From Bradyrhizobium sp. ISRA430 (GTDB taxonomy: Bacteria > Pseudomonadota > Alphaproteobacteria > Rhizobiales > Xanthobacteraceae), in contig NZ_CP094516.1 of assembly GCF_029909975.1 (NCBI RefSeq), positions 6,798,501 to 6,862,500 on the forward strand: a stretch of DNA of 64,000 nucleotides. The letters run 5' to 3'. The position numbers and the translations under genes are program-made. The notes under the pieces were generated by a model. That model worked only from the letters and a program-made list of their open reading frames with translations, was not told where the DNA came from and searched no databases. Positions 1-64,000 of the stretch are shown piece by piece (positions within the stretch are counted from its first letter, which is position 1; every line of letters begins with the position of its first letter).

Positions 1-88
1 TCGAGCAGAAGTCGCGGCCAGACGGTGATTGGCATGCGCCTTGCTATTACCCTGCCAGCAGAACCGAACATTATCAGAAAGGCGTGTG

Positions 89-535
89 ATGAAGCTGCAG
101 CCGGCGCAGCATCGTCTGGCGCGGCCCGCTCCGTCCGACGTGGAGAGCGTCGGCGTCGATGCGCGCCTGGTCGCGCACGCTCCCGTGAGGGCGGCCGTGA
201 TGCCGCAGTCGGCAGCCGATCCCCTATATTTGCTCCGGATCATCCAGCCCGCGTTCTTCCGTCCTGAAATGGTCAAGGCGTTTCGGCGGCGCATGCAAGG
301 TGCAGTGCCTGCACGCGGCGTAGGTGGCGAACTGGTTGAGTGGCTCGGCCTGCCTGGCCCGTCGACGCCGATCCTGTGCCATCGGCACGATAAACTCCGC
401 CTGATCGGCAAGAGACCGGTTCGTTTGGTCACCATCAATCGCATCTCGGTACCGATGGTTCGGCCACATGCCGGCAGCGCTTGTGTTGGCAAGTGCATTG
501 CCTCTCGATACAGCCAACGGAACATCGCATCATGA
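89..535 (+). CDS. hupG: HupG-like hydrogenase accessory protein, possibly degenerate
   Basis: Open frame of 148 residues, about the length I recall for HupG (HyaE-like, thioredoxin fold), a chaperone thought to act on the exported small subunit of uptake hydrogenase. The segment [18 protein letters not shown] resembles the conserved PELVKAF-type core, and HDKLRLIGK further on fits the end of the domain. The stop overlaps the hupH start by four bases (ATGA), as expected for hupG-hupH. The N-terminal third and the C-terminus match poorly, and parts of the expected protein seem to lie in other frames, so compensated frameshifts are likely. The call rests mainly on position and one motif; the 88 bases before it are unassigned. 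Confidence 0.45.
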
Positions 536-1389
536 AAACAGCGATCCGCGTTGTGTCCGACGCCGCCGACTGGGCGGCGAGTGATCTTGCCACGGGCTCT
601 GGAAGTCTCGATGTATTCCATAGCGGGTTGACGAGTGCGCTCGCCAAGCGCGCCTGGCGCGATGGCGACGAGCTTGCAAGGAACTATCCGAATGCCACCG
701 CGCTGTTATCGAATGCCGCTGCTGCCGTTGGCAGCCAGAGAAGCGGCGCTCGGACGCAGCTGTACGGACTCGCGAATCTCAGCGATCCCGAGCGCAAGCT
801 GATTGGCGAAGTGCTCGGAGAAGGTGAGGTCGGCGGAGCGGTTGCGCTGCCAGATGGTTCTTTGGCGCAAATCCGGGAGTCCGTGCTTGCGGGAATCTGG
901 CGCGTGCGCATCGGGAGCGATCCGGCGCACGAATATCTTGAGGTCGGGGCGATTCCGCAGATTGTCCGGCGCGCCGCAACTGACCTGACGTCCGCCGATA
1001 TTGTGATCGGCGCGGCGCCGGACGGCGCGATGAACGTGCAACCAGTGCTCGCCGAAATACGCGAGCGGGCGCGCGTCTGGCGCTTTGGCATGCGCGCGCA
1101 TGTCATCAATCTCACCTTGCTTCCGATGAGCGTTATTGACCTGGCATTCCTGCAGCAAAGCGTGGGCAATGGCCCGGTCCAACTCATCTTCCGCGGCTAC
1201 GGCACGTGCCGAGTGCAGGCGACCGGGATCAGGAACGTCTGGTCGGTGCAGTTCTTCAATTCTACGGACAATATCATCCTTGATACGCTGGAGGTCGGCA
1301 GCGTGCCGATTTTTGCGTTGGCTGCCGACGAGGATTTTCAGGACTCTGCCGAGCGCATGCAGGAAATTATTAAGGTGTACTTCACATGA
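532..1389 (+). CDS. hupH: Hydrogenase expression/formation protein HupH
   Basis: A 285-residue protein of the HupH/HyaF family, needed for maturation of the membrane-bound uptake [NiFe]-hydrogenase, probably in handling the small-subunit precursor. The ATG at 532 is used because it overlaps the preceding stop; an in-frame TTG 51 bases upstream would add an atypical extension. The N-terminus and the conserved C-terminal half ([20 protein letters not shown], then [20 protein letters not shown]) are intact and of normal family length. The next intact gene is hupK, about 100 bases downstream, whereas the classical order has hupI and hupJ between them. Confidence 0.85.
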
Positions 1390-1489
1390 AGAGCCTGGAG
1401 AACACTCGGCGTCAGATGGGATGCCGTAGACGGCGCGTGCGCAGCGACCGCCGGCATACCTTGCGCAGGATGTTGGCGGAGCGGTGCGC

Positions 1490-2584
1490 ATGAGCCTCGC
1501 TGCCCGCAACAAAATCGATGTCACCGTATCGCTAGCTGCCGACGTAGTCGCCGCGGTCGAGATCCTGCCGCGAGTCCGGCCGCCGCTGGCGCGGCTGTTC
1601 GCTGGCAAACAAGCCTCGTCGCTGCTCAAGGTTCTGCCGCGGCTCTTCGCGTTGTGTGCCGCTGCGCAGCAAACCGCACTGCTGTCCGCGGTCGAGGCGG
1701 CGCGCGACGAAGTGATCACCCGCACAACAAAACAGCATCGTATTGCGCTTATCGTTACCGAGCGCATCGCGGATTTGCTACGGGGCCTCTTTGTCGGACA
1801 TCTTGCGCAAGACATCGCCAGTGCGGCGGCAATCCGCTCCCTAATGCGGGGAATGTCAGCGCTTCTCGGCAGCGCACAGCCAGCCTGGGGCTCCGCTCAA
1901 TGCGAAGCAACAGCGCGGATTGTGGCTGCGCTGACCTCGCTCGGCATGTCAAATGAGGGGGACGCGTTGAGGTCCGGTAGCCCATTGGCGCTTCGCATTG
2001 CAGCGCTTGATGAGATCGGCCTGAAGTCAATTCCGGCGGAGCACTCGTTCCTGTCCGTTGCTGACGACCTCAACATCATTAAACGGCTGCTCGTGGATGG
2101 CGCGACATTTTGCTATTGTCCGGATCTTGACGGACATGTGCCCGAGACGGGTCCATGGGCGCGCCAAATGACGCGTGATCGGCTCTCGCCGAGCCCCTCC
2201 GGTGCGGCCGAGCGGCTGAGGGCCAGAATTGCTGAAACCTTCCGGCTATGCGCCTGGCTCAAGGCCGGTGCTCAGATTGACTCGGCGGAGCATGGGATTA
2301 TCGAAAGATATAAGTTGGGGCCCGGCCGTGCGGCGGCCGCGGTCGAATGTGCCAGGGGGCGTCTCTACCACGCGGTTGAGCTTGATCCTCAGGGCCGGAT
2401 ATCCCGCTTCGAAGTCCTTGCGCCGACGGAGTGGAATTTCCACCCGCGCGGACCGCTTGTCCGCAGCCTGCAGGGCGCGGTGCTGACGGCTAGACGACGT
2501 CGGGATGCAGTCCATGCGGTGATTGCATCGCTCGATCCCTGCGTCGGGTTCACTCTCAATTTTCGCGAAGTTGGCGATGCATGA
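1490..2584 (+). CDS. hupK: Hydrogenase accessory protein HupK
   Basis: A 364-residue protein of the HupK family, distantly related to the large subunit of [NiFe]-hydrogenase and thought to serve as a scaffold during NiFe cofactor assembly under oxygen. The start is the ATG at 1490; a GTG two codons upstream is possible. The C-terminal part (GRLYHAVELDPQGRISRFEV, then TEWNFHPRGPL) resembles the end of hydrogenase large subunits, where HupK homology is strongest. It overlaps hypA by eight bases. The 100 bases between hupH and hupK contain no intact gene; hupI (rubredoxin) and hupJ, usually here, are missing. Confidence 0.85.
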   Translation: MSLAARNKIDVTVSLAADVVAAVEILPRVRPPLARLFAGKQASSLLKVLPRLFALCAAAQQTALLSAVEAARDEVITRTTKQHRIALIVTERIADLLRGLFVGHLAQDIASAAAIRSLMRGMSALLGSAQPAWGSAQCEATARIVAALTSLGMSNEGDALRSGSPLALRIAALDEIGLKSIPAEHSFLSVADDLNIIKRLLVDGATFCYCPDLDGHVPETGPWARQMTRDRLSPSPSGAAERLRARIAETFRLCAWLKAGAQIDSAEHGIIERYKLGPGRAAAAVECARGRLYHAVELDPQGRISRFEVLAPTEWNFHPRGPLVRSLQGAVLTARRRRDAVHAVIASLDPCVGFTLNFREVGDA

Positions 2585-2918
2585 AATGGCGATTTGTCTT
2601 GGCATCATTCAAATCGTCGAGGAGGAGGTACGTCACCGATCGTTTTCGCGGGTGCGGAGCGTCTGTCTAGAGATGGGAGCGCTGAGTCATGCCGCGCCTG
2701 AAGCGATCAGGTTCTGCTTTGCTCTCGTTGCAAGGCGGACCGTTGCCGAGGGCGCAGTCCTTAATATCGTCGAACTGCCAGGCGTTGCGTGGTGCATGAG
2801 CTGTTCGAAGAGCGTCGAAATTGCGCGGCGCGGTGAGTGCTGTCCTTGCTGCGGCAGCTATCAGTTGCAGGAAACCGCGGGCGAACAGATGCGCGTGAAA
2901 GAGCTGGAGATCGATTGA
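2577..2918 (+). CDS. hypA: Hydrogenase nickel incorporation protein HypA
   Basis: A 113-residue HypA, the normal length. It begins MHEMAI, whose histidine forms part of the nickel site. The zinc site is the two CxxC pairs, CMSCSK near residue 73 and CCPCCG near 90. HypA works with HypB to deliver nickel to the hydrogenase large subunit. It overlaps hupK by eight bases and its stop overlaps the hypB start, so the genes are translationally coupled. Confidence 0.93.
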
Positions 2919-3877
2919 TGTGTACCGTTTGCGGCTGCACCAAAGGGACGCCGTCGACCAAAGGCGCCAAGGCGCATGATGCGGAGAGCCATGAGCGATA
3001 CGATGCCCATGTGCAGGACGATTGCGATCGCCATTATGCCCATCCGCATGGCGACCAAGGCCCGCAGCGTTCAAACCATGCTGGCGATAGTCATAGTCGC
3101 CATCGTCGCTCTGCCCATCAAAAGGCTCATGGCGTGCAGGCGCTTCTGAGCGGCGGCGCCGGGCCGGCTGGCTTGAAGGTCGCGGGCGTGAGCAGAGAGC
3201 GGGTCATTCAGATCGAGCGCGATATTCTTGGCAAGAATAATGGGATTGCGGCGGACAACCGCGCGCTCTTCGTCGCCGATGACCTGCTTGTATTTAATCT
3301 TTTGTCCAGTCCCGGTGCAGGTAAAACGACGCTGCTCGTCCGCGCCGTGTCCGAGCTCAAGCGTAGCCGGCCGGTCGGGGTCATCGAAGGCGACCAGCAG
3401 ACCTCGAACGATGCCGAACGCATTCGAGCCGCCGGCGTGCCAGCCATTCAAATCAACACCGGCAACGGTTGCCATCTCGACGCTGCGATGATTGGCGAGG
3501 CTTATCGTCGCTTGCCGCTGCTCACGGGCGGTATTCTCTTCATCGAGAACGTCGGTAATCTGATCTGTCCCGCAGCGTTCGATCTTGGCGAAGCCTGCAA
3601 GATCGTAGTGCTGTCGATTACCGAAGGTGAAGATAAGCCGCTCAAATATCCTGATATGTTTGCCGCTTCTTCGCTCATGGTTATCAACAAGATTGATCTG
3701 GCCCCGCTGCTTGAGTTCGATTTCGGCAAGACGATCGAATACGCCAGACGCGTCAATCCAAAGATCGACGTGCTTGTAGTTTCGGCTCGTACGGGCGAGG
3801 GTTTTGGCGCGCTCTACGCCTGGATCGATAGACAGGCGGGGCATCAGAGGCGCGCCGTAGAGGACACAAGGCGATGA
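2918..3877 (+). CDS. hypB: Hydrogenase nickel incorporation GTPase HypB
   Basis: A 319-residue GTPase. The N-terminus MCTVCGC carries the high-affinity nickel motif and is followed by a histidine/aspartate-rich stretch (about residues 20-70) of the kind that stores nickel in rhizobial HypB. The P-loop [11 protein letters not shown] is near residue 133, the metal motif GNGCHLDA follows, and NKIDL is the guanine-recognition element. It starts within the hypA stop and its own stop overlaps hypF. Full length and apparently functional. Confidence 0.95.
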
Positions 3878-6129
3878 GCGCCGCAACCACCTGCGACCGA
3901 ACACGGCTGCGCGTGCGCGTGAGTGGGGCCGTGCAAGGGGTCGGCTTTCGTCCTTACGTCTATGGACTCGCCATGCGGTACGGATTGGTGGGGTTTGTCA
4001 TCAATGGCCCCGAGGGCGTTACGATCGAGGTCGAGGGCCACCGTGCGTCGGAGTTTGTCGCGACGTTGCCGCTCGAGGCGCCTCCATTGGCACGCATCGA
4101 CCACATCTGCGTTCGGGAGACTGCGGCGCTCGCGGCGAAAGACTTTTCGATCGGTACGAGCGAAGGCGGCAAATTGTCAACGCAGATCGTCGCTGATGCT
4201 GCGGTCTGCCAGCAATGCCTCAGTGAGCTGTTCGATCCAGAAAATCGGCATTACCTTTACCCCTTCATCAGTTGCTGCCATTGCGGCCCACGCTACACCA
4301 TCGCCGAACGGCTTCCGTACGATCGCCGCAACACCGTGATGAGGGCTTTTAGACTGTGCGCCGCCTGCGCGGCCGAATATGCCGATCCGGCGAGCCGCAG
4401 GTTTCATGCGGAGGCGATCGCGTGTCCGACATGCGGTCCTCAGCTCAGCCATGAGATCAGCGCCATTGTCGCGGCAATCGCGAGGGGCCAAATCGTGGCG
4501 ATTAAGGGGCTGGGCGGATACCAGCTGCTTTGCGATGCGCGTAACCAGGACGCCGTGCAGCGTTTGCGCAGGAGAAAGCAGCGCCTTCAGAAGCCGTTCG
4601 CGGTTATGGTCGATTCCATAGAGTGCGTCAGCGACATCGCGGAGGCGAACGCGCCCGAGCTTGCGCTGCTCGAATCTGTAGCACGTCCCATCGTCCTTCT
4701 GCGTTCGCGCAATAATCTGTCGCCTGCCATAGCTCCTGGCTTATCGCGCGTGGGTGTCATGCTGCCTGTAGTACCGCTGCATCACCTCATCTTTCATGCG
4801 CTTCGCTCGGCAGGAGCATGTGCGGGGGCCGGCCCGGTCATCGTCGCCACCAGTGCCAATCTTTGCGGCGAACCGCTCCTGATCGACAACGCGCAGGCGC
4901 TGCAGCGGCTCAAGGGGATCGCCGACCTTATCGTGACCCATGATCGCGATATCCTGACGCGTGCTGATGACTCCGTGGTGTCGGTGGTGGCTGGCCGGCC
5001 GCAATTCATTCGTCGTGCCCGTGGCTATGTTCCCGAACCGATCAGGCTTGCGAAGTCTGTGCCGCCCGTGCTCGCCGTCGGCGGCGCACTGAAATCGACC
5101 GTCACCATCACGCGGGACAACCAAGCGTTCGTCTCCCAGCATATTGGCGATCTGGATACGGCCGAAGGCATCCGTGCGTTCGAGGAGACGATCCGACACC
5201 TCACATCGAGCCTTGATGTGGAGCCTGTCGCCGTCGCCCATGATCTGCATCCCGATATGGCTTCTACCCGGTTTGCGCAAGCAAATGGCCGCGCGCTGGT
5301 CGCTGTCCAGCATCACCACGCACACGCTGCCGCAGTGATCGCCGAGCACGGCCATGCGGGACCTGCGCTTGCCCTGGTGCTCGATGGCCATGGCCTTGGC
5401 TCCGAGGGCGATAACTGGGGTGGCGAACTATTGTTGTGCGAAGGGACGAGGTGCCGACGCATCGGGCACTTAGGGCCCCTGCAAATGCCTGGGGGAGATC
5501 GTGCAACCCGCGAGCCGTGGCGTATGGCAAGCGCAGTATTACACGGGCTCGGCCGGGGTAACGAAATCGGGCAGCGCTTTGCGGCGCAACGGCAGGCTGG
5601 ATGTGTGTCGGCCTTGCTCGATCAGCCGGGCGGGGCCACCACGACCAGTGCGGGCCGATTGTTCGACGCGGCAGCGGCGCTGCTGGGGATTGCGAGTTTG
5701 CAGAGCTATGAGGGCGAAGCAGCGATGAAGCTCGAGGCGCTGGTGCGGCGGACTGCGATTGTCGAAGCCGGCTGGACGATCGATGGCGGCGTGCTGTCGC
5801 TTCGTCCGCTGTTTGCGCGGTTGATTGCAGATGACATTGACGCCGTGGGCGGAGCCGGGCTGTTTCATGGCACCTTCGCCGCCGCCTGCGTTGACTGGGT
5901 CACGCGCTCTGCGCGGACAACGGGCGTTAGTACCGTCGTTCTGAGCGGCGGCTGCTTCCTGAACGCGGTGCTGGCGGATGAAATCCCGCGCGGTTGCAGC
6001 GCTGCCGGCCTTAGCCCGCTCATGCCACGGCGGGTGCCGCCCAATGATGGCGGTTTGAGCCTTGGCCAGGCCTGGATTGCCGCTCTGCAGATGGCTCAAC
6101 AGTCGTCCGCCAGGGGAGGAACAGCCTGA
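3874..6129 (+). CDS. hypF: Carbamoyltransferase HypF
   Basis: A 751-residue HypF, which converts carbamoyl phosphate and ATP into the carbamoyl group that becomes the cyanide ligands of the NiFe site. Domains in order: acylphosphatase (about 10-95, motif GVQGVGFRP... with GFRP), two zinc fingers (CQQC with CCHC, then CAAC with CPTC, about 108-190), a YrdC/Sua5 domain (about 195-380) and a Kae1-like domain (about 400-745) with HHHAHAAAV and [14 protein letters not shown] overlap with hypB. Length and motifs are complete. Confidence 0.95.
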
Positions 6130-6130
6130 T

Positions 6131-6364
6131 ATGTGTCTTTCGGTTCCGGCAAAGATTGCGAAAATTCTTCCCAACGACATGGCCATAGTGTCCATCGATG
6201 GCATCAGCCTGGAGATATCGATTGCTCTCATCGACGAGCTCGAGGTCGGCGATTGCGTCCTTGTCCATGTCGGCTATGCGCTGGCCAAGATCGATCCGAC
6301 GGAAGCCAAGCGCACGCTGGAGCTGCTGCAGGAGCTAGGCAGGGCAGGGGAACGCCGATCATGA
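6131..6364 (+). CDS. hypC: Hydrogenase assembly chaperone HypC
   Basis: A 77-residue HypC beginning MCLSVPAKI; Cys2 is the essential residue that binds the Fe(CN)2CO unit and the large-subunit precursor. HypC works in complex with HypD. It starts one base after the hypF stop and overlaps hypD by four bases. Confidence 0.95.
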   Translation: MCLSVPAKIAKILPNDMAIVSIDGISLEISIALIDELEVGDCVLVHVGYALAKIDPTEAKRTLELLQELGRAGERRS

Positions 6365-7503
6365 AATATGCCGACGGATTTCGCGACAAGGCCATCGCGC
6401 AGGGAATTGCGCGTGCGATTAGCGCCGAGGTCAGTTCGCAAAGAGCCTATCGGTTCATGGAATTCTGCGGCGGACACACTCACGCGATCTCCCGCTACGG
6501 CCTGGAGGATCTGCTGCCCGCGAACGTCCGCATGATCCACGGGCCCGGTTGTCCCGTCTGCGTTCTGCCCGCCAGCCGAATCGATATGGCGATCCGGCTC
6601 GTCGACCGACCAGAGGTCACTCTGTGCGTCTACGGCGACCTGATGCGCGCGCCTGGGTCGCAAGGACAGTCCCTGTTGCGAGCCAAAGCGCTCGGCGCCG
6701 ACATTCGGATGGTCTACTCGACGCTCGACGCTATCCGGCTCGCCGAACAGGCGCCGAGCCGCGAGGTGGTCTTCTTTGCCATCGGATTTGAGACCACGAC
6801 GCCCCCGACGGCGGTGATGATCCGAATTGCCGAGAAGAAGCGGCTGAAGGGCCTCAGCGTGTTCTGCAACCACGTGCTTACACCCTCTGCGATGCACAGC
6901 ATTCTCGAGACCCCGAAGATCCGCAACACCGGCGGGGTTCCAATTGACGGCTTCATCGGGCCTGCACATGTCAGCACCATTATCGGTACGCGGCCTTACG
7001 AGCCCCTGGCGGAACAATTCGGCAAGCCGATCGTGATCGCGGGATTTGAACCGCTCGATGTGATGCAGGCGATCCTGATGCTGGTGCGGCAGGTGAACGA
7101 AGATCGCTACGAGGTGGAGAACCAATACAGTCGTGCGGTGACGCGTGAAGGCAATCGGCGCGCCAAGGAGGAGGTATCGCAGATATTCGAACTGCGCGAG
7201 CAGTTTGAATGGCGTGGGCTCGGACTCGTACCCAACAGCGGACTGAAGCTGAGGCGGGCTTACGCGCAATTCGACGCCGAGACGCGTTTTGCGATCCACG
7301 ACCTGCGTGTCGCAGACAATCCGGCGTGCGAGTGCTGCGCGATCCTGCGTGGCGCCAAGCGGCCAGTCGAGTGTAAGCTGTTTGGAACCGTCTGCACGCC
7401 GGAAACTCCCATAGGGTCCTGCATGGTATCATCGGAAGGCGCTTGTGCGGCGTATTGGACCTATGGCCGAGTTCGCGATGAACCGTTGAGGCAGACGTCA
7501 TGA
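6361..7503 (+). CDS. hypD: Hydrogenase formation protein HypD
   Basis: A 380-residue HypD, the scaffold where cyanide and carbon monoxide are attached to iron. The conserved blocks CGGHTHAI (about residue 37), GPGCPVCVLP (about 61-70) and FGFETTTP-type FAIGFETTTPPTA (about 140) are present, together with the C-terminal cysteines CECC and CKLFGTVCTP that hold the [4Fe-4S] cluster. ATGA overlaps with hypC upstream and hypE downstream. Full length. Confidence 0.95.
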   Translation: MKYADGFRDKAIAQGIARAISAEVSSQRAYRFMEFCGGHTHAISRYGLEDLLPANVRMIHGPGCPVCVLPASRIDMAIRLVDRPEVTLCVYGDLMRAPGSQGQSLLRAKALGADIRMVYSTLDAIRLAEQAPSREVVFFAIGFETTTPPTAVMIRIAEKKRLKGLSVFCNHVLTPSAMHSILETPKIRNTGGVPIDGFIGPAHVSTIIGTRPYEPLAEQFGKPIVIAGFEPLDVMQAILMLVRQVNEDRYEVENQYSRAVTREGNRRAKEEVSQIFELREQFEWRGLGLVPNSGLKLRRAYAQFDAETRFAIHDLRVADNPACECCAILRGAKRPVECKLFGTVCTPETPIGSCMVSSEGACAAYWTYGRVRDEPLRQTS

Positions 7504-8546
7504 GCGTAAAGGCCTATCAACGCAAGCTCGACGTCGAGAACGGACGCGTTGATCTTTCCCACGGATCCGGGGGCCGTGCCATGGCACAGCTGATCTCCGG
7601 CCTTTTTCACCAAGCCTTTGGTAATGAATGGCTCGCCCGCTGCAATGATCAGTCGGCGTTTGACGTTGCTGCAGGCAGGATGGTGATGACGACCGACGGC
7701 TATGTGGTCTCGCCGCTGTTCTTTCCCGGCGGCAATATCGGGTCACTGGCTGTGCACGGCACGATCAATGATGTCGCGATGTCCGGCGCGCGTCCCCTCT
7801 ATCTGTCGGCCAGTTTTATCATCGAGGAGGGCTTCCGGTTTTCTGATCTGAAGGCGATCGCGGATTCCATGGGCGCGGCAGCGCGCGGGGCCGGCGTTTA
7901 CATCATTGCCGGAGACACCAAGGTCGTCGAGCGCGGCAAGGCGGATGGTCTGTTCATCTCTACGACCGGGATCGGGATTGTGGCCGATGGGCTCGATCTC
8001 TCCGCCGACAAGGCAAGGGTCGGGGACCGTGTGCTGGTGTCCGGTAGCCTCGGCGATCATGGGGTGGCGATCATGTCAAAACGTCAGAACGTCGCTTTTC
8101 AAACCGAGGTCGTCTCGGATTCCGCAGCGTTGCATAACCTCGTAGCGGTCATGGTTGCCGCCGGCGGTAGCGGCATCAGGGTGATGCGCGACCCCACGCG
8201 CGGTGGGCTTGCCGCGACCCTCAACGAGATTGCGCATCAATCCGAGCTCGGGTTCCGTCTGCAGGAAGCATCCATTCCGGTGAAGCCGGCGGTTGCGGCT
8301 ACTTGCGAACTCCTTGGACTCGATCCCATCCATGTCGCCAACGAAGGCAAGCTCGTTGCGATCGTCGCGCCTGATTTGGCCGATGCCGTGCTTGCAGCCA
8401 TGAAGGCGCACCCGCTCGGGTCCGATGCAGCTGATATTGGCGAGGCGGTGGCTGACGATCGGAAATTTGTGCAGATGGCGACCGGTTTCGGCGGTCGACG
8501 AATCGTCGACTGGTTGTGGGGCGAACAATTGCCTCGGATCTGTTGA
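7500..8546 (+). CDS. hypE: Hydrogenase maturation protein HypE
   Basis: A 348-residue member of the AIR-synthase/PurM-like family. HypE uses ATP to dehydrate the thiocarboxamide on its C-terminal cysteine to thiocyanate, the cyanide donor. The C-terminus PRIC is exactly the required ending. N-terminal LSHGSGGRAM and MSGARPLYLSASFI match the ATP-binding half. It is the last gene of the hup/hyp block here; no hoxA-like regulator follows. Confidence 0.95.
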   Translation: MSVKAYQRKLDVENGRVDLSHGSGGRAMAQLISGLFHQAFGNEWLARCNDQSAFDVAAGRMVMTTDGYVVSPLFFPGGNIGSLAVHGTINDVAMSGARPLYLSASFIIEEGFRFSDLKAIADSMGAAARGAGVYIIAGDTKVVERGKADGLFISTTGIGIVADGLDLSADKARVGDRVLVSGSLGDHGVAIMSKRQNVAFQTEVVSDSAALHNLVAVMVAAGGSGIRVMRDPTRGGLAATLNEIAHQSELGFRLQEASIPVKPAVAATCELLGLDPIHVANEGKLVAIVAPDLADAVLAAMKAHPLGSDAADIGEAVADDRKFVQMATGFGGRRIVDWLWGEQLPRIC

Positions 8547-8940
8547 ACACGCTGCGCATCATCCAGTTTTTGGAAACCAAATTTATGATCAATGGTCATC
8601 AGCCATCAGCCATCAGCTCTGCAAACGATCCCTTCTATGGGCAATCCTGCCCAACCGGCAGACTGCGACTTCGCTCTTTAAGAAGTTTCGGCGAGGCGGA
8701 ATTTCGGTTGTTAGCCTTTCCACGAGCCGAGAGCGCAATTCGAAACGATTCATCGCCATCGCGCAGTTTTCGACGGTTAAGCTCAGCGAGCATGGTCACA
8801 CGATCCGCTCGGCACAAGTGGGGCTGAAATCCTGCGAAGCTTGCCAAATATCGTTGAATTTCTGCGCCATTTTGACGGCTGCGTCGCAATATCGCTGCTC
8901 GCTTCCGATTAGAAAGGCGCTCCAGGCAGGGAGTTTTCAA
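8547..8940. other. Intergenic region hypE-ald
   Basis: 394 bases without a convincing gene. It contains a short tandem CATCAGC repeat (three copies near 8598-8618). I see no sigma54 or FixK-type site; it should hold the promoter of the alanine dehydrogenase gene. Confidence 0.5.
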
Positions 8941-10053
8941 ATGAAGGTCGGAGTGCCCAAGGAAATCAAGGCGCACGAATATCGCGTGGGCCTTACCCCG
9001 GGAGCTGTCCGCGAATATGTGGCAGCGGGCCACCGCGTGATGATCGAGACCAATGCAGGCGCTGGCATTGGTGCAACCGATGACGATTATCGCAATGCTG
9101 GCGCAACGATTCTAACTTCCGCAGCTGAGGTATTCGCATCGAGCGAGATGATCGTAAAGGTTAAGGAACCTCAGCCGTCCGAATGGTGTCAGCTGCGGGA
9201 AAATCAGATCCTGTTCACTTATCTGCATCTGGCCCCCGACCCGGATCAGGCCAAGGGCCTCCTGAAATCTGGATGCACTGCGATCGCCTATGAGACCGTA
9301 ACTGATGCGCATGGTGGTCTTCCGCTGCTGGCGCCGATGAGCGAGGTCGCGGGTAGGCTTGCGATCGAAGCGGCGGGTAGCGCCCTGAAGCGGAGTGCAG
9401 GCGGACGAGGGCTGTTAATCGGTGGGGTGCCCGGTGTTCAGCCGGCCCGAATCGTGGTGATCGGAGGTGGCGTCGTTGGTACGCACGCGGCACGCATGGC
9501 GGTCGGTCTGGGCGCAGAGGTGACCATCATCGACCGTTCTATACCCCGGCTCCGCGAATTGGACGAGCTATTCGAAGGACGCGTTCGCACCAGGTTTTCG
9601 ACCATCGACTCCGTGGAGGAAGAGGTATTTGCGGCGGATGTGGTGATTGGTGCCGTGCTCGTTCCAGGTGCGAGCGCGCCGAAGCTGGTCCGCCGGAGCA
9701 TGCTGAACTCGATGCGCAAGAGGGCGGTGCTCGTGGACGTCGCTATCGATCAGGGCGGCTGCTTTGAGACATCGCACCCAACCACTCACGCTGATCCAAC
9801 TTACGAAGTGGATGACGTCATTCATTATTGCGTGGCCAATATGCCCGGCGCCGTGCCGCTGACCTCGAGCCAGGCACTGAACAACGCGACGCTGCCGTTT
9901 GGTTTGGCTCTGGCCAACAAGGGTTTTTCCGCCGTGCTCGAAAATCCGCATTTGCGCGCAGGCCTCAACGTCCATCGGGGCCGGCTAACTTACAAAGCGG
10001 TGGCCGAAAGCCTCGGGCTGCCCTTCTCACCGATCGAACAGGCTGCGGCCTGA
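8941..10053 (+). CDS. ald: Alanine dehydrogenase
   Basis: A 370-residue NAD-dependent alanine dehydrogenase, which interconverts alanine with pyruvate and ammonia. The N-terminus MKVGVPKEIKAHEYRVGLTP is the family signature and carries the substrate-binding Arg and Lys; the Rossmann motif VVIGGGVVGTHAARMA lies near residue 170; HYCVANMPGAVP follows near 295. Family-normal length. It is monocistronic: a 394-base gap precedes it and a strong terminator follows. In bacteroids this enzyme contributes to alanine export or carbon/nitrogen balance; that role here is inference from context. Confidence 0.95.
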   Translation: MKVGVPKEIKAHEYRVGLTPGAVREYVAAGHRVMIETNAGAGIGATDDDYRNAGATILTSAAEVFASSEMIVKVKEPQPSEWCQLRENQILFTYLHLAPDPDQAKGLLKSGCTAIAYETVTDAHGGLPLLAPMSEVAGRLAIEAAGSALKRSAGGRGLLIGGVPGVQPARIVVIGGGVVGTHAARMAVGLGAEVTIIDRSIPRLRELDELFEGRVRTRFSTIDSVEEEVFAADVVIGAVLVPGASAPKLVRRSMLNSMRKRAVLVDVAIDQGGCFETSHPTTHADPTYEVDDVIHYCVANMPGAVPLTSSQALNNATLPFGLALANKGFSAVLENPHLRAGLNVHRGRLTYKAVAESLGLPFSPIEQAAA

Positions 10054-10091
10054 TCCCAGAGGCCCTTATGGGCGTTTCCTCCCTGACTTAG

Positions 10092-10116
10092 GCCACCCTT
10101 CGGGGTGGCTTTTTTT
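10092..10116 (+). terminator. Rho-independent terminator of ald
   Basis: Perfect 7-bp stem GCCACCC/GGGTGGC around a TTCG tetraloop, followed directly by seven T residues, 38 bases after the ald stop. Confidence 0.92.
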
Positions 10117-10673
10117 CGGCTCCATCGATCTGCTGGCCGCCGCCGGCATTTATTTGGAACGCGGAGCGAAGCGGAGGATCACCAGACGAACGCCTGGCTT
10201 CAGTCGCCCGCACGATGCGAGACAATGTACTTTCGCTCCATACAGCGCATATGAATGCCGGTTTTGCCAGGTAATCGAAGGCAATTGAGAATGCGTCCCG
10301 CGGGTCCGCAGGGGACCTGCCATCACCGGAGCGACTTTATCTGGCGCGATCGCCGCGACGCTTTCTGACTGGGTGAGACGCCGACTGGACCGGTGATGAC
10401 TGCGCGGGTTGTTCATCGGGGTGCTGTCGCCGAATCCGCCGCCGTCCCGGTGAGTGGAACCAACAAGATGCGGCTCGGGGTCGACCTGACACACCGGTGG
10501 AGAACTTTGTGAAGTCGCGCGGCGCATCGATCATAGCCGCGGCACGGCCGCCTTGGGAAGGATCGCAGATCGTTCCCTGAGGCTGGCGAACGCGGTTCAC
10601 CTGATCGGCCGACTGCCGTGAGATCGACCATGCGTAAACCACGGCATCGAGATCAAGCTGCTGTCATGCCCGT
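10117..10673. other. Gene-poor stretch after ald
   Basis: About 560 bases with only short, atypical open frames on both strands. I recognise nothing; it looks like eroded coding DNA. Confidence 0.4.
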
Positions 10674-10689
10674 TGTAGGATTTGCGACA
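10674..10689 (+). promoter_or_regulatory. NifA upstream activator sequence (ferredoxin/suf)
   Basis: Exact TGT-N10-ACA with an AGGATTTGCG core, 59 bases upstream of a -24 element. Confidence 0.65.
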
Positions 10690-10748
10690 CCGTGTCGAGG
10701 CGGCTTGCGTTATCGAAAATAGCCCAGACAAATCAAGGTTAGACTGTC

Positions 10749-10764
10749 TGGCACAAGACTTGAA
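10749..10764 (+). promoter_or_regulatory. Sigma54-type promoter (ferredoxin/suf)
   Basis: TGGCAC-AAGAC-TTGAA. The -24 box is perfect; the -12 box has A where TTGC is expected, so the promoter is probably weaker. It lies 44 bases before the ferredoxin start. Confidence 0.5.
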
Positions 10765-10807
10765 AGCAAGAAACTGTCCCGCACCTTTTGCTTATGGAAT
10801 CGCAGTG

Positions 10808-11002
10808 ATGGCCTACAAGATAATCGCATCCCAGTGCACCGTCTGCGGTGCGTGTGAGTTCGAATGTCCCAATGCCGCGATCAGCTTGAAGAACGACATA
10901 TATGTGATCAATCCGACCCAGTGTACCCAATGTGAGGGGCATTTTGACGCGCCGCAATGCGCCGTCGTTTGCCCGGTGCCCGATACCTGCGTGCCGGCAT
11001 AG
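10808..11002 (+). CDS. 2[4Fe-4S] ferredoxin, FdxN/FrxA type
   Basis: A 64-residue bacterial-type ferredoxin with two cluster motifs: [12 protein letters not shown] and CTQC-x8-CAVVCP. The long insertion in the second motif (C-x2-C-x8-C-x3-C) is typical of nif-associated ferredoxins. The closely similar frxA lies at 32522. It probably donates electrons to nitrogenase or to Fe-S assembly. The start is the ATG at 10808. A NifA site and sigma54-type promoter precede it, and it may lead into the suf operon. Confidence 0.88.
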
Positions 11003-11196
11003 CTGGAGTAGCCGATGAGAGGAGCTCCGGCGCGAAACATGATGAAGACGCTATCGCCAGCCGCCGCCTTTTGGATCCGTCTCCTGTTTCTCTCACTCGC
11101 TGGCCCCGAGTTGGCGGCGACTTGCGCGATCCGCTCAGAGAGATCGCGGCGCAATCCTCGCCGGCGGGAGTTGTCGTTGCGCGAGTGGAGCGGGCA

Positions 11197-12693
11197 ATGG
11201 TAGCTGTACAAGAGACGGTCGAGCGCGTCCGGCGCATCGACGTCGACCAGTATCGATATGGCTTTGAGACGCTGATCGAGTCCGACAAGGCTCCGAAGGG
11301 GCTGTCGGAAGATACCGTCCGCTTCATCTCCGCAAAGAAGAGTGAACCGGCCTGGATGCTGGAATGGCGCCTGGAGGCGTATCGCCGCTGGCTGACCATG
11401 ACCGAGCCGACCTGGGCGCGCGTCGACTATCCGAAGATCGAGTACCAGGACATCTACTACTACGCGGCGCCGAAGCCGAAGAAGACGCTGTCCTCGATCG
11501 ACGAGATCGATCCGGAGATTCTGAAAACCTACGAGAAGCTCGGCATCCCGCTGCGCGAGGTCGCGACGCTCGAGGGCGTCGAGCCGCCACCCGGCGGCGA
11601 GCTGACGCCGAACCGCAAGATTGCGGTCGACGCCGTGTTCGATTCGGTTTCGGTTGCGACCACCTTCAAGGCAGAGCTGAAGGCGGCCGGCGTGATCTTC
11701 ATGCCGATCTCGGAGGCGATCCGCGAGCATCCTGAACTGGTGCAGAAATATCTCGGCTCCGTGGTGCCGACCTCGGACAATTTCTATGCGACGCTGAACT
11801 CGGCGGTGTTCTCCGACGGCTCGTTCGTCTACGTGCCGCCGGGCGTGCGCTGCCCGATGGAGCTGTCGACCTATTTCCGCATCAACGAGCGCAACACCGG
11901 CCAGTTCGAACGCACGCTGATTATCGCTGACAAGGGCTCCTACGTCTCCTATCTCGAAGGCTGCACCGCGCCGCAGCGCGACGAGAACCAGCTTCACGCC
12001 GCCGTGGTCGAGCTCGTCGCGCTCGATGATGCCGAGATCAAATATTCGACGGTGCAAAACTGGTATCCCGGCAACTCGGAAGGCAAGGGCGGCATCTACA
12101 ATTTCGTCACCAAGCGTGGCGACTGCCGCGGCGCCCACTCCAAGATCTCCTGGACCCAGGTCGAGACCGGCTCCGCCATCACCTGGAAGTATCCGAGCTG
12201 CATTCTCCGCGGCGACAACTCCCGCGGCGAGTTCTACTCGATCGCGATCTCGAACGGCTTCCAGCAGGTCGATTCCGGCACCAAGATGATCCACCTCGGC
12301 AAAAACACGTCGAGCCGGATCATCTCCAAGGGCATCGCGGCCGGAAAATCGCAGAACACCTATCGCGGCCTCGTCACCGCGCACCGCAAGGCGACCGGCG
12401 CGCGCAACTTCACGGCCTGTGACTCACTTCTGATCGGCGACAAGTGCGGCGCGCACACCGTGCCGTATATCGAGGCGAAGAACTCCTCGGCGACGTTCGA
12501 GCACGAAGCGACGACCTCAAAGATCTCCGAGGACGTGCTGTTCTATTGCATCCAGCGCGGCCTTTCGCAGGAAGAGGCCGTCGGCCTCGTCGTCAACGGC
12601 TTCGTCAAGCAAGTTCTGCAAAAACTGCCGATGGAGTTCGCGGTGGAGGCGCAGAGGCTAATCTCGATCTCGCTCGAGGGATCTGTTGGATAA
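11197..12693 (+). CDS. sufB: Fe-S cluster assembly protein SufB
   Basis: A 498-residue SufB, the scaffold of the SufBCD complex that assembles Fe-S clusters under oxidative stress or iron limitation. The start at 11197 gives the usual alpha-proteobacterial N-terminus ([14 protein letters not shown]). Conserved blocks include [30 protein letters not shown] and [16 protein letters not shown]. Third codon positions are almost all G or C, visibly richer than in neighbouring nif genes, so it looks like a chromosomal gene that entered the island recently. The 194 bases before it hold no recognisable gene. Confidence 0.96.
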
Positions 12694-12759
12694 CCAAACC
12701 TCCCGCGAGCCCCCTCGAATGCGGCTCGCCAGATGATGCATTTCAGGGATCAGATCAGA

Positions 12760-13512
12760 ATGGCGCTACTCGAAATCCGAGATTTGCATGTTGGTGTCGA
12801 AGACCGCGAAATCATTCGCGGCCTGCATCTTAACGTCAATGCTGGTGAGGTGCACGCGATCATGGGGCCGAACGGCTCCGGCAAATCGACGCTCTCGCAC
12901 GTCATCGCCGGCAAGCCGGGCTATGAGATCACCGGCGGACAAATCCAGTTCAGGGGCGAGAACCTGTTGCGGATGGAGCCAAATGAACGCGCCGCCAAGG
13001 GCGTGTTCCTGGCATTCCAGTATCCGGTCGAGATCCCCGGCGTGACCACCATGAACTTCCTGCGGGCGGCACTGAACGCCCAGCGCAAGGCGCGCGACCA
13101 AAAGGAATTCTCCATCCCCGAAGTTCTGAAAAGAGTCCGCGAGGTGGCCGGTTCGCTCAACATTCCCCAGGACATGCTCAAGCGCGGCGTCAATGTCGGC
13201 TTCTCCGGCGGCGAGAAGAAGCGCAACGAAATTTTGCAGATGGCGTTGCTCGAGCCGAGTCTGTGCATCCTTGACGAGATCGATTCCGGTCTCGACATCG
13301 ACGCGCTGCGTATCGTCGCCAGCGGCATCAACGCCTTGCGTTCGCCGGAACGAGCGATGATCGTGATCACCCACTATCGGCGGCTTCTCGACCATATCGT
13401 GCCGGACGTTGTGCACGTGATGTCGAAAGGGCGGGTCATGAAGAGCGGCGGCAAGGAACTCGCGCTCGAGCTCGAGGCTTGTGGCTACGCCCAATTCGAA
13501 GACGCGGCCTGA
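12760..13512 (+). CDS. sufC: Fe-S cluster assembly ATPase SufC
   Basis: A 250-residue ABC-type ATPase that partners SufB and SufD. Walker A is GPNGSGKST (about residue 35), the signature FSGGEKKR is near 148 and Walker B CILDEIDSGLD is near 170; all catalytic residues are present. It follows sufB by 66 bases and precedes sufD by 19. Confidence 0.96.
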   Translation: MALLEIRDLHVGVEDREIIRGLHLNVNAGEVHAIMGPNGSGKSTLSHVIAGKPGYEITGGQIQFRGENLLRMEPNERAAKGVFLAFQYPVEIPGVTTMNFLRAALNAQRKARDQKEFSIPEVLKRVREVAGSLNIPQDMLKRGVNVGFSGGEKKRNEILQMALLEPSLCILDEIDSGLDIDALRIVASGINALRSPERAMIVITHYRRLLDHIVPDVVHVMSKGRVMKSGGKELALELEACGYAQFEDAA

Positions 13513-13531
13513 CGGCTCTAGGGACTCCCCG

Positions 13532-14854
13532 ATGAAGCAGGTTTTGCCGAAAGCCGACGCCGAACGCGCAATTGGCAATGTTTTCGCTGCGGCGCGTGGA
13601 CGGCTGCCTGGTGCAGGCCTTGTCCCCCAAATCCGGGCGAGCGCATTCGAGGTCTACGAGCGTGCCGGCCTTCCGCATCGGTGCATGGAGGATTGGAAAT
13701 ACACAGATCTGCGCGCCCTGATCGGCGAGGTGCTGCCACTCGCTCCGCGACCGGATGCGGAGGCGCTGGTGCGCGCAAAGGTGTCGGTCAAGCAAGTGGC
13801 TGCCGATCAGGCGGTCAAACTGGTTTTGGTGGATGGCATATTCGCGCCGGAGCTATCCGATCTCGGCAGGCTGGAAAATGAAGTCGTTGTGCGGTCGCTG
13901 CGAGAGATTCTGGAGAATTCGGCCACTGGGGCCTTGGCCGGTCTGGTGCTGTCGACGACGAGCGATCCGGCGATCTCGCTCAATGCCGCAATGGCGACAG
14001 ATGGTCTGGTGATTACGGTCGCCGACGGCAATGCGGTGAAGCGTCCAATTCAAATCGTTCACGTCGCAACCGGAGCGTCGGTGTCCACCTTTACACGCTC
14101 CTATCTGCAGCTCGGTAAAGGAGCGCATGCGGCTATCGTGGAAAGTTTCGTCCCGGCTGAAGGCGCGAGCGGCTATCAAGCCAACGATGCGATAATCGCC
14201 CTGGTTGGTGACGAGGCGAGCCTTTCGCACATCCGCGTGGCAGCCGATGCCTCTGACGCCGTGAACATCTCGTCGGCGATCATCGCAGTCGGCGCCAGGG
14301 CTAAGCTCGACCTCTTCAGCATGACCTGCAGCGGCTCCATCAGCCGCTATCAGGGATTCATCACGCTGGCCGGCGAGGAAACCAAGCTCTCGGCGAATGG
14401 GGTTAATCTCATCAGGGGCAAGCTCCACGCGGACACAACGATCGTGGTCGACCACGCCGTGCCACATTGCACCAGTCGGGAGAAGTTCCGCGCGGTCATC
14501 GACGATTGCGGCCGCTCGGTGTTTCAGGGCCGAATCGTCGTTCGTCCCGCCGCCCGGAAGACGGACGCCACCCTGACGACGCGAGCGCTGCTCCTATCCG
14601 ACCAGGCCGAGGCCGACAATAAGCCGGAACTTGAAATCTTGGCTGACGACGTGACCTGCGGCCACGGAGCGACATCGGGTGCGCTCGACGACACTCTCGT
14701 ATTCTATCTGCGCGCTCGGGGGCTATCCGAGAAGGATGCGCAGATGTTGCTGATTAAAGCGTTCCTTGGCCAGTCGATTGAGGAGATCACTTCCGAGAAT
14801 CTGCGCGATTTTGTGACAGCGCAAGTTGAACACTGGCTGCAGGCGGGACGATGA
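13532..14854 (+). CDS. sufD: Fe-S cluster assembly protein SufD
   Basis: A 440-residue SufD, a beta-helical partner of SufB. The motif MEDWKYTDLRAL near residue 52 and the C-terminal block CGHGATSGALDDTLVFYLRA (cysteine and histidine needed for cluster building) are typical. Its stop overlaps the sufS start (ATGA). Start chosen at 13532 to match family length. Confidence 0.94.
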   Translation: MKQVLPKADAERAIGNVFAAARGRLPGAGLVPQIRASAFEVYERAGLPHRCMEDWKYTDLRALIGEVLPLAPRPDAEALVRAKVSVKQVAADQAVKLVLVDGIFAPELSDLGRLENEVVVRSLREILENSATGALAGLVLSTTSDPAISLNAAMATDGLVITVADGNAVKRPIQIVHVATGASVSTFTRSYLQLGKGAHAAIVESFVPAEGASGYQANDAIIALVGDEASLSHIRVAADASDAVNISSAIIAVGARAKLDLFSMTCSGSISRYQGFITLAGEETKLSANGVNLIRGKLHADTTIVVDHAVPHCTSREKFRAVIDDCGRSVFQGRIVVRPAARKTDATLTTRALLLSDQAEADNKPELEILADDVTCGHGATSGALDDTLVFYLRARGLSEKDAQMLLIKAFLGQSIEEITSENLRDFVTAQVEHWLQAGR

Positions 14855-16098
14855 GCGCACATCCGGCCGTGAGCAATGGCAGTTACGAGGTCAACCGTCT
14901 GCGTACGGACTTTCCTGCGCTCGCCATGACGGTGTACGGCAAGCCGCTTGTTTATCTCGACAACGCTGCATCCGCGCAAAAGCCCAACGCGGTGCTTGAC
15001 CGTATGATGCAGGTGTACTCCAGCGAATACGCCAACGTTCATCGCGGCTTGCACTACCTCGCTAACGCGGCGACCGAGGCGTATGAAGGCGCCCGTACCA
15101 AGGTGGCGCAGTTTGTGAACGCGCGCTTAAACGAAGAGATCATCTTCACTCGGAGCGCCACGGAGGCAATCAATCTGGTCGCCCAGACTTTTGGCCGTGA
15201 ACGCATTACCCCGGGTGATGAGATCGTTCTCTCGATTATGGAACACCACTCCAACATTGTGCCATGGCACCTTCTCAGGGAACGACTCGGTGCAGTGATC
15301 AAATGGGCGCCAGTGGATGATGACGGAAACTTCTTGCTCGATGATTTTGAGCGACTGCTGACCCCGCGTACCAAGATGGTTGCAATCACACAAATGTCGA
15401 ACGTGCTCGGCACGGTATTGCCGGTGAAAGACGTGGTGAGGATCGCGCATGCTCGTGGTATCCCGGTGCTGGTCGACGGCTCGCAAGCTTGCGTCCATCT
15501 GAGCGCCGACGTCTGCGACATTGATTGCGATTTCTACGTCATGACGGGCCACAAACTCTATGGTCCGACTGGGATCGGCATGCTTTACGGCAAGTCTGAG
15601 CATCTGGCATCGATGCCGCCCTTCAATGGCGGCGGGGAGATGATCCGCGAGGTCTCGCGTTCTGGCGTCATTTATGGTGATCCGCCACACCGGTTCGAAG
15701 CGGGTACGCCGCCTATCGTCGAAGCCATCGGTTTAGGGGCGGCTATCGATTACATCAATTCAATAGGCAAGGTGCAGATCCGCAGGCACGAGAGCGTACT
15801 GCTCGCTTACGCGCAGGAGAGGCTGGCGGAGATCAATTTCGTGCGCATGATCGGGACCCCGGCCGACAAGGGACCGATCATTTCCTTTGATGTGAAGGGT
15901 GCGCATGCGCATGATATTGCCACCGTCATCGACCGCGCCGGTGTAGCGGTGCGGGCGGGGACCCATTGTGCGATGCCGCTGCTCAAGCGCTTCGGCGTGC
16001 TGGCGACGTGCCGTGCGTCCCTCGGACTTTACAATACACGTGAAGAGATTGATGTGCTCGTGCGTGCGCTTATCAAGGCGCGGCAGCTGTTCTCGTGA
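14851..16098 (+). CDS. sufS: Cysteine desulfurase SufS
   Basis: A 415-residue group II cysteine desulfurase that supplies sulfur to SufBCD. The PLP lysine is in MTGHKLYGPTGIG (about residue 233), and the active cysteine is in RAGTHCAMPLLKRFG near 370. It begins in the sufD stop. No sufE-like gene follows, so the sulfur-transfer partner must be elsewhere. Distinct from nifS at 28.4 kb. Confidence 0.95.
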   Translation: MSAHPAVSNGSYEVNRLRTDFPALAMTVYGKPLVYLDNAASAQKPNAVLDRMMQVYSSEYANVHRGLHYLANAATEAYEGARTKVAQFVNARLNEEIIFTRSATEAINLVAQTFGRERITPGDEIVLSIMEHHSNIVPWHLLRERLGAVIKWAPVDDDGNFLLDDFERLLTPRTKMVAITQMSNVLGTVLPVKDVVRIAHARGIPVLVDGSQACVHLSADVCDIDCDFYVMTGHKLYGPTGIGMLYGKSEHLASMPPFNGGGEMIREVSRSGVIYGDPPHRFEAGTPPIVEAIGLGAAIDYINSIGKVQIRRHESVLLAYAQERLAEINFVRMIGTPADKGPIISFDVKGAHAHDIATVIDRAGVAVRAGTHCAMPLLKRFGVLATCRASLGLYNTREEIDVLVRALIKARQLFS

Positions 16099-16409
16099 TT
16101 CCGCGAGCCTACGATGTCCAGGTGGCGAGGCAGCTGGCATTGAGGTCTGGAGGATGAGGTCATGCACCTCATCGTCATCGCAGCAGGTAAGCACCTGTAG
16201 GTCTCAGCAAGCATAGATAGCATTTTCAAGCCTGTGTCGGCTAGCCGGCCTTGGAGCCGGTCTTGCTGTACTGGCGCCTTCGGCGAGCGCGATGGCAGAG
16301 TACTGCGATCGCGGACACGCTCGAGAATTGGGCGCGCAATTTCACGCATAACCAGCCCCTGTTCCATTTCGAACAGGGCCAAACCAAGAGTTCTCTGCCC
16401 AAAGCGTGA
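16099..16409. other. Intergenic region sufS-nifD, upstream part
   Basis: No gene that I can support. A protein-like minus-strand frame (about 16029-16439) overlaps the sufS end and the NifA site, and I do not accept it. Confidence 0.4.
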
Positions 16410-16425
16410 TGTCGGGTTCGCAACA
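16410..16425 (+). promoter_or_regulatory. NifA upstream activator sequence of nifD
   Basis: Exact TGT-CGGGTTCGCA-ACA, 70 bases before the -24 element, a standard distance for NifA looping. Confidence 0.85.
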
Positions 16426-16495
16426 ACACCCCCTGTCACCGCACGAGGCGCGCTAAGCGATTTTGATTGCTCTGTTTTTTGTGCTCACGAGGCGC

Positions 16496-16511
16496 TGGCA
16501 TGCTGGTTGCA
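16496..16511 (+). promoter_or_regulatory. Sigma54 promoter of nifDK
   Basis: TGGCAT-GCTGG-TTGCA, matching TGGCAC-N5-TTGCW except one base, 54 bases before the nifD start. Confidence 0.9.
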
Positions 16512-16565
16512 GAAGTCTTGCTCAAGAAGCCGCCCTCGCAACAGCTAACCTTTGAAGGACATCAG

Positions 16566-18068
16566 ATGAGTCTCGCTACGACCCAGAGCATCGCAGAAAT
16601 CAGGGCTCGCAACAAAGAGCTGATCGAGGAGGTGCTGAAGGTCTATCCGGAGAAAACCGCGAAACGGCGTGCCAAGCACCTCAACGTTCACCAAGCCGGC
16701 AAGTCAGATTGCGGGGTGAAGTCCAACATCAAATCCATACCTGGCGTGATGACGATCAGAGGCTGCGCCTATGCAGGGTCAAAGGGGGTGGTCTGGGGAC
16801 CGATCAAGGACATGGTCCATATCAGCCACGGCCCGGTCGGCTGCGGTCAGTATTCGTGGGGCTCGCGACGCAATTATTACGTTGGCACGACGGGCATCGA
16901 TAGCTTCGTGACCCTGCAGTTCACCTCCGACTTTCAGGAAAAGGATATCGTATTCGGTGGCGACAAAAAGCTGGTCAAAATTCTTGACGAAATCCAGGAG
17001 CTGTTTCCGCTCAACAACGGCATCACGATCCAATCGGAATGCCCGATCGGACTGATCGGTGACGACATCGAGGCCGTGTCGAGAGCGAAATCCAAGGAAT
17101 ACGGCGGCAAGACCATCGTGCCGGTCCGTTGTGAGGGCTTTCGGGGTGTATCGCAGTCACTAGGCCATCACATTGCCAACGACGCGGTGCGCGATTGGAT
17201 TTTCGACCAGCTCGAGTCCGATGGCAAACCAAAGTTTGAGCCGACGCCGTACGATGTTGCGATCATCGGAGACTACAATATCGGCGGCGACGCCTGGTCA
17301 TCGCGAATTCTGCTGGAGGAGATGGGCCTGCGGGTGATCGCGCAGTGGTCCGGCGACGGTTCACTGGCTGAGCTCGAGGCAACGCCGAAGGCAAAGCTCA
17401 ACATTCTGCATTGCTACCGTTCCATGAACTACATCTCACGCCACATGGAAGAGAAGTTCGGTATCCCCTGGTGCGAGTACAACTTCTTCGGTCCTTCAAA
17501 GATCGCAGAGTCGCTGCGTAAGATTGCGGGCTATTTCGACGACAAGATTAAGGAAGGCGCCGAGCGGGTGATTGAAAAGTACCAACCTCTGGTGAACGCT
17601 GTGATCGCAAAATATCGCCCGCGCCTGGAGGGCAAGACGGTGATGCTGTACGTCGGCGGGCTCCGTCCGCGTCATGTGATTGGCGCATACGAGGACCTCG
17701 GGATGGAAGTTATTGGCACCGGATACGAGTTCGGTCACAACGACGACTATCAGCGCACAGCTCAGCATTACGTAAAGGACAGCACGCTCATCTACGATGA
17801 CGTCAATGGCTATGAGTTCGAGCGCTTCGTCGAAAAGCTCCAGCCTGACCTCGTCGGCTCGGGCATCAAAGAAAAATACGTTTTTCAAAAGATGGGTGTG
17901 CCGTTCCGGCAGATGCACTCCTGGGATTATTCGGGCCCATATCACGGCTATGACGGCTTTGCGATCTTTGCGCGCGACATGGACATGGCCATCAACTCGC
18001 CGGTCTGGAAGAAAACGAAGGCACCCTGGAAGGAAGCTTCGAGAGCCAAGCTCCTAGCTGCAGAATAA
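16566..18068 (+). CDS. nifD: Nitrogenase MoFe protein alpha chain NifD
   Basis: A 500-residue NifD. P-cluster cysteines are in [10 protein letters not shown] and [12 protein letters not shown] plus the upstream cysteine of IRGCAYAG; the FeMo-cofactor cysteine is in NILHCYRSM and the histidine in [10 protein letters not shown]. It heads the nifDKENX run behind an exact NifA site and sigma54 promoter. Full length with no anomalies. Confidence 0.98.
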
Positions 18069-18133
18069 ACCAACTCATCTCGCTCTGTGGGAACGCCGGG
18101 CGACACCAATCTCGATAGTGAAGGATTTCAACA

Positions 18134-19690
18134 ATGGTGCAGAGTGCCGAACACGTGCTCGATCATCTCGAGCTGTTCCGCGGTCCAGAATACCAGCAGA
18201 TGCTGGCCAAGAAGAAGATATTCGAGAATCCTCGCGATCCCGCCGAGGTCGAACGCATCAAGGAATGGACGAAGACGGCCGAATATCGCGAAAAGAACTT
18301 TGCGCGGGAGGCGCTAGCGGTAAATCCGGCCAAGGCATGCCAGCCGCTCGGCGCCGTATTCGCCTCCGTTGGCTTTGAGGGCACGCTGCCTTTCGTCCAC
18401 GGCTCGCAAGGATGCGTGGCTTATTACCGCAGCCACCTGTCGCGGCACTTCAAGGAGCCTTCCTCCTGCGTCTCTTCGTCTATGACGGAAGACGCTGCCG
18501 TATTCGGCGGCCTGAACAACATGATCGACGGGCTCGCGAACAGCTATAACATGTACAAACCCAAGATGATTGCGGTCTCGACGACCTGCATGGCCGAGGT
18601 GATCGGCGATGACCTCAACGCCTTCATTAAAACGTCGAAAGAAAAAGGCTCGGTTCCGGCGGACTTCGACGTGCCATTCGCCCATACGCCGGCGTTCGTC
18701 GGCAGCCACGTCACCGGTTATGACAATGCGCTCAAGGGCATTCTGGAGCATTTTTGGGACGGTAAGGCCGGAACAGCGCCGAAGCTGGAGCGCAAGCAGA
18801 ACGGGGCGATCAACATCATTGGTGGGTTCGATGGCTATACCGTCGGGAACCTTCGCGAGATCAAGCGCATCTTGGCGTTGATGGGCATCCAGCACACGAT
18901 TCTCGCCGATAATTCTGAAGTCTTCGATACTCCGACAGACGGCGAATTCCGGATGTATGACGGAGGCACGACGCTGGAAGATGCGGCCAACGCGGTTCAC
19001 GCCAAGGCGACAATCTCCATGCAGCAGTGGTGCACCGAAAAAACGCTGCCATTCGTGGCTGAGCATGGGCAGGACGTCGTATCCTTCAACTACCCGGTGG
19101 GCTTATCCGCAACGGATGACTTTATCGTGGCGCTGTCACGCATCAGCGGCAAGGAGATTCCCGAGCAACTCGCGCGAGAACGTGGCCGCCTGGTCGACGC
19201 CATCGCTGACTCCAGCGCGCATATCCATGGCAAGAAGTTCGCGATCTATGGCGATCCGGATCTTTGCTATGGGTTGGCTGCGTTTCTGCTCGAACTCGGC
19301 GCCGAACCGACCCATGTGCTGTCCACGAACGGCAACAAGGCATGGCACGAAAAAATGCAGGTGCTGCTTGCAAGCTCGCCATTTGGGCAGGGCTGCCAAG
19401 CCTATCCGGGCCGAGACCTCTGGCACATGCGTTCACTCTTGTTCACCGAGCCAGTCGATTTTCTGATTGGCAACACCTATGGCAAGTATCTGGAGCGCGA
19501 TACTGGAACGCCACTGATCCGCATCGGCTTTCCGGTTTTTGATCGGCATCACCATCACCGCTCCCCCCTATGGGGCTATCAGGGCGGCCTGAATGTGCTG
19601 GTGAAGATCCTGGACAAGATCTTCGATGAGATCGACAAGAAGACAAACGTTCTTGGAAAAACTGACTACAGCTTCGACATCATTCGTTGA
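18134..19690 (+). CDS. nifK: Nitrogenase MoFe protein beta chain NifK
   Basis: A 518-residue NifK, which forms the alpha2-beta2 MoFe protein with NifD. P-cluster ligands are in [21 protein letters not shown] and [12 protein letters not shown]. It lies 65 bases after nifD with a GAAGGA Shine-Dalgarno and is followed by a hairpin before nifE. Confidence 0.98.
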
Positions 19691-19705
19691 TGAGCGACCG
19701 TGCGC

Positions 19706-19736
19706 GTGCCATCGCCCAAACACTCGACGATGGCAC
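19706..19736 (+). repeat. Hairpin between nifK and nifE
   Basis: Perfect 9-bp inverted repeat GTGCCATCG/CGATGGCAC with a 13-base loop and no T tract. It may stabilise or process the nifDK message, lowering nifEN relative to nifDK; that role is inference. Confidence 0.7.
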
Positions 19737-19787
19737 AAGCACACGACGGTTGACCATGCAATTAGTTTGCGCTGAGAGGAAAAAGGG

Positions 19788-21434
19788 ATGAGTTCACTAG
19801 CGGCCACGGTCCAGAATATTTTCGACGAGCCGGGCTGCGCCAAGAATGGCAGTAAGTCGGAGGCTGAACGCAAGAACGGCTGCACCAAACAGCTGCAGCC
19901 GGGTAGCGCTGCCGGCGGCTGTGCTTTCGATGGCGCCAAGGTTGCGCTGCAGCCGTTCACCGATGTCGCTCACTTGGTGCATGGTCCGATCGCGTGCGAA
20001 GGTAATTCCTGGGACAATCGCGGCGCGGCCTCGTCAGGCTCCAATCTGTGGCGCACCGCGTTCACAACCGATTTGAGCGAAACCGATATTGTATTCGGAG
20101 GCGAGAAGCGGCTCTGCAAAGCGATCAAGGAGATCATCGACAAGTGCGACCCGCCCGCCATCTTCGTCTATCAAACCTGCATCCCGGCGATGATCGGCGA
20201 CGACATCAACGCAGTCTGTAAGGCAGCATCTCAAAGGTTCGCAAAGCCGGTGATCCCGATCAATTCCCCGGGCTTCGTCGGCTCGAAGAACCTCGGTAAC
20301 AAGCTCGCCGGCGAGGCGTTGCTCGACTATGTGATCGGGACGCAAGAGCCGGACTACACCACCCCGTACGATATCAACCTAATCGGGGAATACAATCTTT
20401 CGGGAGAGCTCTGGCAAGTAAAGCCATTGCTAGACGAGCTTGGGGTACGGATTCTCTCCTGCATCTCCGGCGATGGCAAATATCGCGAAGTCGCTTCATC
20501 TCATCGCGCGCGGGCGGCGATGTTGGTGTGCTCAAAGTCCATGATCAACGTCGCACGCAAAATGGAGCAACGCTACGGGATCCCGTTCTTCGAGGGGTCG
20601 TTCTACGGTATTCAAGATTCGAGCGAATCGCTGCGTCAGCTTGCCCGCCTATTGGTTAAACGCGGCGCGCCGACAGATCTGCTCGGACGCACTGAAGCGG
20701 TGATCGCGCGCGAGGAAGCGTGGGCCTGGGCTGCGATAGAGCCGTACAAGCCTCGATTCGAAGGCAAGAAGGCCTTGTTGATTACCGGCGGCGTCAAGTC
20801 ATGGTCGGTCGTTGCGGCACTTCAGGAAGCCGGGCTTGAGTTAGTCGGAACCAGCGTCAAGAAATCAACCAGCAAAGACAAGGAGCGCATCAAGGAGCTC
20901 ATGGGGCAGGATGCCCACATGATCGAGGACATGACGCCGCGCGAGCTGTACAAGATGTTGAAGGACGCAAAAGCGGACATCATGCTATCGGGCGGCAAGT
21001 CGCAGTTCGTCGCGCTGAAAGCGGCGATGCCCTGGCTCGATATCAACCAGGAGCGTTGCCACGCCTATATGGGCTATGTCGGAATGGTCAAGCTGGTGGA
21101 GGAGATCGATAAATCGCTCTCCAGTCCCATGTGGGAGCAGCTACGTCGACCCGCACCATGGCAGGCATTGGCCAAGGCGATGGAGCAGATGCAATCGCCG
21201 GTGGCCGCGATCGCCTGCGATCCGGCGCTCGCCGAAACCGCGCGCCGCGCGAGGAAGATCTGCGTGTGTAACGCGGTCGATCTGGGCACGATTGAGGATG
21301 CAATCTACGCGCACGGCCTGAGGAGCGTCGCAGCGGTCAGAGAGCATACCAATGCGGTCGGTGGCTGCTGCCAAAGACGCATCGAAGCTATCTTGGTGTC
21401 CGAGCCATCTGCCATGCGACAGGCCGCAGAATAG
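19788..21434 (+). CDS. nifE: Nitrogenase cofactor scaffold subunit NifE with C-terminal Bfd-like domain
   Basis: A 548-residue NifE, which with NifN forms the scaffold that matures the NifB cofactor to FeMo-co. The nitrogenase-like part spans about 1-470 (HGPIACEGNSWDN, YQTCIPAMIGDD). A C-terminal extension of about 55 residues has the pattern CVCN then GGCCQRR, like a bacterioferritin-associated ferredoxin [2Fe-2S] domain. Such extended NifE proteins are usual in Bradyrhizobium as far as I recall. A GGAAAAAGGG Shine-Dalgarno precedes the ATG. Confidence 0.97.
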   Translation: MSSLAATVQNIFDEPGCAKNGSKSEAERKNGCTKQLQPGSAAGGCAFDGAKVALQPFTDVAHLVHGPIACEGNSWDNRGAASSGSNLWRTAFTTDLSETDIVFGGEKRLCKAIKEIIDKCDPPAIFVYQTCIPAMIGDDINAVCKAASQRFAKPVIPINSPGFVGSKNLGNKLAGEALLDYVIGTQEPDYTTPYDINLIGEYNLSGELWQVKPLLDELGVRILSCISGDGKYREVASSHRARAAMLVCSKSMINVARKMEQRYGIPFFEGSFYGIQDSSESLRQLARLLVKRGAPTDLLGRTEAVIAREEAWAWAAIEPYKPRFEGKKALLITGGVKSWSVVAALQEAGLELVGTSVKKSTSKDKERIKELMGQDAHMIEDMTPRELYKMLKDAKADIMLSGGKSQFVALKAAMPWLDINQERCHAYMGYVGMVKLVEEIDKSLSSPMWEQLRRPAPWQALAKAMEQMQSPVAAIACDPALAETARRARKICVCNAVDLGTIEDAIYAHGLRSVAAVREHTNAVGGCCQRRIEAILVSEPSAMRQAAE

Positions 21435-21443
21435 GGAGGCGTC

Positions 21444-22853
21444 ATGGCCATCGTCACGGCGCCGACGAAAGCCTGCGCTGTCAACCCGCTGAAGATGAGT
21501 CAGCCGATCGGCGGCGCATTCGCCTTCATGGGGCTGCGTGGGGCGATGCCGCTTCTGCACGGCTCCCAGGGATGCACATCCTTCGGGCTCACGCTCTTTG
21601 TCCGGCATTTCAAAGAGGCAGTACCGCTACAGACCACCGCGATGAGCGAGGTCGCGACCGTATTCGGCGGTTATGAGAATCTCGAGCAGGCGATACTGAA
21701 CATCTACAACCGTGCCAAGCCAAAGATCATCGGAATCTGCTCGACCGGGGTCACCGAGACCAACGGCGACGATGTGGATGCCTACCTCAAGCTAATCCGG
21801 AGCAAGCAACCGCAACTCGCAAAGTTGCCACTGGTGTATGTCTCGACGCCTGATTTCAAGGGCGCGTTCCAGGACGGCTGGGAGAAGGCTGTGGCCCGCA
21901 TTGTGGAGGTGCTGGTGGAAGGGCCCAGCGCCAGTGGCCTGCGGGACCCATCGAAAGTGAATATTCTGCCGGGATGTCACCTCACGCCCGGCGACCTTGA
22001 TGAACTCCGCGTCATAGTGGAGGATTTTGGATTGTGCCCGTCCTTCCTCCCTGACCTGGCGGGATCGCTCGATGGGCATATCCCCGATGAGTATACGCCA
22101 ACGACCATCGGCGGCATCGGCGTCGACGAAATTGCGAGCATGGGCTGCGCCGGATGGACGATTGCAATTGGGGCGCAGATGCAGCGTGCGGCAGAGGTCA
22201 TGCAGGTCAAGACCGGCGTGCCTTTTCGCGTCTTCGAGCGGCTGTGTGGTCTCTGTCCGAACGACGAATTCATGACGTTCTTGAGCGAGATCAGCGGCCG
22301 CCCCATACCCTTGAAATATCGGCGCCAGCGCAGTCAGCTCGCCGATGCAATGCTGGACGCGCACTTCCATATTGGCGGTCGCAAAGTTGCTATCGGCGCT
22401 GAGCCAGACCTTCTGTTCGATTTGTCCGGCATGCTGCACGACATGGGCGCGCAGGTGACAGCGGCCGTGACGACCACCCAGTCGGAGGTGATCGAGCGGA
22501 TCAAGACCAAGGAGGTACTCATTGGCGATCTCGAGGATCTGGAGGGGCTTGCCAAAACACACCATTGCGACCTGCTGATCACGCATTCGCATGGCAGGCA
22601 AGCGGCGGCTCGGCTGAAATTGCCGTTCTATCGTACGGGTTTTCCGATGTTCGATCGACTTGGCGCGGGACACCAACTATCCGTGGGCTATCGTGGTACC
22701 CGCAATCTGATCTTCGAAATCGCCAACCTCGTGATCGCGCACCGCGAGGAAAACGATCAGCCTACGCCCGATAGATGGCGGACTACGACCGGACTGCCAC
22801 GATGCTCGGGGTATCGCAGCTCCACCGGCGCGGCTGAGAGGTCAATCGCATGA
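21444..22853 (+). CDS. nifN: Nitrogenase cofactor scaffold subunit NifN
   Basis: A 469-residue NifN, partner of NifE. Cysteine motifs CAVNPLKMSQPIGGA and HGSQGCTSFG, and the segment GICSTGVTETNGDD, align with NifK-type proteins. It begins nine bases after nifE and overlaps nifX by four bases. Confidence 0.97.
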   Translation: MAIVTAPTKACAVNPLKMSQPIGGAFAFMGLRGAMPLLHGSQGCTSFGLTLFVRHFKEAVPLQTTAMSEVATVFGGYENLEQAILNIYNRAKPKIIGICSTGVTETNGDDVDAYLKLIRSKQPQLAKLPLVYVSTPDFKGAFQDGWEKAVARIVEVLVEGPSASGLRDPSKVNILPGCHLTPGDLDELRVIVEDFGLCPSFLPDLAGSLDGHIPDEYTPTTIGGIGVDEIASMGCAGWTIAIGAQMQRAAEVMQVKTGVPFRVFERLCGLCPNDEFMTFLSEISGRPIPLKYRRQRSQLADAMLDAHFHIGGRKVAIGAEPDLLFDLSGMLHDMGAQVTAAVTTTQSEVIERIKTKEVLIGDLEDLEGLAKTHHCDLLITHSHGRQAAARLKLPFYRTGFPMFDRLGAGHQLSVGYRGTRNLIFEIANLVIAHREENDQPTPDRWRTTTGLPRCSGYRSSTGAAERSIA

Positions 22854-23245
22854 AGGTCGCGTTTGCCACTCAGGACCTGAGACGAGTCGATGCCCATTTT
22901 GGTTGGGCAAAGAATATAGCAATTTACGATGTCGCGCCTGGCGGGCACGTGTTTCTCAAAGCGATTGAGTTTGAGGGCGATCTTAAGGAGGACGGCAAGG
23001 ACGATAAGTTGGCGCCGAAGATCGAGGCGATCAAGGATTGCGCGATTCTTTACGTCGCCGCCATTGGCGGTGCCGGGGCCGCGCGAGTGGTGGCCAACAA
23101 GATCCATCCTATCAAGGTGAACAAGCCAGAAAGCATTCTGGTGTTGCTCGAAAAACTCGAGCGCGTACTGAAGGGCACGCCACCTCCATGGCTACGCAAG
23201 GCTATGGCAAAAGACCAACGGCGAACGTTCGAGTTCGACGAATGA
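22850..23245 (+). CDS. nifX: Nitrogenase cofactor carrier NifX
   Basis: A 131-residue NifX of the NifX/NifB C-terminal family, which binds NifB-co or precursors and shuttles them to NifEN. The opening MKVAFATQDLRRVDAHFG and the DCAILYVAAIGGAGAARV block are typical. ATGA overlap with nifN. Confidence 0.95.
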   Translation: MKVAFATQDLRRVDAHFGWAKNIAIYDVAPGGHVFLKAIEFEGDLKEDGKDDKLAPKIEAIKDCAILYVAAIGGAGAARVVANKIHPIKVNKPESILVLLEKLERVLKGTPPPWLRKAMAKDQRRTFEFDE

Positions 23246-23251
23246 GGTGAT

Positions 23252-23716
23252 ATGACGGCAAAAATGGAGCAGCAGGGCAGCGCGGTCAATGCGCCATTCC
23301 TCATCGAATTGGTCAAGATTTGGCGTGCTCAAGATGCCAACGGAGCTTGGGACGGGAAGGGCGATTTTGATCTGCTCGAACCCTATATCCTGGACAAGAA
23401 GAAACGGCGCGCATTGCCGATTATCGGTGATCCCGATCCCGATACACTGTGGCGGCTTGAGCTGTTCTTCGATGCGGTCGCGCTGTCGATCGAGAGGGAG
23501 ACCGGCGTTATGATTCAGCCGATTCTGAAGATGCATCATGAAGGCTTCGGACGGATAGTACTCATCGCAGGCCGGCTGATCGCCGTGAACAAGCAGCTGC
23601 GCGACGTGCATCGCTTCGGATTCGATAATTTCGTCAATCTGGCTCAGGAGGGGGATAAATATGTCAGCGACGGAATTGACCTGATTCGGAAATTCCCAGA
23701 CGTGGCGAACTATTGA
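23252..23716 (+). CDS. NifX-associated nitrogen fixation protein
   Basis: A 154-residue protein of the NifX-associated family (DUF269), always found beside nifX; its biochemical role is unknown to me. Recognised by [18 protein letters not shown] and [16 protein letters not shown]. It lies seven bases after nifX, and its stop overlaps a possible TTG start of the next gene. Confidence 0.9.
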
Positions 23717-23928
23717 GGATACTCACTCATGGCGATCGTGAAACACTGAAGGCCGAGCTAAGGAAAGTGTCGGCCAAGGCGACGCAAGCCAAGATGGATT
23801 TGCACGACCTTTCGGAAGAATTGCCCATCAATTGGACCTCGATCATGGTGGTGGCGCAGAAGGCGTACGATGCCTATGCCGAACTTGAGCGCAAGGGCCG
23901 CGACTTGAAGGCGCTTGAAAAGACTTAA
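23713..23928 (+). CDS. Small nif-cluster protein, CCE_0567/DUF683 family
   Basis: About 71 residues, with the family core [16 protein letters not shown] near residue 28; family members are small helical metal-binding proteins next to nifX. The start is odd. The only in-frame starts are the TTG at 23713, overlapping the previous stop, or later GTG/TTG codons. An ATG at 23729 is one base out of frame and ends after six codons, as if one base had been lost just after the original start. Confidence 0.8.
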
Positions 23929-23939
23929 AGGGGCAATGC

Positions 23940-24236
23940 ATGTCGTTTCAAACACGAGACGGGCGCGACTGGACGCCGCAATACCTGATCTCGATCGATG
24001 CCAAGAAGTGCATCGGCTGTGGCCGCTGTTTCAAGGTTTGCGGCCGAGATGTCATGACGTTGAAAGGAATCAGCGAGGATGGCGAATTTGTCAACCTCGA
24101 TGACGACGACGATGAGATCGAAAAGAAGATTATGGTTCTGAATGATCAAGGCGCCTGCATTGGCTGCGGTGCATGCGCCAGGGTGTGCCCGGCCAACTGC
24201 CAGACTCACACTTCAGTCGTACCTGAAGCGGCGTGA
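23940..24236 (+). CDS. fdxB: Nif-specific ferredoxin III FdxB
   Basis: A 98-residue ferredoxin with two [4Fe-4S] motifs, CIGCGRCFKVCG and CIGCGACARVCP, separated by an acidic run (DDDDDEIE), as in FdxB proteins downstream of nifX. Probably an electron donor in nitrogenase cofactor synthesis or catalysis. It ends this nif run; a weak GC hairpin without a T tract lies at about 24246-24268. Confidence 0.94.
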   Translation: MSFQTRDGRDWTPQYLISIDAKKCIGCGRCFKVCGRDVMTLKGISEDGEFVNLDDDDDEIEKKIMVLNDQGACIGCGACARVCPANCQTHTSVVPEAA

Positions 24237-25057
24237 GCGAACACACTCGTCCTGTCGCGGCAGGCGAGATATAGGTGAGGAAAGGTGCAATTTTGATCAG
24301 GTGAACTCATGGTGAGGACGGCGCGCCAGAAGGATCTCGATTAAACATCGAATAGCAAGATCGAGCGAGCTAAAGCGCAAGCATTGCCCGGTGATGGTTG
24401 GGCGCCCGCTATGTTATGCCGATACAATGGCCGTTGCTCACAAACCACTCGTCTCCAAGGTCAGCCTATTCGTAGAAGGCGAGCCGCGCCTCCCGCAGCG
24501 CTAAGTAGATCGAAGTGCCTGTCATGATGGAGTCCGAAGAGCATAGTTCAAGGCAGGTAGCCACTACGTCGGGCGATTTGATCCGAGGGGATGCTGTGCA
24601 TGTCTGCTTACGATCAGGAGAAGCTTACTTGTCCGCCGCGCCGCCGATCGTGGACAATGATGTCTGCCTAGATGGTCGATTCTATAGAGAACGTGATGTG
24701 CCGGGAACACCTTAGTTCGTCTTTTTGCGCACGCCCGGTGGCGGACGACATTTCGCTGCCCAGTACACAGTCGTTGCAATAGAGCAGGTGGACATCGAGA
24801 GCACATCGCCAATCAGGACACGGAACACTTCGCGCGCGGGTTTCTAATTGTCGTTGCGCGGGTGCCTGGTCGGACCGGGTACCCATCTGCTGATAGGAAC
24901 CTGCGAGTCATTATCATTAGACGTCGGTCTCTTTGACGGATCGGCAGCCGGCGATCTTACGTGCGCTACCAACAGATCGCGGCTTGTCGCAGCGACTATC
25001 TGTAACTCACGCGCAGAGTGCGTCGGGTAGTCACGCCGAAGCGCGCAGAGTGCTTTG
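24237..25057. other. Gene-poor stretch fdxB-nopP
   Basis: About 820 bases with no convincing gene. Short open frames (for example near 24427-24504 and 24515-24715) have no recognisable domain. It is probably eroded insertion or gene debris. Confidence 0.4.
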
Positions 25058-25087
25058 GTCAGGTTGTGGTCAGCTAGGAATTCTATC
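25058..25087 (+). promoter_or_regulatory. tts box of nopP (TtsI site)
   Basis: Starts GTCAGGTTGTGGTCAGCT, matching the tts-box core GTCAGNTTNTCGNAAGCT with two mismatches, and lies 65 bases before the nopP start, the usual place. Confidence 0.75.
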
Positions 25088-25152
25088 CTAGCCGAGGGCT
25101 TGCACGGCACGAGCTCAATTGCGTGCAACTTTGCCGATAGGAGAGCGCTCTC

Positions 25153-25995
25153 ATGTATGGCAGAAGCGTCGGCTCATCCAGCCAGTTCACAACCGGTAAC
25201 CAAACTGACGATTCGTCAGAAGCGGGAGATAGTCCCCGTTTTGCGGAAACAGTTGCAGGAATGGAACGAGGTGGGTCGTCATCCGAACCAGCGGCGTCAT
25301 ACTCTCTCGTTTCCGAACCGCCCATTAGAGAGATCGACCGAGAGTCCTTCTTGCGCGGAGTTGAGAGATTCTTACGCAATGATATCAGGCACATCGCCGA
25401 GAACCCAGAAGAGTACTCGGACTTCGTCTCCCAGAAGGCTGAGCGCGCAGCGACGGTTGCTGGAAGTTACGCCAACACCTACGACGATCCAAATAAGCCA
25501 GCACGATTTTATAGCTACCGGTTGGGCGACGAAATTGTGGGGCTTCTAAGAGCAGGAGGCCCGGCTCGGATTAAAGGAGACCATTTTCAGCAGCAGTTTG
25601 GGCGCAACGATATCACATCCGTCGTAGATCTTAGGGTGACTCATCCGCTTGTCGAGAACGCTGGCGATATCTTGCTAGAACATCAACTGCGAGAGGACGG
25701 GGACCATCCGCTGATCTTGTCGCGGCCGGCCCTAGCGGGCATGGAACCTCGTCTAGCGGACATGGGTTTTGTTAACGTGGGTCGTAACCACTGGGTGCTT
25801 GATCCTCACCAGCGCCCCGATGTGTGGGCGAAGAATGAGAACGACGAGTGGCAGCGGGTAGGCAAGCCTACGAAGTATCTTTCCAAAGATGGGGGCAGTG
25901 ATGTCGGCCCTCAGAGAAGCTACGAAACGGATTCGTCGGACGATGACCCTTCATTTTACTTGGAGCGCGCTCTTAGGGGGATGCACATGGAGTAA
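25153..25995 (+). CDS. nopP: Type III effector NopP
   Basis: A 280-residue protein I recognise as NopP-like: the MYGRSVGSSS start, a serine-rich N-terminus without a Sec signal, and a C-terminal domain of FLRNDIRHIAENPEEY and WVLDPHQRPDVW type. NopP proteins are secreted by the rhizobial type III system, are phosphorylated by plant kinases and affect host compatibility. The gene stands alone between fdxB and the next nif block, under its own tts box, so it is TtsI- rather than NifA-regulated. Confidence 0.82.
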   Translation: MYGRSVGSSSQFTTGNQTDDSSEAGDSPRFAETVAGMERGGSSSEPAASYSLVSEPPIREIDRESFLRGVERFLRNDIRHIAENPEEYSDFVSQKAERAATVAGSYANTYDDPNKPARFYSYRLGDEIVGLLRAGGPARIKGDHFQQQFGRNDITSVVDLRVTHPLVENAGDILLEHQLREDGDHPLILSRPALAGMEPRLADMGFVNVGRNHWVLDPHQRPDVWAKNENDEWQRVGKPTKYLSKDGGSDVGPQRSYETDSSDDDPSFYLERALRGMHME

Positions 25996-26487
25996 ATTGG
26001 CCGCAATCGCAGCAGTGGGCCTGAAATGACGGACATTTGACCGTCTATCCCGGGCTCAACGGTCTTGCTTCAAAGGGGGGCGCACGCTCGCTGCGTCGCC
26101 CCCGCCGGCTGAAACGTCCGTTCAACCTTTCTCCGAAGGCGCTGACGAAGCTGCGGTTGGATGCGATCCGAGGGGGCGTAACGGGGGCTCCCTACGGAGT
26201 GACCATCAACGAGCAGCAACGACCAGCCACCGCAGGCAGCTATCCGGCAAATGGTGTAGAGGGCTTGGACCCGAAAGCTGCAGCTGCACGGCCTTCATGG
26301 AAACGGCAGCAAGCCCCAAATTGTCGAATTGATTGGTCTGAATTATGCGTCGGGTGATTGGGTGAGCCAGCAATGGCGGCTTGCGCGTTGGATCACCACA
26401 GACACTATCAGCCCGGCACGTGTACGGTTCTTGCAGGTTGATTGCACAGCGACAATGAAAAAGCGTCTTGCAATGAATGGGCGATAA
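25996..26487. other. Intergenic region nopP-Rieske
   Basis: About 490 bases. A strong GC hairpin (GGGGGCG/CGCCCCC, about 26076-26104) has no T tract. A weak sigma54-like element may sit at 26433-26448 (TTGCAG-GTTGA-TTGCA). No supported gene. Confidence 0.4.
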
Positions 26488-26883
26488 ATGAAGCCAAATC
26501 CCATCTACGCGATCTGCAGGTTTAACGACATTCCGAGCCGCCAGGCCATGGGATTCCACCTTATGGTCGTCGATGATCACGGCAATCACCGGCCGTGGTC
26601 CATCATTGTGGTGCGCTGGGGCAAAAAGGTGCTTGGATACGTCAACAAATGCCCGCACAACGGCGTCAATTTGGACTGGGAGCGGAACGAATTCCTCGAT
26701 CCATACGGTATCCGGCTGATGTGCGGCAAGCATGGTTCGACCTTCGAACTCGGCACCGGCCGGTGCGTCGAAGGTCCATGTCAAGGTAGAGCGCTCACGC
26801 CGATCGCGTTGGCAGTTCTGGATGGTGATATCTGCGTCGTTGGTGTGCATCTTGTCGAAGACGATGCATCGGCCAACAACTGA
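26488..26883 (+). CDS. Rieske [2Fe-2S] protein, nif-associated
   Basis: A 131-residue soluble Rieske-type protein. The cluster ligands are CPHNG (about residue 55) and CGKHG (about 79). There is no membrane anchor and no oxygenase catalytic domain, so it is a small electron carrier or sensor. A paralogue of the same build lies at 36029. It is convergent with the minus-strand gene that ends at 26892, only eight bases away. Confidence 0.85.
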   Translation: MKPNPIYAICRFNDIPSRQAMGFHLMVVDDHGNHRPWSIIVVRWGKKVLGYVNKCPHNGVNLDWERNEFLDPYGIRLMCGKHGSTFELGTGRCVEGPCQGRALTPIALAVLDGDICVVGVHLVEDDASANN

Positions 26884-26891
26884 AGCCGCGC

Positions 26892-27482
26892 TCAGACCGG
26901 CCGGTTCTCGTTGCGGTTTTTCACGGGCTCCATCCTCTTTAGCCCGTCATCGTACGAGATCTCCTCATAGGATAGGTCGAGATCCTTTGCGGCATCGAGG
27001 AGGTAATCAAGCTTGCCGCCCGGATCGAGCTTCTTGATTTCGTCCTTGTTGAGCCCGACCAGGTCCATCATCTCCTTCCAAACCGTGGATTCATCGCACG
27101 GTAGGACGTGGAAGCTAATATCACCGAACTTCACTCGGTACTTCGCCAGTAAATCAATGTTGTTGCAGAACATGAAGTAGCTGCCGGCTGGGCTCAAGGC
27201 GCCGTCAAGGACGGTCGCGACGTCAGCAAGATAGGCGAAGGAATGCAGGTAGCCGGCCAGCACCGGAATAGTGCGTTCGTCGTCCTGCGCGATCGCCAAC
27301 ACCTGCTCAATCGAATAGTCTGGCGGCCGTTTCTCGTCCGCGACCTGAGTCTGGAATTTTAGTGCCACGTCGCCGCGAAAGCCGAACCGGCCCGGCTTGG
27401 TAGTCCCGCCCTTGAGTACGGCATTGAGCAAGCGGCCCTCCTTCTCAAGTCTGCCGAGTGCGGTGTTCTCGATTGCAGTCAT
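26892..27482 (-). CDS. Conserved-looking protein of unknown function, nif cluster
   Basis: A 196-residue protein on the minus strand, starting MTAIENTALGRLEKEGR. I do not recognise a family. The central part (SYFMFCNNIDLLAKYRVKFG, then LPCDESTVWKEMMDLVGL) looks globular and soluble, with no signal peptide or membrane segment. Codon use is ordinary. It is divergent from iscA, so the NifA site at 27628 may serve both directions, although I find no good -24/-12 element on the minus strand. Confidence 0.75.
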   Translation of the reverse strand: MTAIENTALGRLEKEGRLLNAVLKGGTTKPGRFGFRGDVALKFQTQVADEKRPPDYSIEQVLAIAQDDERTIPVLAGYLHSFAYLADVATVLDGALSPAGSYFMFCNNIDLLAKYRVKFGDISFHVLPCDESTVWKEMMDLVGLNKDEIKKLDPGGKLDYLLDAAKDLDLSYEEISYDDGLKRMEPVKNRNENRPV

Positions 27483-27627
27483 TAAATTCTTCCTCGATCT
27501 AAGCTCTTCACCGACGCCTTGGCCGGTGCCAGATGCGATGCAAATTGCTTGCCGTCGCATGAGCAGGGGCCTTCGCCGTAGCTTAGAAAGAAATCGCGTC
27601 AGTGGCTGCGATCGCGTCAAGGAGTCT

Positions 27628-27643
27628 TGTCGGGAACGCGACA
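27628..27643 (+). promoter_or_regulatory. NifA upstream activator sequence of iscA-nifUS
   Basis: Exact TGT-CGGGAACGCG-ACA, 60 bases before the -24 element. Confidence 0.8.
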
Positions 27644-27703
27644 CCGATTCCAAAGCCAACAGGCGCGATCCGAAAAAGTGAGCATCATCAAACGTCTGCG
27701 CGC

Positions 27704-27719
27704 TGGCACGTGACTTGCC
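27704..27719 (+). promoter_or_regulatory. Sigma54 promoter of iscA-nifUS
   Basis: TGGCAC-GTGAC-TTGCC, all invariant bases present, 35 bases before the iscA start. Confidence 0.88.
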
Positions 27720-27754
27720 CTTGGCAGCTAGATCCAAGTTGATGAGGGAAAGCC

Positions 27755-28075
27755 GTGATCAACCTGACGGATAGCGCAGTGAATGCAATCAAGAGCGCGA
27801 TTTCATCGTCGACGCATCCGACCGGCGGTCTGCGCGTCATGATCGAAGCAGGCGGCTGCAATGGATTCAAATACAAGATGGGTCTGGTCGAAGAACCGAA
27901 GCCTGACGACACCGTGATCGAATGCGACGGTCTGAAGGTGTTCGTCGATAACAAGAGCTGTGAGCATCTGATCGGCACGACCATCGATTTCGTGATGGCA
28001 CTGGAGAGCTCTGGCTTTACCTTTCACAACCCGAACGCCACCGCGAACTGCTCATGCGGAAAATCGTTCAGCTGA
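27755..28075 (+). CDS. IscA/HesB-family Fe-S carrier, nif-associated
   Basis: A 106-residue A-type carrier with the three conserved cysteines: AGGCNGFKY near residue 35 and CSCGKSF at the C-terminus. It probably receives clusters made by NifU/NifS. It begins with GTG behind GAGGG and its stop overlaps a possible ATG of the next gene. Head of the NifA-driven iscA-nifU-nifS-nifT operon. Confidence 0.93.
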   Translation: MINLTDSAVNAIKSAISSSTHPTGGLRVMIEAGGCNGFKYKMGLVEEPKPDDTVIECDGLKVFVDNKSCEHLIGTTIDFVMALESSGFTFHNPNATANCSCGKSFS

Positions 28076-28095
28076 TGAAACAAATCGTTCAGCTG
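28061..28095 (+). repeat. 21-bp tandem duplication at the iscA/nifU-like junction
   Basis: AAATCGTTCAGCTG occurs at 28061-28074 and again at 28082-28095, a period of 21 bases (seven codons). It covers the iscA stop and adds an in-frame upstream start to the next gene. Confidence 0.85.
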
Positions 28096-28116
28096 CTGAG
28101 GAGAAGACATCGAAGC

Positions 28117-28407
28117 ATGCCGGCCGAACCAGGACAACGGAGGCAATCGTCGTCCACTGCGACAGACCGAGAGCGTCGCATTCGCGGCGCAATCGAAGAG
28201 ATCCGATCTAATCTGCAGCGCGACGTTGGCGACTGTCACCTGATCGGGATCGATGGCAGCAGGGTCATGGTCAGGCTGACCGGTGCCTGCACGTTGTGTA
28301 AGCTTTCGAGCGTGACGCTGAAAGGCATTCAGGCGCGGCTGGTCGATAAACTAGGCGAATTGGTTCGCCTGATCCCCGTCGCTGCTGCAGGCGAGGCAGT
28401 GAATTGA
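28117..28407 (+). CDS. nifU: NifU C-terminal-domain protein
   Basis: A 96-residue protein equivalent to the C-terminal (Nfu) domain of NifU, with the cluster motif GACTLCKLSSVTLKGIQ (CxxC). The N-terminal scaffold and central ferredoxin domains of full NifU are absent, as in several rhizobia. The start at 28117 follows GAGGAGAAG; ATGs at 28075 and 28054 are in frame and would add residues from the tandem duplication. Translationally coupled to nifS. Confidence 0.85.
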   Translation: MPAEPGQRRQSSSTATDRERRIRGAIEEIRSNLQRDVGDCHLIGIDGSRVMVRLTGACTLCKLSSVTLKGIQARLVDKLGELVRLIPVAAAGEAVN

Positions 28408-29576
28408 GCGAAAATCGAGTGCCGATTTACCTCGATAACAATGCAACGACGCGGACCGATCCATCCGTCGTGAAAGCCATGTTGCCGTTCTTCACCGAGC
28501 AGTTCGGCAATGCCTCGTCCACGCATGCCTTTGGCAGCGAGGTCGCAGTCGCTGTGAGACAGGCCCGGCGTAGCTTGCGCATCCTGCTAGGGAACGCTTA
28601 CGATCATGAAATCGTTTTCACCTCGGGAGGGACCGAGGCCAATAATGCCGCGGTCCTCTCTGCGCTTGCGACGCAGGAAGACCGCGACGAGATCGTCACC
28701 ACCTCGGTAGAGCACTCCGCCGTTCTTGCGCTAACCGAGCAATTGGCGACAAGAGGAGTCAAGACGCACATCGTACCCGTAGATTCTCGCGGCCGGCTCG
28801 ACATCGAGGCGTTTCGTTGCGCACTCGGGCCACGCACAGCGATTGCCTCGGTTATGTGGGCCAACAACGAGACCGGAACGATGTTTCCTGTGGAGTTTCT
28901 AGCCGGGTTGACTCGGGAGGCGGGCGCGCTGTTTCACACTGATGCGGTCCAGGCCATCGGTAAGGTGCGCGTGAACCTAAAGGACAGTGCGATCGACATG
29001 CTGTCGCTATCCGCGCACAAACTGCACGGCCCCAAGGGGGTCGGCGCGCTATATTTGCGCAAAGGGACTAAATTCCGGCCGCTGATCTGCGGCGGATCAC
29101 AGGAACGAGGGCGCCGCGGCGGGACTGAGAATATTCCCGGCATTGTCGGCCTGGGAAAGGCCGCCGAGCTTGCGGCGGAGCAGCTTGAACCCGAGCGCGA
29201 TCGCATTGGCGCGTTGCGCGACCGCCTTGAGCAGGGAATTTTGCACAATGGCGAGTGCGTTGCGCTTGGCGATATCAGCAATCGATTAGCGAACACGGCC
29301 AATATTGCCTTCGATCGTCTCGAAGGCGAAGCCATCGCCCACCATCTCAATAGGGCGGGCATTGCCGTGTCGCTCGGATCAGCCTGCAACGCCGGCTCAA
29401 TGCAGCCATCGCATGTTCTGCGTGCCATGCAGGTGCCGGCGTGGCGGATGCGTGGCGCGGTGCGCTTTTCTCTGTCGCGTGAAACCTCCGTCGCGGAGGT
29501 CGATGAGGTCGTGTGCGCAGTGTCCGACGTCGTGGCTCGCCTGCGCGCCACCTCCCCCGTCGCAGTCAGGGAGTAG
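28404..29576 (+). CDS. nifS: Cysteine desulfurase NifS
   Basis: A 390-residue group I cysteine desulfurase that supplies sulfur for nitrogenase clusters. The PLP lysine is in SAHKLHGPKGVG (about 203) and the active cysteine in SLGSACNAGSMQPSHVL (about 327). It starts with TTG inside the preceding stop and has GAGG eight bases before. Confidence 0.96.
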   Translation: MSENRVPIYLDNNATTRTDPSVVKAMLPFFTEQFGNASSTHAFGSEVAVAVRQARRSLRILLGNAYDHEIVFTSGGTEANNAAVLSALATQEDRDEIVTTSVEHSAVLALTEQLATRGVKTHIVPVDSRGRLDIEAFRCALGPRTAIASVMWANNETGTMFPVEFLAGLTREAGALFHTDAVQAIGKVRVNLKDSAIDMLSLSAHKLHGPKGVGALYLRKGTKFRPLICGGSQERGRRGGTENIPGIVGLGKAAELAAEQLEPERDRIGALRDRLEQGILHNGECVALGDISNRLANTANIAFDRLEGEAIAHHLNRAGIAVSLGSACNAGSMQPSHVLRAMQVPAWRMRGAVRFSLSRETSVAEVDEVVCAVSDVVARLRATSPVAVRE

Positions 29577-29581
29577 ACCTC

Positions 29582-29806
29582 GTGAAAATCATGATCCGCC
29601 GGTCTCCGGACGCGGGCCTGTCGATCTACGTGCCAAAAAAGGATCTCGAAGAGCCAATCGTGGAATCCGAGTACGAGACGCTATGGGGCGGCTGGATCAA
29701 AGTAGCTAATGGCTGGGTGCTCGATTTGCCCGAGATGCCGAGCGACACACGGTTACCGATCACAATCAACGCCAAAAAACGGGGCGAGAACGGGGACGAT
29801 CCGTGA
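29582..29806 (+). CDS. nifT: NifT/FixU family protein
   Basis: A 74-residue NifT/FixU protein of unknown function, recognised by [20 protein letters not shown] and [16 protein letters not shown]. It starts with GTG at 29582 (or ATG at 29591). Its stop overlaps the GTG start of the SIR2-like gene. Confidence 0.92.
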
Positions 29807-30666
29807 AGGCGCCCCCGCAGATCGACTTTGTCGATGCTGCCGATGCAAAGGCGACGCTCGTGGACATCGCTGCCGGCCTGAGGGCCGCGAGCGTCATTCC
29901 CTATCTCGGTCCTGGCCTCGCCGAATTGTGCAGATCCGATATGCCGACCACGCCAGAGGCGTTGGCCAGCTTCTTCGCGAGCAAGGTTGCGCTGCCGCGG
30001 CGGGCTAAGGGCAATGCATGGGCGTCGGCGCAGCATATCGAGATCAGCAAACACCGGTCCGCCGTGACGGCATTGATGACGCAGGCCTTCGCTCGGCCAG
30101 TCGAGCCGACGCGGTTGCACCATCATCTTGCGTCCCTGTCGCTGCCCGTCATAGTCGACGCGTGGTATGATGCCGCCATGCGCGCGGCGCTGGGTAAGCG
30201 CGATGGATGGGGCGAAGTGCAGGGTATCACCCGCATCGGCATTGGCGAGAATCGCTGGTATCGCTTTTACGATTCACGTGGCCAAGAGGTCGACAGTGCC
30301 GTGGCCGGCAGCTGGGCGACGGTGTTGTACAAGCCGCATGGCAGCGTGCAGCCGGCCAACAACTTCCTTATCTCCGACGCTGACTATGTCGAGGCGTTGA
30401 CCGAAATCGACATTCAGACGCCAATTCCAGACATCATCAAGGAAAGGCGAACCGGACAGACCTTTCTCTTCATCGGCTGTCGCTTCAACGACCAGCTGTT
30501 GCGTAGCTATGCGCGGCAGATCATCAAGCGCTCGGCCGACACCCACTATGCGATCGTTGATCCGGACGCGCTCTCTCGCAACGAGCTCCGCTTTCTACTC
30601 GAGCAAGGTCTGACGCCGCTTGCGATTGGGCTCCCTTGCGCGGTTGAGATACTGCTCACCCATTAG
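29803..30666 (+). CDS. SIR2-like NAD-binding domain protein in the nif operon
   Basis: A 287-residue protein with features of the SIR2 family: VIPYLGPGL (31-39) in the place of the NAD-binding GAGxS loop, KPHG (177-180) resembling the K-x-HG element, and [16 protein letters not shown] (221-236) like the GYSFND motif of SIR2_2 proteins. The substrate is unknown; relatives are deacetylases or NADases. It starts with GTG in the nifT stop, so it is translated with nifUST. A nif role, perhaps linked to NAD or protein acylation, is only inference. Confidence 0.75.
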
Positions 30667-30774
30667 TGGCCTTGCGAAGCCCGGATACTCCAGCTCGTAT
30701 CGGCATATTGTGAGAGCCGCAACGCGAGAATGAATGCCAAGCCATGGAGCTCTGCGTGAGAATGACGACGTATC

Positions 30775-30790
30775 TGTCGCATCGTCAACA
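30775..30790 (+). promoter_or_regulatory. NifA upstream activator sequence of nifB
   Basis: Exact TGT-CGCATCGTCA-ACA, 88 bases before the -24 element. Confidence 0.8.
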
Positions 30791-30878
30791 AGCGCATCAT
30801 TGCTGTTCTTCCATGCGCCAGCGACGATCGTTTCCGCTAACTCGTTGGCGTATGGCTGCAATTTCATCGTCTCCGCCA

Positions 30879-30894
30879 TGGCATGCAAGTTGCT
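30879..30894 (+). promoter_or_regulatory. Sigma54 promoter of nifB
   Basis: TGGCAT-GCAAG-TTGCT, one mismatch to consensus, 63 bases before nifB. Confidence 0.9.
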
Positions 30895-30957
30895 ACTCAG
30901 CTTCTTGAGGCTCGCTCACGGATGGTCCTGGGGGGCCGATGATGCCTGCAGGGAAAA

Positions 30958-32511
30958 ATGAAAATGAACGCGGTCGTCGAACGCGAAAAATATGTCAAAG
31001 CTGCAGTGGATAGCGGCAAGATGATGCAGTCCGCCGCCTGCCGCGCTTCGGCCAAGACCGGGCAGGCGAGCTGCGGCTCGCAGGCAGGTCAAGGCGATCT
31101 GCCGACCGAAATCTGGGAAAAGGTCAAGAACCATCCCTGCTACAGCGAAGAAGCGCATCATCATTACGCCCGCATGCATGTCGCTGTCGCGCCTGCCTGC
31201 AACATGCAGTGCAATTACTGCAACCGAAAATACGACTGCGCTAATGAATCGCGTCCGGGTGTGGTGAGCGAGAAGCTCACCCCTGAGCAGGCGGTAAGAA
31301 AAGTGCTCGCGGTCGCAACCACCATTCCGCAGATGACGGTGCTTGGCATCGCTGGTCCCGGCGATCCCCTGGCCAATCCAGCAAAGACGTTCAAGACGTT
31401 CGAGCTGGTCGCCAAGGCGGCTCCCGACATCAAGCTGTGTCTGTCAACCAACGGACTGACTCTGCCGGACCATATTGATACCATCGCCAGGTCCAAAATT
31501 GACCACGTCACCATCACCATCAACATGATCGATCCCGAAATCGGCGCCAAGATCTATCCGTGGATCTTCTTCAACTACAAGCGCTACACCGGCATCGACG
31601 CGGCAAGGATACTCACCTCTCGCCAGCTGCAAGGCCTCGAGATGCTCAGCGAACGGGGTATCCTGTGCAAGGTCAACTCGGTGATGATCCCAAACATCAA
31701 CGACGACCACCTGGTCGAGGTCAACAAGGCGGTGAAGTCGCGCGGTGCCTTCCTTCACAATATCATGCCGCTGATCTCCGCGCCCGAGCACGGCACAGTA
31801 TTTGGTCTCAACGGTCAGCGCGGACCGACGGCGCAGGAATTGAAGGCGCTGCAAGATGCTTGCGAAGGAGAGATAAAAATGATGCGGCATTGCCGCCAGT
31901 GCCGCGCCGATGCGGTCGGTCTACTCGGGCAGAATCGCAGCGCAGAGTTCACCACCGATCAGGTCATGAAGATGGACGTCCAATATGACTTAGAGATGCG
32001 CAAGGCATATCAGGGCAGGGTAGAGGATGAGCGTGCCGCCAAAGTCGCGGCTGCCCAAAAGGAGCTTGCGGAATTTGCCGGAGAGATGAGCGCGATCACT
32101 CTTCTAGTGGCCGTCGCAACCAAGGGCTCGGGGTTGATCAACGAGCACTTTGGGCATGCAAAGGAATTCCAGGTGTACGAACTTTCTACATCCGGCGCCA
32201 AATTCGTCGGCCACCGCCGCGTGGACGTTTACTGCCTGGGCGGTTATGGCGAGGAGGACAGGCTTTCCGCCATCATGCGTGGCATCCATGACTGCCATGC
32301 GGTCTTCGTGTCCAAGATCGGCGGCTGCCCGAAAAGCAATCTGATCAAGGCGGGGATCGAGCCGGTCGATCAATACGCCCATGAGTTCATTGAGAAGTCG
32401 GCGATCGCCTGGTTCAAATCCTATCTGGACAAGGTCAAACGCGGGGAGATCCAGCACGTGCAGCGCGGCGACGCCGCGATCCGGCAAGGATCTCTGATCT
32501 CTGCAGCGTAA
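30958..32511 (+). CDS. nifB: Nitrogenase cofactor biosynthesis protein NifB
   Basis: A 517-residue NifB, the radical-SAM enzyme that inserts the central carbide and forms NifB-co. The SAM cluster motif CNMQCNYC is near residue 81; additional cluster ligands are in the N-terminal cysteines and [10 protein letters not shown]. The C-terminal third (about 385-490) is a NifX-like cofactor-binding domain ([16 protein letters not shown]). Start at 30958, or ATG at 30964 after AGGGA. Own NifA site and sigma54 promoter. Confidence 0.97.
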
Positions 32512-32521
32512 GGGGGAATAT

Positions 32522-32746
32522 GTGCCATTCAAGATCATTGCCTCGCAGTGTACGAGCTGCTCAGCCTGCGAACCCTTATGCCCGAACGTTGCTATCTCGG
32601 AGAAGGGGGGAAGCTTTGTCATTGAAGCGGCGAAATGCACTGAATGTGTAGGCTATTTCGACGAGCCGCAATGTGTCGCAGCCTGTCCGGTCGACAATAC
32701 ATGCGTAGTTGACACGTCCTTGCCTCGCTACCAGGCGCCAGCCTAA
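32522..32746 (+). CDS. frxA: 2[4Fe-4S] ferredoxin FrxA/FdxN
   Basis: A 74-residue ferredoxin with [12 protein letters not shown] and [18 protein letters not shown], the nif-type insertion in the second motif. It starts with GTG ten bases after nifB. FdxN-type ferredoxins feed electrons to NifB. Similar in sequence to the ferredoxin at 10808. Confidence 0.93.
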
Positions 32747-33096
32747 AGCGTGAACCCCATGAGCGGCATGCCAAGAGCTGGTGCTGAAAACGTCGCAAGC
32801 TTCGTGCTGCGCGTTGGCGGCGGCGCAGGCGCCGACGTTCGGTCCTCCATCACGGACGACGACTGCGCTGCATTGTCCTGCGATCGTGCTGTTGCTGGTC
32901 GGCAGCACGGCCCTGGTGGGCATTTCATTCCGCGCGACGGTCCAAAGGCGCTTCGCGATGCCGAGAGCGGCCTTCTAGGCAGCGCTGCCATCGTCAATGT
33001 GACTGACGATGCCGCGCGAGGATGAAGTGATCCAGGATCTCGCCTGGGCGAGGCGGCCCCCGCATCTCTAAAGGAGCGATGCATGAGGCGCGGTAC
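32747..33096. other. Intergenic region frxA-nifZ
   Basis: About 350 bases. I find no gene and no clear promoter; an open frame at 32750-33025 has no recognisable domain. AAGGAG at 33071 lies before an alternative nifZ ATG at 33079, but only two bases away. Confidence 0.4.
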
Positions 33097-33411
33097 ATGA
33101 ACAGCATCGTTCGCGACAGCGACGTCGTCGAGCTCAGCGAGCCGCCTGTCTTCAGCTTTGGCCAAAAGGTGCGAGCCAATCGCACCATCCGCAACGATGG
33201 CACCTATCCCGGCAAGGAGATTGGCGACGTTTTAGTCAAGAAGGGAGAGGTGGGTTACGTCGTCTCGATCGGCACATTCCTGCAGCAATTCTACATCTAC
33301 GGCGTCGAGTTTTTGGAAAGCGGTTACCGCGTTGGCATGAAGCGCAAGGAACTAGAGCCGGTGGACGCCTGCGAGGAGATCGATGATCTGCCATTGCCGG
33401 AGGAGTCATGA
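33097..33411 (+). CDS. nifZ: NifZ family protein
   Basis: A 104-residue NifZ, which helps mature the second P-cluster of the MoFe protein. Core: PPVFSFGQKVRANRTIRNDG, then EVGYVVSIGTFLQQFYIYGV. The ATG at 33097 has GAGG eight bases upstream; an ATG at 33079 would add six residues. Four-base overlap with a second, shorter NifZ-domain gene. Confidence 0.92.
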   Translation: MNSIVRDSDVVELSEPPVFSFGQKVRANRTIRNDGTYPGKEIGDVLVKKGEVGYVVSIGTFLQQFYIYGVEFLESGYRVGMKRKELEPVDACEEIDDLPLPEES

Positions 33412-33647
33412 CGCAGCCCGGCTTTCCGAAATATCGGCGGGGCCAGCGGGTCAAAACCGCAGTCGACCTCATCAACGACCACTCATTTCCCGATACGGAG
33501 CCCGAGGGAGTCTTGCTCGCCGCCGGAGCGACCGGCGAGATCATCAACGTCGCGATCCATACCGAAGCGAACATGCCGATCTATATTGTCGATTTTGGTG
33601 AGCAGCTGCTCATCGGCTGTCTTGAAGAAGAAATCACAATGCTTTGA
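33408..33647 (+). CDS. Second NifZ-domain protein
   Basis: A 79-residue protein whose fold-defining segments (FPKYRRGQRVKTAVDLIND, then ATGEIINVAIHTEANMPIYI) resemble the NifZ domain. It starts within the nifZ stop (ATGA), so the two are co-translated. Rhizobial clusters often carry NifZ-domain doublets; a split role is possible but unknown. Confidence 0.8.
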   Translation: MTQPGFPKYRRGQRVKTAVDLINDHSFPDTEPEGVLLAAGATGEIINVAIHTEANMPIYIVDFGEQLLIGCLEEEITML

Positions 33648-33662
33648 ATGGAGGCTTTCGCC

Positions 33663-34022
33663 ATGAATGCTGCGCTGATGAGAAAGGTAAAGGCCGGGCT
33701 GGTGCCTCACCCCAACGAGCTCGATCGCAAACGGATCGAGCGCGGCTTGAGCTCGCGCAAGCGCTATCTCTACGTCTCGCCGAACGTGACGCCGGTGAGG
33801 GGCGGCTACCTCGTCGAGAGCCCCTGTTGCTCGCGCAACATCGACAAGGATGGCGCTCTCATCGATGTCGCGCTGATTCTTTATGATGCCGTGAGCGGGA
33901 TCTGGAAGCTGTTTCGCAAGAACCACGCGCGAGGAATCTGGGAATTTTACAGCCTTTACCATCGGTTGACTTCTGCAATCGACGAATTGAATGCGGATCC
34001 GGAGCGTCTGTTCTGGCAATGA
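33663..34022 (+). CDS. Nif-cluster protein resembling DUF3024
   Basis: A 119-residue protein of unknown function. The C-terminal half (about 45-119) is rich in aromatic residues (LILYDAVSGIWKLF, then WEFYSLYHRLTSAIDEL, ending DPERLFWQ), a pattern I associate with DUF3024. A conserved CC pair lies in VESPCCSRNI. The start is set by GGAGG nine bases before the ATG at 33663; the ATG at 33648 lies inside that Shine-Dalgarno. Confidence 0.75.
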   Translation: MNAALMRKVKAGLVPHPNELDRKRIERGLSSRKRYLYVSPNVTPVRGGYLVESPCCSRNIDKDGALIDVALILYDAVSGIWKLFRKNHARGIWEFYSLYHRLTSAIDELNADPERLFWQ

Positions 34023-34056
34023 CGCCCCGCCTTTCACGAGTCATAGAGGAGCCACG

Positions 34057-34326
34057 ATGGCGCTCACCGCGGAGGAATTGATCGAAATCGAGCGGTTGCT
34101 TGCAGCCGATGGCGCCGAGATGGGTCCGTTTGTCGAGCTGCGGCGCCGCTTTCCTCAGTTTGCTTGGGTGTGCTGTGATGCGTCGGATGTGGCGGATCAG
34201 CCGTTCCGGCAGTTTCCGCGTTTCGACCTTCATCTGATCGATGGATCGGATCACTGCGTGCAGATTACGGCCGATCCGACGCGGGCGACCGGCATCGTAT
34301 TGGCCAAAAGGAATGTTGGACGGTGA
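34057..34326 (+). CDS. Nif-cluster protein resembling DUF6129
   Basis: An 89-residue acidic protein of a family repeatedly found in nif clusters (I recall DUF6129). Recognised by the pattern MALTAEELIEIERLLAADG, then FDLHLIDGSDHCVQITADP ending in ATGIVLAKR. No known activity. GAGGAG precedes the ATG. Its stop overlaps the GTG start of the DegT-family gene by four bases. Confidence 0.75.
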   Translation: MALTAEELIEIERLLAADGAEMGPFVELRRRFPQFAWVCCDASDVADQPFRQFPRFDLHLIDGSDHCVQITADPTRATGIVLAKRNVGR

Positions 34327-35522
34327 CCACTGAACTAGCAGAGTATCGGCTTGATGGCGCGCACACTGTGGAGGAGAATGCATCATTCATTCCACTGTCC
34401 GATCCTGATATCACCTTCGCCGAGCTCTCTGCCGTGAAAACGCTGATGTGTTCGCCGCAAATCTCCAACGGGCGGATCACTGAGGCGTTTGAGCACGCTT
34501 TCGCCGCCTATCTTGGCCGCAAGTATGCCGTTGCGGTCTCGAGTGGTACCATCGGGCTCCTCCTTGCGCTGAGGGCGCTCGGCATTGGCCCGGGGCAGGA
34601 GGTTATCGCCTCGCCCTACTCCTTTCGTGAGACCGCGCATGCCATCAGTCTCGCAGGCGCACGAGCGGTATTTGCAGATATCGACTATTGGTCGGGAGCA
34701 TTAGTCCCAGCGAAGGCCGAAGAGCGCATCACGGCCAACACGCGGGCGATTGTTGCCGGCAATCCCAACGGTCATCCAGCGCCATGGTCGGAGCTGCGCG
34801 CGGTCGCGCAGCGCCATCAGCTGCTGCTTTTGGAGGATTCCACCGAGGCGATCGGATCGAGCTATAAGGGTGAGCTCGCCGGCCGGTTTGGCGACATCGC
34901 GGTGTTCGACTTTGCTCAGCCGGTGGCCCTAACCTGTGGCGAAGGCGCAATGGTGGTGACCGACGATATCGACATCGCGGTCGGCTTGCGTCGCCATCGC
35001 GCCCATCGCCTGGACGAGCGATCCTCCGTTGTTGTCGGTAGCACGGCACCTTATCAGGCCGGCATGAGCGATCTCACGGCTGCCTTGGGTCTAGCGCAAC
35101 TCAAGCGTCTCGATGAAATTCTGGAGCGGCGTCGGTTGGTCGAGCAGCTTTATAACGCGCATATGCAATCATTTGAGGGCATCAAGCCGCCTTATGTTGG
35201 CCCCGATGTGACCGAGGTGAACTGGTTGCTTTATCTCGTTCATCTGGGGACACGCTTTACGCGATCGGGGCGCGACGCCATTATCGATGATCTGCGCGGC
35301 GCAAAGGTTGAATGCGCCGCCTATAGCCAGCCGCTGCACTTGCAACGCCACTACTTTGACTTCGGCTATCGGCGTGGCGATTTCCTGGTTGCGGAAAAAA
35401 TATCCGATCGCGCTCTGGCGCTTCCGTTTCACACCCATCTCACGAACAAGCAGATCGAATTTATCGTCGAGACCATGAAAGATGCGTCGATCAACGTGGG
35501 AGCGGGTGCAGCGATTTACTGA
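34323..35522 (+). CDS. DegT/DnrJ/EryC1-family protein lacking the PLP lysine
   Basis: A 399-residue fold-type I aminotransferase homologue of the DegT/EryC1 family (AVAVSSGTIGLLLALRALGI, EVIASPYSFRETAHA, LLLEDSTEAIGSSY). The Asp that contacts the PLP ring nitrogen is kept (Asp172). The lysine that forms the Schiff base should lie seven residues into FxFxxxKxxxxGEGG; here the segment reads FDFAQPVALTCGEG, with Val201 at that place. It is therefore unlikely to be an ordinary aminotransferase. GTG start coupled to the DUF6129-like gene. The function in the nif cluster is unknown. Confidence 0.85.
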   Translation: MTTELAEYRLDGAHTVEENASFIPLSDPDITFAELSAVKTLMCSPQISNGRITEAFEHAFAAYLGRKYAVAVSSGTIGLLLALRALGIGPGQEVIASPYSFRETAHAISLAGARAVFADIDYWSGALVPAKAEERITANTRAIVAGNPNGHPAPWSELRAVAQRHQLLLLEDSTEAIGSSYKGELAGRFGDIAVFDFAQPVALTCGEGAMVVTDDIDIAVGLRRHRAHRLDERSSVVVGSTAPYQAGMSDLTAALGLAQLKRLDEILERRRLVEQLYNAHMQSFEGIKPPYVGPDVTEVNWLLYLVHLGTRFTRSGRDAIIDDLRGAKVECAAYSQPLHLQRHYFDFGYRRGDFLVAEKISDRALALPFHTHLTNKQIEFIVETMKDASINVGAGAAIY

Positions 35523-35810
35523 GATGCTCGTCATCCACGACACGGAAGAGCGAGGATTGAACTGCGATGATCGTAGTTTTTCTCATCGCGAGAGATGAGC
35601 CAACGGACCGAGGATATGTCGTTTGTGGCAGCGTTGCCGGGCACACATCGTGATCCACATGGCGGGAGCGCGCCGGATCCCGCTGGAGGCATGCACTCGT
35701 CTTAAGGCCGCAAGAGAAATGCTCAAAAAGTGCCTGAAACCAAGCACATCACAGTCGAGATTCTCGGTGTCCGCTCAGGATCTTTCGAGTTACCAAAACA
35801 GGGGATCGGT
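35523..35810. other. Intergenic region
   Basis: No gene or recognisable promoter. An in-frame GTG at 35730 could extend the next gene by 27 residues. Confidence 0.4.
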
Positions 35811-36032
35811 ATGAACTCGCAACAAGTCATCATCCACGTCCGCTTCGGTCCGAACGGGAGGGTGATCCAAATCAGCGAGCGTCCGGCGAAGCTCACGCCG
35901 AACCAGTGGTTTGATGTCCTCAACGCCCGTGCCAGCTCGGCTTATCGGCCGCTCGCTCGTGGCCGTGGGATTTTTCAGCTGAGCCGGACTGCGATCGAAG
36001 CCTTCAAGCAGGAAACTGCGAGGCTGGGATGA
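35811..36032 (+). CDS. Small nif-cluster protein of unknown function
   Basis: 73 residues starting MNSQQVIIHVRFGPNGRVIQ; soluble and basic at the C-terminus, no cysteines. It overlaps the Rieske gene by four bases (ATGA), which argues for a real, co-translated gene. I do not recognise the family. The GTG at 35730 is an alternative start giving 100 residues. Confidence 0.65.
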   Translation: MNSQQVIIHVRFGPNGRVIQISERPAKLTPNQWFDVLNARASSAYRPLARGRGIFQLSRTAIEAFKQETARLG

Positions 36033-36502
36033 GCGAACCAATAATCGGCAACCTGATGAGCGATCACATCGAGGTTTTTGTCGTCTGTCCGGCCGATGCC
36101 ATCGAGCGGAGTGGGGCCATGGGCTTTAGCCTGTCGCGGATCGATGATAGGGGCGAGAGCCGGCCGTTTCCAATTATTGTGGTGCGCACCTTCGGCAACG
36201 ACTATTTTGGTTACGTCAATCGTTGTCCGCATGAGAGCGTCTGGCTCAACATCGGCTGCGGTGCGTTTTTCTCGGCGGACCGCTCCTTTCTCAGATGCGG
36301 CCGGCACGGTGCAAGATTCGAGATCGACACTGGGATGTGCATCGACGGCCCCTGCGATGGACAATCGCTTGAGCCGCTAGCGCTCGCCGTGATCGAAGGT
36401 GACGTCTGCCTGTGCGGCGTCAAGCTCCTGGAGGACGATCGGTTTGCCGACCCGTTCGGGGACAGCGACGAAACCATGGATATCACGATCCATCCGGACT
36501 AA
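36029..36502 (+). CDS. Second nif-associated Rieske [2Fe-2S] protein
   Basis: 157 residues with Rieske ligands CPHES (about 70) and CGRHG (about 91). It shares with the protein at 26488 the lead-in PFPIIVVR/PWSIIVVR, GYVN and the tail GPC-G-L-P-ALAV-GD-C--GV-L-EDD, so the two are paralogues. A longer N-terminus and an acidic C-terminal tail distinguish it. Small soluble electron carrier, partner unknown. Confidence 0.85.
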   Translation: MSEPIIGNLMSDHIEVFVVCPADAIERSGAMGFSLSRIDDRGESRPFPIIVVRTFGNDYFGYVNRCPHESVWLNIGCGAFFSADRSFLRCGRHGARFEIDTGMCIDGPCDGQSLEPLALAVIEGDVCLCGVKLLEDDRFADPFGDSDETMDITIHPD

Positions 36503-36524
36503 CGGCCCTATCGCATTGTTGTGC

Positions 36525-36719
36525 TCAAGCTGCATGAGGCGCTTTGCCGTCGGACGAGGCCATCGTACTCGTGAGCGTTGGCAGATGCGTGTCACGGCTT
36601 TTGATTTGTGAAAAAAAGCGGGCACCTCGCCGGATTGCGGCCTTGCACTCCGCGACCTCCGCCGCACCAACAAGCTGCTCTTGCGCTGGCTCGTCAAATC
36701 GAGCCGGCAGGCGGGACAT
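36525..36719 (-). CDS. Possible small gene behind a sigma54-type promoter
   Basis: 64 residues starting MSRLPARFDEPAQEQLVG, with TAGGAAG before the ATG and a sigma54-type promoter about 180 bases upstream on the same strand. No family recognised. Support comes only from the promoter and a protein-like composition. Confidence 0.3.
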   Translation of the reverse strand: MSRLPARFDEPAQEQLVGAAEVAECKAAIRRGARFFSQIKSRDTHLPTLTSTMASSDGKAPHAA

Positions 36720-36898
36720 GCTTCCTACCGCCGGCGATATGTTTGAGCGGGAAATGCCCCCGGCGGCTGGAAGTTCGCCGAGGGCATCGTCTGGGCTGAG
36801 AGAATGGCGGGACCCAGACTGACAGGACCGTTTGGGCAGGAGGAATGACGATCCTGTGTCAGAAGGCCGGCCGGCGCGGCTGGCGTTACTGCCGGCGG

Positions 36899-36914
36899 TG
36901 CAACTGCCATGCCA
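36899..36914 (-). promoter_or_regulatory. Sigma54-type promoter, minus strand
   Basis: Read on the minus strand, TGGCAT-GGCAG-TTGCA, one base off consensus. No exact NifA site is found within 200 bases upstream. Confidence 0.6.
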
Positions 36915-37411
36915 AACCTCCGTTCGTGCGACGCCCTTAGCGAATGGCGTCACCATCGTCAGCTAGGGCCGGTTAGGAGCAAATGCATTAATGAGCACGT
37001 GCTCGTTGTTCCGCATTTGCCGCTGCAAGCGCGTCTTGACGTGTATCGAGCGAAGCGTGGGCCAAATCTGGGGCCGCTGTGTTGCCGGTTTAACGTTGCT
37101 GCCGATGGGGATTGCGACCGGCTTGGTCTGCAGCCTCAAAGCTGGCTCGGCGATCGTCCCTGCCTCGTTGGGCTCTCGCGACAGGCGATATCTGTTGAGT
37201 AAACGATAGATGAGCAGCGGCGGAACGCAGCGTCCAGCTTCAGGGCGAAAAAGATGCTGTGGGCTCGCGTCGGTCAATGCGGCTAGCCGATCATCCATGG
37301 CAGAACAGAGCGCTCGATTCACCGCGCGATCGTCGAGCTCCTCGCTAGGCGGCTCGAGGGTCATGAAGATCGCTGATCATTCCAAGATATGGTAGCGCAA
37401 GAGCTGGGCAA

Positions 37412-37434
37412 AATAACCGAGACTCTCGGTTATT
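37412..37434. repeat. Perfect 10-bp inverted repeat
   Basis: AATAACCGAG/CTCGGTTATT with a three-base loop. No T tract; could be an operator or a transcript hairpin. Confidence 0.75.
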
Positions 37435-37895
37435 CTGCATACGAACTGCAGAAGGTTGAAGCGGGAGGTCAAACGCTATGCGAGGTTTGTCGTGTCCGAA
37501 ACAGAAGCGAACGACATTGTCGCAACCTCGGCAATAATTGTGAGTCGCGCAAAGCAAGGGATCGTTGCAGAAACGAACGTTACGCATCTGGTGTGCAACT
37601 TGCTTTGGAGAAGTTGGATGGTGAGCAAGTGATGCAGGAGTAGAAAGATCGCGATGAGGGCAGAAGAGGTTGGAATTGATCAAGGAGGCTGCTCCGGACG
37701 CGAAGGTATCTATCGCTGATCTTCAGCGACGACAATCACGATGGCGCCCGCTCATTTCGCCTGCTTTGGCAAGCGCGAGTGGGAATCAGTAGCATCAATT
37801 GGTCGATGCCGCGTTTAATCGTAAGAGATTGTCGGGGCGATGTGCTCGCACCTTGTCTCTTCTCAGATGAAGCCCCTTGATCACAGGATAGGCGC

Positions 37896-38243
37896 ATGAA
37901 CTCAGAAACCGAATTCGAGCTTCCTCAACTTTATAGGCATCATGTCTTTGCCTGCAACACGCAGCGTCCGCCAACTCATCCGCACGGCAGCTGTGGCGCC
38001 TCCGGCGCGCAAGCCCTGTGGGATCGAATGGGCAAGGCGATCGAAGCGCAAGGCCTCAACGATATTGGCTTCACGATGGCAGGCTGCCTTGGCTTTTGTA
38101 ACTCTGGTCCCTTGATGGTCGTCTATCCCGATGGAGTGTGGTATCGCGCGACCACGCCTGAGGATGTTGACGAAATCGTAAACTCCCACCTCAAGCAGGG
38201 CAAACGTGTGGACCGCCTTGTGATGGTGCTAAAGCGAAGCTAG
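37896..38243 (+). CDS. Thioredoxin-like (Shethna-type) 2Fe-2S ferredoxin
   Basis: A 115-residue ferredoxin of the thioredoxin-fold 2Fe-2S class. The four cluster cysteines are likely those in HVFACNT, GSCGASGA and AGCLGFCNSGP; VVYPDGVWYR follows, as in FeSI/FdxD-type proteins of nitrogen fixers. Probably carries electrons or protects nitrogenase; the nif association is by location. The gene is isolated, with 1.4 kb of sparse sequence before it. Confidence 0.85.
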   Translation: MNSETEFELPQLYRHHVFACNTQRPPTHPHGSCGASGAQALWDRMGKAIEAQGLNDIGFTMAGCLGFCNSGPLMVVYPDGVWYRATTPEDVDEIVNSHLKQGKRVDRLVMVLKRS

Positions 38244-38550
38244 AGGTTTCGATTAACGGCCACTGGCCCGGGCTAGCAAGCATCGACGGATTGTCCGGCA
38301 ACGAGCTGGCCGCTCGGAGCTCGGATCGTCTGAGGTTGAGCGTAGCCCTCACGCCCCGGATCTGCGAACGGCAGGTCATTGACGTTGCCGCCCTTCTTCT
38401 CCGGCCCAATATGCAAATGGCGCCTTTGCAACGCGCGACGAAACAGCAATATGATCATATGCTGGGTCGATCTGTTGTGTACCGTCACTCCATGCCGCGC
38501 GATACGCAGCTCACAGCGAGAGCAATGCTGCGAATGGCTCCCCGCGTCTC

Positions 38551-38583
38551 GCGAGATGACGCGTCCTTGACGCGTCATCTCGC
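38551..38583. terminator. 15-bp perfect hairpin between convergent genes
   Basis: GCGAGATGACGCGTC and its exact complement around a CTT loop. It sits between the plus-strand ferredoxin (ends 38243) and minus-strand ompW (ends 38680) and may stop transcription from both sides, though there is no long T tract. Confidence 0.6.
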
Positions 38584-38679
38584 TCTGCTTGCACTGCGGT
38601 GAGGTTAGGGGACGCGCTCGATAAGCTCGCCGCGTCCGGGTTGATCAAAGGGATTCCCCTTTCTGGTCCTGTTCTAGCG

Positions 38680-39411
38680 TCAGAACTTGTAAGTGACGCC
38701 GCCGCTGACGAGCCATGGGTCGATGTTGGCGCGCCCGGTGACGGCAATCGCGTTGTTTACGGTCGCGGAGTACTCCGGCCGCAGCCATAGCTTCTTCACG
38801 TCAAAGTTGAGGCCCCAGTTACGATCAAGCATGTAATCGAAGCCGAATTGGACCGCCGCGCCGAATTGGTTGCTGATGCGCAAATCCGTCACGGCAAGAC
38901 CGGCGAGCGACGTGTTGGCTGCCGATTGGTTGAAGAATGCGGTGTAGTTGATGCCCGCGCCGATATAGGGCTTGAGCGCGCCGAAATCGGTGAAGTGATA
39001 TTGCAGGGTCAGTGTTGGCGGCAACAGCCAGGCTTGGCCGATATCGAGGCCAGTGAGCGCGCCATTGCCGCTGATGTGATGGCTGGTCACGCCTAGAATG
39101 AGTTCGGCGGCAACGTTTTTTGTGAAGAAATAGGTGATATCGAGCTCGGGTATGGCTTGATCGCTGATCGAAAGCCCAGAACTTGGTGAGGACAGCGAGG
39201 GCGCCCCGACGACGCTGACCGAGCTGCCTGCGGTATCCGGCAAAACGCCAAGCACGCGCAGGCGGATCATCCATGGATTGAAGGGTTCGATCGGGGGCGC
39301 TTTATAGTAGATCGGCGCCCGACCCAGATCCGCAGCCTGTACCGGGATGCTGGCCAACGAAGTCGCTAGCGCGAGGAGCGATGCCCTCGTCAGAACTGTC
39401 TTTGTTCTCAT
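38680..39411 (-). CDS. ompW: OmpW-family outer membrane protein
   Basis: 243 residues: signal peptide (MRTKTVLTRASLLALATS to about residue 27, cleavage near VQA), then an eight-stranded beta-barrel of OmpW type (YFFTKNVAAELILGVTSHHI, then LKPYIGAGINYTAFF), ending in VTYKF with a terminal Phe as barrel proteins do. OmpW forms a narrow hydrophobic channel. The ATG at 39411 has GGAG six bases upstream. A FixK/FNR box lies 74 bases upstream, so it is likely induced under low oxygen. Confidence 0.92.
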   Translation of the reverse strand: MRTKTVLTRASLLALATSLASIPVQAADLGRAPIYYKAPPIEPFNPWMIRLRVLGVLPDTAGSSVSVVGAPSLSSPSSGLSISDQAIPELDITYFFTKNVAAELILGVTSHHISGNGALTGLDIGQAWLLPPTLTLQYHFTDFGALKPYIGAGINYTAFFNQSAANTSLAGLAVTDLRISNQFGAAVQFGFDYMLDRNWGLNFDVKKLWLRPEYSATVNNAIAVTGRANIDPWLVSGGVTYKF

Positions 39412-39872
39412 CGAATTCTCCATTCCAAAGTCCGCGCGAAGAGCCGCGCGAGATCTCTGTCACACACGGGGAATGGCGGAGGATTTGATACCGATCAAAA
39501 TGGGAGCGGTCATAGCGCAATTATGTCGCTAAGTTGCATAAGGATCACGGCCGCGAAGCGTGGTGATCTGTTCTGATCGTTATTCAATTTGAGAGAGCCG
39601 AGTCTCTTCAAGAAACCGCCTCTCGGCTTGGTGCTCTGATCCAATCCAGGCCGCGGACGTCATGCGCGATAAGGCGGCAACTGTCGCGGCCTCTCACAAG
39701 GTCGAGAAGCGCGGCATTCGAGCGCAATATAGGCGATGCCCATTACGGAGCCGCCACTCGCGCGGGCCGTCTCAGCGAAGGTCCCGTCGTCTATTGCCCG
39801 TGAAGGAAGCCGGAAGTGGGAAACGTCATCTTTGCCTCGTTTGATGGGCTGGGGGTGCGCTCCGCCGTTTCC
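39412..39872. other. Region upstream of ompW
   Basis: Holds the ompW promoter and a FixK-type box; otherwise no gene is supported. Confidence 0.5.
39485..39498 (-). promoter_or_regulatory. FixK/FNR-type box upstream of ompW
   Basis: TTGAT-ACCG-ATCAA, a perfect FixK dyad, centred about 81 bases before the ompW start codon, consistent with a class II activator position. Confidence 0.75.
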
Positions 39873-40286
39873 TCACGTCTGGGGACAACGCGTGCGGTTT
39901 GCTTCGTGCAAGCATCCCTCGAGATCATCTTGCGTCTTGCGGCTAAGCAGCGACAGCACGGGCTCATGATCGAGTCCGGCACATCGTGCCCCGTCTACGT
40001 CGATCAGCGGTCGTCGTATCAGGAGCGGATCGCCCACCATCAATGCGAGTGCGCTTGCCGCGTCGATAGTATCGGGATTGACTTCGCCTGATTTGATACG
40101 GGGCGCAGCTCGGTTGAACCAGGAGTCGACGGGCATGTTGCCGAAGAACCCGCGCAATTCCTCCGCATCCCATAGCTTCTTTAGGATGTCTTGGGCGATC
40201 ACGTCGTGGCCGGCGGACTTTAGCGCTTGAATCTGACGCGCGTTAGTGGCGCAGCCGGGCTTCTGATAAAAGATGATTGTCGCCAC
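39873..40286 (-). CDS. Nitrogenase-associated ArsC-like protein
   Basis: 137 residues of the ArsC/Spx fold, subgroup called nitrogenase-associated protein. The N-terminus ATIIFYQKPGCATNARQ has the single redox cysteine, and RRPLID matches the R-P-L/I loop of ArsC. Function in nitrogen fixation is not established. It starts with GTG, seven bases after a 52-residue gene, in an operon divergent from nifH. Confidence 0.85.
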   Translation of the reverse strand: MATIIFYQKPGCATNARQIQALKSAGHDVIAQDILKKLWDAEELRGFFGNMPVDSWFNRAAPRIKSGEVNPDTIDAASALALMVGDPLLIRRPLIDVDGARCAGLDHEPVLSLLSRKTQDDLEGCLHEANRTRCPQT

Positions 40287-40293
40287 GATATAC

Positions 40294-40452
40294 CTATGTA
40301 GGCGCGCTGAGCTGAACGATTGGCACGGCGCTGCTGCTTTCGGGAGCCCATTCGAATTTCTTCCCGATCATCTCCAATGTCAAAGCACCAAGCGCCGTAC
40401 CGTATTTGCAACACTCGCCGCTGGGCCGCCAGGTTTCGAGCCCGACCGACAT
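40294..40452 (-). CDS. 52-residue nif-regulated small protein
   Basis: MSVGLETWRPSGECCKYG start, 52 residues, one CC pair, no membrane segment. Support: GAGGAGAG five bases before the ATG at 40452, a sigma54-type promoter on the same strand 39 bases upstream (40491-40506), two NifA sites beyond it, and the ArsC-like gene seven bases downstream. I recognise no family. A longer open frame reaches 40677, but the upstream part covers the promoter and NifA sites. Confidence 0.65.
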   Translation of the reverse strand: MSVGLETWRPSGECCKYGTALGALTLEMIGKKFEWAPESSSAVPIVQLSAPT

Positions 40453-40490
40453 ATTCACTCTCCTCAAATCGCCCGGCTTGCAAGAAGAGC

Positions 40491-40506
40491 AGCAAGTTAC
40501 GTTCCA
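40491..40506 (-). promoter_or_regulatory. Sigma54-type promoter, divergent from nifH
   Basis: Minus strand TGGAAC-GTAAC-TTGCT; one mismatch in the -24 box. Correct spacing to a start codon with a good Shine-Dalgarno. Confidence 0.6.
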
Positions 40507-40568
40507 CACCTGAACGCATCGGAACAGGTCCCGCCAAACCGGCTTTTCGCGTTGATGGTTGTGGTCGT

Positions 40569-40584
40569 TGTTCGATTTCTGACA
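40569..40584. promoter_or_regulatory. NifA upstream activator sequence 1 (nifH and divergent operon)
   Basis: Exact TGT-TCGATTTCTG-ACA. About 98 bases from the nifH -24 box and 63 bases from the divergent -24 box. Confidence 0.8.
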
Positions 40585-40595
40585 GCCGCAGATCC

Positions 40596-40611
40596 TGTCA
40601 GATCCAAAACA
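40596..40611. promoter_or_regulatory. NifA upstream activator sequence 2 (nifH and divergent operon)
   Basis: Exact TGT-CAGATCCAAA-ACA, 27 bases from site 1 and 70 bases from the nifH -24 box. Its first half is part of an inverted repeat CTGACAG/CTGTCAG with the end of site 1. Confidence 0.85.
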
Positions 40612-40681
40612 GCCGGGATCACTCAGCGGCTGGTTGGTTTTATGAAACGTAATCAGAAGCTTAAGGAGCGCGGTCAAGCGT

Positions 40682-40697
40682 TGGCACGGCGGTTGCT
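40682..40697 (+). promoter_or_regulatory. Sigma54 promoter of nifH
   Basis: TGGCAC-GGCGG-TTGCT, perfect consensus. The leader to the ATG is about 150 bases. Confidence 0.95.
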
Positions 40698-40718
40698 AAT
40701 AAGCGGCAGCAACACTGA

Positions 40719-41744
<1,026 letters not shown>

Positions 41745-41866
41745 AGGTCGCGAGTCGCGGCCTTGTGAAGGCGCGCGACGGATGCCGGTCTCCCTCACCG
41801 CCCATCCCGGGAGGCCGGCATTCTGACGATCGACCCAGATCAAAACCAGGATGCGGCAGCGCAAAC

Positions 41867-42667
41867 GTGACCACTGTGGAAACCCGCAAAATTACGTCCG
41901 AAGCGCACTTCCTTCCGTTGATGGCTGCTTGTGCCGTTAATGCCAACAGCCAGATGCACAGGGGAATTGCAACCTACCGCCTGCTCACCGGTGTGCCTCC
42001 TGCAGATGCCGATATTGCCATTGACAGCAACCTCGATCGCCATGTCCTGGCGTCTATCCTGGCGGCTGCCACAATGGATGGTGGCTCCCTTCCCGAGAAG
42101 GCCGGCCTGTCCGGCCTTGAACTGGCGGCCTTGCTGGAGCAGTACTTTCCCTCGCTTGAGATCAAGCTCGCGGAGCAGCTCTCGGCTTTCAAGTGCGAAG
42201 AGGACGACGAGATCGGAATGCTGCGCGATCTCTTACTCAAGCAACGCTCGACGGAAGGGGATATCGGCCGCTGGCTGGCTGCGATGATCGCGCGCCGCGC
42301 CATTGAGCCAGGCCATCTTTGGGAAGCTCTTGGCTTGCGCAATCGCGGCGAACTCTCTCGGCTGCTGAGCCGCCATTTCGCGCCGCTCGCCGCGCGCAAT
42401 GTCAACAATATGCGCTGGAAGCGCTTCTTCTACCGCATGCTTTGCGAGAATGAAGGCCTCGTGATGTGCACAACGCCCGTGTGCAAGCAATGTGACGACT
42501 TCAACCTCTGCTTCGGCGAAGAAAGCGGTGAGAGCCGGATGGCCGAGCGCCGGCGCGATTTTCTGTTGCAGGCGCCTCGGCCGGTTGTTGCCGGCGACTG
42601 GCCATCTGAACTGCCACAAGGGTCCGCTATCGCCCAGTCATCCGAGAAACCTCGCCGGATTTGGTAA
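41867..42667 (+). CDS. nifQ: Molybdenum-delivery protein NifQ
   Basis: About 266 residues. The C-terminal cysteine motif CTTPVCKQCDDFNLCFG (C-x5-C-x2-C-x5-C) binds the Mo-Fe-S cluster that donates molybdenum to NifEN. The start is uncertain: GTG at 41867 is used; GTG 41876 or ATG 41921 are alternatives, none with a strong Shine-Dalgarno. Likely co-transcribed with nifH, 122 bases upstream. Confidence 0.92.
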   Translation: MTTVETRKITSEAHFLPLMAACAVNANSQMHRGIATYRLLTGVPPADADIAIDSNLDRHVLASILAAATMDGGSLPEKAGLSGLELAALLEQYFPSLEIKLAEQLSAFKCEEDDEIGMLRDLLLKQRSTEGDIGRWLAAMIARRAIEPGHLWEALGLRNRGELSRLLSRHFAPLAARNVNNMRWKRFFYRMLCENEGLVMCTTPVCKQCDDFNLCFGEESGESRMAERRRDFLLQAPRPVVAGDWPSELPQGSAIAQSSEKPRRIW

Positions 42668-42843
42668 GCCGCGCGGGAGGTTGAGGGCGCGGCTGACGCC
42701 GTTTCGATGCGAGTGAGTGACCATGTGTCCAAGACGGCGGCGGGCCCCAAATGCTCCGCGACAATTCTCACTCCTGGCGCGCCGCAATTGCATTAACGTT
42801 CGAACTCGGCGTAGCAGCAGGCAAGGCGTCCGCTTCATGAGCC

Positions 42844-42859
42844 TGTCGCATTTGCGACA
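42844..42859 (+). promoter_or_regulatory. NifA-type site upstream of nifV
   Basis: Exact TGT-CGCATTTGCG-ACA. The matching promoter at 42928-42943 keeps the -12 box (TTGCT) but lacks GG at -24. Confidence 0.6.
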
Positions 42860-42964
42860 ATCGATTTGCAAGAAGGTCGAGGACAGAAGCGTTAGTTTCG
42901 TCATGCAGCTCGTCGTCCCAGGCAACCCATTATGCTGGTTGCTGAAGCTTAGGTAGGTCAAACA

Positions 42965-44149
42965 ATGAGGAGCTCTCGCGTGATTGCCGCCAGCACCGCC
43001 GCCAAAACGTCTTGGTCCACCGTGCTCAACGACACGACGTTACGCGACGGCGAGCAGGCACCTGGCGTTGCGTTCACCACAGAGGAAAAGCTCGCGATCG
43101 CGCAGGCGCTGGCGCGGGCCGGAGTCACGGAAATCGAGGCGGGAACGCCGGCGATGGGCAACGAGGAGATCGCCGCCATCCGCGCCATTGTCGAAGCAGA
43201 TCTTCCGCTGACCACCATAGGCTGGTGCCGGATGCGGGAATCGGATGTCGACGCGGCGATCGAAGCAAAGGTGTCCATGATCAATATGTCGATCCCGACC
43301 TCCGATGTCCAGATCGCGGCCAAGCTAGGTGGTCATCGCGACCTGGCGCTGGAACGGGTGAAGCGAGTGGTAGGCTATGCCTGTGAGCGCGGATTTGATG
43401 TCGCCGTCGGTGGTGAGGACTCCTCCCGCGCCGACACCGATTTTCTCATCAGACTGATGGCAACCGCAAAGGCCGCGGGCGCGCGTCGCTTTCGCATTGC
43501 AGATACGCTTAGCGTGCTCGATCCCGACGCAACCTACGCGCTGGTCAGGAATTTGCGTGCGACCACCGATCTCGAACTCGAATTTCACGGTCACGATGAT
43601 CTCGGACTCGCAACCGCCAACACGCTCTCCGCCATCAAGGCTGGCGCGAGCCACGCCTCAGTGACCGTCATCGGGCTGGGCGAGCGGGCCGGAAATGCAC
43701 CGCTCGAGGAAATCGCGGTCGCACTCAAGCAGCTCTACGGGCGCGAGACCGGCATCATACTCCCGGAGCTCGAGAACGTCGCCGCGGTGGTAGCAGCCGC
43801 GGCCGCACGTGCGATTCCTATGAACAAGGCGATCGTCGGCGAGCATGTATTTACGCACGAATCCGGCATTCATGTCGATGGCCTTTTGAAGGATCAACGC
43901 ACCTATCAATCGCTTGATCCCGTTTTGCTTGGCCGCTGCAACCGCTTTGTGATCGGCAAGCATTCCGGACTTGCGGCGATCACCGCGTTACTCGATGAAC
44001 TGCAGCTCGTCGCCAGCACCGATCAAGCCAGACAGATCCTGTCGCGAGTCCGCAAATATGCCATCGAGCACAAGCTGCCGGTCGAGCGCGAAACCGTGGC
44101 GGCGATCTGGCGCGACGTGTGCGGATGCCTAGCAACCCACCCCGCGTGA
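42965..44149 (+). CDS. nifV: Homocitrate synthase NifV
   Basis: A 394-residue homocitrate synthase of the DRE-TIM family. The N-terminus [18 protein letters not shown] holds the Asp-Arg pair; [14 protein letters not shown] and [15 protein letters not shown] contain metal-binding histidines. It makes the homocitrate of FeMo-co. Most nodulating rhizobia depend on plant homocitrate, so an intact gene is notable. No frameshift seen. Its own promoter looks damaged at -24. Confidence 0.93.
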
Positions 44150-44212
44150 AAAGCCGTGTCCAGCAGCGTTTGCGTCGACCATTCGCAAACAGACGCGCCG
44201 CAAGGAGGGCGT

Positions 44213-44560
44213 TTGATGTCGCTGATGGGGACGAACGGCGCCCAGCTTTCGTACGGCAGATCCCGGGCGCGATGTCACCTCCAGATCTTACTTATCGTTG
44301 CGCCATACATGCTGTGATCTCCTATCCAATGGCGAGCCGTCCCCGGACTGCCAATCGGCGTCTTCTCGCGCGGCTGATTTCCGGTCCGGCGACCGTCCTG
44401 ACGAGCGTCAACCTCGATCGTGGTCTCGCCATTGATCCCGGATCTTCATCGGGACTGACGTCGTCACCGGCGGGCCTGCCGATCTGGGCAGCGAAGTTGA
44501 GGGCATCGCTTTCCGGCGTCAGGCTTTGGCGATGCGCACCAGCTGTGCGAGGCAGGACGG
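44213..44560 (+). pseudogene. Serine acetyltransferase (cysE/nifP-like) relic
   Basis: Fragments of a serine acetyltransferase appear in three frames: RARCHLQILLIV, then HAVISYPMASRPRTANRRLL with TVLTSVNLDRGLAIDPG, then FIGTDVVTGGPADLG. Read together they follow the order of CysE (helical domain, then the start of the beta-helix), so at least two frameshifts have occurred. Azotobacter carries cysE1 beside nifV/nifS, which fits the location between nifV and nifW. No intact frame remains. Confidence 0.5.
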
Positions 44561-44625
44561 CAGCAGTGAACGGGCGCGACCCCATCTCATTGACCGTCCA
44601 GAGCTAATCCGAAGGAGAATTTTCG

Positions 44626-44967
44626 ATGCTCAACTCATCCCCGGCAGCCGGTATCCTGGATCGGCTCAGCAAGGCCTCGTCGGCAGAGGATTTTTTTTCG
44701 CTGCTTGGCGTCGATTACGACCCTAAAATCGTGAATGTCGCGCGCCTTCACATCTTAAAGCGCATGGGACAATATTTTGCCAAAGAGCAATTTACTGGTG
44801 CGGCAGAGCCGGAAATCAGAGCTCGGTGCAAGGCGATGCTGGAGCAGGCCTATGCCGATTTCGTGGCATCGACACCGATCGACCAGCGAGTGTTCAAGGT
44901 TTTGAAGGATGCCGTCGCAGAGCCTAAGAAGGCCGCGGCCTTTGTCCCGTTGAGCGAGCTGAAGTGA
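44626..44967 (+). CDS. nifW: Nitrogenase-stabilizing protein NifW
   Basis: A 113-residue NifW, which protects the MoFe protein from oxygen. Core: LSKASSAEDFFSLLGVDYDP, then VARLHILKRMGQYF. GAAGGAGA precedes the ATG. Family length normal. Confidence 0.94.
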   Translation: MLNSSPAAGILDRLSKASSAEDFFSLLGVDYDPKIVNVARLHILKRMGQYFAKEQFTGAAEPEIRARCKAMLEQAYADFVASTPIDQRVFKVLKDAVAEPKKAAAFVPLSELK

Positions 44968-45188
44968 TCTCTCGCTCCACTGCAAGCAAGGTTTGCCCGA
45001 CGGGGCGCCGTGGCAACCCGATGTGGGGCCTTCGTCTTCATCCGGGTCAACTCTCTGCCGCCATGACCCGAGCGGCGCCTGTCGTATTCCCGACCCATGT
45101 CTGGACTGGTCGTGTCCACGGTATCAGCGGCTATTTCAAGTGTCTGCCAAACCAATGCTTTGGACCGACTTTCAGCGGTTTTTGCAAC

Positions 45189-45204
45189 TGGTACGACACT
45201 TGCT
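45189..45204 (+). promoter_or_regulatory. Sigma54-type promoter of the fix region
   Basis: TGGTAC-GACAC-TTGCT, one mismatch. A near-NifA site TGT-CGTATTCCCG-ACC (one mismatch) is at 45080-45095, 93 bases upstream. It probably drives fixBCX through the fixA relic. Confidence 0.65.
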
Positions 45205-45274
45205 GTTGTCCTGCCGATCCGATCATCGATGTCGACAGATGGTAGTCGTCCGAGATGAGATTGAAGGAAGACCC

Positions 45275-45388
45275 ATGATGCTGCTTTTACTGCCTGCCGA
45301 GCGCTGCGCCATCATCTCGTGGCCTACGATCGCGCCAGGTCCGTTCGAAACGGTCTTTGACGCGATCGAAGTTCCGTATCGACGGTGA
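45275..45388 (+). CDS. Possible 37-residue leader gene
   Basis: ATGATG start after GAAGGAAG, 71 bases downstream of the -12 box; hydrophobic N-terminus MMLLLLPAERCAIISW. No family known. Could be a small gene, a leader or chance. Confidence 0.3.
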   Translation: MMLLLLPAERCAIISWPTIAPGPFETVFDAIEVPYRR

Positions 45389-45438
45389 GATGGTGGTCAA
45401 TGGATAAGTAGCCCCTTCGCGCTACACCTGGAGAGGGT

Positions 45439-45957
45439 ATGCACAGCGTCGTCCGCAAATCGGCCCCCGATTCCGCTCAGATTCGTATCCATCTCATGGC
45501 GAATAGCAACATGCGTCAGGAAGAGGGCCAACGTCGGCCCATACGGGTTTTCGGTGCTGGAGGCTCGGCATGGATTGCGTGACAGGTGCGTTGCCGGGAT
45601 CGCTCTCGTCGTCACCGTCAATGTGGAGCCGCCGGGCCGAAAGTGAGGCGCAGGTATTGCGCAGCGAACGGACTCGCCAACTCAGGCATGGCAGCAACCG
45701 GTCAGAATCACCGCGGCGCCCTGGCCGCCGCGGTAGCGCTCGTCGAACCTGGCGCGCAAGGGTCCAGTTTGGAAGACCTCTCCAAATCCGGCCAGACCGG
45801 TACGTCTATCGCGACGACGCGTCTTGTTGTGCGGCCGGTCGGACTAAGCAGACGGGGCAGAGCAGCCGGCCCCTTGCTGACCAAAAGTGATCTTCAGTTA
45901 ACGAAGCTAAAAAGCAAAAACTGTGGCGCGGGCGCGCCTATCTTTGAGGGGTTTTAG
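45439..45957 (+). pseudogene. fixA: fixA relic
   Basis: GGAGAGGG precedes an ATG, then MHSVVRKSAPDSAQIRIHLM with NSNMRQ, which follows the N-terminus of FixA (electron-transfer flavoprotein beta chain). The match continues in another frame with NVGPYGFSVLEARHGLRDR and ends at stops near 45640. The rest, up to fixB, is weakly recognisable. At least one frameshift and a small deletion near residue 6 are needed. It stands where fixA lies in fixABCX operons. Confidence 0.6.
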
Positions 45958-45960
45958 AGT

Positions 45961-47070
45961 ATGAGCAATGTCACCAGAACGGCCATGCCGACGGCGGCCG
46001 GCCGCGCAGCAGCCAAAAAAGAACTGCCGGAGCACTTTAAGGCGTACAAGCACGTCTGGGTCTTCGTCGAGCTGGAGCGCGGCCAGGTGCATCCGGTTTC
46101 GTGGGAGCTCATGGGTGCGGGGCGCAGGCTTGCCGACAGGCTAAAGGTGAATCTTGCCGCTGTCGTTATCGGTCCGGAGGGGCAGCACACACGTAACGCC
46201 GCGCTTGACGCCTTTTGCTATGGCGCCGATCTGGCCTATCTCGTGAGCGACAATGTTTTGTCGGATTACCGCAACGAATCCTATACCAAAGCGCTAACCG
46301 AACTCGTCAACACCTACAAGCCCGAGATCCTGCTGTTGGGGGCGACGACGCTCGGTCGCGATCTCGCAGGTTCCGTGGCGACGACTCTGTCGACAGGGCT
46401 CACTGCCGACTGCACCGCGCTGGACGTCGACGCCGATGGTTCGCTTGCGGCGACGCGTCCGACCTTTGGCGGCTCGCTGCTCTGCACGATCTATACCTTG
46501 AATTATCGTCCGCAGATGGCAACCGTCCGCCCGCGGGTCATGCCGATGCCTGAGCGCGTCGTACGCGATGCCGCTCGTATCATCGTCCATCCGCTTGGCC
46601 TTCTCGAAGATGATATTGTCACAAAAGTATTGTCGTTCCTACCCGACCGCGATGCAGAAACCTCCAATCTGGCCTATGCCGATGTCGTAGTTGCGGGCGG
46701 CCTGGGACTGGGATCGCCTGAGAACTTTCGGTTGGTGCGCGAGCTCGCAACTCTGCTTGGCGCTGAATATGGCTGCTCGCGTCCTCTGGTACAAAAAGGG
46801 TGGGTTACGTCTGACCGGCAAATCGGTCAGACGGGGAAAACCATCCGGCCAAAGCTCTATATTGCCGCCGGCATTTCCGGCGCGATCCAGCACCGTGTTG
46901 GCGTGGAGGGCGCGGATCTGATCGTCGCCGTCAATACTGACAAGAACGCTCCGATCTTCGACTTCGCCCATCTCGCGATCGTCAGTGACGCCATCCAATT
47001 GCTACCGGCGCTAACGGCCGCATTTCGCGCCCGGCTTTTGCCGAATTCGCGCGCCCGGATCGCGGTATAG
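45961..47070 (+). CDS. fixB: Electron transfer flavoprotein alpha chain FixB
   Basis: A 369-residue FixB, part of the FixABCX bifurcating complex that provides low-potential electrons to nitrogenase. The C-terminal FAD domain carries [25 protein letters not shown], [14 protein letters not shown] and [15 protein letters not shown] motifs (about 255-340). It lies behind the fixA relic, so FixA must come from elsewhere. Confidence 0.96.
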
Positions 47071-47081
47071 AGGAGATGATG

Positions 47082-48389
47082 ATGATTGAAGAGAGATTCG
47101 ATGCGATCGTGGTCGGAGCCGGTATGGCCGGCAACGCGGCGGCATTGACCATGGCCAAACGCGGCATGAAGGTGCTGCAGCTCGAGCGGGGCGAATATCC
47201 TGGATCGAAGAATGTGCAGGGCGCGATCCTCTATGCCGACATGATGGAAAAGCTGGTCCCCGAATTTCGAGAGGAGGCGCCGCTCGAACGTCACCTGATC
47301 GAGCAGCGGTTCTGGATGATGGACGATCGCTCCCATGTCGGCATGCATTACCGCTCGGACGACTTCAACGAGGAGCGGCCGAACCGCTACACGATTATAC
47401 GCGCGCAGTTTGACAAATGGTTCTCTTCCAAGGTGCGGGAGGCTGGCGCGACCGTGCTGTGCGAGACGACCGTCACCGAGCTCGCACGGGACGAGCGTGA
47501 AAGGATCGTCGGTGTTCGTACAGATCGCCGAGACGGCGAAATACATGCCGATGTCGTCGTGCTGGCCGAGGGGGTCAATGGCCTGCTCGGGACCCGCGCG
47601 GGCCTGCGCGCGCGGCCGACACCTGATAACGTTGCGCTCGCGGTGAAGGAGATGCATTTCTTGCCTCGCGAAACTATCGAGGCGCGCTTCAATCTCAAGG
47701 GCGATGAAGGCGTCGTGATCGAGGCGGCCGGTACCATTTCCCGCGGCATGACCGGAATGGGTTTCATCTATGCCAACAAAGAGTGCATTTCGCTCGGCAT
47801 CGGTTGTCTCGTCGCCGACTTCCAGCGCACGGGCCAGACGCCCTATGGCCTGCTCGATCAATTCAAGAGGCATCCCTCTGTGGCGCCCCTGATAGCAGGG
47901 TCCGAAGTCAAGGAATATTCGGCGCATCTCATTCCTGAAGGCGGTTACAAGTCGATCCCGCAGCTTTATGGGGAAGGCTGGGTCGTAGTGGGCGATGCGG
48001 CCCAACTCAACAATGCCATTCATCGTGAGGGCTCCAATCTCGCGATGACTTCCGGCCGCATCGCCGCTGAAGCGATAGGTCTGGTGAAATCGCGCGGCGA
48101 GCCGATGAGTGCAACAAATCTGTCGATCTACAAGAAGATGCTGGACGATTCCTTCGTCATCAAAGATCTAAAGAAGTACAAGGATTTTCCGCCCCTGATG
48201 CATACCCACTCACCAAACTTCTTTCTCACCTATCCGCAGCTCATCTCCAAGGCGATGCAAAACTTTGTGCGCGTCGATGGTACGCCCAAGGCTGAGAAGG
48301 AGAAGGCGACCCTGAAATCCTTTGTCAAGGCGCGGTCATGGACAGGTCTGTTCGGCGATGCTTGTCGTTTTGCCCGGGCCTGGCGATGA
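47082..48389 (+). CDS. fixC: Electron-transfer flavoprotein-ubiquinone oxidoreductase FixC
   Basis: A 435-residue flavoprotein. FAD-binding [19 protein letters not shown] near residue 10; [13 protein letters not shown] near 300. GAGGAG six bases before the third of three ATGs sets the start at 47082. It passes electrons to quinone as part of FixABCX. Confidence 0.95.
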
Positions 48390-48427
48390 CCGCGACAGTG
48401 TGCAGCCCAACAATGGAAGGTCAAAGC

Positions 48428-48724
48428 ATGAATGTCGAACCCCCAGTGCGCGTCGAAGACAAGCTGTATTACAACCGCTATCTTGTCGACATCGGTCACC
48501 CTCACGTCAAGGTCCGTGCGCACACGACGCCGTCGCCGCAGCTACTTGCACTCTTGAAAGCCTGCCCCGCGCGATGCTACGAGCTCAACGACGACGGCCA
48601 GGTCGAGATAACCGTTGACGGCTGCATCGAGTGCGGTACCTGCCGCGTGATTGCCGAGCCCACCGGCGACATCGAATGGAGCCATCCGCGCGGCGGATAT
48701 GGAGTGCTGTTCAAGTTTGGGTGA
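48428..48724 (+). CDS. fixX: Ferredoxin-like protein FixX
   Basis: A 98-residue FixX with a single [4Fe-4S] site: CIECGTCRV and the earlier CPARCYE. It partners FixC and ends the fixBCX operon; a palindrome follows at 48904. Confidence 0.95.
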
Positions 48725-48903
48725 TCGTGGAACGAAGGGCCGCGGTGCGACCGACGTTAGGCGACAGGGTCTCACCGCATCTGTGGCGCATTCCGCGTCA
48801 CTTCCACGGCGCCTGGAATTCGAGCAAGACACTCTTCATGGGGACGCTGCGCAAGACATGACTTGCAGATGTCCCGCTCGTTCGAGGGCCGCGAAGGACT
48901 GGC

Positions 48904-48929
48904 TGTGGCGCCACTGGAGTGGCGCCACA
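48904..48929. terminator. 12-bp palindrome between convergent fixX and ahpD
   Basis: TGTGGCGCCACT and its exact complement around GG. Located between convergent operons; could terminate both, although no T tract follows. Confidence 0.55.
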
Positions 48930-48958
48930 ACGCAGTCGATCGGATGGCAGAGGAAGGA

Positions 48959-49507
48959 TCAGCCTCTCGCCTGAGAGGGGTTGGGCCCAGCGGCCTCGAT
49001 TGCGATCGCCACTGACTGCATGATAGCGGCAAAGCGCACGGCGGTCTGGATCGCTTCGGAATTGACGCCCGCGGCTCTCAGTGTCTTCTCATGGGCATCG
49101 ATGCACGCACCGCAGCCGTTTATCGCGGAGACCGCAAGCGACCACAGCTCGAAATCGGACTTGTCCACGCCGGGATTGCCGATCACGTTCATACGCAGCC
49201 GTGGCGGCATCGTCTTGTATTCCGGGTTGGAAACGAGGTGAGCGAAGCGGTAGTAGACGTTGTTCATTGCCATCAGGGAGGCTGCGGCTTTCGCTGCGGC
49301 AACCGCCACAGATGTCATCATAGCGGACGCAGCCGATTCCATCGCGGCAATCAGGGCTGCATTGCGGGTGGCAATCGCGCTCGCCAGCAGCAGCCCGTAT
49401 TTTCGTTGCGGCGAAAGCGTCTCATCGGCCACCAAGGAGGTCAAGTTGAGCCTGACATCCTTCGCGAAATCGGGAATCCTGTCGCTTAGTTGTTCGATCG
49501 ACGACAT
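48959..49507 (-). CDS. ahpD: Alkyl hydroperoxide reductase AhpD
   Basis: A 182-residue AhpD-like protein with the catalytic CGACIDAHE (C-x2-C-x3-H) near residue 131. It reduces AhpC. An alanine-rich middle segment is usual for the family. Second gene of the ahpC-ahpD operon, six bases after ahpC. Confidence 0.95.
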
Positions 49508-49513
49508 GCTGCC

Positions 49514-50068
49514 TCAAGCAACCTTCAAGGTTGCGCCGCCGATTTCGCGGTTGCAGGGACAGAGCTCGTCGGTTTGCAGCGCGTCCAGAACGCGGAGCGT
49601 GTCCTTAGGACTGCGCCCGACACTGAGATTGGTCGCATAGACGTGCTGGATCGTATTTTGGGGGTCAACAATAAAGGTGTAACGATAGGCAACCCCTTCG
49701 GGTGAACGCACGCCAAGACCGTCGACGAGCGTTCCCTTTGTGTCGGCAAACTGCCAGATTGGAAGTTTGTGCAGGTCGACATGTGAGCGCCGCCAAGCGA
49801 GCTTGCAGAACTCATTGTCAGTCGAACCACCCAGTACAACCGCATCGCGGTCGGCGAATTCATTGGAAAGCCGGGCAAACTCAGCGATCTCTGTCGGGCA
49901 GACGAAGGTAAAATCCTTGGGATAGAAGAAGATGATCTTCCATTTTCCTGGAAAGCTCGCTTCGCTCAGCGTCTCGAATGCACTCTGTCCTCCTTCTTCC
50001 TGCGCTTGAAAACCGGGCTTCACGCCTGTGATTTCGAACGGCGGCAACTGACTTCCAATCCCGAGCAT
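49514..50068 (-). CDS. ahpC: Peroxiredoxin AhpC
   Basis: A 184-residue 2-Cys peroxiredoxin: peroxidatic cysteine in FTFVCPTEIAEF and resolving cysteine in DELCPCNRE. GAGG seven bases before the ATG at 50068 sets the start. A perfect sigma54 promoter lies 48 bases upstream, so it is expected to be switched on with nitrogenase and to protect it from peroxide. Confidence 0.96.
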   Translation of the reverse strand: MLGIGSQLPPFEITGVKPGFQAQEEGGQSAFETLSEASFPGKWKIIFFYPKDFTFVCPTEIAEFARLSNEFADRDAVVLGGSTDNEFCKLAWRRSHVDLHKLPIWQFADTKGTLVDGLGVRSPEGVAYRYTFIVDPQNTIQHVYATNLSVGRSPKDTLRVLDALQTDELCPCNREIGGATLKVA

Positions 50069-50116
50069 GCTTGTCCTCACAAATTTGCTTTCTGTAGATG
50101 GTGGCTTCACTGTTGA

Positions 50117-50132
50117 AGCAAGCTATGTGCCA
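50117..50132 (-). promoter_or_regulatory. Sigma54 promoter of ahpCD
   Basis: Minus strand TGGCAC-ATAGC-TTGCT, perfect consensus. The nearest exact NifA motif (TGT-CGGCCTGCCG-ACA) is at 50360-50375, about 230 bases upstream. Confidence 0.9.
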
Positions 50133-51211
50133 TCCGTTCTCAGGAGTGGAGTCCAGCGGCTTTGATATAGGCATGCCCGCGCGCTTGGAGCGTCGATCTG
50201 GGAAAAATCTGTAGCCAAGCGCTTCCTTGCCAAGGTTCATGAAAACAGTCTTGCTTTGCGCGACCGCCGGAGATGTTCGCCTGCAAGCGTCTGGTCAAAG
50301 CCCGTTCTGCGTCCCTCAATAGCAAACTGCATCATCTCGCCATCAATGTGATGAATGACTGTCGGCCTGCCGACATCGAATGGAAATACCGAACCTGACG
50401 AAGCGCGAGGTTCGTAGCATCTAGCGCAAACAAGAGCGGCTGTATCGCCGCGACAACAGATTGCGCTAGTAAGGCCAGATGCTCGCGGCTGCCAAACAAG
50501 GTGCGAGTGATCATAGGCTACGGCGCTTTGCGCATTAAGGCGCTTGAAGCGGCGGTAGATCACCATGCTCGAGGGTTTGCCGGATCCTGAACGTTTGAAA
50601 GTCAAGCAGGCTCGCCGTCGGCGGCGATTGGGGCTTGAACTCTACGTAGCGTCAGGTTGTACAGTCTGGATCATACATGCGGCGATCACTCTGAAGCTCC
50701 ATGATCAGAAGGAGAGACCTCAATGTCTCAAGATCTTAGGTGCGTTAGGTATGTGGCTGTGCAGGCACGACCCGATTTGTCGCGGATGTGAGGGCATTGG
50801 CGAAGAATTGACTGAGAAGCAAAACTTTCAGTCGCAAGTATCAAATGCCGGTAGGTCTTCCAATGGCAATGGATCAGCCCAATTTCGATCCCGATGTGCC
50901 GCACGCGACCTTGCCGGGGGGGAGTAGTACGCGAAGGGCCGTTGCTCTTCCGATGAGGCAAGTTGGCTTTCGTTTCTCTTGGACTGTTTTCGGTTTTAGC
51001 GATGCCACTCAGGAGCGGGCGCTCTGCTGCAGCTGGCAAGGTTGGGCCGGTGTGAGTAATGCACGAGCTCGGAGCGGCGTGCGATGGGGTCTCTTTTGTT
51101 CAGGCATCGATCTCGTCGGCCGGCTTTTTTGAGCGGGAATCTACATGGTCGGCGCACCGGAGTGTGACTCTGGGTCGGCTATGAAGAGTTACGTCATCTA
51201 GGGAGAGTGGT
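50133..51211. other. Gene-poor stretch ahpC-nopD
   Basis: About 1.1 kb without a supported gene. It contains the possible distant NifA motif at 50360-50375 and a tts-like sequence at 50651-50680 (starts GTCAGGTTGT, then diverges). Open frames at 50237-50605 (minus) and 50565-50927 (plus) have no recognisable domain. Confidence 0.5.
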
Positions 51212-54200
51212 GTGGAGCCGGGTTATAACGATCCGAACTATTGGATGCGCTGGTATGCCGAGCAACAAGAGCTGCAGCGAGCGCGGCAAGAGGCCGCTGC
51301 CGAGCCTGCAGATCAAGCTGGCTTCGAGCAGCAGTTGGACGAGCTGCAACTCCACTCTTCTGAGGAGAGTTCGCCTGAGGCGAGTTCCCCCGAGGCTCCA
51401 GCCGCCCGGTCGCATGAAAATATCCAGCGTACGGATATTGGTGGTTCGATGCGGATGCCGCCCAGGTCCAACCTGCGGGACAGTTCCTTCAGCAGCACGC
51501 GTTATAGCGTCGATGTTCCGCACGCTCATCTTGGCTCGGCCGCAACCAATTACCAATCTGACTTGCGGGACAGACCATTCAGCAGCATGCGCTACACAGC
51601 GCCGTCGGAAGTACAACCGGAGGCGCGGACCAAGGAGAGCAAGTCCCGTGGACTGTTCTCGCGGGTCAAATCAGGGCTCGGCAAGGTCTTTGGAGGAAGT
51701 CGCCGGGAGAAGTCCTCCGGGGGCTCGTCCTCCGACGCCGTCTATTCAGAGCTCCGCATGGATTTCGCAAAGCGCAGTCGACCGTCCGAAGAGGACTTGG
51801 AGCTGATTGAAGAGTTCAAGACGGCATTGGGTAGCGCGAACCGTAAGACCAAGACCATCGAGAACTACGTGACGGCTCTTCGAATGTTCAGCGAGTTCCT
51901 CCGACCCAAAGGCATCACGCTAAAGGACCTGCTTGGCAACGCTGATCGGCTAGCCGCCTATAAAGATGAATTCATGAAGGTGGCCAGCGCCAATAGCAGG
52001 AACTATGTGGGTGGAGCATTGGAAACACTCCAGAATTTCCTGGCTGGAAATCCCATTCCGGCCCCAGCTTTTGTGAATACGCGAGAGCAACCGATGCATC
52101 CCCAGGACGAGCGGATGATCCGCCAGTTCGTGGAAAACGTCAAAGACTACAGAATTACTCCCGATGGTACCAGAGGCCGCGGGACTGGAAAGGTCCCGGC
52201 TGCTACGATCAAGTCCAATGTGCAGGCGCTCAACACGTTCGCTCGTTGGCTCCGAGCCCAGAATAAGGGGCCATTGGCTCTTCGGGCGTTCAATGAACCA
52301 AGGTCGCTAGCCGCCGACATCGACGAATACGTCGAAGCTGGTGGCGATGATCGTGACCGCCTCAGCGCGGCACTGTCTCACCTGCGCAGGATCGGGGCTG
52401 ACGGGCTCCAAGCTGTCGGTGCCGGGGCCCGCCTGATGGGGCGCGAAACATTGTCGGCTCATCCGGAGGACATCTCCACGATCGATGACTTTTTGACCGA
52501 CGCTCTGTCCAAGCTTGGATCTGACGCGACCAAGAAAGAGAAAGCCGCCGTTTCGACGATGGTTTCCCGGCTACGCTCTTTTAGTGATTGGCTTCAAAGG
52601 GAGGGCAGGCCGAGCATCATGGACCGAATCGGCGGCAATCCTGCGCAGCAATCGTCATTGAACGCAGATTATGCGGCGTTCAGTAAAGCCACAAAGCGGA
52701 CGGCCCCACTCGATCCATTTAGAGAATACCTAGGTCTCGAGCCCCAACAAGGATTTCGCCCTTACGACGACGACGCCCGCCTCATCGCGGGCCTCGCCAA
52801 CGAAGAGCTGAGCAAGCTCGACCCGAGTTCCCAGCACAGAAGAAAAACCATTCAAGGTACTGCCTCGGCGCAACGCAAGTTCAGCGACTGGCTCCGCACA
52901 GAGGGTAGGGAGAGCATCGCGAGCCGAATCAACGGCAACAATGAGCAGCAACGCTCGCTGGATGCAGACTACCGGGCTTACGCCGAAGCCAAAGGGAAAT
53001 CTGGCGTGACTCTCAAGAAGCTCAGGCAGTATGCGCAAGTCGTCGAGGCAAACAGAGCGCTGGGTGTACCCTCTCCTCAGCAAAGAGCAGGCTCGGATTC
53101 AACCTCCATCCCGACCTGGATGCGAGATTTGCCGACGCCGCCGTCCGAAAGTGAGTGGCCGCCGGTGTTAGGCCCGTTTGGTCAGGCCGGCTTGCAGGAG
53201 CAGGCTGGGTCGAGCTCGACCTCGTCCTGGCTGCGAGATTTGCCGACGCCGCCGTCCGAAAGTGAGTGGCCGCCGATCGTAGGCCCGTTTCGGCAGGCCG
53301 GCTTGCAGGAGCCGGCTGGGTCGAGCTCGACTTGGTCCCCACAACTGCCGACCTATTTCGACTTTCCAACGCCGAAGGGTGAGCCAGCTCGGTCCTCAGA
53401 CATCTATCGGGGTCTCGGTTCTTTGGTTGACCTGCCGTCCACACCGCAGGACATGCGTGACGATGCTCAGTCAGGGCCGGTGCAGAGCCCTGCCGGCAGA
53501 CCTCCGTTCTTCATCGGGCCATCAGGCGTACCTCAAGAGCTGGAGGATATCGGATATCTCGTCGGCGAGGATTGGCAGCATGGCTCACAGCCGGTGCCGG
53601 ATTTTCTGCTCGATGTACTGGACAATAAAATGCTGTTGCCGAGTTCGCGAATGGCTCCCCAGCCGGTCTCCATCAACGGGGAGGCCTACTCCATCACGTT
53701 GGGTCCGCGAGGACGCCGCGACGCTCAGCTGATCCATCATGCTGGCCCATCCTCGGCTCCTAAGGCCAGGGTCGGCGGTTCGGCTGCGAGCGCCTCTGCC
53801 GGCGACCGCAGCGGGCGGGTGCTCGGAGCCAGGGACTGGCTGGGCGACGAGCATATCCAGCGGGACTACGAACTCCTGGCGCACGAGTTGTGGGCGAGCA
53901 ATCCAAATCTTGCCGCCCGGACCCGGTTTGTAGACCCTCTCATGGCCTTTCGGGTGGGCCAGGGTACCAACGCCGACGCGCTATCCGCATTCCATCAGAT
54001 TGTCGATGATCCCAATGGTAACGACACAGCCGACTTTCTGTTCTTGCCGGTGAATGACGCCAGCACCATGGACCTCGATGACCGCGGGTCCCATTGGTCG
54101 TTGCTGCTGGTGGACCGCCGCGATCGCAACAATCCGGTCGCCTACCACTACGACTCCGCCCGGGGACGCAATGACAGACCCGCAGCAATGCTCGCAGCGC

Positions 54201-54391
54201 GGGTGGGAGCCGGAGACAACCTACAAAACGCCCCCATACGCCAGCAGAGGAACGGCTACGATTGCGGTGTCTTTGTGCTCGACGGTACGCGGGCGCTGGC
54301 CAGGCGGTTAGCGGGAAGACGTCAGCCAGACCTGAACCTAAGTAATCTCGTCGTCGACCGGCAGGCACTGCAGAACCGACTGAGGGGTTGA
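51212..54391 (+). CDS. nopD: NopD-type SUMO-protease effector (C48 peptidase)
   Basis: 1059 residues. N-terminus without Sec signal, rich in Ser/Glu/Pro (1-150). Residues about 185-620 hold four degenerate helical repeats resembling the core-binding domain of tyrosine recombinases (each with RFxxWLR-like FSDWLQREGR, FSDWLRTEGR). About 630-710 carries a 37-residue tandem duplication with DLPTPPSESEWPP. The C-terminal C48/Ulp1 protease has His961 (GSHWSLLLVD), Asp981 (YHYDSARG) and Cys1018 (GYDCGVFVLDG), a full triad. NopD-like effectors remove SUMO from plant proteins. A GTG start follows GGGAGAG. I see no clear tts box close by. Confidence 0.88.
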   Translation: MEPGYNDPNYWMRWYAEQQELQRARQEAAAEPADQAGFEQQLDELQLHSSEESSPEASSPEAPAARSHENIQRTDIGGSMRMPPRSNLRDSSFSSTRYSVDVPHAHLGSAATNYQSDLRDRPFSSMRYTAPSEVQPEARTKESKSRGLFSRVKSGLGKVFGGSRREKSSGGSSSDAVYSELRMDFAKRSRPSEEDLELIEEFKTALGSANRKTKTIENYVTALRMFSEFLRPKGITLKDLLGNADRLAAYKDEFMKVASANSRNYVGGALETLQNFLAGNPIPAPAFVNTREQPMHPQDERMIRQFVENVKDYRITPDGTRGRGTGKVPAATIKSNVQALNTFARWLRAQNKGPLALRAFNEPRSLAADIDEYVEAGGDDRDRLSAALSHLRRIGADGLQAVGAGARLMGRETLSAHPEDISTIDDFLTDALSKLGSDATKKEKAAVSTMVSRLRSFSDWLQREGRPSIMDRIGGNPAQQSSLNADYAAFSKATKRTAPLDPFREYLGLEPQQGFRPYDDDARLIAGLANEELSKLDPSSQHRRKTIQGTASAQRKFSDWLRTEGRESIASRINGNNEQQRSLDADYRAYAEAKGKSGVTLKKLRQYAQVVEANRALGVPSPQQRAGSDSTSIPTWMRDLPTPPSESEWPPVLGPFGQAGLQEQAGSSSTSSWLRDLPTPPSESEWPPIVGPFRQAGLQEPAGSSSTWSPQLPTYFDFPTPKGEPARSSDIYRGLGSLVDLPSTPQDMRDDAQSGPVQSPAGRPPFFIGPSGVPQELEDIGYLVGEDWQHGSQPVPDFLLDVLDNKMLLPSSRMAPQPVSINGEAYSITLGPRGRRDAQLIHHAGPSSAPKARVGGSAASASAGDRSGRVLGARDWLGDEHIQRDYELLAHELWASNPNLAARTRFVDPLMAFRVGQGTNADALSAFHQIVDDPNGNDTADFLFLPVNDASTMDLDDRGSHWSLLLVDRRDRNNPVAYHYDSARGRNDRPAAMLAARVGAGDNLQNAPIRQQRNGYDCGVFVLDGTRALARRLAGRRQPDLNLSNLVVDRQALQNRLRG

Positions 54392-54496
54392 TATCGGCGG
54401 AACCGGCAGCTGGTTGAACTCTCGCCATAGAAGGTCCGCAATCGGCACGTTCGCAAGGCATCGCGGTGGCGCAGAGCGTGGGAGCGGGCGCAAGGG

Positions 54497-55174
54497 CTAA
54501 GGCTGTTTTCGGAGGCGGCGAAAGAGCCCGACGGGCGATTTCGGAGACGACGTGGTCGACAGTCTCACTGTCGTCATCAAGCGATCCGGTATCGTCGTCC
54601 CCAAATAACCGCAGCTGGGGCTGAAGGCCCCGCTGCGCGCCAGGCGCGTTGAGATCTCGCACCACCACTGCTCCAAGGATTGACGATCACAAGGCAGCAG
54701 CGTGCCAACGCCCGCGGTGAAGGTTCGCCAGTCGGCAAGGCATTTTTTCGGAACGGCTGTCAGGACTGGTACGCCTCGGGTGATCGCGTCAACGAATTCG
54801 GCGCGCAGGCCCCGGCCAGCGGCTTCTTGTTTGGCGAATTTGTTGATCACAAGAAGATCGATCTTGTTGCGAAGTGCCTGGGAAACGACAGCTGCGGCCT
54901 CGGCAAGCCCATTTGTATCGAGATTACAGGACATAGCTCCGCTGCCGAGTGGCTGGGAAATCGAGATCTCTTGTCCTGTCGCAACGTCGATTGCGAGCAT
55001 GACGTGCGTGCCGTTTGCGCACCTCGCGTGTCGCTGCACGATGCCGCCGATGCGTACGCCTTGCTGCGCGATGTCCTGCGCGAAATCGGCGAGTAGCCTA
55101 TCCACATCATCTTTTGGACGGTAGAGAATAGCCCCCACACTATTCGGATCTATCTCATCCAGATTATCGATCAT
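54497..55174 (-). CDS. DUF2478-type protein linked to molybdate transport
   Basis: 225 residues with IGGIVQRHAR and LLVINKFAKQEAAGRGLRAE (residues 30-125) as in the DUF2478 NTPase-like family, usually coded beside mod genes. ATG at 55174 has AGGA eight bases upstream; ATG at 55213 would add 13 residues. The C-terminus beyond WWCEIS (about 180) is not family-like and may result from a frameshift. It follows modC by 54 bases. Confidence 0.75.
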   Translation of the reverse strand: MIDNLDEIDPNSVGAILYRPKDDVDRLLADFAQDIAQQGVRIGGIVQRHARCANGTHVMLAIDVATGQEISISQPLGSGAMSCNLDTNGLAEAAAVVSQALRNKIDLLVINKFAKQEAAGRGLRAEFVDAITRGVPVLTAVPKKCLADWRTFTAGVGTLLPCDRQSLEQWWCEISTRLARSGAFSPSCGYLGTTIPDRLMTTVRLSTTSSPKSPVGLFRRLRKQP

Positions 55175-55228
55175 GGCCGGGTTCCTGTTGATGTGTTTCT
55201 CGTATCGGGGCATAGCTGTCGAACGCTC

Positions 55229-56353
55229 TCATGCGGATCGTGGCAGGCGTTGCAAGCACCGCTCGGCAGCCGCGAGCGGAACGGCGCGCGCGACCTCCGC
55301 AAAAACGTTCGCTCCATTGCTGAGCCGTAGCGCGTCAAAGGAGCGGCGCGTGATGCGCGCCAAAAGCGGCACGCTAGAACGGCCAGTTTCAAGAGCCAGA
55401 ACCAAGGTGACCTCCGCCTCGTCGAACGGCAGAGAGGCTTTGATGCGTGCCGGAAATACATTGAGGATAGAGCTTGCCCGTGGGGGCTCGCACGCGATGC
55501 TGACATCGCCGGCTGCGATGCGCAGCCGCAGTTGCGCGCCCGGTCTAAGCGGCACTCCAGGTATCAGAAGGCGCGCCCCGTTGAGGCGGAGCATGATCAG
55601 CCCATAGCGTCCATCATAGCCGCCGACCAAGGTATCAAGGCAGACTGCCGCTTCGCCGCGCCTGGCAAGCGCCGGATCGCTCTGAACGACATTAAGCGGC
55701 CCGGCCGCAGTCACGACGCCATCTTTCATCATGACAAGATGATCGGCAAAACGCTCGATATCAGCGATATCATGGGTGATGTAGATCATCGGCAATGGGA
55801 GCTTTTCCCGCATGCGCTCGAGAAATGGCAGGATCTCGCATTTGGCGGAGCGGTCGAGCACAATGAGTGGATCGTCCAGCAAAAGTAGCTGAGGTTGGCC
55901 CAACAGCGCGCTGCCAAGGGCAAGTCGCTGTCGCTCGGCCGCGGAAAGATGTGATGGCGAACGCTCGAGCAGCGGCGACAAGGCGAGCAATTCGACCACT
56001 CCATCAAAATCGATTAGTGCTGGTGTCGATTTTGACGCCTTGTATAGGAGGGTGTGCCGTACAGACCAATGAGAAAGAGGAATTGGTGGTCGGAATACAT
56101 ATGCGACGGGACGCAGATGAGGCGGTCGAAACGTCGTCTCATCCTGCCAAATCTCTCCATCGACCGCACAAAATCCAGTCGGCACATGCTGCACGCCAGC
56201 GATGCAGCGCGCGAGTGTGGTCTTGCCGCACCCGGGCGGACCAAAAATTGCTGTGACGCCTTTGGCCGGCAGGCTGAATTGCGCATCTAGCGGAATGTTT
56301 GCGAGAGAGCCATTGAAGGCAACCTCAATATAGCCCGTTTTTGCTTCTCTCAT
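55229..56353 (-). CDS. modC: Molybdate ABC transporter ATPase ModC, motifs altered
   Basis: 374 residues: ABC ATPase (1-230) followed by a molybdate-binding MOP-type domain (about 290-360). Walker A GPPGCGKTT is kept. The Q-loop glutamine appears to be Arg (YVFRPP), the signature is LSAAERQ rather than LSGGERQ, and Walker B reads LLLLDDP rather than LLLLDEP. These changes make normal ATP hydrolysis doubtful. modB is missing and modA is a relic. Confidence 0.85.
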   Translation of the reverse strand: MREAKTGYIEVAFNGSLANIPLDAQFSLPAKGVTAIFGPPGCGKTTLARCIAGVQHVPTGFCAVDGEIWQDETTFRPPHLRPVAYVFRPPIPLSHWSVRHTLLYKASKSTPALIDFDGVVELLALSPLLERSPSHLSAAERQRLALGSALLGQPQLLLLDDPLIVLDRSAKCEILPFLERMREKLPLPMIYITHDIADIERFADHLVMMKDGVVTAAGPLNVVQSDPALARRGEAAVCLDTLVGGYDGRYGLIMLRLNGARLLIPGVPLRPGAQLRLRIAAGDVSIACEPPRASSILNVFPARIKASLPFDEAEVTLVLALETGRSSVPLLARITRRSFDALRLSNGANVFAEVARAVPLAAAERCLQRLPRSA

Positions 56354-56387
56354 GAACCTGCGCCTGTGCTGTATCGTCCCGTCCAAG

Positions 56388-56864
56388 TCACGAGCACAAT
56401 CGCTGCAATGCAGATGATGGCCATGCCTGCGACAATCCAGTCTGTGCCGCTCCAGCACGGCGTCTCTGCTGGCGTGAGGGCATCAGCTGCGGCGGCGGAA
56501 TCGGTGTTAAGACCAGAGGCTTATTGAGTATCCCTGCGCCGCGAGGATTGTGACAATCGGACGCTGCCCAGTGCGCTTGCCAATGAGAGGCAAAGTGCCT
56601 GTCCAGCAGCGGGAGGTTCTCAGCCTGCTTGGCCGGGCCGAGGGCTTCTGCTGAATGTCCAAATCGCGCGGCTTGAGAGGTTTGGCGGTAAACATGTCGG
56701 CTTACGCCAGAGCTGAATACTGGCTCGGAGCCGGAAATCCTCATCAACGATCCCAAAGCTTTGGTAGCCGATTTGAAGTTTGCGCCGGTCGCCATCGCCT
56801 CTGCATTCTCCGGTGCGAGCAGCATCAAAGCCAGATCGATCAGGATGAATCGAATAAGCCTCAT
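56388..56864 (-). pseudogene. modA: modA relic (molybdate-binding protein)
   Basis: Signal-like start MRLIRFILIDLALMLLAPEN, then ANFKSATKALGSL and FSSGVSRHVYRQTSQAARF, which follow the ModA pattern ANFxxALxAL...SSGSTGxLYxQI. The rest is out of frame or lost, and modB should follow but is absent. A sigma54-type promoter lies 58 bases upstream. Confidence 0.5.
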
Positions 56865-56921
56865 TGGACCTCCGGCTCCGCCGCGACCGCTTCCTTCGCG
56901 GCAACTGGGTCAACCTTACCC

Positions 56922-56937
56922 AGCAATCCGCGTGCCG
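56922..56937 (-). promoter_or_regulatory. Sigma54-type promoter upstream of the mod relic
   Basis: Minus strand CGGCAC-GCGGA-TTGCT; only the first base differs from consensus. No exact NifA site is nearby. Confidence 0.6.
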
Positions 56938-57546
56938 CTTCAAGGAATATCCGCGCGGCTAGCGGCAACGGAGACTTTGTATGGGTCTTCACCCGGCGTC
57001 TTAAATCAGGGCATCTTATTGTATGGCTTTGGACGCTCGCGTCACCAATCGCACATGCGAAAGTTACGAGATGGAAACCGAGGATGATCCATCGCCTCTC
57101 GCATTGGAGATGGTGCTTTGGCGAATATGCGGCCGTAAAACTCGTCAATAATGCACAACTCCATGCCATCCGATTTGCCGCACCTTCCGATCTGCGCGGA
57201 GGAGAAGGTCGGCGGCCGGGCGCTTGGAAAAAGGGCTGATGTGAGATGATATGCGGTGCCCGTGAGCTACGGCAGAGCGTCTTCCTAGCAGCACCGGTTG
57301 CGGGCGGATTTCAGGGCGCGCGCGCGGACCTTCGTTGCAATGCCAGGTGACCAAGGATTGAGCTGCCAAAGATGGATAATTTGAAGGTCCCTAAGGAATT
57401 CTTGCGTCAGCGACGGACGGGTTGAGCGAAGCTCGCGATTTGGCCCTGCTGAATGATCCAGCTTGGACGGCGACATCGCCTGATTTCGTTGCGGCAGTGC
57501 TATCTTCCTCGCTAATCACAACGTAGCGTGTCGCTATCGTGAAGGC
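56938..57546. other. Gene-poor stretch between mod relic and peroxidase
   Basis: About 600 bases. I see two near-NifA motifs (TGT-N10-ACC/ACG) and no gene. Confidence 0.4.
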
Positions 57547-58617
57547 CTATTTGTCTAAGGAGGGCTTTGGGGTTGCAGTGGTGCGCGTGGGCAGTATCGG
57601 GTAATCGATCTTTGGCAGCTGCCCGGTGAGCGAATTCAGAAAGGCGACAATTTCGTCAGCTTCTTCATCGCTGAGCTTTGCGCCAAGCTGAACCTCACTC
57701 ATCACGCCAACCGCTTGCTTAAGACTCCAAACCTGACCAGAATGGAAATAGGGCGGGCGCAATGCGACGTTGCGCAGCGGCGCCGAGCGGAAAACATACT
57801 CGTCGCCGAGATCCTTGGTGACGGCAAAACGACCCTTGTCCTCCCTCGGAAGCAGGCTTTCGGCTGGCTTTTCAATCATGCCGAACGGGAAGTAATCCTG
57901 TCCACCGACGTTGATTCCGTTGTGGCAAGAGGAGCATCCCTTTTCGATGAATAGCTTTAGCCCGGCTTTCTGCTGATCGCTGAGAGCATATTCATCGCCA
58001 TCGAGGTACTGATCGAAGGGGGCGGCGGGAGTAATCAAGGTCGCCTCGAAAGCCTCGAGGGCCTTGGCGAAATTTTCAAACGTAACGGGCGCCGCATCGT
58101 TGGGAAAAGCCTTACGGAACATAACCACATAATCGGTCATTGAATTCAATGTTCTGAGCACGCGATCGGGCGTCGCATTCATTTCGACGCTGGCCTGGAC
58201 AGGGCCTGCGGCCTGCGCCTTAAGATCCGCCGCCCGCCCATCCCAGAACTGCGCTACGTTGAAGACCGCGTTATAGACTGTTGGCGCACGACGTGACCCC
58301 AGCTGCCAGCGATGACCAATCGACGTCGGGCCGGCATCTACCCCGCCCGTCCCAAGGTTATGACACGTGTTGCAGCTAATAACCCCGCTCGCCGATAGCC
58401 TCGGATCGAAAAACAAGGATTTGCCAAGTGTGACCTTTTCATGGGTGATAGGATTGTCCTTCACCGCTGGAACGACTGAGGGAATCGGCTTGAAAATCCG
58501 CTTGGCGGCGCGCATCAAATCCTCATTGGCGCCTGCTGCTGGCGAAACCAGAATCGCTGTGGCCACAACACTTAACCTGCCGGCCATGGAAAGCTCGCGT
58601 ACCGCTAATTTCCTCAT
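57547..58617 (-). CDS. Dihaem cytochrome c peroxidase
   Basis: 356 residues with an N-terminal signal peptide (hydrophobic LSVVATAILVSPAAGA, about 15-30) and two haem c motifs, CNTCHN (about 82) and CSSCHN (about 232), as in bacterial CcpA/MauG-type peroxidases. Periplasmic reduction of hydrogen peroxide using cytochrome c. Start at 58617; the ATG at 58584 is an alternative. A perfect sigma54 promoter 154 bases upstream suggests expression with nitrogenase. Confidence 0.93.
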   Translation of the reverse strand: MRKLAVRELSMAGRLSVVATAILVSPAAGANEDLMRAAKRIFKPIPSVVPAVKDNPITHEKVTLGKSLFFDPRLSASGVISCNTCHNLGTGGVDAGPTSIGHRWQLGSRRAPTVYNAVFNVAQFWDGRAADLKAQAAGPVQASVEMNATPDRVLRTLNSMTDYVVMFRKAFPNDAAPVTFENFAKALEAFEATLITPAAPFDQYLDGDEYALSDQQKAGLKLFIEKGCSSCHNGINVGGQDYFPFGMIEKPAESLLPREDKGRFAVTKDLGDEYVFRSAPLRNVALRPPYFHSGQVWSLKQAVGVMSEVQLGAKLSDEEADEIVAFLNSLTGQLPKIDYPILPTRTTATPKPSLDK

Positions 58618-58770
58618 GTGAAGTCTCGGTTTTTCTCCTAGACCGTGGAGTCGCGAACATAGCGCGCGGTCCGCGTCCGTCCGCAGAAAGACCTGCAGCA
58701 GTCAACGACGAATGGTGTCTTCCGTGTTTCGGCTAGGCTGCACCCAGCCTGACGCTCTGCCGGTGTTAGT

Positions 58771-58786
58771 AGCAACCGGCGTGCCA
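58771..58786 (-). promoter_or_regulatory. Sigma54 promoter of the cytochrome c peroxidase gene
   Basis: Minus strand TGGCAC-GCCGG-TTGCT, perfect consensus. No exact NifA motif within 400 bases upstream. Confidence 0.85.
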
Positions 58787-59478
58787 GCGAGGCTCAAGGT
58801 CGAAGCTGCTGAGCTGGTTTCAAGCAATTGCGCACCGTGAATAGCAGCAGGCGGCTTGACGCTGTCGAATCGCGGTACGTGACAATTGCAACAATCACCG
58901 TCCAGCCACGGTATCCTGGCCTGTCGGTCCAAACCTCTGTGCTTCTCGTAAACCCATCGTACCGAACTTTGACTCTGCAGGTCAGCCGGTTGGGACCGCG
59001 AACAAAGCGAGCTGCGCCGACGCGGCTTGTCGCTGATCGTCTCGATGCCTGCCCTTTGAGCCTTCAAGCCCCACACTAGGTTGACCGTCATCCACCAACA
59101 TCGGTGACGTTCCTACCCGCGGGTAGTTGGTCAGGCGTGCAGTTGTCGGGAGTGCGTCCTACTGCCCCCAATGTGGGTATGCCCGTCTCAGGACGTATTC
59201 ATACATGCCGGACGCTCAAAGTGCTTGAATCGACCGTAGCGTCAGGTTGTAGGCATTGCGAAGCTGAACACCATATTGGGAACCAGCATCGCCACACAAG
59301 CGCTAAACGGCGGATCTCTGTTGTATCTAGGTCTTCGCAAGGAGCGTGTTGCGCGTGGCACGACGATGATTCTGGGGACCGTAATCATTGCGGCTGCCCC
59401 GCAACAGCGCGACCGCGGCTGCCGACCCAATCCGGTAAACAGATTACGCTCGCGGGGCAAAGAATTATAGTGAAGGAT
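58787..59478. other. Intergenic region
   Basis: About 690 bases without a supported gene. It contains GTCAGGTTGT at 59241, which shares 17 bases with 50645-50661. A minus-strand frame with a CCNCH motif overlaps the sigma54 promoter and is not accepted. Confidence 0.4.
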
Positions 59479-59841
59479 ATGCGGCTTAAGACAGGTTTGG
59501 TGAATCAAGAGCGGCGAATGAGCCGGGTTTGCAATACGCATCGCTGTGCAGCCGCTCTCGCTGTGATCGTGATCGCGATCGCAGCCACGTGGTGCGCAGG
59601 ACACGCTCGTGCGCGAGATCGGCGGGCCGAGCAAGTTTTGACGTCGTGCAGACCAGACGTGATGCGCTTCTGTGACCGCTTTACAGGGCGTGGCGATGTG
59701 GACGTAGCCATGTTTTGTCTTAGGGACAATTTCAAGAACTTGCGCGGCGAATGCCGCCGCATGATGCCAACCGCGGCGGAGAGAAGCGACGGACCGAGAC
59801 GACGTCTCAACAGGCTTCCGGTCGTCCTCCATCGAGAGTGA
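59479..59841 (+). CDS. Small secreted cysteine-rich protein
   Basis: 120 residues (or 107 from ATG 59518). A hydrophobic segment (AALAVIVIAIAATWCAG) looks like a signal peptide. The mature part has the pattern C-RPDVMRFCDRFTGRGDVD, then MFCLRDNFKNLRGECRRM, similar to the short cysteine-rich repeats of exported rhizobial proteins. GAAGG precedes the ATG. No specific function known. Confidence 0.55.
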   Translation: MRLKTGLVNQERRMSRVCNTHRCAAALAVIVIAIAATWCAGHARARDRRAEQVLTSCRPDVMRFCDRFTGRGDVDVAMFCLRDNFKNLRGECRRMMPTAAERSDGPRRRLNRLPVVLHRE

Positions 59842-60424
59842 GGCGTCCGAGCGGCAGTTGCAGAAATCGAGCGACAGTGAGGTGTTCAGACCGACGGGCG
59901 CCGAAGTTTGACCAGCTTGGTGGCCGAAAGTCGATTGGGCTGGAAGTATCAGCCAGCCGAGCCGCAGTTCATCTATCAGGGGGGCTGAGCTCCGTGAATC
60001 GATTGGCCTCGATCACCGATCGACAGTGCGCCCACGCGTGTTACGAGGCTGTAATGCGCTCTGAACGTCGATTTCGTACTGCAGCAGTTGCGCTCTATTC
60101 AGCGCTGCAGCCATTCGCCGACTTTGAGGCCGTCGTGAGATTGCCATCGGCTCGCTGTAACTGGTCGGGAGGACAATCTGCGTAAACTGTGGTGGTTACG
60201 GCCGGACATATGCAGGAATCCGTGCTGCCCATCAATCTATAGCGTTGTGGTCGGCAACCAAGTATTTTCCGGCAGGTGGCTAACTCGGCTATATCTGGCA
60301 AAGATCGCCGGAATGTTAGCGTTGGAGGTGTGTTCGATCGCGGTCTTCCTCAGATTTCTCAGCTGGGGATTAGCTTGGTCTCGACTGCCGGGCTCAAGCT
60401 ACCGATAGAGCTAGGAAACCTCCG

Positions 60425-60727
60425 TTAGCCGTCCATCAACTTCCCGAAGGAACCGCTCGATGCCATTGCGGCGTTCTCGATGGGCGCTTCAGGGGGGTCG
60501 CTTCGCCCGATCGTGGTGCTCTTGGTCGAATACACTTTAGGGCTCAAGGTCAAAGGAAACGCCGTCGACAAGAGCCGTTCAAAGGCAGAAAGCTGTTCAA
60601 GCAGACGCTTCTCAACGGCCTTGCGCTCCGCGCCAGGTAGGTCCCTTCTAAGTAATCGACGGCAGCGCCAGATTTCACTCCGCAGCCATCTGATCTCACT
60701 TAATGTATCATCAATTGAAGTCATCAC
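60425..60727 (-). CDS. Hypothetical helical protein
   Basis: 100 residues, MMTSIDDTLSEIRWLRSEIW start; the first 60 residues are predicted helical and charged. No family or Shine-Dalgarno of note. It is the most protein-like frame in a sparse 3-kb region. Confidence 0.35.
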   Translation of the reverse strand: MMTSIDDTLSEIRWLRSEIWRCRRLLRRDLPGAERKAVEKRLLEQLSAFERLLSTAFPLTLSPKVYSTKSTTIGRSDPPEAPIENAAMASSGSFGKLMDG

Positions 60728-61991
60728 AGATGTAGTTCACTTCGTCCCTGGAGTATCAAGCATGGCGATCGTCATCGAGCAGCCATTCCTTCGCTCCGCA
60801 TTCCTGCTGAATAATTGCATCCGAGGACTTGCGACTTCCCGCCCGTTCTTTCGGCGAGTCGTTCGATGTATGCAACTCAACCCTTATCATCAATATCACC
60901 CTACACCGCGCGTGTGACGAGAAATCGCGGTAGATCCTCGCGTTTTCACGGCGCTGCGATCGTGTGCCTTGCACAATTCCTGCGCTCCACAGGATTGATT
61001 GGTGCGCGAACAAAAACCGAGAACCGGAGAGCGGTTAAATCCATGTCCGGACACGCAGACGGCTCAAGCAGGACGCTCAACGCATATCCCCATGCTCGAT
61101 GGCAGTGGAATTGCAAGCGTTTGACGGTTTTGTTGCCTGTTCAGGCGCTGGACCTGACTTGGGCCACAGCTCGCGACTCGAAACGTAGCGATGTCGAGCT
61201 CTAGCGGCCCAAGCGGCGGAAAGCGGTGGCGGCTTCATGCAATCGCCTCCTCTCTGATCCTGATCAGTCCCGCGCTGCTACCGGGCATTCGCAATCGCTT
61301 ACCCAAAAAATAATTTATAGGCGAGGTGGACCTCATCAACGACATGGGAAAGCCATGGGGGCGATTGTTTGAGGAAGGCGAGCCAGCCTGACTGCGATCC
61401 CCGGCACGCGCTACCCAATCGCCGGGATTGGGATCTTGGCAATCCGACGCAAATGTCGGCTAGACGCAGCGTCGCGCCAAATGAGCATTCCACGGACAAT
61501 CATTGCTATCGACATCCTCTGTGCACACTCGGCCTCAGAAGACCGATTTAATGGCTTGAATCTCACGCTGCGACAGGTTGTAGGCTTGCTGATGAGTAAA
61601 AGATAAAGGCCCGCTTGGCAGGCGTTGATGGCGCGTCGCAAATGGAGATCGAGGGGGGTGGCCTGCTGATTGCCACTTTTTTCGCTTGCGGGCGATGGCC
61701 AGGAAAGCCATTTGCATCGTCGGCACGGGGCGCCGGGCCAGCCATTGTCAAGTACACTGACCAGTTGGAGCCGCGAGATGGCATGGATGATGGAATGATA
61801 CAGGCAGCAGAATATGGCTGACCCCACCTGTAATCGGGTTTTTAGCGGTCCAGCGAAAGCGCGCTGGGTGAACAGCCCGCGCTCGCAAGCAAGTACTCCA
61901 ACGGAATAGACGGTTCATTATCTGGCCAGAGGCGATGACCGGCAGCACTGATGGCCGCACAGAGCGCTGCGGTGAAAGCTCGGAAGGTTTT
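60728..61991. other. Gene-poor stretch
   Basis: About 1.3 kb with only short overlapping frames in both directions; probably eroded coding sequence. Nothing recognised. Confidence 0.4.
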
Positions 61992-62288
61992 ATGTCCTTT
62001 CAAACCAGCCTCACGAGGGCGCCAGGCGAAATCGATCGCGCCAGCGACATCGTTGAATTCTCAACAGTGGTGGTCACGCGCGACAAGCAACTGCGCAACG
62101 TCGATCATTCGGTGTTCCAGCAAAAGGCGGCGGTTGAGTTTCAATCTAGATTTCTGCCGAGGTTCGAGGAAAGCATCCGCGCCGGAAGATCGTGGGGCTA
62201 CGCCACGACATGCAACGCGTTGAGTCGAAAGGCTGGACGCCGGCCGGGACGTTTGCGAGAGAATAGCTTCTCGTGTGTCGCAACTTGA
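61992..62288 (+). CDS. Possible small protein of unknown function
   Basis: 98 residues starting MSFQTSLTRAPGEIDRASD with GGAAGG five bases upstream. Soluble, basic C-terminus. No family recognised; could be a relic. Confidence 0.3.
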   Translation: MSFQTSLTRAPGEIDRASDIVEFSTVVVTRDKQLRNVDHSVFQQKAAVEFQSRFLPRFEESIRAGRSWGYATTCNALSRKAGRRPGRLRENSFSCVAT

Positions 62289-62600
62289 CGACGTTCTGAT
62301 TGGGAAGGTCGGAATTAAGGCCTTTCCATATTTGCAGCATCATTCGGTCGGCACTCCAAAAGAGCGGAATGCCGCTGTGGAGCTATCAGAATCGCGCAAC
62401 TCACGCTTTCTGAAGCCGTACGCCTGTGCTGAGGAGAAGCGGTCTGAGCTGTGAGGTAACCGACCAAATAAATCTCTCGATAGCAGCTTTCAACGGGCAT
62501 GAAGCTGCAGTGTCGAAGATGACTATCCTTCGCAGCGACACTCTCGCGATGTGGCGGCCAAAAATTACAGAACTGAACAAAAAGTCAGAAGGACTATGTC

Positions 62601-62846
62601 TTGAGCCAGGCGGAGAATGACGTCGTCGAGCACATGCTCTCGTCATTGACGACCAGCTTGTTGCAGAATCGTATCGCGCCCTCTGACGAGCAGGTGATGC
62701 ATCATTTTGGGTTAGCCTGCGAGAGAGCGGGACTGATCGCGACGGAGGAGATAGCAATACGAATATTGAAACGTGTTTCACGCGAGATCAACGAGGCGCA
62801 GTCGATGCTCGAGTTCATTGGTCGCGGTGCAGATCAACTACATTGA
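62601..62846 (+). CDS. Possible small helical protein
   Basis: 81 residues starting with TTG (MSQAENDVVEHMLSSL) after AGAAGGA at a normal distance; helical, with LACERAGLIATEEIAIRILK. Unknown function. Confidence 0.4.
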   Translation: MSQAENDVVEHMLSSLTTSLLQNRIAPSDEQVMHHFGLACERAGLIATEEIAIRILKRVSREINEAQSMLEFIGRGADQLH

Positions 62847-63331
62847 GGTCGACATACAGAAACTCTGTGTCGCACCAGTGCGGATGCGGCTGTTCGATCA
62901 TTCAGTCGAACGCGTAAGGATTAAGTGCCGCCTCATCAGCGCTTGCCCGTCGAGATCTGCGACGGTGAGAGCCGAGGGGGAGGGCCGGTCTTCGTGGCGG
63001 ATGTCAAAATGGCTGAGAACTCGTCATCGGAGAAATTTAGCGAACCCGTGTTAACGTCGGGTGCGCGCCTTCTCGTAGATAAGGCCGAGCGGCGTTAGGC
63101 GCGATGGGCTGTACACTTTTTAGCTCAGCTATTTACATGAGCGCTTGAACGCAGGGGGAAGTGAGGCCGCCTCGCCGCAAGCGACAGCAAAGTTGCCGGC
63201 CTAAGCGTCCCGCTGCCGGCGTGCCGGCACCCGGCACCAGTCGGCCCAGCTCGAAGTGATTCGTCTGCGGAGCGCTGAGCCTAAGATTGAGAAATTGATT
63301 GGGGCCGTCCAGTTTCGTCGCTCCGCGGTCC
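62847..63331. other. Intergenic region before the tts box
   Basis: About 480 bases; no gene or repeat supported. Confidence 0.4.
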
Positions 63332-63361
63332 GTCAGCTTATCGACAGCTGGCTCTCCTATC
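63332..63361 (+). promoter_or_regulatory. tts box (TtsI site) of the LRR effector
   Basis: Begins GTCAGCTTATCGACAGCT, one mismatch in 18 to the tts core, followed by GGCTC and TCCTAT. It lies about 285 bases before the effector start. Confidence 0.85.
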
Positions 63362-63645
63362 ACCGATACTCGCTGGCAGGCCCGGCTCAACGGGCGCAGA
63401 TCTGGCAGGGGACACCGGGATAGACTCCAATATCAACCGATCCACCAGCGAGACTTCGCCTGGATTCGCTGCACCGTCTGAAGTTACTCGGTAGCACTCG
63501 CAGCAGCGTATTCGCGCCAGCCGTGCGTGACGGCCCCGCTGTGTCACCTCATTGCAGTTAGCGGGTGGAGCGTCATCCATGGTGGGGGATTACCGGTTCC
63601 GCCCCGGCGCGTTCGCTTCATTTTGCTAAGGAAGAGACGACATCG

Positions 63646-64000
63646 ATGAATACAGAACAGCTCGGCACTGGTACGCCTTCCGCAACTTCCGATTCGGAAA
63701 GCTCCGAACCGGGCTCTCCGGCCGTATCGCGTGGGGAGAGGCCTTGACGGACGTGCAGGCGTCCGCTGCCGAGGCGGCTGCCTCGCAGGACGAGGTGTTG
63801 ACGGACTGGGCTGCCGAAGACGGGCAGGGGCAACATGAGGATCGGCAACAGGCGGTAAGTCGAACGAGGGCTTGGCGGGGCACGGGCGATCTCAATGAGC
63901 CGCTAGATCTGTCGTCTCTGTCCTTGACCGCCTTGTCGGCGTCCATTCTGGTCGGGTTGCGACGCCTGAATGTCGACGACAATCAGCTCAACAGCCTGCC
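63646..64000 (+). CDS. 5' part of a NopM-like leucine-rich-repeat effector, apparent frameshift
   Basis: GGAAGAGA precedes ATG 63646; residues MNTEQLGTGTPSATSDSESS are Ser/Thr-rich like an effector N-terminus. This frame stops at 63747. In another frame, open from upstream to the window end, the sequence continues LTDVQASAAEAAASQDEV and then EPLDLSSLSLTALSASIL, RRLNVDDNQLNSLP, the leucine-rich repeat found in NopM/IpaH E3 ligase effectors. A one-base shift near 63735 would join them; a TTG start at 63744 is the other reading. The ligase domain lies beyond the window. Confidence 0.55.

Follow-up and report, generated by a model that had tools for sequence, protein, structure and literature searches.

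A probable receiver-gene relic in the divergent NifA/sigma54 control region of nifH in Bradyrhizobium

The known nifH promoter of Bradyrhizobium associates TGT-N10-ACA motifs, located approximately 100-130 bp upstream, with a perfect -24/-12 element, and NifA sites are expected some 80-150 bp upstream of a promoter. This arrangement is also found in the DNA analysed here (hereafter the window, 64,000 nucleotides of an 8.56-Mb Bradyrhizobium genome), with the difference that its sites are also suitably placed to activate a second, divergent promoter of the sigma54 type. The closest described counterpart is that of strain USDA110, where bll1766 is an OmpW protein and blr1769 is NifH (PMC6515984), and where tag order places bll1767 between bll1766 and nifH; both bll genes adjoin nifH by tag order and an OmpW gene is present, as in the window. 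In a comparison of nifA mutant with wild-type nodules, PMC4926349 gives a log2 value of -6.0 (lower in the mutant) for bll1767, which it calls only hypothetical, and the passages of PMC3538637 devoted to bll1766 describe a NifA-regulated promoter upstream of this gene, as well as a mutant with a normal nodule phenotype.

All the elements from which the initial annotation of this region was built (two exact TGT-N10-ACA sites, a perfect nifH promoter, a minus-strand sigma54-type promoter, a small frame led by GAGGAGAG, and an ArsC-like nitrogenase-associated gene beyond it) were recovered (Table 1). Measured upstream from the expected nifH start, the centres of the two UAS are calculated to be at about 104 and 131 bp; from the expected minus-strand start the distances are about 96 and 123 bp, both within the range expected for NifA. 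TGT-N10-ACA motifs are abundant in the window (14 observed versus 6.49 expected, a number reached in 0 of 100 shuffles). Its further description as the strongest such region of the window is only loosely justified: two exact UAS (16360, 16410) and a one-mismatch promoter (16496) are also found in the nifD region, and perfect -24/-12 matches also occur at 27704 and 58772.

Table 1. Features of the nifH-divergent region (positions in the window)
Feature	Position	Strand	Remarks
nifH	40863..41744	+	TIGR01287, 459.8 bits
nifH sigma54 -24/-12 element TGGCACGGCGGTTGC	40682..40696	+	0 mismatches
NifA UAS (TGT-N10-ACA), nearer nifH	40596..40611	strandless	exact match
NifA UAS (TGT-N10-ACA), nearer minus-strand promoter	40569..40584	strandless	exact match
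Divergent sigma54-type promoter TGGAACGTAACTTGC	40492..40506	-	GG-N10-GC core; 1 mismatch, GG and GC intact
Ribosome-binding-type sequence GAGGAGAG	40458..40465	-	precedes the 52-codon frame
52-codon frame	40294..40452	-	ATG 40452-40450; stop TAG 40296-40294
ArsC-like nitrogenase-associated gene	39873..40286	-	TIGR01616, 196.5 bits (cut-off 109)
OmpW-family gene	38680..39423	-	PF03922, 8.1e-46

Very probably, this is a NifA/sigma54 control region shared by two divergent promoters, whose minus-strand mRNA has the ArsC-like protein as its working product, and whose 52-codon frame is the relic of a decayed receiver gene. NifA, at the two shared TGT-N10-ACA sites, would activate the sigma54 polymerase at both divergent promoters, one making nifH and the other a minus-strand mRNA from which the ArsC-like nitrogenase-associated protein, and possibly OmpW too, would be produced. 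The first frame on this mRNA would formerly have encoded a 144-aa receiver devoid of phosphoacceptor; in the symbiotic lineage, the receiver gene would have decayed, and an internal deletion would have left an accidental frame of 52 codons.

What identifies this frame as a relic? In genomes where the gap between nifH and the ArsC-like gene is longer (~800-880 bp), several loci harbor a receiver, either intact or in decay, which separates the same promoter from the ArsC-like gene, and intact relatives carry a 144-aa single-domain receiver at the exact position of the 52-codon frame. Alignment of the DNA with these relatives reveals a common start, stop and position, the receiver core being absent from the window, which retains about the first 7 and the last 35 codons of the gene (MSVGLET at the start versus MQIGVET in relatives; 159 bases in total versus 435). 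The last 35 residues score 32 against open receivers, a value that none of 200,000 shuffles reaches (mean -27, sd 9), and an hhalign comparison between frame and receiver alignment returned a P of 2.5e-4, but a probability of only 42.9. Judged from these alignments, the frame is very probably a relic of the 144-aa receiver, its two ends joined by an internal deletion, and its proposed role as a functional NifA-regulon member finds no support. Receiver frameshifts are already carried by the long-gap loci L119 and L125, so that the gene may have been decaying before the deletion occurred. Elsewhere in the window's genome no further receiver copy is present, the best match reaching 30% identity.

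The loss of coding constraint was followed in a set of 31 distinct loci (36 loci), window included, in which the gap between nifH and the ArsC-like gene is shortened to 517-587 bp; this set leaves out G027, G052 and G057 (gap likewise ~574 bp). L179, devoid of a nifH start, was dropped from the analysis. Could the 52-residue frame be a genuine small protein of the NifA regulon, evolved from the receiver or replacing it? It has a good ribosome-binding sequence and a NifA-type promoter, the protein database contains six proteins of 52-74 aa with 85-100% identity to it (the 100% one being the window's own), and, when read from the aligned ATG, the frame is kept to the same stop in 9 of the 31 distinct loci (12 of the 36 loci). 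It is lost, however, in the other 22 distinct loci (15 stop after 16-32 codons, 6 overrun the ArsC-like start and 1 is in another frame), among them the nearest relative fetched (L109/G132, ArsC-like protein 93% identical), which stops after 23 codons, so that the conservation among relatives by which the initial annotation proposed to judge the frame is largely absent. Neither is a clear synonymous excess seen: dN/dS of the frame ranges from 0.43 to 1.88 in 16 pairs, most of them without third-position excess, and the 0.43 of the window and L109 rests on only about 10 changes. Values for the ArsC-like gene extend from 0.13 to 0.71 in 21 pairs, with the third position highest in 19, and the fairly high values reached by some of these pairs speak against the explanation favoured here. 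Intact free-living-type receivers (18 distinct) show a median dN/dS of 0.10 (153 pairs), third positions accounting for 7217 of the 10242 changes, and six still-open receivers at other loci range from 0.20 to 1.00 (15 pairs). Neither Pfam nor NCBIfam matched the 52-aa frame at any E value up to 1, on which basis a known small nif protein was also rejected, and the frame, with 52 of the 144 codons in length, does not contain a complete receiver domain. Taken together, a functional small protein is highly improbable, and the relic would presumably yield no useful product. Selection on the frame may nevertheless act in a subclade, given the 9 loci that keep it and the close proteins of 52-74 aa in other strains. 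Matches to the 52-aa frame (E 0.01) were obtained in 27 of 265 genomes of the genus, several of them partial, with stops, or away from nifH, and purine-rich sequences resembling GAGGAGAG lie upstream of many intact receiver starts in relatives. A tempting gene call is thereby corrected: promoter and ribosome site are good, yet the frame behind them is a probable relic.

As the frame is not conserved and its dN/dS is high, the present target of the minus-strand promoter is most likely the ArsC-like gene, for which the relic would form a leader. This gene is an ordinary member of the TIGR01616 family, far above the cut-off, with no difference seen from it. By tag order, bll1767 of USDA110 would be its counterpart, and by analogy the minus-strand transcript, which presumably exists in the window's strain and would extend into the ArsC-like gene, would depend on NifA. 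The OmpW-family gene is a possible distal target; at locus L187, no ArsC-like match separates the same promoter from the frame behind it, which is termed OmpW-like because it resembles the OmpW of the window. Alternatively, the relic could be a translated leader that serves solely for translational coupling with the ArsC-like start, as its stop TAG lies only 7 nt before the GTG of this gene, and the same stop is found in the 9 distinct loci that keep the frame. The 15 distinct loci with early termination, however, stop far upstream, and the 6 that overrun the ArsC-like start do so without a stop, which renders such coupling unlikely.

Is the minus-strand promoter instead vestigial and silent, its conservation mirroring nothing but linkage to nifH? 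Across the 31 distinct loci, mean pairwise identity is 0.965 for the nifH -24/-12 element, 0.787 for the UAS nearer nifH, 0.885 for the farther one (40569-40584, whose TGT and ACA are unvarying), and 0.905 for the minus-strand element, in which GG and TGC are identical in all loci and which ranks 3rd among 374 15-mers from the nifH element to the frame end. The leader behind it has an identity of 0.405, and the 52-codon frame 0.684. Two exact UAS are present in 20 of the 31, with an offset of 29 bp in 19 and of 27 bp in the window. The A in place of C at the fourth base of TGGCAC might be taken as a sign of decay, yet A is the genus consensus at this position; moreover, GG and TGC are invariant whereas bases immediately behind the element fall to 0.12 identity, and bll1767 is strongly NifA-dependent in USDA110 nodules (PMC4926349). 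A silent promoter is accordingly very unlikely, and the shared NifA control region recognized in the initial annotation is supported both by the conservation of its sites and by the published behaviour of bll1767.

Conservation of the divergent sigma54-type promoter extends through the genus and into other genera. When sites located 300-420 bases from nifH were tallied, NGGAACG-N4-TTGC, one mismatch being allowed, was recovered from 82 of the 84 distinct loci whose ArsC-like match reaches E 1e-5 (61 of the sites being exact), against 6 of 2020 base-shuffled 120-bp stretches. Weak ArsC-like matches in L170, L186 and L189 were not counted (a looser limit gives 84 of 87), and L184, whose stretch ends short of any ArsC-like gene, stands outside this tally. 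The two loci missing the site are L154 and L183. L154 (G045) retains nifH with its promoter, as well as one exact UAS, but only a fragment of the ArsC-like gene, and the spacing of its divergent promoter has ceased to conform to -24/-12. Among the 29 distinct loci without an ArsC-like match (E 1e-5), 19 have no site and 10 keep one with at most one mismatch (L170, L186, L187, L212, and six whose site ends in ATGC); an all-or-none link between promoter and ArsC-like gene is thus too strong.

The intact relatives of the relic match PF00072 (1.1e-14) and are CheY-type chains by sequence. Like the pseudo-receivers or aspartate-less receivers described elsewhere (PMC12632262, PMC4395418), they match PF00072 and lack the phosphoacceptor Asp, but they are stand-alone proteins linked to nifH, beginning with an invariant MQIGV and carrying a near-invariant LQFMLHDE. 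No nif-linked pseudo-receiver was seen in the available part of PMC12632262, and a search of titles and abstract openings, with subscription papers and supplements outside its scope, yielded no name, function or description for a receiver beside nifH. The free-living form is matched by 1571 proteins (E 1e-10) and the Methylococcus member by 1274 (E 1e-15). Among the best 120 of each (240 proteins), the position of CheY Asp57 is occupied by Gly in 238, the two exceptions having Glu and Ser respectively; every one of the 240 begins with MQIGV, and the Lys109 position is Lys in 234. The missing Asp and the invariant N-terminus argue for a phosphorylation-independent partner protein, and this N-terminus suggests a fixed partner surface. 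Absence of the phosphoacceptor is not universal: outside the 240 proteins, L238 has Ser at this position, and L239-L242, from one more distant genus of the order, have Asp. These four nif-linked receivers lack the first acidic-pocket residue and may be read as an older or partly different form.

Sampling 198 genomes of the family gave 23 with a receiver match, spread over 9 of 47 genera, and 297 genomes of the order (Hyphomicrobiales) gave 11. These searches gave 26 loci (one of which, L232, belongs to the same genus), with nifH beside the receiver in 24, while contig ends truncate the other two; of the 24, 18 have the divergent site with no more than two mismatches, and L237-L242 lack it. The receiver thus occurs in several families of the order, and also in the gammaproteobacterial Methylococcus, so that a receiver without phosphoacceptor seems to be a conserved neighbour of nifH in both alpha- and gammaproteobacteria. 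In Methylococcus sp. EFPC2, its gene is divergent from nifHDK, with two TGT-N10-ACA motifs 29 bp apart and a one-mismatch divergent -24/-12 element. A plasmid origin was considered and rejected, the intact receiver being found in 1 of 72,556 plasmid records, that of Methylococcus, inside a nif cluster. On this plasmid (L243, 6001-10732), the gene run opposite nifHDK is headed by the Asp-less receiver, followed by a group II truncated hemoglobin, a hypothetical, a Rieske-type, a second hypothetical and an ArsC/Spx-type protein, a nitroreductase and a GlpE-type rhodanese, and looks like a nif accessory operon.

To what extent does receiver decay follow symbiosis? A strong NodA match (E below 1e-80) was recorded in 36 of the 36 shortened-gap genomes, window included, and in 6 of 32 genomes with an uninterrupted receiver of at least 76% identity (G020, G048, G069, G096, G114, G246), where NodA either lies on a different contig or is separated by 388 kb (G246) and 4.3 Mb (G069); weak NodA matches (4.7e-4 to 9.8e-7), most exceeding the Pfam cut-off, occur in eleven more and were not counted. 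Tables of receiver state and NodA were compared by hand. Complete receiver loss in nodule formers is refuted by ten genomes in which the receiver has diverged without being interrupted (46-74% identity: G010, G037, G053, G074, G079, G123, G133, G162, G176, G208), 9 of which, all but G079, have a strong NodA. Receiver decay is therefore associated with symbiotic nif clusters, an association rather than 36 independent losses in view of shared ancestry, and differing lesions suggest more than one loss event; free-living relatives have retained the protein beside nifH, and it is lost from many nodule formers. G069 and G096 each combine an intact copy in one nif cluster with a relic in the other, and Bradyrhizobium sp. 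DOA9 (P0019) has an intact receiver on a 7.1-Mb contig; the DOA9 chromosome measures 7.1 Mb (PMC4339197), and its chromosomal NifA has been reported as essential for free-living fixation (PMC6066989). Tentatively, the intact receiver might be a NifA-co-expressed, phosphorylation-independent adaptor for nitrogenase or its regulation, needed outside plants and dispensable in nodules, and its decay in symbiotic nif clusters, promoter and ArsC-like gene staying in place, might mark the passage from self-controlled to host-buffered fixation. Strains with both an intact and a decayed receiver make its role in free-living versus nodule fixation directly testable.

Other sigma54-type sites were observed near further frames. 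In an ArsC-less Bradyrhizobium lineage (L200, L205), a frame that by eye looks like an AhpC-type peroxiredoxin is oriented divergently to nifH and follows a separate sigma54-like site near 469-496. The window itself contains an AhpC/TSA frame (49514-50110, minus strand) with a one-mismatch sigma54 site immediately upstream (50118-50132, minus strand), and a frame for a di-haem cytochrome c peroxidase (CCP_MauG; 57547-58617, minus strand), a possible further RpoN target, is preceded at a distance of 155 bp by one of the perfect -24/-12 elements (58772-58786, minus strand).
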